A stretch of 24,105 nt of DNA, taken from a virus. A model generated the notes under the pieces. It searched no databases. It was given only the letters and a program-made list of their open reading frames with translations, and was not told the DNA's origin. The position numbers and the translations under genes are program-made. This document shows positions 1 to 24,105 of the stretch, piece after piece (the stretch's first letter is position 1; each line of letters opens with the position of its first letter). Where the stretch lies: the IMG/VR virus record IMGVR_UViG_3300048836_000178, positions 1 to 24,105 of that record; one strand, given 5' to 3'.

Positions 1-53
1 GACTTCTCGATCTCCGCCGGGGTCGTGATGCTGACGGTCTCGTCGGTCGCCAT
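1..53 (-). CDS. 5' end of the gene after terminase (portal protein expected), truncated by the window edge
   Basis: An ATG on the minus strand at 53-51 overlaps the terminase stop codon as TAATG and opens a reading frame that continues past base 1. Only about 17 residues are visible (start MATDETVSITTPAEIEK), too few to recognise a family. The gene directly after the large terminase subunit in tailed phages is usually the portal protein, so that identity rests on gene order alone. The tight stop-start overlap is typical of this window and supports the start. Confidence 0.55.
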   Translation of the reverse strand, partial: MATDETVSITTPAEIEK

Positions 54-1483
54 TACTCAGCCCCCAGCCGCGCGCGACGCCGCTGCGCGATGATCTCGTT
101 GATGGTCAGTTGCGTGGACTTGTCGAAGCGCACCGGCTTCGGCTTCGGCACGGCGCGCACCCATGGGCGGGCACTGCACGCATAGCGCGTCTCATCGCCC
201 GCGTGATCCTCGCCGTCCGTGTCCACGTCCTCGGGCCGCTTGTCGTCGTGCTGCAGCGCCGGGAGCGTGCGGATCGTGTGCGTGCAGGTTGAGAAGAAAT
301 AGATCATCGGGCGATCGTCTTCACCCACGAGGCGCTGCCTCAGCAGATCCCAGCCGCCCATCGCACCTCGAGCGCCCACGCGCGAATTGTCCGCACGCTG
401 GAAGTACACCTTGCGTGAGGCCATGCGCTCGGCGATCGACGGCCCGCCGTCCTGCGCGAATGCAGCCGGGTCCAGTACCGACATGTCGATCTTCTCGTCA
501 CCCGGCTCGCGCTCGAGGATGCCGTCCGCGACCGCCTCCGCGGTGAGCTTCAGGCCCACGTTGGGCGTGTTCGGCTTCATGCCGTACCACTCGCGGTACT
601 TGATGATCGCACCGCGCGGATACTCGGCGAACTCGCCGTCGCTCACGGCATACCAGCCCACGCTGAAAGGTCGCGCGCTGCCCCAGTCCATGCTGCGAAA
701 GCGTACCCAGTGCTTCGGCAACTCGAGCGGCGCGATGACGTGCTTCGCCATGTTGAATTCGCTGAAGAACGCGCCCGTGACCACCGACCAGTCGCCCTCG
801 AGCCAGGCGCGCACCAGCTCGGGCGAGCCTGATGCTCTCAAGCGCTGCACGTAGGTCGGATCGTTCTCCATGAGCGGCAGGTTGTCTGAAACGCGCGCAG
901 GGATGTAGACGCGCTCGAGGCCCGACTCGTCGTCGGTGATGACCTTGTAGCCCATCGGCGCCGGGTCGATGTAGCGCGCCTTGACCCACTGGTGGCCCGG
1001 ACCACCGGGATTGCCCGTCGCCCGGAACCCTACCGGCACGCCGGCACTCGAGCGCAGCGTCGCCATGAGCTTCATGATCGGGGCTGGGTTCGCGAAGTTG
1101 CCGAGTTCTTCGATGTAGACGCGCGTGTACGCGTGACCTTGATACGCTTCCGCGTCGGCGTCGTTCTCGAGGTAGGCGAACCGTAGGCGCGCTCCACCGG
1201 GGAATCGCCACAGCTTGTCGGTCTCGTTGAACTTCGCGCCCAGCGGCGTGAAAAGCTCTCGGCTGCGTTCGATGGTGTCGTAGAGTTCGGTTCGCGATCG
1301 GCGAACCATGAGGCCGCTCGCAGCAGCGCCATGCTGGCCCGCGTGAGCCAGCCACTCGCCCAGCATGCCATCCGTTTTCCCACCACCCCGTGCGCCACCG
1401 TAGAAGACCTCGAATACCGGGCAGGTCAGGAGGAGGAGTTGGGGTCGAGAACGGGGAGACCAGACGAGACGAGGTTCAGCCAT
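53..1483 (-). CDS. terL: Terminase large subunit (packaging ATPase and nuclease)
   Basis: This is the motor protein that translocates phage DNA into the prohead and cuts the concatemer. The 476-aa product has a Walker A motif (GGARGGGKT, residues 29-37) after the typical lead-in CPVFEVFYGG, a Walker B motif (VYIEEL, 123-128) and a coupling motif (ATGNPGG, 155-161). A C-terminal nuclease domain offers acidic residues in MDWG (D266), VLDP (D338) and the DHAGDETRY stretch (about D430). Length and domain order fit a complete protein. The start has a GGGGGA ribosome site about 6 bases upstream. That site lies inside the small-subunit gene, with which this gene overlaps by 58 bases. The assignment is secure; the packaging mode (cos or headful) cannot be read from it. 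Confidence 0.95.
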   Translation of the reverse strand: MAEPRLVWSPRSRPQLLLLTCPVFEVFYGGARGGGKTDGMLGEWLAHAGQHGAAASGLMVRRSRTELYDTIERSRELFTPLGAKFNETDKLWRFPGGARLRFAYLENDADAEAYQGHAYTRVYIEELGNFANPAPIMKLMATLRSSAGVPVGFRATGNPGGPGHQWVKARYIDPAPMGYKVITDDESGLERVYIPARVSDNLPLMENDPTYVQRLRASGSPELVRAWLEGDWSVVTGAFFSEFNMAKHVIAPLELPKHWVRFRSMDWGSARPFSVGWYAVSDGEFAEYPRGAIIKYREWYGMKPNTPNVGLKLTAEAVADGILEREPGDEKIDMSVLDPAAFAQDGGPSIAERMASRKVYFQRADNSRVGARGAMGGWDLLRQRLVGEDDRPMIYFFSTCTHTIRTLPALQHDDKRPEDVDTDGEDHAGDETRYACSARPWVRAVPKPKPVRFDKSTQLTINEIIAQRRRARLGAE

Positions 1484-1761
1484 TCGCTGATTCCCCCGAC
1501 CGGCTCCGGAACTTGCACGATGCCCAACGTGACAGCCGCGTCGAGATCAACCGTCTGGTGCGCCTTCCCGTACAGCCGGTCCATGATTTCCTTGATCGCT
1601 GCAACCCGTGCCTGCTCGCTTTCGGCTTCAATCGCCAGCCGCGCCAACTCACGGGCAGCCGCTTCGGCATGAGGCCCGAGCAGATCCTTGATCGCACGCT
1701 TGGCCTCGGCGGTGGCTTTATTGCGCGCTCCGGGTGGCCGGCCCGCGCCTTGACGCTCCAT
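1426..1761 (-). CDS. terS: DUF5681-like protein, probable terminase small subunit
   Basis: The product is 111 aa. Its N-terminus carries a GRPPGARNKAT motif (about residues 6-16), as in DUF5681-type proteins often found beside terminases. A helical, alanine- and glutamate-rich middle (EAAARELARLAIEAE) follows. Small terminase subunits bind the packaging site on DNA and feed it to the large subunit; the position directly upstream of terL and the small size fit that role. The ATG at 1761 is chosen because the motif begins just after it. An adjacent GTG at 1764 is an alternative, and a longer frame upstream has no protein-like content. The gene overlaps terL by 58 bases. Role inferred from context and motif. 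Confidence 0.75.
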   Translation of the reverse strand: MERQGAGRPPGARNKATAEAKRAIKDLLGPHAEAAARELARLAIEAESEQARVAAIKEIMDRLYGKAHQTVDLDAAVTLGIVQVPEPVGGISEWLNLVSSGLPVLDPNSSS

Positions 1762-1795
1762 CACATATCCACAATTTAAAAATTGCGAGCTTTGC

Positions 1796-1993
1796 TTATG
1801 CCCCAGTCTCGGTCTCAGGGGAATCGGGTGGACGCTTGTTGACCAGCCTGCGGTACTCGCGCTCGACGCGACGGATGGTGCTCTGGGAGCAGCCGAACTC
1901 GGCGGCGAGCGCTTTGAGCAGTCCCTCACGCCATCTGAGGCGCCGCTCGAGGACGATCGCTTCCTGCTCGGGGGTGAGGCGCTTGGCGGTCAT
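1796..1993 (-). CDS. Small helix-turn-helix protein
   Basis: A 65-aa protein with an apparent helix-turn-helix: a first helix in ERRLRWREGLLKALAAEFG, then CSQSTIRRVEREYRRL as the recognition helix (roughly residues 20-47). It starts with an ATG that overlaps the stop of the nuclease gene as ATGA. The tail is basic and proline-rich (NKRPPDSPETE). It sits 34 bases before the terS start, so a role in packaging-site recognition or late-gene control is possible, but no specific family is recognised. The longer in-frame extension upstream is a shadow of the nuclease gene. Confidence 0.7.
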   Translation of the reverse strand: MTAKRLTPEQEAIVLERRLRWREGLLKALAAEFGCSQSTIRRVEREYRRLVNKRPPDSPETETGA

Positions 1994-2274
1994 CGCACGG
2001 CCCCGATCGCCTGCAGGGCTTCCTCGGGCGTCCTGACGACGTAGACGGGCGCACGGCGTCGCCTCATCTCGGCCAGGAACTCGATCTGTGCCTTCTGGCG
2101 CTTGTCGGGCTTGCGGGTGTTCGATTTGACCTCCAGGCCGTACAGGCGCTCGCTGTAGACCACGAGCAGATCGGGGTTGGCCTGCCGCTGCACCCACGCC
2201 CCGACGGCCTCTAGCACCTCCACAATCGGCTTCTCGGCCGTGTCCCGCTTGGCGGCTCGGCGCCAGACGGTCAT
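1990..2274 (-). CDS. VRR-NUC-type PD-(D/E)XK nuclease
   Basis: A 94-aa protein built like the compact VRR-NUC or Holliday-junction-resolvase-like nucleases. After an N-terminal helix (AEKPIVEVLEAVGA) come P34-D35 and, thirteen residues after that aspartate, E48-V49-K50, the PD...ExK metal site. A conserved-looking KPDKRQKAQIEFL helix and a strand-helix end (APVYVVRTPEEALQAI) complete the fold. Such proteins cut branched or structured DNA and in phages are usually linked to replication or recombination, or to resolving DNA before packaging. The start overlaps the previous stop as ATGA, and its own stop overlaps the HTH gene the same way. Family-level assignment is good; the substrate is unknown. 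Confidence 0.85.
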   Translation of the reverse strand: MTVWRRAAKRDTAEKPIVEVLEAVGAWVQRQANPDLLVVYSERLYGLEVKSNTRKPDKRQKAQIEFLAEMRRRRAPVYVVRTPEEALQAIGAVR

Positions 2275-2450
2275 GAGCGTTTATCTAGCGAATCCGCGAT
2301 AAGCGCTAGGCAGTCGATTATGTGGGGCTCGTGCCCCGGCTTCATGCCATGAAACGTATTCCGACTCATTGCCAGTTCGCTCAATGCTTCCAGCGAATCC
2401 GCGATCCGCTCAAGGATTTCTAGCATTTGGGCAGTCTGTTCGTTTGTCAT
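2271..2450 (-). CDS. Small helical protein of unknown function
   Basis: A 59-aa protein starting MTNEQTAQML. A near-perfect ribosome site (GGGAGGA) ends about 4-5 bases before the ATG, one of the best in the left arm, which supports this start over a longer in-frame reading. The sequence contains two similar helical stretches (ILERIADSLEAL near residue 11 and LALIADSLDK near residue 47), suggesting an internal repeat or a helical hairpin. There is no membrane segment or cysteine motif. It is coupled to its neighbours by ATGA overlaps on both sides. Function not recognised. Confidence 0.7.
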   Translation of the reverse strand: MTNEQTAQMLEILERIADSLEALSELAMSRNTFHGMKPGHEPHIIDCLALIADSLDKRS

Positions 2451-2659
2451 AGATCCTCCCGGCTGTCTTGTTCGCACATCTCGCGGGCCTCCGCGGCGGT
2501 TTTGAGGTTCGTTGCCACGAGGTGAACGCCATCGGCGTGCTTGCGGCTTCTCCACGCCTCGAAAAAGCCGCCAGCGTTGCCCTCAAAGCCGATCGCGCAG
2601 ATTGCGTAGCGGCCACACTCGGACTTCTCGGCGTACTTGCTGGCGCGGGTCCAAATCAT
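2447..2659 (-). CDS. Small conserved-looking phage protein of unknown function
   Basis: A 70-aa protein beginning MIWTRASKYAEKSECGRYAI and containing FEAWRSRK in the middle. This pattern (a tyrosine or tryptophan strand followed by SECGRY and EAWR) resembles small phage proteins I associate with replication regions, but I cannot name a function. It starts at an ATG that overlaps the stop of the upstream zinc-binding gene (ATGA) and ends overlapping the next start. Upstream extension of the frame is out of phase with any sensible gene. Confidence 0.65.
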   Translation of the reverse strand: MIWTRASKYAEKSECGRYAICAIGFEGNAGGFFEAWRSRKHADGVHLVATNLKTAAEAREMCEQDSREDL

Positions 2660-2817
2660 GCGGGCTTGACCGGCAGCGGTTCCTTGCGCCACTCGCCACG
2701 CCATTCGACGCGGCCGCATTTCGGGCAGCGTTGCGCGTCGCGCACCTCGCGGAGCCCGTCGTCTGGGACTCGGGCGTACTGGGTTTCGGTCATCAGTGCG
2801 GCACAGGAACAGATCAT
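2656..2817 (-). CDS. Tiny CxxC protein, possible zinc ribbon
   Basis: A 53-aa protein if the ATG at 2817 is used, which makes the ATGA overlap with the helicase stop seen elsewhere in this operon. An in-frame ATG at 2793 gives 45 aa. It contains CPKCGRVEWRGEW near the middle, a typical zinc-knuckle half. The longer form adds C3 and C5, which could complete a four-cysteine site and slightly favours that start. A purine-rich GGGGTGGA lies upstream. It ends by overlapping the next gene. No function is recognised; nucleic-acid or protein binding would be usual for such proteins. Confidence 0.6.
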   Translation of the reverse strand: MICSCAALMTETQYARVPDDGLREVRDAQRCPKCGRVEWRGEWRKEPLPVKPA

Positions 2818-3743
2818 CGGAAGTCCACCCCGTAGGCTTGGGCCGGCAGGTACTGAATCGGGCGCTGCATGAACTGTTCCGTGCTGAATTGCCGGTAATG
2901 CCGGTGGAACCAGCCGCCGATATCGCCCGTGGCCCCGGTCCCGTGCCGCTGCTTGCGAATCGAGACCTTGATCGGCTTGCCATTCCCGGCGACGTTGTTT
3001 TCATTTGCGGCCCGTCGCACGAACACGACGTTATCCGCCAGCCGGCCAAGATCCGCCGAGCCGGCCACGTCGTTGATGTCCAGTTCCTGCTCGGCGCTCA
3101 CCAGCTTGCGAGGATGTGCGACCAGGTGGATATGCACCCCGGACAGCCGCGCCGTGGCCGTGACCGCGTTGGCGAAAACCCGCTGCTCCTCGATGTCCTT
3201 GCTGTTCACGTTCAGGCACATCATCGAGTCGATGAAGGCGTGCCGAACGCCCTGCCGGCCCAGCACGCGGACCAATGCCAGAATCTGCTGGTAATCCGCA
3301 AGGCCGACCGCGCACCAGAGTTTCAGGCGGTCCGCAAATTCGTGGACGAACCACTCAAGGTCCGCGACCGAGGGTTCCTCATGGCCGACCGCGCTTTCGC
3401 ACATCCGGCACAGCAGCGAGGCCGGATCTTCCTCGAGGGACGCGAAGAACACGCCCTGCGGCCGCGCGAGCAGATGGCAGGCCAACTGGCGCAACAGGCT
3501 CGTCTTGCCGGTTCCCGGAAATCCGCTCCAGATCGTCACCCCACCGGGAAACAGCCGCAGCTTGTGGCCGTCCGGGTCAATTGGCGTCGTGCTGTAGCCG
3601 ATCTGCTTTTTCCGGTAGGCGTCCGCAATCTGCTCGACGTTCTGCGCCTCCAGATCCATCAACAGGGCTTCGGGACAAACCTCTTTTTCGAGGAATCCGG
3701 GGTCATCCGGCATCAGGAAAATGCCGTTCAGCGTTCCAGCCAC
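2814..3743 (-). CDS. DnaB-type replicative helicase (RecA-fold ATPase)
   Basis: A 309-aa protein with only the RecA-like helicase core. Walker A is GFPGTGKT (residues 74-81), Walker B is FID (170-172), a VAHPRK motif lies near 208-213, and RKQRHGT (263-269) matches the arginine-finger region of DnaB/gp4 helicases. It would unwind DNA at the fork and probably be recruited by the O-like initiator encoded just upstream. It lacks the N-terminal primase-interaction domain of cellular DnaB, so priming must come from elsewhere. The GTG start at 3743 is chosen for its GGGGGA ribosome site 6 bases upstream; it overlaps the preceding gene by 16 bases. Confidence 0.9.
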   Translation of the reverse strand: MAGTLNGIFLMPDDPGFLEKEVCPEALLMDLEAQNVEQIADAYRKKQIGYSTTPIDPDGHKLRLFPGGVTIWSGFPGTGKTSLLRQLACHLLARPQGVFFASLEEDPASLLCRMCESAVGHEEPSVADLEWFVHEFADRLKLWCAVGLADYQQILALVRVLGRQGVRHAFIDSMMCLNVNSKDIEEQRVFANAVTATARLSGVHIHLVAHPRKLVSAEQELDINDVAGSADLGRLADNVVFVRRAANENNVAGNGKPIKVSIRKQRHGTGATGDIGGWFHRHYRQFSTEQFMQRPIQYLPAQAYGVDFR

Positions 3744-4066
3744 GACTCGTCCCCCTTTTCGCATTCCACGCACAACGCGACGAACTCGCCCGCGCACTGA
3801 CACCACGCGCGCATGGTCGCGGGCTTCACGTCGCGCTGATCCATCAGGCGCTTGACCCGCCCCGCCCGCTCGCAGGTTCCTACGTCCAGTCGCACGTCGA
3901 GCCCATCCAGCAGGCGCACCGGCATCGGCTTGCCGGGTTTGTGCAAGATCGAAATGCAGCCCACGTCCCGCATGTTCTTCGCGAGCATCCAGCGATCCGT
4001 GACGTACACCGGCAGCAGCGGCTTCATGCCCTTTCGGCGGACTTCCGCCAGAGCGTCCCAGGTCAT
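3728..4066 (-). CDS. Conserved-looking phage protein between initiator and helicase, function unknown
   Basis: A 112-aa protein starting MTWDALAEVRRKGMKPLLPV. It has a strand-rich middle (PVYVTDRW, CISILHKPGKPMPVRLL) and a cysteine-rich end (WCQCAGEF and LCVEC). Four cysteines in the last third could bind a metal. It lies exactly where lambda-like phages place helicase-loading or accessory replication functions, so a role in loading the helicase is a reasonable guess but not shown. The ATG at 4066 overlaps the initiator stop as ATGA; a GTG two codons earlier also exists. Confidence 0.75.
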   Translation of the reverse strand: MTWDALAEVRRKGMKPLLPVYVTDRWMLAKNMRDVGCISILHKPGKPMPVRLLDGLDVRLDVGTCERAGRVKRLMDQRDVKPATMRAWCQCAGEFVALCVECEKGDESWLER

Positions 4067-4791
4067 ATCCACCGATTACCCCCGGAGCCGTTCGCGAGCT
4101 TGATTCCCGCGTCGATGTGCTGGGCGTCCCGCAGCATCAGTTCGATGCTGTCGTAGACCGTGCCGGTGGCGTTCTTGCCCTGATGGTGCGGGGAGAGCTT
4201 GTAGCCCTCGATGCAGGACCGCAGTGCTTCCTCGGGATAAGTCTTCAGGGCGCGGCGGATGACCTTCCGGCGCTTCTCGTCGAGCTTGGCCTGCGGGTGA
4301 TCGTGGGCCGATTGCCAGTGCTGGAAGACCCGAAACACAGGATCGTCGAGCTTCGGCTCGACAGATACCGTAGGTATCTTCTTCTCTGAGTCTGTATCTG
4401 TATCTGTATCTGTATCTTGTGGCGTTACTTGAGCGTTACTGCAACGTTTCGGTAACGTTTCACGTTGTTTTGCTCGCCAATTCCTGACCCGGCCCGACGA
4501 GTTATCCGACTGAAATTGCCGCTTGTCCCAATTGGCCGGCTGCCAATCCTGGCCGACTACAGCGACCTCCATCAGCCTCCGCTTTGCTTCCGCACCAGAG
4601 GCCGGGTCCAGCCCGAGTGCGTGGCAAATCATGCGGTGCCTAATTTCGTCATTCGGCCATTCGCGGTCGAGGAACCCGGATGCCTTCAGGCAGAGCACCA
4701 TGACGAAGTGGCGCTGATCCTCAAAGGCGAGGCATTGAATAACCGGATCCCCGGCAAACTCGTGGTACATGCGGAACCATGGCAGGCTCAC
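4063..4791 (-). CDS. Lambda O-like replication initiation protein
   Basis: A 242-aa protein. The N-terminal part (about 1-95) opens with LPWFRMYHEFAGDPVIQCL, the pattern of phage replication and DnaT-like proteins with a winged-helix start. A hydrophilic linker contains DTDTDTDTD (126-134). A C-terminal helical domain (about 145-242, ending HIDAGIKLANGSG) likely contacts the helicase. It should recognise the origin and recruit the helicase encoded two genes downstream. The GTG start at 4791 overlaps the previous stop (GTGA). The linker-coding DNA carries regularly spaced repeats described separately, as in lambda, where the origin lies inside gene O. Confidence 0.8.
   Translation of the reverse strand: MSLPWFRMYHEFAGDPVIQCLAFEDQRHFVMVLCLKASGFLDREWPNDEIRHRMICHALGLDPASGAEAKRRLMEVAVVGQDWQPANWDKRQFQSDNSSGRVRNWRAKQRETLPKRCSNAQVTPQDTDTDTDTDSEKKIPTVSVEPKLDDPVFRVFQHWQSAHDHPQAKLDEKRRKVIRRALKTYPEEALRSCIEGYKLSPHHQGKNATGTVYDSIELMLRDAQHIDAGIKLANGSGGNRWI
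4393..4461. repeat. Iteron-like repeats within the initiator gene (candidate replication origin)
   Basis: Two repeat families lie side by side. TGTATC occurs four times in tandem at 4393-4416. Then CGTT(A/T)C occurs at 4423, 4434, 4445 and 4456, exactly 11 bp apart. The first two copies share GCGTTACT and the last two share AACGTTTC. The tract is visibly AT-richer than its surroundings. The 6-bp repeat is explained by Asp-Thr codons, but an 11-bp period is out of frame and cannot come from a protein repeat. Lambda places its O-binding iterons and AT-rich segment in gene O, so an origin here is a strong inference. Confidence 0.6.
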
Positions 4792-4964
4792 GCCACGAGC
4801 CCTCGCTCGCGCTCCATCTCGGCCACGCGCTCGGCGGATCGCCGCAGCACCAGATCGCGCAGCTCGTCCCAGACCCTGCGCCGCTCGGTCGGGGTGCCGA
4901 CCGTCGCGAGGCGCATGGCGGCGAATTCGATCTGGGCCTCGAGTGTCAGGTCTGCGGCGTTCAT
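4788..4964 (-). CDS. 58-aa helical protein between repressor and initiator
   Basis: A short, highly charged, mostly helical protein: MNAADLTLEAQIEFAAMRLA at the N-terminus, a VWDELRDLVLRRSAERV helix and a basic-acidic end (EMERERGLVA). There is no membrane segment or cysteine motif. Its position corresponds to that of cII in lambda, but it is too short and has no clear helix-turn-helix, so no CII function is claimed. It starts with ATG overlapping the repressor stop (ATGA) and ends overlapping the initiator start (GTGA). Confidence 0.65.
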   Translation of the reverse strand: MNAADLTLEAQIEFAAMRLATVGTPTERRRVWDELRDLVLRRSAERVAEMERERGLVA

Positions 4965-5167
4965 GCCGTCGCCTTCGCTTCAGGCAGCACGTAATTCGGC
5001 AGCGGCACGTCGGGCTTGAGCTTGCCGGCGGACAGGCGCTCGAAATGGTATTGCCAGTGCAGCGGCACGTCCTCGCCCCACTGGTAGACGGCCTGCTTGG
5101 AAATCCCGAGCAGACTAGCGATCTTTGTTGCGCCGCCAAAATATGCGATAGCTTCACTGGATTTCAT
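4961..5167 (-). CDS. cro: Cro/YdaS-like helix-turn-helix repressor
   Basis: A 68-aa protein of the P22-Cro type. It opens MKSSEAIAYFGG; then TKIASLLGISKQAVYQW (about residues 14-30) forms the helix-turn-helix, and a short dimerisation tail follows (LHWQYHFERLSAGKL). It probably represses early transcription by binding half-sites in the divergent promoter region just upstream. The ATG at 5167 is preferred although it has no ribosome site. The -10 box ends only 6 bases before it, so the transcript would begin at or next to the AUG. A GTG eight codons earlier would lie over that promoter. It is the first gene of the minus-strand replication-packaging run. Confidence 0.85.
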   Translation of the reverse strand: MKSSEAIAYFGGATKIASLLGISKQAVYQWGEDVPLHWQYHFERLSAGKLKPDVPLPNYVLPEAKATA

Positions 5168-5173
5168 GGGCGC

Positions 5174-5202
5174 AATATAGACCCGCGTCACGGGCCGGTC
5201 AA
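5174..5202 (-). promoter_or_regulatory. Promoter for the repressor/replication run, probably leaderless
   Basis: Read on the minus strand, TTGACC (5202-5197, 5 of 6 consensus) and TATATT (5179-5174, 5 of 6) are separated by exactly 17 bases. Six bases (GCGCCC) follow before the repressor ATG at 5167, so the expected start of transcription falls on or next to the first codon. The -35 box overlaps a GTCAATA half-site, so bound repressor could block it. Confidence 0.75.
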
Positions 5203-5241
5203 TATTTATTTTTCAACGGGTATTGACGGGCGTTAGGTCAA
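5198..5241. promoter_or_regulatory. Candidate operator half-sites in the divergent control region
   Basis: GTCAATA at 5198-5204 is the inverse complement of TATTGAC at 5221-5227. A further GTCAA at 5237-5241 forms TTGAC-N9-GTCAA (5223-5241). A weaker TCAA-N6-TTGA lies at 5213-5226. These elements cover the -35 box of the minus promoter and the -35 box and spacer of the plus promoter, the expected places for a Cro-type operator. Part of the similarity comes from TTGAC being a -35 consensus, so the number of true operators is uncertain. Confidence 0.5.
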
Positions 5242-5251
5242 GGCGTATTGT
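5223..5251 (+). promoter_or_regulatory. Early promoter for the plus-strand operon
   Basis: TTGACG (5223-5228, 5 of 6 consensus) and TATTGT (5246-5251, 4 of 6) are separated by 17 bases. Transcription should start near 5258. That leaves a short leader containing GCCC-N5-GGGC (5260-5272) and a GGGAG ribosome site before the ATG at 5286. It drives the 28-gene operon, which shows no other obvious strong promoter. A candidate operator overlaps its -35 box and spacer. Confidence 0.75.
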
Positions 5252-5285
5252 CTACTCATGCCCATCACGGGCAGGGAGCGAAAAG

Positions 5286-5585
5286 ATGAGCCTCGCAGGC
5301 AAAGAAAACACCAGCCAGTACCACCGCATTCAGGCGAGCGTCAGCCGCCAGGCCGCGGTCTGCTGCGGGTCGCAGGAACACGAGTTGCGTCAGGGTCACT
5401 TGGACGCCGCGAAGCGTCACGAGGAAATGGCGCGCCACCTCGCGAAGGTCGAAGGACTGCTCGAGGCGGCCGACGCGGAGGCGCAGGCCATCGCGCGGAT
5501 GTGCCTGATCACCGACCCGGTTGTGATCGCCGCGCTGCGTCAGGCGTACCTCGCGGGCCGCGCTGCCGAACTGAGGAGCCACTAA
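5286..5585 (+). CDS. First gene of the early operon, helical protein of unknown function
   Basis: A 99-aa protein starting MSLAGKENTSQYHRIQASVS. The middle (HLDAAKRHEEMARHLAKVEGLLEAADAEAQ) is predicted to be helical and probably coiled-coil, and two cysteines lie together at AVCCGSQ. No family is recognised. The ATG at 5286 is chosen for the GGGAG site upstream and the promoter 35 bases back; a longer in-frame reading would start over the promoter. First genes in phage early operons often encode host-takeover factors, but that is only positional inference. It ends overlapping the next start as TAATG. Confidence 0.75.
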   Translation: MSLAGKENTSQYHRIQASVSRQAAVCCGSQEHELRQGHLDAAKRHEEMARHLAKVEGLLEAADAEAQAIARMCLITDPVVIAALRQAYLAGRAAELRSH

Positions 5586-5950
5586 TGAGCATCAACGGAA
5601 TCGATTTCGTCTGCACGGTCTGCCACAAGCCGTTCGTGATCGATGATGAGGTGTACCGCGGCGAGTTCGACCACCCGCCGAGCGAGCCCATCTGCCCGGA
5701 CTGCGATCACCCTTGCGACACCTGCGACGGCGAGGGCCGCGTGGAAGTTCGCAGCCAGGATCCGCAGGACGACTACGAAGTCCCGTGCCCCGAGTGCAAT
5801 GCGGACGGCGACGGGTTCAGCAAGTCAGAGCTTGCGAACATCGACCGCATCCGCCGGCAGAACGCGAAGTTCTGGCGCAACACATGGGGCGACGACGACC
5901 GTGGCGACTGGCTCCTTGAGCAGCGGAAAGACCGCGAGGCGCTGCGATGA
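5585..5950 (+). CDS. DnaJ-like zinc-binding protein (eight cysteines)
   Basis: A 121-aa protein with four CxxC pairs at C10/C13, C37/C40, C44/C47 and C68/C71. The third is CDTCDGEG, the CxxCxGxG motif of the DnaJ zinc domain, and the fourth is CPECNADGDG. The pairs could bind two zinc ions, C10-C40 and C44-C71. The C-terminal third (SELANIDRIRRQNAKFW...DREALR) is charged and helical. There is no J-domain, so a co-chaperone function is not implied; phage zinc proteins of this kind often bind nucleic acid or a host protein. It overlaps both neighbours by one or four bases. Confidence 0.8.
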   Translation: MSINGIDFVCTVCHKPFVIDDEVYRGEFDHPPSEPICPDCDHPCDTCDGEGRVEVRSQDPQDDYEVPCPECNADGDGFSKSELANIDRIRRQNAKFWRNTWGDDDRGDWLLEQRKDREALR

Positions 5951-6132
5951 GCCGCAAAACACGCATCAAGCGGCCGACTACGGCCACGCCGCGCAACGTC
6001 GGAACTCGCCGCTACCTGCACGTATCCGCTCGGCTCGCCGATGAGATTGACCGTACCGGCAAGCCGACCGGAAAGCTGCTTGTGATGCACGGCGAGACGT
6101 ATCGCAAGCAGGACCGGGGGGCGCAGCGATGA
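5947..6132 (+). CDS. Small basic protein of unknown function
   Basis: A 61-aa, strongly basic protein: MSRKTRIKRPTTATPRNVGT, then a more structured segment, RRYLHVSARLADEIDRTGKP, and an end rich in charged residues. The basic N-terminus could contact DNA or RNA. No family recognised. It starts with an ATG overlapping the zinc-protein stop (ATGA) and its stop overlaps the pentapeptide-protein start in the same way, so it is almost certainly translated. Confidence 0.7.
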   Translation: MSRKTRIKRPTTATPRNVGTRRYLHVSARLADEIDRTGKPTGKLLVMHGETYRKQDRGAQR

Positions 6133-6857
6133 AATTCGAGATTAAATCCCGCTGGTCCGGCGCCGTGCTGTTCTCGGCCGAAACGGACTCGCTGAAGTTG
6201 GCTGTGGAACTGGCGGTCAAGTCGCACGCCGACCTCGCGGGCGCCTACCTCGCGGGCGCCAACCTCGCGGGCGCCTACCTCGCGGGCGCCGACCTCGCGG
6301 GCGCCTACCTCGCGGGCGCCTACCTCGCGCACGCCGACCTCGCGGGCGCCAACCTCGCGGGCGCCAACCTCGCGCACGCCGACCTCGCGGGCGCCAACCT
6401 CGCGGGCGCCAACCTCGCGGGCGCCTACCTCGCGAGCGCCAACCTCGCGCACGCCGACCTCGCGCACGCCGACCTCGCGGGCGCCAACCTCGCGGGCGCC
6501 AACCTCGCGGGCGCCAACCTCGCGCACGCCTACCTCGCGGGCGCCTACCTCGCGCACGCCGACCTCGCGGGCGCCACCCTCGAGCGCGCCAACGGCCAGA
6601 AACCTACGCTGATCGGCAACAGGCCGGCGCTCGTCATCGGCCCGCTCGGCTCGCGTTGCGCGTACCTGACGACGTTCATGACCGACGCTGGCGTCTACGT
6701 TCGCGCAGGGTGTTTCTGGAACACGCTCGACGCATTCAAGGCGGCCGTGGCCGAGACGCACGGCGACAACCATCACGGGCGCGAGTACCGCGCTGCGATT
6801 GCGCTGATTGAAGCGCACGCGGAGTTGTGGACACCGGCAAAGGAGAAAGCGGCATGA
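6129..6857 (+). CDS. Pentapeptide-repeat protein with a conserved phage C-terminal domain
   Basis: A 242-aa protein. Residues 1-33 form a short cap (MKFEIKSRWSGAVLFSAETD onward). Residues 34-153 are 24 consecutive pentapeptides of pattern A-(D/N/Y)-L-A-(G/H/S), the last degenerate (ATLER). Such repeats fold into a right-handed four-sided beta-helix, and 24 units give about six coils. Residues 154-242 (GPLGSRCAYLTTFMTDAGVYVRAG through AHAELWTP) form a separate domain seen on phage pentapeptide proteins. Known members of the fold mimic DNA or bind gyrase; here a role against host defence or on host enzymes is only possible. ATGA overlaps on both sides. Confidence 0.9.
   Translation: MKFEIKSRWSGAVLFSAETDSLKLAVELAVKSHADLAGAYLAGANLAGAYLAGADLAGAYLAGAYLAHADLAGANLAGANLAHADLAGANLAGANLAGAYLASANLAHADLAHADLAGANLAGANLAGANLAHAYLAGAYLAHADLAGATLERANGQKPTLIGNRPALVIGPLGSRCAYLTTFMTDAGVYVRAGCFWNTLDAFKAAVAETHGDNHHGREYRAAIALIEAHAELWTPAKEKAA
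6228..6587 (+). repeat. 15-bp tandem repeat encoding the pentapeptides (24 units)
   Basis: Twenty-four consecutive 15-bp units of pattern GCC-(G/A/T)AC-CTC-GCG-(GGC/CAC/AGC), the last diverged. Between units nearly all change falls on two codons: the first base of codon 2 (Asp, Asn or Tyr) and codon 5 (mostly Gly or His). The other three codons use the same synonymous codon throughout. This indicates recent amplification or homogenisation, since old repeats held only by selection on protein would vary at silent sites. Confidence 0.95.
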
Positions 6858-7057
6858 CGTGGCAAATCGGACTTGGGCTCGCCTGCCTCTGGCTGGTGGC
6901 GATCTACCTGATTCTGGAATTCATGTCGTTCGCCAAGCGCGGCGGCAGCGACGACTGGCGCGAGTTCACGGAACACCAGTGGAAGGACATCCGCCGCATG
7001 GACATGCGCAGGCGGCTCGAGGACCGGGCACGGAAAGAGCGGGCGGGGATCCGATGA
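6854..7057 (+). CDS. Small single-pass membrane protein
   Basis: A 67-aa protein with one clear hydrophobic segment near the N-terminus (WQIGLGLACLWLVAIYLILE, about residues 3-22). A soluble, very basic and charged tail follows, ending RRLEDRARKERAGIR. It is probably anchored in the inner membrane with the tail in the cytoplasm. Function unknown; membrane proteins in early phage regions sometimes act in superinfection exclusion or membrane attachment of replication, but nothing in the sequence decides this. The ATG at 6854 overlaps the upstream stop (ATGA). Confidence 0.7.
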   Translation: MTWQIGLGLACLWLVAIYLILEFMSFAKRGGSDDWREFTEHQWKDIRRMDMRRRLEDRARKERAGIR

Positions 7058-7722
7058 GCGAAGTAGTGACCATTGGCGACGCCACGCTGTACCACGGCGA
7101 CTGCTTGGAAATTCTGCCGACGATGCCGAAGGTGGACGCGGTCGTCACGGACCCGCCTTACGGAATGGCGTTTCAGAGCAATTTCTACAAAGGAACAGGC
7201 GGAAAGCCGAACGCGGCCGGGCACGAAAAGATTGCTGGTGATGATTCGCCGGCCTTGATTGAAGCCGTGACTCGACTCGATCCGGTTCACTCGACCTATA
7301 TGTTCTGCCGATGGGACAACTTGGCTGCAATTCCGAAGGCGCCGCGCAGCCTAATCGCTTGGGTTAAACCAAATTGGTCTATGGGCGACCTAGAGCATGA
7401 GCACGGTCGCCAGTACGAAGTAATCGCGTTTTATCCTGGCCAAAGCCATAGGTGGCCGAATTGCCGACCAGCCGACGTGGTCAGGCATCCACGCTCCGGC
7501 AACGCACTGCACCCGACTGAAAAGCCGGTAAGCCTTATGCAAGAGGTTGTGTCGTGGACAAGCGGAATCGTCCTTGATCCCTTCATGGGCAGCGGCACTA
7601 CGGGCGTCGCGTGCGCGAATCTCGGCCGCAAGTTCATCGGCATCGAGATTGAACGCAAGTACTTTGACATCGCTTGTGAGCGCATAGACGCCGCCTACAA
7701 GCAGCAGAGGCTATTCGCATGA
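7054..7722 (+). CDS. Site-specific DNA methyltransferase (adenine-N6 or cytosine-N4 type)
   Basis: A 222-aa enzyme that should transfer a methyl group from S-adenosylmethionine to an exocyclic amino group in DNA. The catalytic motif DPPY is at 33-36, HPTEKP at 153-158 and the AdoMet-binding motif DPFMGSGTTG at 175-184. Having DPPY before the AdoMet motif indicates the beta class. The recognition region lies in between (about 45-150). No restriction enzyme is encoded nearby, so it is an orphan, most simply explained as protection of phage DNA against host restriction. DNA coding roughly residues 60-155 is AT-richer than its flanks, suggesting exchange of the recognition part. ATGA overlaps both neighbours. 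Confidence 0.93.
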   Translation: MSEVVTIGDATLYHGDCLEILPTMPKVDAVVTDPPYGMAFQSNFYKGTGGKPNAAGHEKIAGDDSPALIEAVTRLDPVHSTYMFCRWDNLAAIPKAPRSLIAWVKPNWSMGDLEHEHGRQYEVIAFYPGQSHRWPNCRPADVVRHPRSGNALHPTEKPVSLMQEVVSWTSGIVLDPFMGSGTTGVACANLGRKFIGIEIERKYFDIACERIDAAYKQQRLFA

Positions 7723-7913
7723 GCGCCGCCTACAACCACGACCTGGCCGAGCGCAACCGGATGCTGCAGGCGGACGTGATCGCGCTGCGCCACGCGCTCG
7801 AGCGGTCGCAACAGGAAAAGGCCGCGATGTTGCAGCAGATGAACGAGATCCGATTCAGGCACGAGCAGGCGATTCAACGCCTGCAGGCCACGATAGAGGA
7901 ATTTTTGAAATGA
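7719..7913 (+). CDS. Short coiled-coil protein
   Basis: A 64-aa protein that is almost entirely one predicted helix: AERNRMLQADVIALRHALER and the following QQEKAAMLQQMNEIR show heptad spacing of leucine, isoleucine and methionine. It is probably a dimeric coiled coil. No function is recognised. It is the first of several coiled-coil genes in this operon but does not share the tail modules found further downstream. Starts with ATG in an ATGA overlap with the methyltransferase stop. Confidence 0.7.
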   Translation: MSAAYNHDLAERNRMLQADVIALRHALERSQQEKAAMLQQMNEIRFRHEQAIQRLQATIEEFLK

Positions 7914-8611
7914 GCCGCATGGGAGAACACGCGATGGAGACACAGACGTATTACGAGCCGGTGGAGGTTTCCCCGCTCGGTAATATTGCGAAGGCGCTGG
8001 CTGCCGCGCAGGCGGAAATGGCGAACCCCCGCTTCGACAGCAGCAACCCGCATTTCCGCAACAACTTCGCATCGCTGGCGAGCGTCCGCAATGCCGTGGT
8101 GCCGGTGCTGGCGAAGCACGGGATCTGCATGACGCAGGACATCCAGACGGTCGAGAAGGGTATCGCCTGCACGACGATCCTGACGCACGCCTCGGGGCAG
8201 CAGATGCGCTTCGGGCCGCTGGTGATGCCGGCGTCAAAGCCCGACGCGCAGGGGTTCGGTTCTGCCGCCACCTATGCCCGCCGCTACTCGCTGATGGCGG
8301 TGGCCGGGGTTGTGGGCGACGACGACGACGATGCCAATGCCGCGAGCGGCAAGCCGGCCCCGGCTGTGGCCGTGAACGCGGGCAAGGGAATCGGTGTCCA
8401 CAATCCGCTCGGCGACGTTGCCATTGACGACCGCGCGGTGAAGTACGCGGACGCGTTCAAGGAAGCACTCGAGGGCGGCGACGTGCGCGCGGTAGCTGCG
8501 GACATGCGCGAGGAAGACGGCCACGAGGAACTGTACCGGGCGACGTGGAGCCTGCTCGACAGCAAGGCCCGCAGCGCGATCAAGCGGATTCTCGCGGAGA
8601 AGGCCGCATGA
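7910..8611 (+). CDS. erf: Erf-family single-strand annealing recombinase
   Basis: A 233-aa protein of the Erf family, which anneals complementary single strands during phage recombination and replication. The diagnostic block is residues 114-141: QGFGSAATYARRYSLMAV followed by AGVVGDDDDD. The upstream region (NIAKALAAAQAEMANPRFDS... FASLASVRNAVVPVLAKHG) is the usual N-terminal part. The ATG at 7910 gives the ATGA overlap. An in-frame ATG at 7934 has a better ribosome site (GGGAGA) and would shorten the protein by eight residues. No partner exonuclease is visible in the window; the nearby NinB and DUF1364 genes fit one recombination module. Confidence 0.92.
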   Translation: MSRMGEHAMETQTYYEPVEVSPLGNIAKALAAAQAEMANPRFDSSNPHFRNNFASLASVRNAVVPVLAKHGICMTQDIQTVEKGIACTTILTHASGQQMRFGPLVMPASKPDAQGFGSAATYARRYSLMAVAGVVGDDDDDANAASGKPAPAVAVNAGKGIGVHNPLGDVAIDDRAVKYADAFKEALEGGDVRAVAADMREEDGHEELYRATWSLLDSKARSAIKRILAEKAA

Positions 8612-8781
8612 CAACTCGCTGGGTCGGCCGCCCGCCAAAGCTCCCGCCCGAAACCGTGCGCCGCATCCGCGAGTGGGCGGCGCTCGGTCAGTCTCAGCGC
8701 GAGGTAGCGCGGACGCTGGGAATCGACCCGAAGACGGTCAGCAACTACATAAACGGCAAACATAAGCGCAAGGTCGCGTGA
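8608..8781 (+). CDS. Small helix-turn-helix protein
   Basis: A 57-aa protein consisting of little more than a helix-turn-helix of the resolvase/Hin C-terminal type: GRPPKLPPETVRRIREWAAL leads into SQREVARTLGIDPKTVSNYI, where the recognition helix is DPKTVSNYI, and a basic end NGKHKRKVA follows. A minor-groove-binding GRPPK arm precedes the helices. It may regulate phage or host transcription, or mark a DNA site for the adjoining recombination proteins. ATGA overlap with the Erf gene; its stop overlaps the start of ninB. Confidence 0.78.
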   Translation: MTTRWVGRPPKLPPETVRRIREWAALGQSQREVARTLGIDPKTVSNYINGKHKRKVA

Positions 8782-9200
8782 TGGCCGAGAGCATCTTCAC
8801 TCTGCCGAAGATGCTGCCGCGCGAGCGCGCGATCGAGCGCGTGGCGGGATTCCTGTCGCGCCTGCCTGTCGAGAAGGCGTGGCGCGTGAGCGTGCAGGAA
8901 CAGAAACGGACCCGCACGCAGCAACAGAATCGCTACCTGTGGGGCGTGGCGTATCCCGCGATCCTGGCCGGCGGCGGGGAAGCGTTAGGCGGATGGACGG
9001 CCGAGGATCTGCACGAATACTTCCTCGGTGAGCACTTCGGCTGGGAAACGCTGGAAGGGTTCGGCCGCAAGCGCATCAAGCCGCTGCGCCGTTCCGCCAA
9101 GCTGTCCACGCTGGAGTTCTCCGACTTCGTGGCGTTCATCCAGCGCAAGGCTGCGGAGTTCGGCGTGTACGTGCCGGATCCGAATGAGGGCTCGCTGTGA
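8781..9200 (+). CDS. ninB: NinB-like recombination protein
   Basis: A 139-aa protein with the hallmark region of the lambda NinB (Orf) family: KRTRTQQQNRYLWGVAYPAI (about residues 42-61), then WTAEDLHEYFLGEHFG and a C-terminal block with LSTLEFSDFVAFIQRKAAEFG and VYVPDP. In lambda this protein helps RecFOR-like loading and binds single-stranded DNA and SSB. The ATG at 8781 overlaps the upstream stop as TGATG; a GTG one codon earlier is possible. The gene neighbourhood (Erf, DUF1364 nuclease) matches a lambdoid nin region. Confidence 0.9.
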   Translation: MAESIFTLPKMLPRERAIERVAGFLSRLPVEKAWRVSVQEQKRTRTQQQNRYLWGVAYPAILAGGGEALGGWTAEDLHEYFLGEHFGWETLEGFGRKRIKPLRRSAKLSTLEFSDFVAFIQRKAAEFGVYVPDPNEGSL

Positions 9201-9469
9201 CCGACCTACGCGCCCTTGCCCGTGGCCGCGACTGCCAGATCCGGTTGCCGTCCGTGTGCAACTTCGACCCGTCCACGACGGTCCTCGCGCATTACCGGCT
9301 CGTCGGCATCAGCGGCATGGGACTGAAGTCACCCGACGTTTGCGCCTCGTGGGCTTGCTCTGCGTGCCATGCCTACGTGGACACGCACAAGGACGACGCG
9401 ACGGCGCGTGCGTTCCTCGAGGGCGTGCTGCGGACGCAGGCGCGGTTGATTAAGGAGGGCGTGCTGTGA
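9197..9469 (+). CDS. DUF1364/YbcO-type zinc nuclease
   Basis: A 90-aa protein of the DUF1364 type known from lambdoid prophages. Candidate metal ligands are C13 (GRDCQIRLP), C21 (SVCNFDP), C54 and C57 (WACSACHAY). H32 (LAHYRL) and H58 plus D62 (HAYVD) look like the catalytic side of an HNH-like fold. Members are predicted or shown nucleases linked to recombination. The start is GTG in a GTGA overlap with ninB. The sequence is complete and no motif residue seems missing. Confidence 0.85.
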   Translation: MTDLRALARGRDCQIRLPSVCNFDPSTTVLAHYRLVGISGMGLKSPDVCASWACSACHAYVDTHKDDATARAFLEGVLRTQARLIKEGVL

Positions 9470-9600
9470 GTCAGATTCCACCCTGGTTCTCGCCCAACTG
9501 GCGCGAGATCTACGCCGCCGCGCTGCGGCAGATCATGGCGGTGGAGAAACTCGCTAAGGCGGTTGGGCGGGAAATCAGGCCGAAGGAGAAGCAGCGATGA
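9466..9600 (+). CDS. 44-aa hypothetical protein
   Basis: A very short gene starting GTG in a GTGA overlap with the nuclease gene: SQIPPWFSPNWREIYAAALR then a helix QIMAVEKLAKAVGREIRPKEKQR. It is basic with a single amphipathic helix. Its stop overlaps the next ATG (ATGA), and this double coupling is the main evidence that it is translated. No function can be assigned. Confidence 0.6.
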   Translation: MSQIPPWFSPNWREIYAAALRQIMAVEKLAKAVGREIRPKEKQR

Positions 9601-9683
9601 CCCCCGCGCAAGCCCTGACGCTGATCGCGTGGGCGGTGGCGGTGATTTTTGTGGTGCTGACTGACGAGGGAAGCCATGAGTGA
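9597..9683 (+). CDS. 28-aa membrane peptide of the MTPAQ type, copy 1
   Basis: A tiny protein, MTPAQALTLIAWAVAVIFVV and a short tail. It is a single hydrophobic segment with a helix-capping TPAQ start, so it probably spans the inner membrane once. A second gene of the same design (TPAQWFTLCALAVAVVVVAI) lies at 11461-11541. That conservation, and the ATGA start overlap, argue for a real gene. It overlaps the following gene by 8 bases. Function unknown. Confidence 0.6.
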   Translation: MTPAQALTLIAWAVAVIFVVLTDEGSHE

Positions 9684-10140
9684 ATACTGCACCTGCGCAA
9701 CATCGTTCGACGGGTCGTGCCAGTTACACGACCGGATCGATGCACTGACAGCCGAGAACGCGGCGCTCAAGGCGCAGCTCGCCTACGCCGCCAGCACTGG
9801 AGACGAGTGCGCGATTGAGGTGGAGGAGTTGCGCAAGGACGCGGAGCGATATCGGTGGCTTGTGAGCCAGGGCGACCCGATACTTTGGGACTATCTCGGC
9901 GGAATGGACGACGACCAGATAGATGAGGCCATCGACAAGTGGCTTGCCGACGACTACGGCGCCCTCGCCGCCGAGAACGCGGCGCTGCGAGATGCGCTAT
10001 ACAAATCGGCAGAATACGCAACGTTGTTTTATGATGGTTCTGCCCTTATTGACGGCCGCATTGTGGACGGTCTTGGTCTCGCATTGTGGATCAAAACGCT
10101 TCTTGAATCGGCCACCCCGGAACAGGAGCCAGCGCCATGA
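9676..10140 (+). CDS. Coiled-coil protein with the KDAERYRWL motif (paralogue A)
   Basis: A 154-aa protein. N-terminal residues include three cysteines (CTCATSFDGSC). Two short coiled-coil pieces share the sequence AENAALKAQL / AENAALRDAL. Between them lies LRKDAERYRWLVSQGDP, then a DDDQIDEAIDKWLADD acidic helix. The RKDAERYRWL block recurs in the gene at 10424 with almost the same DNA. Such modules are common in small accessory phage proteins of unknown function. A GAGGGAAG ribosome site precedes the ATG, and the gene overlaps the preceding membrane peptide by 8 bases. Confidence 0.75.
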   Translation: MSEYCTCATSFDGSCQLHDRIDALTAENAALKAQLAYAASTGDECAIEVEELRKDAERYRWLVSQGDPILWDYLGGMDDDQIDEAIDKWLADDYGALAAENAALRDALYKSAEYATLFYDGSALIDGRIVDGLGLALWIKTLLESATPEQEPAP

Positions 10141-10427
10141 ACCGCGACGAACTCATCCAATTCATCATGTCCCGCGGGCAACTGTCCGAGGGCGCGTTGG
10201 CTGATGCGCTTCTTGCCGCTTTGCCCCGCTGGATTCCGGTGAGTGAGCGGCTGCCAGAACCGGGCGTCGATGTGCTTGTCGTTACCAGTGTCTACGGAGT
10301 GACAGCAGCGGCACTAGACTATTTTGGCGACTGGTACATAGCAAACACCAGTTACAACGTCCGGCTGGGCCATGTTACCCACTGGATACCAATGCCAGGC
10401 ACACCGGGAAAGGAGCCAAGTGTATGA
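10137..10427 (+). CDS. DUF551-domain protein
   Basis: A 96-aa protein with the DUF551 signature: WIPVSERLPEPGVDVLVV (about residues 32-49), a strand-rich middle including DYFGDWYIA, and the terminal VTHWIPMPGTP. DUF551 is a small beta-rich domain very common in phage accessory regions; its function is unknown. The first 30 residues are a helical extension (MNRDELIQFIMSRGQLSEGA). ATGA overlaps on both sides. Confidence 0.88.
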   Translation: MNRDELIQFIMSRGQLSEGALADALLAALPRWIPVSERLPEPGVDVLVVTSVYGVTAAALDYFGDWYIANTSYNVRLGHVTHWIPMPGTPGKEPSV

Positions 10428-10735
10428 GCTATGACCAGACAACAGCCGACTTAATGATCAAATGCCGCGAACTGGAAGCCGAGAACGAGGCGCTGCGCGA
10501 GAAGGTTGCAGCATACGAGGTCGTCCGACTGCAACTGGCCGAGCGAGGCGACAGATATTTGCACGAGTGCGTGGCGCTGCGCAAGGACGCCGAGCGGTAT
10601 CGGTGGCTGCGGGATCGTGCGTGGCCTTTTGAATTCAATGGCGACACGCCAGAGGACGCGGATGCGGCGATTGATGCGGCTATGCACTTGGCAGCGCGGC
10701 TGGCAGCAGCAAAGAAACACACTCCCGAATGTTAG
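10424..10735 (+). CDS. Coiled-coil protein with the KDAERYRWL motif (paralogue B)
   Basis: A 103-aa protein: an N-terminal coiled coil (KCRELEAENEALREKVAAYE), then LRKDAERYRWLRDRAWPF and a helical acidic tail with DTPEDADAAIDAAMHLAARL. It is a clear paralogue of the gene at 9676 over the KDAERYRWL block, at both protein and DNA level, but lacks that gene's cysteine start. Starts in an ATGA overlap with the DUF551 gene. It is followed by the only gap (15 bp) in this operon. Confidence 0.75.
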   Translation: MSYDQTTADLMIKCRELEAENEALREKVAAYEVVRLQLAERGDRYLHECVALRKDAERYRWLRDRAWPFEFNGDTPEDADAAIDAAMHLAARLAAAKKHTPEC

Positions 10736-10750
10736 TATTGGGACGGACTG

Positions 10751-10924
10751 ATGGCGCAGGTCTGCAACTGCGGACTGACAGACAGCGCAGATGCTGTGTG
10801 CAACCACTTCCCCGGTCAATCTACGTGCGAATGGTGCGGCGCGGTTCAGCCATGCGGCCATCCGTGGAAAGCACAACATGACTTTAAGTGCATATTGTGC
10901 AGTTCACCGGGGTCTGCGCCATGA
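10751..10924 (+). CDS. Small cysteine-rich zinc-binding protein
   Basis: A 57-aa protein with eight cysteines and several histidines: CNCG near the start, then CNHFPGQSTCEWCG, CGHPW and CILC at the end. The spacing allows two zinc sites in a very small fold. It follows a 15-bp gap and has its own purine-rich GGACGGA upstream of the ATG. Its stop overlaps the next ATG (ATGA), which supports translation. Function unknown. Confidence 0.7.
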   Translation: MAQVCNCGLTDSADAVCNHFPGQSTCEWCGAVQPCGHPWKAQHDFKCILCSSPGSAP

Positions 10925-11166
10925 AAATAAACGACGAAGGAAGAAGCAACTCGGCGTACTGGTACGAACGCGCCATGAAAGCAGAGGCGCGGCTGGCCGA
11001 GGCCGATGCGCTGCTGCGGGAGGCGCGAAACGATTACGCCAGCGCGATGAATGACGCGCAAATTGCCGCCGCCGTCGGATGCAACGTAATTGAGCTTGGC
11101 GTAAAACTGTCCGCATGGATTGGGAAAATTTCCCGCATCGACGCCCACCTCGCGGAGGACGCATGA
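10921..11166 (+). CDS. Coiled-coil protein with the IDAHLAEDA tail (paralogue 1)
   Basis: An 81-aa protein: MKINDEGRSNSAYWYERAMK, then the helix KAEARLAEADALLREARNDY, a middle with a single cysteine, and the C-terminus RIDAHLAEDA. The RLAEADALLREA block reappears at 12730-12765 with one base difference in 36. The tail DNA is identical over 32 bases to that at 13295-13326. It is therefore one member of a family assembled from shared blocks. ATGA overlaps on both sides. Function unknown. Confidence 0.72.
   Translation: MKINDEGRSNSAYWYERAMKAEARLAEADALLREARNDYASAMNDAQIAAAVGCNVIELGVKLSAWIGKISRIDAHLAEDA
11135..11166 (+). repeat. 32-bp tail-and-junction repeat, copy 1 (identical copy at 13295-13326)
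   Basis: Bases 11135-11166 and 13295-13326 are identical. The block encodes the C-terminus IDAHLAEDA and includes the stop codon and the ATGA start overlap of the following gene. Diverged relatives lie at 12127-12157 and 12895-12925, again ending exactly at an ATGA junction. The following genes are unrelated, so the repeat marks places where cassettes can be exchanged by homology. Confidence 0.9.
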
Positions 11167-11345
11167 AAACTGGCAAGCAGTTCTATGTCTGGATGCTGCG
11201 CGGTCCGTGTGGTGACGTCGCGCCGTTCTACGGATTTTGTTTCACGCGCAAGAGCTTGCTCGCGGACATCGCGGCTCGCGGTTTGAAGTTCGACGCATCC
11301 TACAAGCCGATTCGCGTCATGGTGACGCAGTGGGTGGACGCATGA
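11163..11345 (+). CDS. 60-aa hypothetical protein
   Basis: A compact 60-aa protein, MKTGKQFYVWMLRGPCGDVA, with a strand-rich and aromatic composition (PFYGFCFTRK, PIRVMVTQWVDA) unlike the helical neighbours. No family recognised, no membrane segment. The ATG at 11163 overlaps the upstream stop within the repeated tail block, and its own stop overlaps the next membrane-protein start (ATGA). Confidence 0.65.
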   Translation: MKTGKQFYVWMLRGPCGDVAPFYGFCFTRKSLLADIAARGLKFDASYKPIRVMVTQWVDA

Positions 11346-11464
11346 AGCGCAAACCCCGCACCGTCTCGGACTGGATCTCGCTGCTGCTGTTCCTCGCGGT
11401 CGCGGCGGGCGTAGTGTGGCTGATCGCCAGCAGCGGGCCGGTGGCGCGGTGGTGGCCGCAGTGA
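11342..11464 (+). CDS. 40-aa membrane protein of the KRKPR type, copy 1
   Basis: A 40-aa protein with a basic start MKRKPRTVSDW and one transmembrane segment (ISLLLFLAVAAGVVWLIAS, about residues 12-30). The rule of positive charges places the N-terminus in the cytoplasm. A near copy lies at 13535-13663; a hand alignment finds about 12 differences in the first 105 bases. Both copies are coupled to the gene before them (ATGA here, GTGA in copy 2). Function unknown; small phage membrane proteins may act in exclusion or lysis control. Confidence 0.7.
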   Translation: MKRKPRTVSDWISLLLFLAVAAGVVWLIASSGPVARWWPQ

Positions 11465-11541
11465 CCCCCGCCCAATGGTTCACCCTGTGCGCGTTGGCGG
11501 TGGCGGTGGTGGTGGTCGCTATTGTGGTGAGGGAGGAATGA
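11461..11541 (+). CDS. 26-aa membrane peptide of the MTPAQ type, copy 2
   Basis: A 26-residue protein starting GTG in a GTGA overlap with the preceding membrane-protein gene: TPAQWFTLCALAVAVVVVAI and a charged end VVREE. It shares the TPAQ start and overall design with the peptide at 9597-9683. Nearly the whole chain is hydrophobic, so it must be a single membrane span. Its stop overlaps the next start, and its last codons supply the GGGAGG ribosome site for that gene. Confidence 0.55.
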   Translation: MTPAQWFTLCALAVAVVVVAIVVREE

Positions 11542-11819
11542 TGACCATCGACCTTGAAGCGATCCGGGCGCGGGATGCGTTGGATGACATCCACGTCGGG
11601 CTGAACGAGATTCCGGCTCACATCATGCAGATAGAAGCCGACCGGCATGAACTGCTCGCCTACGTGGACGCCCTGCGTGCGGCGGCGGGGAAGGTGACAT
11701 GTCGGCGCTGCAATGGGCATGGCGATTTGCTGCAACCAGACGCCGTGCCTCCGGGGTGGCGCACCGACCTTTGCCCCGACTGCGCCGACCTTCGCCGGTT
11801 GCTGGAGGGCAAGCCATGA
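11541..11819 (+). CDS. Protein with N-terminal helical module and four-cysteine zinc ribbon
   Basis: A 92-aa protein. The N-terminus TIDLEAIRARDALDD and the later RHELLAYVDALRA resemble the start of the protein at 12922 (IDLDAMRERDAAAD, RRALLNYVDELLA). The C-terminal half carries CRRCNGHGDL (C54, C57) and CPDC (C78, C81), a DnaJ-like CxxCxGxG zinc site. The ATG at 11541 is preferred because the GGGAGG site ends about 4 bases before it; an adjacent ATG at 11538 is too close. Function unknown. Confidence 0.72.
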   Translation: MTIDLEAIRARDALDDIHVGLNEIPAHIMQIEADRHELLAYVDALRAAAGKVTCRRCNGHGDLLQPDAVPPGWRTDLCPDCADLRRLLEGKP

Positions 11820-12157
11820 GTGACACGATGTTTCCAGAGCCGATGGATCAGATGGACAGGGCGATGCAGCGTATGGACAAAAAGGCATGGGCGGAGGCCG
11901 ACGCAGAAATTGCCCTGCTCAAGGCGCGGCTGGCCGAGGCCGTCGGCATCGTGCGCGACCTGACGCGGCAGATTACCGAGTTCACAGAGCGCGAGGGCGA
12001 AGCCGACTTCTACACAGGAGTAGCTGTCGAGTTTCTGAAAAAGCAGTCGCCCTGCAATCATGTGTGGGCGAGGCGTCTACGGGGCAGGGAGACCTGTGCT
12101 GTATGTGGCGTGGCGCGAAGACCGACCATCGACGCCCACCTAGCGAGGAAGCCATGA
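11816..12157 (+). CDS. Coiled-coil protein with zinc knuckle and IDAHLARKP tail (paralogue 2)
   Basis: A 113-aa protein: a methionine-rich start (MSDTMFPEPMDQMDRAMQRM), a coiled coil (EIALLKARLAEAVGIVRDL), then C80-x-H82-VW...C94-x2-C97, a likely zinc knuckle, and the C-terminus TIDAHLARKP. The tail block is related to those at 11135, 12895 and 13295. It appears to be a fusion of the family tail with a different zinc-binding middle. ATGA overlaps on both sides. Function unknown. Confidence 0.72.
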   Translation: MSDTMFPEPMDQMDRAMQRMDKKAWAEADAEIALLKARLAEAVGIVRDLTRQITEFTEREGEADFYTGVAVEFLKKQSPCNHVWARRLRGRETCAVCGVARRPTIDAHLARKP

Positions 12158-12633
12158 CCACGACTGAAAGCTACGGCTGCGATAAGCACGGCGAGGACGC
12201 CTATCAGGGCTGCGCCATGTGTGATCTGGAGACACTGCGCGAGCGTCTACATGAGGCAGAACTGGTCACAGCTTCGTGGAAGCGAGAGGCCGAGCTGAAC
12301 GAACAGGCGGCAAATGAATCGAGTGGTTACGCGAAGCGGCTAGCCGAAGCCGACGCCCACGGCAAAGCGCAACAGCGATGGGCGCATGAGTGGCGGGATA
12401 AGCACGACGCTTTGACCGCCGAGAACGCGGCGCTGCAAAAGCGCATCGAAAACTGCGTGATGGAGCTTGACCGGCGAGCCTCGGCACTTCGATCGGTATC
12501 GGACGAGCGAGATGCGCTGCGCAAGGTCGTCAAAGGCTTCCTAGACGACTACGCGAGTACCGATGGGATGTACGACATGAAGCACTACGCCCGCGAGTTC
12601 CACGCAGCAATGGAGCAGAGCCATGACAAGTGA
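12154..12633 (+). CDS. Long coiled-coil protein with an N-terminal CHCC zinc motif
   Basis: A 159-aa protein. The first 25 residues hold C9-x2-H12-x7-C20-x2-C23, a plausible zinc finger. The rest is helical and charged, including AELVTASWKREAELNEQAAN, ALTAENAALQKRIENCVMEL and RALRSVSDERDALRKVVKGF-like heptads. The AENAAL segment uses the same 17 bases found twice in the gene at 9676. It lacks the HLA-type tail of its neighbours and is overlapped by the next gene for 11 bases. Function unknown. Confidence 0.72.
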   Translation: MTTTESYGCDKHGEDAYQGCAMCDLETLRERLHEAELVTASWKREAELNEQAANESSGYAKRLAEADAHGKAQQRWAHEWRDKHDALTAENAALQKRIENCVMELDRRASALRSVSDERDALRKVVKGFLDDYASTDGMYDMKHYAREFHAAMEQSHDK

Positions 12634-12925
12634 CATCCTGCATGAGCTTGACCGCATGATGGCGATGAACTTAAACGCGGCAACACGAGTCCGCGATCAG
12701 GCGAAGGCTGAGATCGAGTCCCTGCGCTCGCGGCTGGCCGAGGCAGATGCGCTGCTGCGGGAGGCCCTGCCGTCCGTACAGTCGCACATCCGCAAGCACC
12801 GGCGATCATGGGAAGCCGCAATGAAGCGCGGCGACGAGTTCCATACGCGGAAGCATTGCGAACAGATGAATAAAGACCTCGCCCTAGAGTCCCGCATCGA
12901 CACCCACCTTGCGAGGCAGCCATGA
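12623..12925 (+). CDS. Coiled-coil protein with RIDTHLARQP tail (paralogue 3)
   Basis: A 100-aa protein: MTSDILHELDRMMAMNLNAA, a coiled coil containing SRLAEADALLREALPS, a basic helical middle (HIRKHRRSWEAAMKRGDEF) and the tail RIDTHLARQP. The RLAEADALLREA block is nearly identical in DNA to 10989-11024. A GGAGCAGAG ribosome site within the previous gene precedes the ATG, explaining the unusual 11-base overlap. Function unknown. Confidence 0.72.
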   Translation: MTSDILHELDRMMAMNLNAATRVRDQAKAEIESLRSRLAEADALLREALPSVQSHIRKHRRSWEAAMKRGDEFHTRKHCEQMNKDLALESRIDTHLARQP

Positions 12926-13326
12926 TCGACCTTGACGCCATGAGGGAGCGCGATGCAGCCGCAGACGGTGCCGGTAACCTAACCGAGGCGCTGTTGGATC
13001 GTCGGGCGTTGCTGAACTACGTGGACGAACTGCTGGCCGAGCGTGCCCTGATCGTGGCGCGTGCGGAGAACGCGGAGGCGGCGCTGGTGGACATGACGGA
13101 CATGATGGAGAAAGCGGTTGGTCTGCACATGGACGCATCGGCGCGACTGGCTGAGGCAGAAGCCGAAAACGAGCGGATGACGGCGCACGCCAAAGTATTT
13201 GCGGCGCAACGAGATCGAGCCGTTGGGCATCTGCGTGACGTGCTAAAGGCAGATGACGGGCAGGCATGGAAAGAGGCGAGACGCTTTCTTGATGGCATCG
13301 ACGCCCACCTCGCGGAGGACGCATGA
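12922..13326 (+). CDS. Coiled-coil protein with GIDAHLAEDA tail (paralogue 4)
   Basis: A 134-aa protein. The N-terminus (IDLDAMRERDAAADGAG, then RRALLNYVDELLAERALIV) is paralogous to the start of the protein at 11541. The middle is coiled coil (SARLAEAEAENERMTAHAK). The end is FLDGIDAHLAEDA, whose DNA is identical over 32 bases to the tail of the gene at 10921. It therefore joins the head of one family member to the tail of another. ATGA overlaps on both sides. Function unknown. Confidence 0.75.
   Translation: MIDLDAMRERDAAADGAGNLTEALLDRRALLNYVDELLAERALIVARAENAEAALVDMTDMMEKAVGLHMDASARLAEAEAENERMTAHAKVFAAQRDRAVGHLRDVLKADDGQAWKEARRFLDGIDAHLAEDA
13295..13326 (+). repeat. 32-bp tail-and-junction repeat, copy 2
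   Basis: Identical to 11135-11166. It ends the gene at 12922 and carries the start overlap of the gene at 13323. Identity stops on the first base after the junction, and on the upstream side one base before GCATCG. Confidence 0.9.
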
Positions 13327-13538
13327 CCCTCCAGAAGAAAATCGACGTGCTGCCGCCGTGGGCTGATGAAATTTCGCTTGGCGGGCTGGAAGAAGATCGC
13401 AACTACATTGATCTGATGGCGGCGATGGCGCGCCTTGCACTGGCGAAGGAAGTGATCGCCGACCGTGTGCAGATCCGCAGCCACGATGACTGGTTGGCGA
13501 TCTGCGCACTAATCAAAGCACTGGAGCCGCCGAAGTGA
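13323..13538 (+). CDS. 71-aa hypothetical protein
   Basis: A 71-aa protein: MTLQKKIDVLPPWADEISLG, a helical middle (YIDLMAAMARLALAKEVIAD) and an aromatic-hydrophobic end with DDWLAICALIKALEPPK. No family recognised. It starts inside the repeated tail-junction block (ATGA) and ends in a GTGA overlap with the second KRKPR membrane gene. Confidence 0.65.
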   Translation: MTLQKKIDVLPPWADEISLGGLEEDRNYIDLMAAMARLALAKEVIADRVQIRSHDDWLAICALIKALEPPK

Positions 13539-13663
13539 AACGCAAACCCCGCGCCGTCTCGGACTGGATCCCGCTGCTGCTGTTCCTCGCGGTCGCGGCG
13601 GGGATCGTGTGGATTCTCGCCCACAGCGGGCCGGTGGCGGCTATCTGGCCGGCGGCGAAGTGA
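13535..13663 (+). CDS. 42-aa membrane protein of the KRKPR type, copy 2; last gene of the early operon
   Basis: A 42-aa protein starting GTG: KRKPRAVSDWIPLLLFLAVA, continuing AGIVWILAHSGPVAAIWPAAK, with one membrane span and a basic N-terminus. It is the duplicate of the gene at 11342-11464; the first 66 bases differ at only about four positions. Its TGA stop at 13661-13663 directly abuts the stop of the convergent o-spanin gene, leaving no room for an intrinsic terminator. Confidence 0.7.
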   Translation: MKRKPRAVSDWIPLLLFLAVAAGIVWILAHSGPVAAIWPAAK

Positions 13664-13894
13664 CTACTCGGCCATTTCCCTGACGCACTGCATCCGCGCA
13701 GCGTAGCAAGCCACGGCTTCACGCAGACCCTGGTACGCCTCAAGCAGCGCCCCATTGGTCGCCGGGACACCCTCCGGCACCGGGCAGTCCGTGACGCACA
13801 GGGACGGCGGCTGGATGGGGACGGGGCGCTCGATGATGCGCTCGGTGACGCAGCCGGATAGCAGTATGATCGGCAACAGAATGAGGTGACGCAT
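13664..13894 (-). CDS. Rz1-like outer-membrane spanin subunit (lipoprotein)
   Basis: A 76-aa predicted lipoprotein. The signal MRHLILLPIILLSGC ends in a lipobox (LSGC) with the acylated cysteine at position 15, followed by a proline-rich stretch (VTERIIERPVPIQPPSL) and cysteines in CVTDCPVPEG, YQGLREAVACYAARMQC. This is the composition of o-spanins, which join an inner-membrane partner to fuse the two membranes at lysis. It lies downstream of the i-spanin gene but is separated from it by about 137 bases holding a plus-strand gene. No good ribosome site precedes the ATG at 13894. Its stop abuts the early operon's last stop. Confidence 0.75.
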   Translation of the reverse strand: MRHLILLPIILLSGCVTERIIERPVPIQPPSLCVTDCPVPEGVPATNGALLEAYQGLREAVACYAARMQCVREMAE

Positions 13895-14090
13895 GGCGTT
13901 TGAAGATTATGTGGCTTACGAGCTGCGCATCGCCCGTCGCGTGGCCGAGTTATCGCGTGGCGCACCACCGGCTTTCAATGTTGCCCAATTGTATAGCCTT
14001 GTACGTCTCGCTTGGAGTGCGGGATACGATCTCACTCCACTGGACACCGAATCGGCTGCTCGCTCCACTCCCAGCACCCCGGATCAGTAG
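13893..14090 (+). CDS. Plus-strand gene inserted between the spanin genes (moron candidate)
   Basis: A 65-aa protein, MAFEDYVAYELRIARRVAEL, then a hydrophobic-helical middle (NVAQLYSLVRLAWSAGYDL) and a low-complexity end (SAARSTPSTPDQ). A GAGGTG ribosome site lies 4 bases before the ATG and a TATGAT hexamer at 13865-13870 could serve as a -10 box, with no clear -35. Codon third positions are only about half G/C, unlike the GC-rich neighbours, suggesting a foreign origin. The start codon interlocks with the o-spanin start in a CATG palindrome, and the 3' end overlaps the i-spanin gene by 59 bases. Function unknown. Confidence 0.6.
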   Translation: MAFEDYVAYELRIARRVAELSRGAPPAFNVAQLYSLVRLAWSAGYDLTPLDTESAARSTPSTPDQ

Positions 14091-14427
14091 CGACAGCCTG
14101 CCGATATTTGGCCCGCCACGCCGCTGCGTCCCGCCGAGCCGCTTCCTCTGCCGCCTGAGCTTTACCCAGAGCCGCCTGTGCCGCGTTCTCCGCCTCGACC
14201 CTCGCCAGCCGCGCCTGTTCCTCTGCGCGTTCCTGACAGGCTGTGGCTGGCTCACAGTCAATTTCGGCCTGTAGGCGGGCCTCGACGGCCGGGAGCGCCT
14301 TGTGGGACTCGTGCCACGTCGAGACCCTGAAGCCGGCAAGGGCCAGCGCGGTGAACAGCCCCGTGGCGGCCAGCAGCCGCCACGGCACCTTGCCGAGCGC
14401 GCCCATGATGACCGGGACGGGGATCAT
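14032..14427 (-). CDS. Rz-like inner-membrane spanin subunit
   Basis: A 131-aa protein with a single N-terminal membrane segment (WRLLAATGLFTALALAGF, about residues 16-33). A long charged helical domain follows (RLARVEAENAAQAALGKAQA), then the end CWEWSEQPIRCPVE with two cysteines that could link dimers. This is the layout of an i-spanin, with the body in the periplasm. Its partner is the lipoprotein at 13664-13894. The ATG at 14427 overlaps the stop of a small upstream ORF as ATGA; an in-frame ATG at 14406 is an alternative. Confidence 0.78.
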   Translation of the reverse strand: MIPVPVIMGALGKVPWRLLAATGLFTALALAGFRVSTWHESHKALPAVEARLQAEIDCEPATACQERAEEQARLARVEAENAAQAALGKAQAAEEAARRDAAAWRAKYRQAVATDPGCWEWSEQPIRCPVE

Positions 14428-14579
14428 GGTATTCTGTCCGTCCGTGGGTCGCCCAGGCGGGCTGACACGGCGACATCTGGCCCGGCACTATTTGCGGCTG
14501 ACGACGCGAAAGCAGAAACCCCTCGGGGTCCCGCGGAGTCCTCCAAGCCGGGGAATAACTGAGGACCTAGGCCCGCCAT
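14424..14579 (-). CDS. Possible 51-aa gene coupled to the i-spanin
   Basis: A short frame starting MAGLGPQLFPGLEDSAGPRG and ending GDPRTDRIP. A textbook ribosome site (GGAGG at 14588-14584, 4 bases before the ATG) and an ATGA overlap with the i-spanin start support translation. Against it, third codon positions are only about 60 percent G/C and the sequence is low-complexity, without a membrane segment. It may be a genuine small lysis-region gene or a leader whose translation feeds ribosomes to the spanin start. Confidence 0.45.
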   Translation of the reverse strand: MAGLGPQLFPGLEDSAGPRGVSAFASSAANSAGPDVAVSARLGDPRTDRIP

Positions 14580-14664
14580 TTTTCCTCCAAATGCCGGTTA
14601 CGATTATCCGGCGTGCGTGTTGATGGCTGGCCGAGTCTAGGGCCGTGGCGCCCCGCACCGAATC
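14580..14664 (-). other. Longest plainly untranslated gap in the lysis cassette
   Basis: About 85 bases between the stop of the 63-aa gene and the start of the 51-aa frame. It contains the right arm of the 14650-14676 hairpin (as read on the minus strand), an imperfect palindrome CCGG...CCGG at 14594-14611, and a GATAAT hexamer inside that palindrome with no matching -35 box. I see no convincing promoter or terminator. Confidence 0.5.
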
Positions 14665-14676
14665 TCATTGCGGGGC
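14650..14676 (-). terminator. Stem-loop at the end of the 63-aa gene, possible attenuator
   Basis: GCCCCGC at 14650-14656 pairs perfectly with GCGGGGC at 14670-14676 around a 13-base loop. On the minus strand the stem contains the last codons and the stop of the 63-aa gene. No run of T follows, so a simple intrinsic terminator is unlikely; it could act on mRNA stability or processing between holin-side and spanin-side genes. Confidence 0.35.
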
Positions 14677-14856
14677 ACCAGCGATCAGGCCAATGACCCG
14701 CGCGATGGAATGCTCCGCGGACGTGATCTCGCGCTGCACCACATCCCTATGGTTGACGTGATGCTCGTCCCGCGCCGCCTCCCGCGCCCGGTTCAGGGCG
14801 GCGAGGGCGTCGGCGAGATGGTCCGAGAGCAGCATCCCGGTCAGGTTCTCAGGCAT
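14665..14856 (-). CDS. Small helical protein in the lysis cassette
   Basis: A 63-aa protein, MPENLTGMLLSDHLADALAA, followed by a charged helix (REAARDEHHVNHRDVVQREI) and a weakly hydrophobic end (ARVIGLIAGAPQ). It is not clearly a membrane protein. It overlaps the holin-like gene by 8 bases and has a GGAG ribosome site. A role as antiholin or lysis regulator is possible from position only. Confidence 0.65.
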   Translation of the reverse strand: MPENLTGMLLSDHLADALAALNRAREAARDEHHVNHRDVVQREITSAEHSIARVIGLIAGAPQ

Positions 14857-15046
14857 CGGCCTGCTCCTTCGTGCTGGCCTTCACTTTCTGGAACGTGTTT
14901 CCGCCGATGTAGACCGCGACCGTGGCGATGATGATGTCCCGAAAGATGGCCCCGTCGATCTTCGCGAACCAGACCAGCACCGTGCAGGCCATCCCGCAGC
15001 CCATCGTCATCAGGAAGCGCCGACCGCCGAGGGCTGTGAGGTTCAC
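14849..15046 (-). CDS. Holin-like two-span membrane protein
   Basis: A 65-aa protein with two membrane segments (about residues 9-27, RFLMTMGCGMACTVLVWFAK; and 35-49, FRDIIIATVAVYIGG) and a charged C-terminus (KVKASTKEQADA). The R-R-F-L...G-C-G start and the I-A-T-V-A-V-Y-I second span match a phage membrane protein often found next to endolysins. It likely forms the inner-membrane lesion that releases the endolysin. GTG start at 15046 in a GTGA overlap with the endolysin stop. Confidence 0.78.
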   Translation of the reverse strand: MNLTALGGRRFLMTMGCGMACTVLVWFAKIDGAIFRDIIIATVAVYIGGNTFQKVKASTKEQADA

Positions 15047-15537
15047 GCCTCGTTCCCCGAGCTGGCCCCCGTCGCCTTGACGACCGGCAGCAGGCCCGCC
15101 GCGGCCAGTTCCGCGACCCGTCCCAACGGCCAGCGGTAGCCCAGCACGCGCCAGCGATCGAACAGCGCGATGCTCACCCGGTTGCCCTGATTGCCGCCCA
15201 GCGTCAGGATGCGGTCCGAGCGATCAATCGCCACCGCGAACCCGACGTGCCCGCCGCCCGCGCGGTCATAGACCACGACGCAGCCCACGGCCGGCGCGTC
15301 GAGCGGCACGCCCCAGTTGAGCCAGTCCTTCGCCCGATACCAGTGCTTTGCGACGGGCAGCCCGGATTCGCGCAGCACGGCACCGACGAACGTCCCACAC
15401 CACGGCGTTTCGTCGTCGGACCACCAGCCCTTCAGTTCCCGCAGCCACCGGGCGATCACTGGGGCGGTCTGCTTGCCGGGAATCTCCGCGGTGCCGACGT
15501 AGGTCCGGGCATGTTTCAACCAGGTGGGTTCGGTCAT
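15043..15537 (-). CDS. TIGR02594-family (CHAP/NlpC-like) endolysin
   Basis: A 164-aa cysteine-peptidase-like wall hydrolase. The start TWLKHARTYVGTAEIPGKQT matches the TIGR02594 family. The probable nucleophile is C47 in TPWCGTFVG, the histidine is H97 in GGGHVGFAV, and GGNQGN (114-119) contributes the third polar residue. It should cleave the peptide part of peptidoglycan once the holin opens the membrane. No signal peptide is present. The ATG at 15537 is chosen for the GGGGAG site 7 bases upstream; a GTG at 15543 would give the coupled GTGA overlap instead. Confidence 0.88.
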   Translation of the reverse strand: MTEPTWLKHARTYVGTAEIPGKQTAPVIARWLRELKGWWSDDETPWCGTFVGAVLRESGLPVAKHWYRAKDWLNWGVPLDAPAVGCVVVYDRAGGGHVGFAVAIDRSDRILTLGGNQGNRVSIALFDRWRVLGYRWPLGRVAELAAAGLLPVVKATGASSGNEA

Positions 15538-15539
15538 GG

Positions 15540-15974
15540 TCACAACTCCCCGCATGACGCCAGCGGATACCGTTCGCCCGTGAGCGTCTTGTATTCCTGC
15601 TCCCCTTCCTCGATATCGCGCTCCATGCGCCGCCTGACTTCGTGGTCGCTCGTCGTGCACCGCAGCCGGTTCAGGTCGCGCAACTGTGCGGCAATTTGCC
15701 CCACAAGGATCCGCTTGCTGATTTCCTCGGTGCGCGCGACCTTCTCCGACACGTTGCCAAGCTCGGCGCGTATCGGTTCGACCGCAGCCTGGATCTTGTC
15801 GTCCACCTCGTTCGCGAACACGAACCCCTGCACGCCGATCGGCGCAAGGAGCCCGCACGCCCAGATGATGTGGACCGCGACGACCACCCGAAAGAACAGC
15901 CGGTACGTTCTCGCACGCTCTTCGGGTGAAGCATCTGCGGTCAGCGAGTCGAGGATCTCTTTCAGGAAGCCCAT
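15540..15974 (-). CDS. Single-span membrane protein with periplasmic-type coiled coil
   Basis: A 144-aa protein: a short cytoplasmic start (MGFLKEILDSLTADASPEER), one membrane span (FFRVVVAVHIIWACGLLAPI, about 27-46) and a helical body (VDDKIQAAVEPIRAELGNVS, then EKVARTEEISKRI) ending with two cysteines (LRCTTSDH and ASCGEL). It leads the lysis cassette and may be a lysis accessory or a second holin-type protein, but no family is certain. An AAGGAA ribosome site precedes the ATG. Confidence 0.72.
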   Translation of the reverse strand: MGFLKEILDSLTADASPEERARTYRLFFRVVVAVHIIWACGLLAPIGVQGFVFANEVDDKIQAAVEPIRAELGNVSEKVARTEEISKRILVGQIAAQLRDLNRLRCTTSDHEVRRRMERDIEEGEQEYKTLTGERYPLASCGEL

Positions 15975-15986
15975 TGTTGTTGTTCC

Positions 15987-16400
15987 TTAAAACCTCAGTG
16001 AAATGCCTACGACATCCCGCCCCTGATTCGGCCGGCACGAGTTCGCGCTCGAGGCGTGGCGCCACTGCGCGGCCCATCGCTCGGTGAATCGCCAGCGCGC
16101 GAGCAGCGCGAACGTGAACTGGCAACTCTCGCGGCTTTCGACGTTCCACCACTGGAAGCCGAGCCCGGCGTCGAACTGCTTCCAGCCCTTCACCAGCATC
16201 GCTCGCGGTCCGATCGCGTTCGGGGTGCTCTCGTAGTCGTGCGAGTCGCCCACGAAGTCGAAGCCGAACTCGTAGTGCGCCCCCACCGGCCCCGCGAGCC
16301 CGCCCACCGTCACGCCCAACGCCGGCACCTCGCCCGTCGCGATGCCCGCTTCGATCGAGAGCGTCTGAGCGAGCAGCAGAATGGCGAGTGGCGCGATCAA
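15987..16400 (-). CDS. PagL-like outer-membrane barrel (predicted lipid A deacylase)
   Basis: A 137-aa protein starting TTG in a TTGA overlap with the tail-fibre stop. Residues 1-20 form a signal-peptide-like segment (IAPLAILLLAQTLSIEAG). The rest alternates short strands typical of a small outer-membrane barrel and ends in phenylalanine (VVGISLRF). Near the C-terminus, H115 and S117 in WRHASSAN are followed by D129. PagL of Pseudomonas uses His126, Ser128 and Glu140, the same spacing with Asp in place of Glu. PagL removes a fatty acid from lipid A. C93 and C122 might form a disulphide. The function is inferred from motif spacing and needs a fold comparison. Confidence 0.62.
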   Translation of the reverse strand: MIAPLAILLLAQTLSIEAGIATGEVPALGVTVGGLAGPVGAHYEFGFDFVGDSHDYESTPNAIGPRAMLVKGWKQFDAGLGFQWWNVESRESCQFTFALLARWRFTERWAAQWRHASSANSCRPNQGRDVVGISLRF

Positions 16401-17044
16401 TCCGCGACCATGAACGTGATGACAGGGGCGATGCTCGATTCGTTGCCGCCGATACCCTTCGCGCTGCTCGAGCCGTCGAACGCGGTCGTCATCGCGCGCA
16501 CCTGCCAGTAGGTCGTCTCGCCGACATCCACCGCCACCGCGGCGTGGTTGCCGTTGATGTAACCCGGACAGACAATCGACTGCCAGACGTTGCCGGTGAG
16601 GCTCGGCGTGATGTCGGCCGGGAAGCCGCGCAGGTAGAACGAGGTCGCGGTCGTGGTGGCGACCAGATAGGGCAGGCGCACCACGGCGATATTGCCCTGC
16701 AGCGTCCAGTACGCCGTGCCGGTGGCATAGTCCGTGTTGTCGAGCACGTTCCCCATGCGCATCGTGAAGCTGCCGCTCGATTTCACCCCGTAGCGCGCGT
16801 CGGCGGTCTGCCGGTTGAGCGCGTCGGTCGCCAGCGTCGCATCGGCGAGGCCGGTGATCTTCTTGTCGTTCCACGGCGTGTCGGCCGTGGGCACGCCGTT
16901 GCCGTTCCTGAGCACGCACAGCGACAACCCCGTGGCGATGCCCGCCATCTCGGTGTCGAGCTTCGAGATCGCGATCGGCGGGCTGGCCGCCTCGGTCGCC
17001 CAGGTGTAGGTGAGGCTGAATGTTCCGCTGCCGTCAAATGCCAC
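16397..17044 (-). CDS. Tail fibre / receptor-binding protein
   Basis: A 215-aa protein. The N-terminal part (FDGSGTFSLTYTWATEAASP, then ISKLDTEMAGIATGLSLCVL) is the virion-attachment pattern of small podovirus tail fibres. The WNDKKITGLADATLATDALN stretch is the standard linker before the fibre. The C-terminal 100 residues are strand-rich and presumably bind the host surface. The GTG start has an AGGAGA site 6 bases upstream. It lies directly before the PagL-like gene, to which it is coupled, and after a short plus-strand gene. Confidence 0.82.
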   Translation of the reverse strand: MAFDGSGTFSLTYTWATEAASPPIAISKLDTEMAGIATGLSLCVLRNGNGVPTADTPWNDKKITGLADATLATDALNRQTADARYGVKSSGSFTMRMGNVLDNTDYATGTAYWTLQGNIAVVRLPYLVATTTATSFYLRGFPADITPSLTGNVWQSIVCPGYINGNHAAVAVDVGETTYWQVRAMTTAFDGSSSAKGIGGNESSIAPVITFMVAD

Positions 17045-17059
17045 TGGTGTCTCCTGATT

Positions 17060-17068
17060 TGCTATGCT
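17060..17068 (+). promoter_or_regulatory. Extended -10 promoter candidate for the plus-strand membrane gene
   Basis: TG-C-TATGCT at 17060-17068 fits the extended -10 pattern (TGnTATnnT), which can work without a -35 box; none is visible. Six bases follow before the ATG at 17075, so the transcript would be leaderless. The same -10-to-ATG distance is found at the Cro-like gene. Confidence 0.4.
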
Positions 17069-17074
17069 CGGCGC

Positions 17075-17212
17075 ATGTCTACGGTCATCGGCGCGGTTCT
17101 CTTGCGGCCCTTCCTCGCGCTTGGGCTGTTCCTCGTCGCCGCGATGGTGGCCTGGCCGATCCGCCGGCTACCCGACAGCGCGCTGAAGCGATTCCTGCTC
17201 ATGCGATTCTAG
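17075..17212 (+). CDS. 45-aa plus-strand membrane protein inside the minus-strand tail operon
   Basis: A small protein: MSTVIGAVLLRPFLALGLFL, VAAMVAWPIRRLPD and a basic end SALKRFLLMRF. One membrane span (about residues 5-27) is followed by a basic cytoplasmic tail. The codon third positions are strongly G/C, as in real genes here. It has no ribosome site but lies 6 bases after an extended -10 box. Its stop interlocks with the stop of the convergent virion gene in CTAG. It resembles short phage membrane proteins with a LPDxxLKRxLL end, function unknown. Confidence 0.55.
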   Translation: MSTVIGAVLLRPFLALGLFLVAAMVAWPIRRLPDSALKRFLLMRF

Positions 17213-19125
17213 GGCGCCTGCAGCGCGTTCACCGCGCCGGCCCCCATCACCCCGGATCCGACCACGCCAGACATCTGCGTCAGTTGCTGCGCGACCTGCA
17301 TCGCGAGCGCCGCCGGCATCTGCTGGTTCTGCACCGCACGCCTGAGCGCCTGCACGGCCACCTGCGGGTCGCGGTAGTGCGCGAAGAGGCGCTGCGCGAT
17401 GTCGAGCGCGGCGTTCTGCGACATGCCACGCAGCCCACTCCTCGCGCCGCCCGCCGCCATCGTGGCGCCCGCAGTCGCGAGTCCCGCGACCGGGTTGGCA
17501 ATGACGCCCGCCATCGAGCCCATGCCGGCCGCCTGCGGCAGCACGCTCGGGGGCGGCTGCGGCTGGCCGTGGATCAGCGGGCCGAGAGTCTGCACGGCCT
17601 CATTCGTGCCGCGGTTGAAGTTGGCGCGCGTCGCTGAACCAGCCGGACGGATGTCCGGCGCGAGCGGGCGCATTTCGACATCGAGCGAGCGATCGACGGT
17701 CGAGATCGCGTCCTCGGCGAGCGGCGAATACTTCGGGTTGCCGAAGTCGTCCACCGCGCCGACTTGCTTGCGCAGCAGCGCACGATTGCTCGTGAGCGCC
17801 GGCTCGCCGGTCGAGGTCGGGGTCAGGTTATCAATCCGCTGCAGCAGTTCGCTGCCCGCCTCGGCCTGACCCGCTGCTCGGGCCTTGCTCGAGTAGTCGG
17901 TCAGGAACGACTCCCAGGCGTTGTTGCCCTTCAAGCCTTCGTTGAGGCGCTTGTCGAGCGCGCGCTTGAACCCGACGAGATCCTTGGCGAGCGCCTTCGC
18001 GAGCTTGCGATCGGATCCGGTCAACTGGTCGAGCCGGTCATCAATTTCGTACATGCGCAGCTTGTGCAGGCTGTCGAGTTGCTCGTCGGGTGCTTTCGCG
18101 AGCGCGACCTTGAGGCGGTCCTGAATCTCCTGCATGACCGCCTGCGCGCGCGGGTTGTCATAAGAGTTGCGCAACCTCCCCGCCTCGCGGATCAGCGTCC
18201 CGCGCGGGTCGATGCCGCCCGGTGCGACGCGCATCTTGCCCTTCGAGCTTTCTGCAAAGTCGCGCGCGGCCTGCCAGAGCTTGTCGGGATCTTTGTCGAG
18301 TTCGCTCTGCAGGTATTTGTAGCGCGCCTGATTCGATGCGTTACGCGCCGCGCCGAGTTCATCGGCCGCCTGTCCGCCACTCTCGCGGAGCTTGCGTTCG
18401 ATCTCGAGGCCGCGCCGCTCACCGAGGATCTGCGTCGTCGTCGGGCGCGTGCCGGGGACATCCCGATACCGGCCGATCGTACCGAGGGCCGCCCTCGGGT
18501 CGTCCACCGTGCCGAGGAAGGTTCGCTCGGCGATCGACTGGCGCCGACCCGCTGTGCCGAGGCCGCGCTTCGCCATCGCGTCGGCGAGTTGGTTCGCCTT
18601 GCCGCTGATCTTATTGGCGCCCCACTTCACGGCACCCGGCCCGAACTTCTGCACCACGCCGCCCGTGACGGCACCCGCGAGTCCCTGCGCCGCCTTGCCA
18701 GCCACGACATTGTCGGATTGCGTCGGGAGTGCCAGGGCAGTTGCAGCGCCCAATCCCACCGCCCCGCCAACGGTCGCCGGAACGAACGGGACCGCGGGAA
18801 GCGCCGCGCCCGTGAATTGCAGCGCACGTCCGCCCGTGACGCTCCCGGCCAGTTGCCGATCGCGTGCAGCTTTCTCGCGCGCATCTTCGCCGCTCGCCTG
18901 GCCGGCGAGTTGCTTCACGCCTATGCCCCAGTCGGCAAACCCGGCGCCGAGGTTCGCGCGCAGTTTCTCGCCCGTCCCCATGCCCGCGGTCGGGTCGTAC
19001 TCGGTGCGGTCCTCGGCCATCTGCGCCTCGCGGGCGCGCTGGCTCAGTAGCTCGGCCGCTTCCGTGTCGCCGGCCTCCATCGCGAGCTTTCTGGCGCGCA
19101 GCAATTGGACCGCGGTCGGGTTCAT
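17209..19125 (-). CDS. Large internal virion protein candidate (DNA ejection)
   Basis: A 638-aa protein. The N-terminus is helical and charged (LLRARKLAMEAGDTEAAELL). Residues about 95-170 are rich in glycine, alanine and valine with hydrophobic patches (GGRALQFTGAALPAVPFVPA, VGGAVGLGAATALALP) that could insert in membranes. A long helical middle (about 170-480) follows, then a second alanine-glycine hydrophobic region (AAGMGSMAGVIANPVAGLAT), then a glutamine-rich helical end. This pattern is typical of proteins ejected by podoviruses to form the DNA conduit. There is no lytic transglycosylase motif. Start in an ATGA overlap with the preceding gene. Confidence 0.72.
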   Translation of the reverse strand: MNPTAVQLLRARKLAMEAGDTEAAELLSQRAREAQMAEDRTEYDPTAGMGTGEKLRANLGAGFADWGIGVKQLAGQASGEDAREKAARDRQLAGSVTGGRALQFTGAALPAVPFVPATVGGAVGLGAATALALPTQSDNVVAGKAAQGLAGAVTGGVVQKFGPGAVKWGANKISGKANQLADAMAKRGLGTAGRRQSIAERTFLGTVDDPRAALGTIGRYRDVPGTRPTTTQILGERRGLEIERKLRESGGQAADELGAARNASNQARYKYLQSELDKDPDKLWQAARDFAESSKGKMRVAPGGIDPRGTLIREAGRLRNSYDNPRAQAVMQEIQDRLKVALAKAPDEQLDSLHKLRMYEIDDRLDQLTGSDRKLAKALAKDLVGFKRALDKRLNEGLKGNNAWESFLTDYSSKARAAGQAEAGSELLQRIDNLTPTSTGEPALTSNRALLRKQVGAVDDFGNPKYSPLAEDAISTVDRSLDVEMRPLAPDIRPAGSATRANFNRGTNEAVQTLGPLIHGQPQPPPSVLPQAAGMGSMAGVIANPVAGLATAGATMAAGGARSGLRGMSQNAALDIAQRLFAHYRDPQVAVQALRRAVQNQQMPAALAMQVAQQLTQMSGVVGSGVMGAGAVNALQAP

Positions 19126-20429
19126 TGCCCGGCCTGCTGCAGGTAGGAGTTCACGCGCGATTCGACGGGCACCATATTGCCCTGCTGCGGCGGGTCCCTC
19201 TGTCCGCCCTGCTGCTCGTTGAGCATCGCCTGATACGCGAAGATCGCGCGGTCATAATACTGATCGACCAACTCAAGGTTCTGCAGCAACTGATCGTCAG
19301 ACTGGTCCGCGTTCAGGGACTGAATCGTGCTCATCAGCAGTTCGAGTTCCTTCACCGCGACCTGGCCGAGCGCCCCGCCGGTCTTCGATTCCTCGCGCAT
19401 CCTCTGCAACCGGCTGAACGCGACGTTCGACTGGATCGGCTTGATTGCTTCACGCAGATCGAGCGCGCGCGTGCCGCCGATGCCGCCGAGGATCTGCCCC
19501 ACGAGCCCGGTCGTGCGCCAGTTCACCAGTCCCTTCGCGGTCTTGATCGCGAGCTTGGCGTTCTCGGCATCGCTCGCCGCCGTGCCCGCCCGATCAAGCG
19601 CGAGTTCGCGGTCCTTCTCGGCGGCGAGTTCAACAGGTCCGCCGGGCATCGGCGCCACATTCGGCTTTGATGGGTCGGGGCGGTACATTCCTGGGGGCGG
19701 TGCGCCGTAGCGGTTGCTGCCATCCGGGTCGTAGGTGATGTTCGTGCTCGATCGCCCCGCCGCGGCGAGTCGCTCCTTCGCCTCAAGGTAGCCGGGAATC
19801 CACTCGGGCTGACCCGTCTGCGGGTTCATGCGCATCCCCTCTGGCAGACCGGGCTGCTTGGCCTCGGTGGGCCGTTCCGTAATCATTCGGTCGCCCTTGT
19901 AGCGCGCAGACCCCGGCGTGAGCGTGTACGCTTCCTCGGCCTCGGGATCGGCGAGCAGGCGCTGCAGCGAGACACCAGACAACGCCGCATTCGCCGTGCC
20001 GAGATCCATGCCCGCAATCGCCGCGGCGAGTTTCTCGGCCCGCTCGGTCGGCACGCGCATATCCTCGGGCAGATCGATCGGCGCCCCGGTGGGCTGGCCG
20101 AAGTTCGCCATCGGCGCGCGGTCCTCGATCCTGCGGGGAGCATCCTTGTAGCCGCCCAACTGGCCGACCAGTTGCTCGTTCGCGGCGCGCAGGCGTTCCT
20201 GCTCGGCCTCGGCGAGCTTATCGGCGTAGTTCGTCGCCTTGCGCGCGAGGAACGCCTCGCCCAACTGCGCGACGCCTTCCCACGGGCTCATCGTGACCTG
20301 TACCGGGCCGCGCTGCTCCGGTCCCCGCGGGCGCAGCGAGCGCGCCATCAGCGCGTCGGCGAACTCCTGCGCGCGTTCGATCTCGCCTGTCGGTCGGGGT
20401 CCAGTGACGACTCGGACGTTGCGTGCCAT
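19122..20429 (-). CDS. Virion protein, probably internal or DNA-transfer type
   Basis: A 435-aa protein. The N-terminal region includes VTMSPWEGVAQLGEAFLARK and a coiled-coil stretch (ADKLAEAEQERLRAANEQLV), a combination I associate with podovirus structural proteins beside the ejection proteins. A proline- and glycine-rich centre (about 220-275, e.g. PPPGMYRPDPSKPN) leads to a helical C-terminal half ending QQGNMVPVESRVNSYLQQAG. No enzymatic motif. It is flanked by two other virion genes with a 1-base gap upstream and an ATGA overlap downstream. Role inferred from context. Confidence 0.68.
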   Translation of the reverse strand: MARNVRVVTGPRPTGEIERAQEFADALMARSLRPRGPEQRGPVQVTMSPWEGVAQLGEAFLARKATNYADKLAEAEQERLRAANEQLVGQLGGYKDAPRRIEDRAPMANFGQPTGAPIDLPEDMRVPTERAEKLAAAIAGMDLGTANAALSGVSLQRLLADPEAEEAYTLTPGSARYKGDRMITERPTEAKQPGLPEGMRMNPQTGQPEWIPGYLEAKERLAAAGRSSTNITYDPDGSNRYGAPPPGMYRPDPSKPNVAPMPGGPVELAAEKDRELALDRAGTAASDAENAKLAIKTAKGLVNWRTTGLVGQILGGIGGTRALDLREAIKPIQSNVAFSRLQRMREESKTGGALGQVAVKELELLMSTIQSLNADQSDDQLLQNLELVDQYYDRAIFAYQAMLNEQQGGQRDPPQQGNMVPVESRVNSYLQQAGQ

Positions 20430-20430
20430 A

Positions 20431-21405
20431 TCAGCCCCTCATGCCCCATGCGCCGATGCCCGCCGAGCCGAGCCCGAACAGGCCCGACATGATCGCGTTC
20501 GACTGCGCCTGCTGGGCGTTGTAGCGGTCGAGTTGCGCCTGGTAGGCGTTCCACATGTTCCCGCTCACGTCGGTGTTCGCGGAGTTGACGTTCGCAGCAC
20601 CCTCGAACTGCGGCATGTCCACCTGAGAGCTTGAACGCAGCGCGTTGAACTCGTTCAGCGGCAGCGCGCGGTTCGCGTACAGTTCCTGCATCGTCTGCGC
20701 CCGCTGGCGGCCCGAGATGTCGGCGAGCATTCCGGTCTCGGCCGCACCCGCGCCAATGGCCGCATCGCGCGCCTGACCGTAGTCGAAGCTGCGCGCGCGG
20801 TCCTCATCGAATTTCGCGTTCTGCCACGCCTCGTTGCCCTCGGTGATGCCCTGGTTCGCCATGCGCGTGCGAAACGCTTCCTCGCGCTGCTGCCATTGCG
20901 GGTCGAGGTAGGCCGTCTGGCGGTTGTAGAGCGCGTCCTGCGCCTGCTGGCGCGCGGCGAGCAAGTCATCCGCCCCGTAGAGTTTCGGCGCGCTCGAGGT
21001 GTCGAGCGGCTGCGCGTAGTTCTCGCCGACGCGGTTCATCATCCCCTGCGCGACGTTGCCGAGTTCGCGCGACTGCGCGAGCTGCTGGTCGTAGAGCGCC
21101 TGCGCATCGGGCGCGAGCTTCACGTCCTGCCGGTAGATCGGCGCACCGCTTGGATCGGTTCCGGTCACGGTGAACTCGCTCGACCCCGCGGGGGTGTAGG
21201 TGTTCGTGCGGTTCAGGGCCGCGTTGTAGGCTGCGGTGTCCTGATTGCTGCGCGTCTGCGCGGCAGACACCACGTTCGGGTCGGGGGCTTTCGGTGCCTT
21301 GCCGCCCTTCTTGCACTCAGCGATGGGGCCGTCGTACTCGTAACTGTCGGCCTCGAGCACTTCGCTCGTCGCCATGTCGATCACGACGCGGGTATAGATT
21401 TTCAT
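20431..21405 (-). CDS. Virion protein with an IYTRVVIDM-type start, function unknown
   Basis: A 324-aa protein starting MKIYTRVVIDMATSEVLEAD; this short beta hairpin start recurs in podovirus structural proteins. Then a linker, a helical section rich in glutamine and alanine (LLAARQQAQDALYNRQTAYL; WQQREEAFRTRMANQGITEG) and a hydrophobic glycine-rich C-terminus (IMSGLFGLGSAGIGAWGMRG) that could insert in a membrane. Likely another ejected or tail-associated protein. It starts in an ATGA overlap with the acetyltransferase gene. Confidence 0.68.
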   Translation of the reverse strand: MKIYTRVVIDMATSEVLEADSYEYDGPIAECKKGGKAPKAPDPNVVSAAQTRSNQDTAAYNAALNRTNTYTPAGSSEFTVTGTDPSGAPIYRQDVKLAPDAQALYDQQLAQSRELGNVAQGMMNRVGENYAQPLDTSSAPKLYGADDLLAARQQAQDALYNRQTAYLDPQWQQREEAFRTRMANQGITEGNEAWQNAKFDEDRARSFDYGQARDAAIGAGAAETGMLADISGRQRAQTMQELYANRALPLNEFNALRSSSQVDMPQFEGAANVNSANTDVSGNMWNAYQAQLDRYNAQQAQSNAIMSGLFGLGSAGIGAWGMRG

Positions 21406-21818
21406 AGGAACCTACATTCAGATTTCAGCATTCCGAGCACCACCACATCTTCCCCAGTCACCAGCGCTTCTCTCAGCAAGCCCTCGCGCACGAATCCCAA
21501 GTGGAGATCGAACCGCAGCGCGTCGGCATTCGACGCCGGCACGTAGCCCGACACGCGCCGGCAGCCCAACTGCACGAATGGGTAGCGGAATGCCACGCGC
21601 AGGAATTCGCGGGTCATCCAACGTCGCCCTGGCACCGCCGCAATGTGCATTGCAATATCGGCCGAGCTGTAGAGGTTGTAGACCACCACCGCAAGCAGCT
21701 CGCCGTCGTCCTCGAGCCCGATCGCCTCGCACCACTCGCCCCACGACTCCACATGCGGAATCCGCTGCCGCGCCCATTCGGCACAGCGGTCGCGCTCGTT
21801 GAGGATGACGCGGCGCAC
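21402..21818 (-). CDS. GNAT-family acetyltransferase in the tail operon
   Basis: A 138-aa protein with the GNAT fold signature: strands LLAVVVYNLY and ADIAMHIAAVP, the cofactor-binding turn PGRRWMTREFLRVAF, then RRVSGYVPASNADALRFDLH and LGFVREGLLREA, which is the classical motif where N-x-x-A-x-x-x-x...GF-x-x-EG packs the acetyl-CoA. It would transfer an acetyl group to an amine on a protein or small molecule. Its place between nozzle and internal virion genes is known for some podoviruses, but the substrate is unknown. The GTG start at 21818 follows directly after the preceding stop. Confidence 0.85.
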   Translation of the reverse strand: MRRVILNERDRCAEWARQRIPHVESWGEWCEAIGLEDDGELLAVVVYNLYSSADIAMHIAAVPGRRWMTREFLRVAFRYPFVQLGCRRVSGYVPASNADALRFDLHLGFVREGLLREALVTGEDVVVLGMLKSECRFL

Positions 21819-23390
21819 TCAAAGTCTGCCGCCCACTTCGTGAACCACGTCGGTCGCACTCCACGTCACTTCGACGCCATCGGTGATCGTCTTGAGACGC
21901 GGTGCGAGCGCGAACCCCTCACCCGCCACGCCGAACCAACTGCGATACACCGCAGCGGCCTGCGCCCACGCGGCGGACCACACGCCGCCCCACGGATCGC
22001 CCGCACCGCCCTGGATGGTCTGCATCGCCAGCGTGGCGTTCGCGCCGTAGTCGGTATCGACGCCCACGGCCACCTCGGCGGCCCCGGTGATCGACAGGAT
22101 CGGGCGCATCAGGCTCAGTTGCTTCGTCTGTCCGCGAGCCCCGAAGTAGTTGAACGCCTGCCGGCAGTCGGTCGAGATCGAGTCCCCGCCGTCTTCGCTG
22201 CCGCTGTCGGCGATCACGAGAATCCCCGCCCCGCCCATGTAGAGCGTGTCCTTTGCGACCCCGAAGCAGAACGCATCCCAGCCCGTGTAGCGGCACCACG
22301 CGCCGGTCTGGGTGTTCATCACGTACTGGCGCGAGGTGGAGTTCTCCAGCGTCGGCACGTTGCAGATGAGCTTCGATCCCGTGGGATGGACTTCGATCTG
22401 CCAGCCGAAGCGCGTCCCATGCACGGCCACGTCGGCGTTGATGAGGTCGCGGATCTTGTCCGAAATGCTCGAGGCATTCTCGGCGCGGTCGGTCGCAATC
22501 GCGCGTCTCAGCGACACGATCCCGTCCGCGCAGGTGATGAGCGCATCCGCGCCGAGCTTGCACCAGGCTCGTTGACCTTTGCAGACCGGGCGGCCGATGC
22601 GAAAATGCGCCGCGCGCACCCAGTCGGCCGGCGTCGCGGGATCCGTCCCGGCATAGGCAATCACCTCGCCCTCGGTCGAGACGAACGCAATGTAATCCGT
22701 GAGCGCGTCGGCGGCGTCGGTGACGGTCACGATCGAATTGAGCGACCCGCCCAGCTTGAAGAACGAGCCCACGTTGAGCTTGGTCATCGCGCCGGACTTC
22801 GTGCGCACGGGCAGGTAGTACACGTTGAAGGTGTTCTTTTCCCCGTACCAGATCCGCTCGGCATAGACCGCGTTCGTGAACAGGTCGTCTGTCGAAGCGA
22901 GGTCCGCGTGCGTCAGCGTCGCCGTGCTCCAGGTCGTGCCGTCGTACTCGAGCGCCGTGTCGGCACCGTTCACCATCGACAGGAACATGCCCCCCGCGGT
23001 GCCATAGTTCACGTAGTCCCAGCGGCTGTTCGTGATCGCCTGCACGGTCGGGCCGGTGCTACCCACCACCGCCGTCGAGATCGCCCCCGCCGTGGTGGCG
23101 TTGATGATGAGGTCCGCAGTCGTGTTGACCGCGACGAAGATCTTCGTGGCCGCGTGGCCCGTGTAGACCACCACCGTCTCGCAGTTGCCCGTGAACGTGC
23201 AGTGCGCCGTGTAGCCGTTGCGCACGGCTACGTCGGTGGTGCGCGGAAACCAGTTGTCGAGCAGCAGCGCGTCCTCGGGCTCCATGTTCGCGACCGAATC
23301 GCGCGCATTGAGTCCGCCGATCGGCGGCGGCAGCGATACCGAGCGCGAGCGCGGTGCGCCGCGTGGCTTTTGTAGGAGCGCCTGCCTCAC
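21819..23390 (-). CDS. Tail nozzle / stabilisation-type virion protein
   Basis: A 523-aa, strand-rich protein. The N-terminus (SVSLPPPIGGLNARDSVANM, then EPEDALLLDNWFPRTTDVAV) is characteristic of a podovirus tail family that follows the adaptor gene. The rest is made of repeated short strands with W, Y and G turns (VVVYTGHAATKIFVAV, TYIAFVSTEGEVIAY-like blocks), consistent with a beta-propeller as in tail nozzle or needle-base proteins. It should form the distal tube below the adaptor ring. GTG start at 23390 in a GTGA overlap with the adaptor stop; the upstream in-frame extension is a shadow of that gene. Confidence 0.75.
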   Translation of the reverse strand: MRQALLQKPRGAPRSRSVSLPPPIGGLNARDSVANMEPEDALLLDNWFPRTTDVAVRNGYTAHCTFTGNCETVVVYTGHAATKIFVAVNTTADLIINATTAGAISTAVVGSTGPTVQAITNSRWDYVNYGTAGGMFLSMVNGADTALEYDGTTWSTATLTHADLASTDDLFTNAVYAERIWYGEKNTFNVYYLPVRTKSGAMTKLNVGSFFKLGGSLNSIVTVTDAADALTDYIAFVSTEGEVIAYAGTDPATPADWVRAAHFRIGRPVCKGQRAWCKLGADALITCADGIVSLRRAIATDRAENASSISDKIRDLINADVAVHGTRFGWQIEVHPTGSKLICNVPTLENSTSRQYVMNTQTGAWCRYTGWDAFCFGVAKDTLYMGGAGILVIADSGSEDGGDSISTDCRQAFNYFGARGQTKQLSLMRPILSITGAAEVAVGVDTDYGANATLAMQTIQGGAGDPWGGVWSAAWAQAAAVYRSWFGVAGEGFALAPRLKTITDGVEVTWSATDVVHEVGGRL

Positions 23391-24094
23391 GTCCCGATCA
23401 CCCGCCCGATCGCCACCGGCAGGCCGTGATCCATCGGCCCGGCCATGTCGAGGATCGGCTTGGTCCCATCGCGCGCCATCGCGTCGGCGACCTGGCGCTC
23501 GTGGTGCATGTGCTCCTCGGCGTAGTCGAACCCCTTCGCCTTGCGCCAGCGCCACAAGAGACCCGAGAGCAGCAGTTCGTCATCGATGAGCGCGAGGTCG
23601 GTATCCGCCGCGAACGCATCGCGGTAGGTCGCTCCCGTCACGTCCGTACACCAGTACCGGCTCACGTACTCGAACGCGCAGGTGTGCCCCGCCGTGGGGG
23701 TCGGGATGAACAGCAGTTCGTTGCCGCGGATGCGGTACTCGTTGAGCGGACTCGAGAACGTCACCGCCTTGTAGCCCTGCCAGATCGTCCCCGCCCGGGG
23801 GCCGAGCACCGGCTCCCCGGTGGTGCGGTTCCAGATCGTGTCGTTGACGATGTAGCGCACCAGTTGGCCGCTCACGATGCCGGCGAGCGTGCCCTGCGAT
23901 TCCGCGGCCACCGTCGTGAACGTGGCCTCGCGCGTGAGCGCCTGCCACGCATACCTGCGTGACAAGTCCCGCCCCTCGCTGTTCGCGAGCGCCAGCATCA
24001 GCACGGCCGTCTGGTCGGTCGCCCCCACCACCGCCGAGGGCTGCGGGAGCGACAGCTCGGCGCACGCAGCACGAACGATGGCGAGCAGGTTCAT
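23387..24094 (-). CDS. Head-tail adaptor protein
   Basis: A 235-aa protein: MNLLAIVRAACAELSLPQPS at the start, a central strand-rich part (IVNDTIWNRTTGEPVLGPRA, then YRIRGNELLFIPTPTAGHTC) and a helical end with DDELLLSGLLWRWRKAKGFDYAE. The start helix and the LLLSGLLWRWRKAKG helix are typical of podovirus adaptors (P22 gp4 / T7 gp11 position), which bind the portal ring and carry the nozzle. It directly precedes the nozzle-like gene, as expected. ATG at 24094. Confidence 0.75.
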   Translation of the reverse strand: MNLLAIVRAACAELSLPQPSAVVGATDQTAVLMLALANSEGRDLSRRYAWQALTREATFTTVAAESQGTLAGIVSGQLVRYIVNDTIWNRTTGEPVLGPRAGTIWQGYKAVTFSSPLNEYRIRGNELLFIPTPTAGHTCAFEYVSRYWCTDVTGATYRDAFAADTDLALIDDELLLSGLLWRWRKAKGFDYAEEHMHHERQVADAMARDGTKPILDMAGPMDHGLPVAIGRVIGT

Positions 24095-24105
24095 GCGCGC
24101 CGCTT
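24091..24105 (-). CDS. Possible last codons of the upstream gene, truncated by the window edge
   Basis: On the minus strand the window opens with a frame reading KRRA and a TGA at 24093-24091 that would overlap the adaptor ATG as ATGA. The overlap style matches the rest of the operon, but four codons give no identity. Confidence 0.35.
   Translation of the reverse strand, partial: KRRA

Follow-up and report, generated by a model that had tools for sequence, protein, structure and literature searches.

What do the phased repeats in the middle of this phage gene do? The window, 24,105 nucleotides of viral DNA, carries on its (−) strand a gene for a predicted replication initiator whose central codons hold four 11-bp repeats followed by a short hexamer array. 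We consider it very likely that this interval is a phage replication origin located in the linker codons of its own initiator. The N-terminal domain, winged-helix-like and extended by a long basic helix (residues 94–112), would bind the four helically phased 11-bp repeats, or iterons, and the assembled complex would strain and open the adjacent purine-rich (GATACA)n tract, with a hairpin beyond the tract possibly contributing. The C-terminal domain would then deliver the phage’s DnaB-like helicase, so that replication would start here.

Repeats within the initiator gene

The initiator gene lies between genes for a regulator and a replicative helicase.

4961..5191, (−) strand: Cro-like regulator (P22_Cro, 2.7e-20), upstream of the initiator
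4063..4791, (−) strand: replication initiator gene, 242 aa, GTG start at 4791, stop included; assigned from PHROG matches and an AlphaFold model
2814..3806, (−) strand: DnaB-like replicative helicase gene (PF03796, 2.3e-8), downstream of the initiator and in the same direction

The initiator gene is present, identical, in two further contigs. A profile search with its product matched PHROG 16167 (1.1e-14), 10469 (3.2e-9, a DnaD-like helicase loader) and 3926 (1.5e-6), and gave no Pfam family at E <= 0.1, hence no O family, RepA_N or AAA+ match.

A sequence-only reading of the window had described four CGTT(A/T)C elements 11 bp apart beside four TGTATC units. We found all of these where it had placed them, with CGTTAC at 4423-4428 and 4434-4439, CGTTTC at 4445-4450 and 4456-4461, and the TGTATC units at 4393-4416 within the (−) strand 242-aa ORF, and the spacing holds; the iteron unit itself has to be refined, from 6 to 11 bp. 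On the coding strand the order is GTGAAACGTTACC GAAACGTTGCA GTAACGCTCAA GTAACGCCACA A (GATACA)x4 GACTCAGAGAAGAAGATACCTACGGTATCT, with a one-base gap between iterons and tract.

4451..4461, (−) strand: iteron 1, GAAACGTTACC on the coding strand; contains an inverted GTAACG half
4440..4450, (−) strand: iteron 2, GAAACGTTGCA, 11-bp unit
4429..4439, (−) strand: iteron 3, GTAACGCTCAA, 11-bp unit
4418..4428, (−) strand: iteron 4, GTAACGCCACA; its core-to-tract distance is short and nearly constant in relatives
4393..4416, (−) strand: (GATACA)x4 tract, with mostly purines on the coding strand; duplex opening is presumed to occur here
4378..4392, (−) strand: purine-rich continuation after the tract, GACTCAGAGAAGAAG
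4363..4379, no strand assigned: perfect inverted repeat AGATACC-GTA-GGTATCT, a 7-bp hairpin past the tract

The AT-richer character that had been ascribed to this interval was borne out, as by nearest-neighbour energy no other 100 bp of the window is less stable than 4371-4470. The locus has, within an initiator gene, tandem repeats specific to the replicon and next to them a tract that should open easily. The iterons are imperfect (two GAAACG and two GTAACG), and G[TA]AACG occurs 17 times in 24.1 kb on both strands, with five occurrences within 4423-4461. The stem of the hairpin, AGATACC (4363-4379), is similar to the tract unit GATACA and was possibly derived from the tract. In this 24 kb fragment with divergent genes, the turn in GC skew near 6-7 kb tracks gene direction, and GC skew was therefore left unused for origin placement.

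We evaluated the repeats against draws in which the protein was held fixed and synonymous codons were redrawn from the window’s other genes. The observed lag-11 score of 22/28 matches was reached in 3 of 5,000 such draws, and in 0 of 5,000 under uniform codon choice. The window by itself is moderate evidence for iterons, because a cruder score, a four-hexamer chain with at most one mismatch, was reached in 23 of 2,000 draws. The evidence for the tract in the window alone is stronger than that for the iterons: ACA makes up 3.8% of Thr codons in the phage and GAT 30% of Asp codons, and the probability of writing DTDTDTDT as (GAT ACA)x4 under phage codon usage is 1.8e-8.

Conservation among N-domain relatives

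Relatives were sought by the N-terminal domain only; 423 were found and 80 kept, which together with the window formed 40 clusters below 90% identity. The frequencies given for tract and spacing rest on this sample, and a sample gathered by the PDTDTDTD pattern, which is biased towards the tract, was excluded. Two iteron cores lie exactly 11 bp apart in 33 of 40 clusters, close core spacings equal 11 bp in 41 of 46 pairs, and the tract or a purine-rich variant of it was found in 39 of 40 clusters. Two tandem GAKACA copies are missing in about 26 of 65 relatives, most of which have a related purine-rich repeat. Immediately ahead of the tract, cores of a relative’s own type number 3.1 per 50 bp, versus about 0.08 elsewhere. 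Perfect stems of at least 7 bp within 70 nt after the tract were present in 25/99 relatives versus 1–4/99 in control stretches; these stems differ in sequence, and their loops are often TAAC or TAAA.

The family’s N-terminal domains match phrog_3926 in 56/56 members and phrog_10469 in 51/56, while their C-terminal domains vary widely, matching many different other initiator families. The window’s own C-domain recurs in Xanthomonas phage PBR31 with an unrelated N-domain, GATATC repeats and a GAGACA-type tract. This diversity, together with the domain swap in PBR31, suggests that the N-domain and the iterons travel together and appear to move as one module.

An initiator of this kind lacking phased repeats had been named as evidence that would count against an origin here. 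One clear case emerged, a family N-domain without iterons or tract in which another sequence takes the place of the linker (L632, L633); a few others have a different spacing. By eye, the replacement sequence in L632/L633 resembles an HNH endonuclease motif.

In many relatives we also observed a second iteron pair, GTAACGGCGATGTAACGTTACA, again at an 11-bp step, which lies some 230 bp upstream of the tract within the codons of the N-domain. Its synonymous sites are frozen (examples are L567:2600-2655, L568, L577 and L622), and it is not present in the window’s initiator gene.

This second pair bears on the reading that the iterons serve as an operator at which the initiator exerts autoregulation or silencing, with replication starting elsewhere, as it implies that the protein may bind in several places; a Cro-like regulator is also encoded nearby. 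Against an operator, the sites lie inside the gene, at least 300 bp from its start, and next to the DNA of lowest stability in the window. They are followed by a tract and a hairpin in a layout common to unrelated initiators, and comparable in-gene sites are origins in lambda and pSK41 (PMC7466680, PMC5703833). We therefore regard the operator as improbable, although it is the best of the alternatives to an in-gene origin.

A second alternative puts the selection on the peptide: the linker would be kept as a soluble, acidic DTDTDT spacer, and this, together with replication slippage, would account for tract and repeats without any function of the DNA. The array is read far more often in the D-T frame than in any other, tract copy number ranges from 2 to 8 among relatives, and DTDTDT arrays in other codons occur in structural proteins, all of which would fit such a spacer. 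The pattern of codons does not. Across the encoded NVTVTPP, the synonymous sites are nearly fixed (V=GTT 29/29, V=GTA 23/23, T=ACG 28/29, P=CCA 29/29), whereas the same codons are used at 23–28% elsewhere in the same genes, and a GC-rich phage that avoids ACA nevertheless has four in its tract. In some relatives, moreover, the tract DNA is kept in other frames or as 5-bp units (encoding EQIQ or EQNRT), reading ACAGAACAGA or CAGATACAG, as would be expected if it is the DNA and not the peptide that is conserved. A pure peptide repeat is ruled out by the nearly fixed synonymous sites and by a period of 11 bp, which is not a multiple of a codon. The selection on DNA proposed from the window alone was thus upheld, and its expectation that repeats and spacing would persist while the encoded linker drifts agrees with the 33 clusters that keep the 11-bp step. 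These patterns indicate that the repeats are under selection as DNA, and make a linker without DNA function very unlikely.

The initiator protein and the iteron core

The AlphaFold model of the initiator has a confident compact N-domain (about residues 11-90) that is winged-helix-like, and a helical C-domain of lower confidence. Three features of the protein map onto or beside the repeats, and the origin DNA occupies the linker codons.

4456..4512, (−) strand: codons of the long helix, residues 94-112, carrying 99, 102 and 105; from the AlphaFold model and mutual information
4486..4488, (−) strand: V102 codon; within the family this residue varies with the iteron core
4342..4455, (−) strand: linker codons, residues 113-150, low confidence (block pLDDT about 51-70), probably disordered

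A PDB sequence search with the initiator returned no significant match. Nor did a Foldseek search of the PDB with the model, in which matches were mostly wHTH proteins; entries 4pta and 4pt7, named as initiators and taken by us to be RepA_N structures, came at a non-significant E of about 1.

Among 106 relatives with an assignable core, residue 102 follows the core sequence closely. Valine goes with TAACG or AAACG (76/80), threonine and glutamine with TGACG (8/8 and 4/4), serine with CAACG (5/7) and alanine with GAACG (4/5). Residue 102 has the highest corrected mutual information of all N-domain columns (0.76, z 11.6). Position 82 ranks second, followed by 105 and 99, which flank 102 by three residues on the same helix; position 99 is the best column separating TAACG from AAACG. 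When the helix was left out of tree building, the tree showed 26 changes of residue 102; at its well-supported branches, most draws gave agreement in 6/6 independent pairs (median p 0.03, range 0.03-0.22). Because this tree has few columns and weak forks, and the relatives are not independent, we take the residue code as a strong correlation rather than proof.

Given this covariation, it is very probably the initiator that reads the iterons. That a host factor reads them instead is as hard to credit as the linker spacer: the tract does recur in phages and prophages of several phyla, so a conserved host protein may read part of the origin, but the iteron core covaries with one residue of a phage protein, and different N-domains carry different iterons.

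Known origins and recurrence of the layout

Origins inside initiator genes are already known from lambda O and from the RepA_N plasmid pSK41. In lambda and Shiga-toxin phages, the central part of gene O holds the iterons of the origin together with an AT-rich stretch whose purines lie almost entirely on one strand (PMC5043065, PMC7466680). The window shares with lambda (our record L647) the placement of iterons and a purine-asymmetric AT-rich tract mid-gene (PMC7466680, PMC5043065). The iterons of lambda, however, are 18 bp long, start at intervals of 20, 24 and 23 bp and are bound as dimers, whereas those of the window form an 11-bp tandem, and no GATACA array is described for lambda or Shiga-toxin origins. 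With no Pfam O match and no 18-bp iterons 20-24 bp apart in the window, membership of the lambda O family was rejected. The label ‘O-like’ given to the gene earlier is apt for the layout but not for the sequence, which is nearer to DnaD-like loaders (PHROG 10469, 3926, 16167).

In pSK41, four Rep boxes lie centrally in rep, the linker that they encode is dispensable, and the N- and C-terminal domains are structurally DnaD-like (PMC5703833). The N-terminal domain of RepA_N proteins and the origin are swappable as a module, as in pPR9 with its phage-like N-terminal domain (PMC5703833). The window resembles pSK41 in having boxes inside the initiator gene, a DnaD-like initiator and a probable origin at the linker. 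RepA_N membership was rejected, with no Pfam RepA_N match and a non-significant Foldseek result. By analogy, then, the window’s origin would work like those of lambda and pSK41, but without the tested defining features of the lambda O family or RepA_N.

The DnaA-trio, or basal unwinding element, of bacterial oriC likewise places a repeat of short period, close to initiator boxes, where the duplex opens (PMC10797057). GATACA, however, is not the trio 3'-[G/A]AT-5', and the window’s initiator is without an AAA+ match in Pfam; a DnaA-trio origin was rejected on both counts. The window also resembles DnaD-like loaders and replisome organisers of phages (PHROG 10469, Phage_rep_org_N, DUF1376/YdaU). 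The window’s protein matches PHROG 10469 and 3926, and members of these groups have phased iterons and a GATACA/GAGACA tract, while their N-domains and iteron sequences are unlike those of the window’s family. The combination of 11-bp iterons, GATACA/GAGACA tract and hairpin is new to us, as is the residue code; open-licence full texts yielded no mention of the code or of GATACA arrays at phage origins, which is weak evidence of absence.

We scanned viral contigs frame-blind for CAGATACAGATACAGATACAG. Among the matches listed, most were phage initiator and primosomal genes, with 43/80 ORFs matching PHROG 10469 and 28/80 matching PHROG 6451, two sets that may overlap. The initiators with such tracts include DUF1376/YdaU, Phage_rep_org_N and Lin1244-type proteins. 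In a control, DTDTDT arrays with other Thr codons fell mostly in portal, head and other proteins rather than initiators among the matches listed, and on this basis the tract as generic low complexity was rejected. A GAVACA control found GAGACA arrays also within initiators among the matches listed, so that the unit is better written GAKACA, of which GATACA is one form. In bacterial genomes the hexamer array also occurs in DT-rich proteins other than initiators, and the tract by itself therefore does not identify an origin. Long DT-rich arrays in bacterial non-initiator proteins (L445, L453, L467, L503 and others), most of them in mixed codons, form the background for the tract.

Outside the family, a lag-11 score of at least 14/22 was found at 48/59 GAGACA-type and 18/47 GATACA-type loci, while at lags 8 and 13 of the same loci 0–1 reached 14/22; some GATACA-type loci have a 10 bp step. 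The GAGACA-type loci L328-L404 form an initiator family of their own, whose GATATC or GCTAGC iterons follow each other every 11 bp. Genomes in which iterons accompany a tract include those named Pseudomonas, Luteimonas, Pelistega, Delftia, Sphingobium, Methylohalomonas, Lactiplantibacillus and Brevibacillus. Phages of several bacterial phyla share the layout, with different N-domains accompanied by different iterons.

We tentatively propose, with somewhat less than even confidence, that temperate phages of several phyla with unrelated initiators share one origin grammar. It would consist of 11-bp iterons that change along with the initiator, a short spacer, a nearly invariant GATACA/GAGACA tract read single-stranded by a shared factor (host machinery or a common property) and a hairpin, with one helix residue (V, T/Q, S or A) mainly setting specificity in one large family. 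If so, origin sequence would be predictable from the initiator protein. The residue-to-base correlation would serve as a rule for joint change of initiator and origin, and in consequence for which phages are compatible and can exchange modules, and a near-constant tract across unrelated initiators raises the question of its reader. The layout would also let many temperate-phage origins be located by sequence alone, including a candidate for oriJ of the Rac prophage.

The position of oriJ is not given in the papers that we found on it. In E. coli K-12, the linker of the Rac gene ydaU (L648:2620-3477; NC_000913 1421119-1421976) follows the plan seen in the window, with repeats of GTTCAA/TTGAAC type and AATAAAGATACAGATAAAG after them, and this linker stretch, at about 1,421,500-1,421,650, is a candidate for oriJ.
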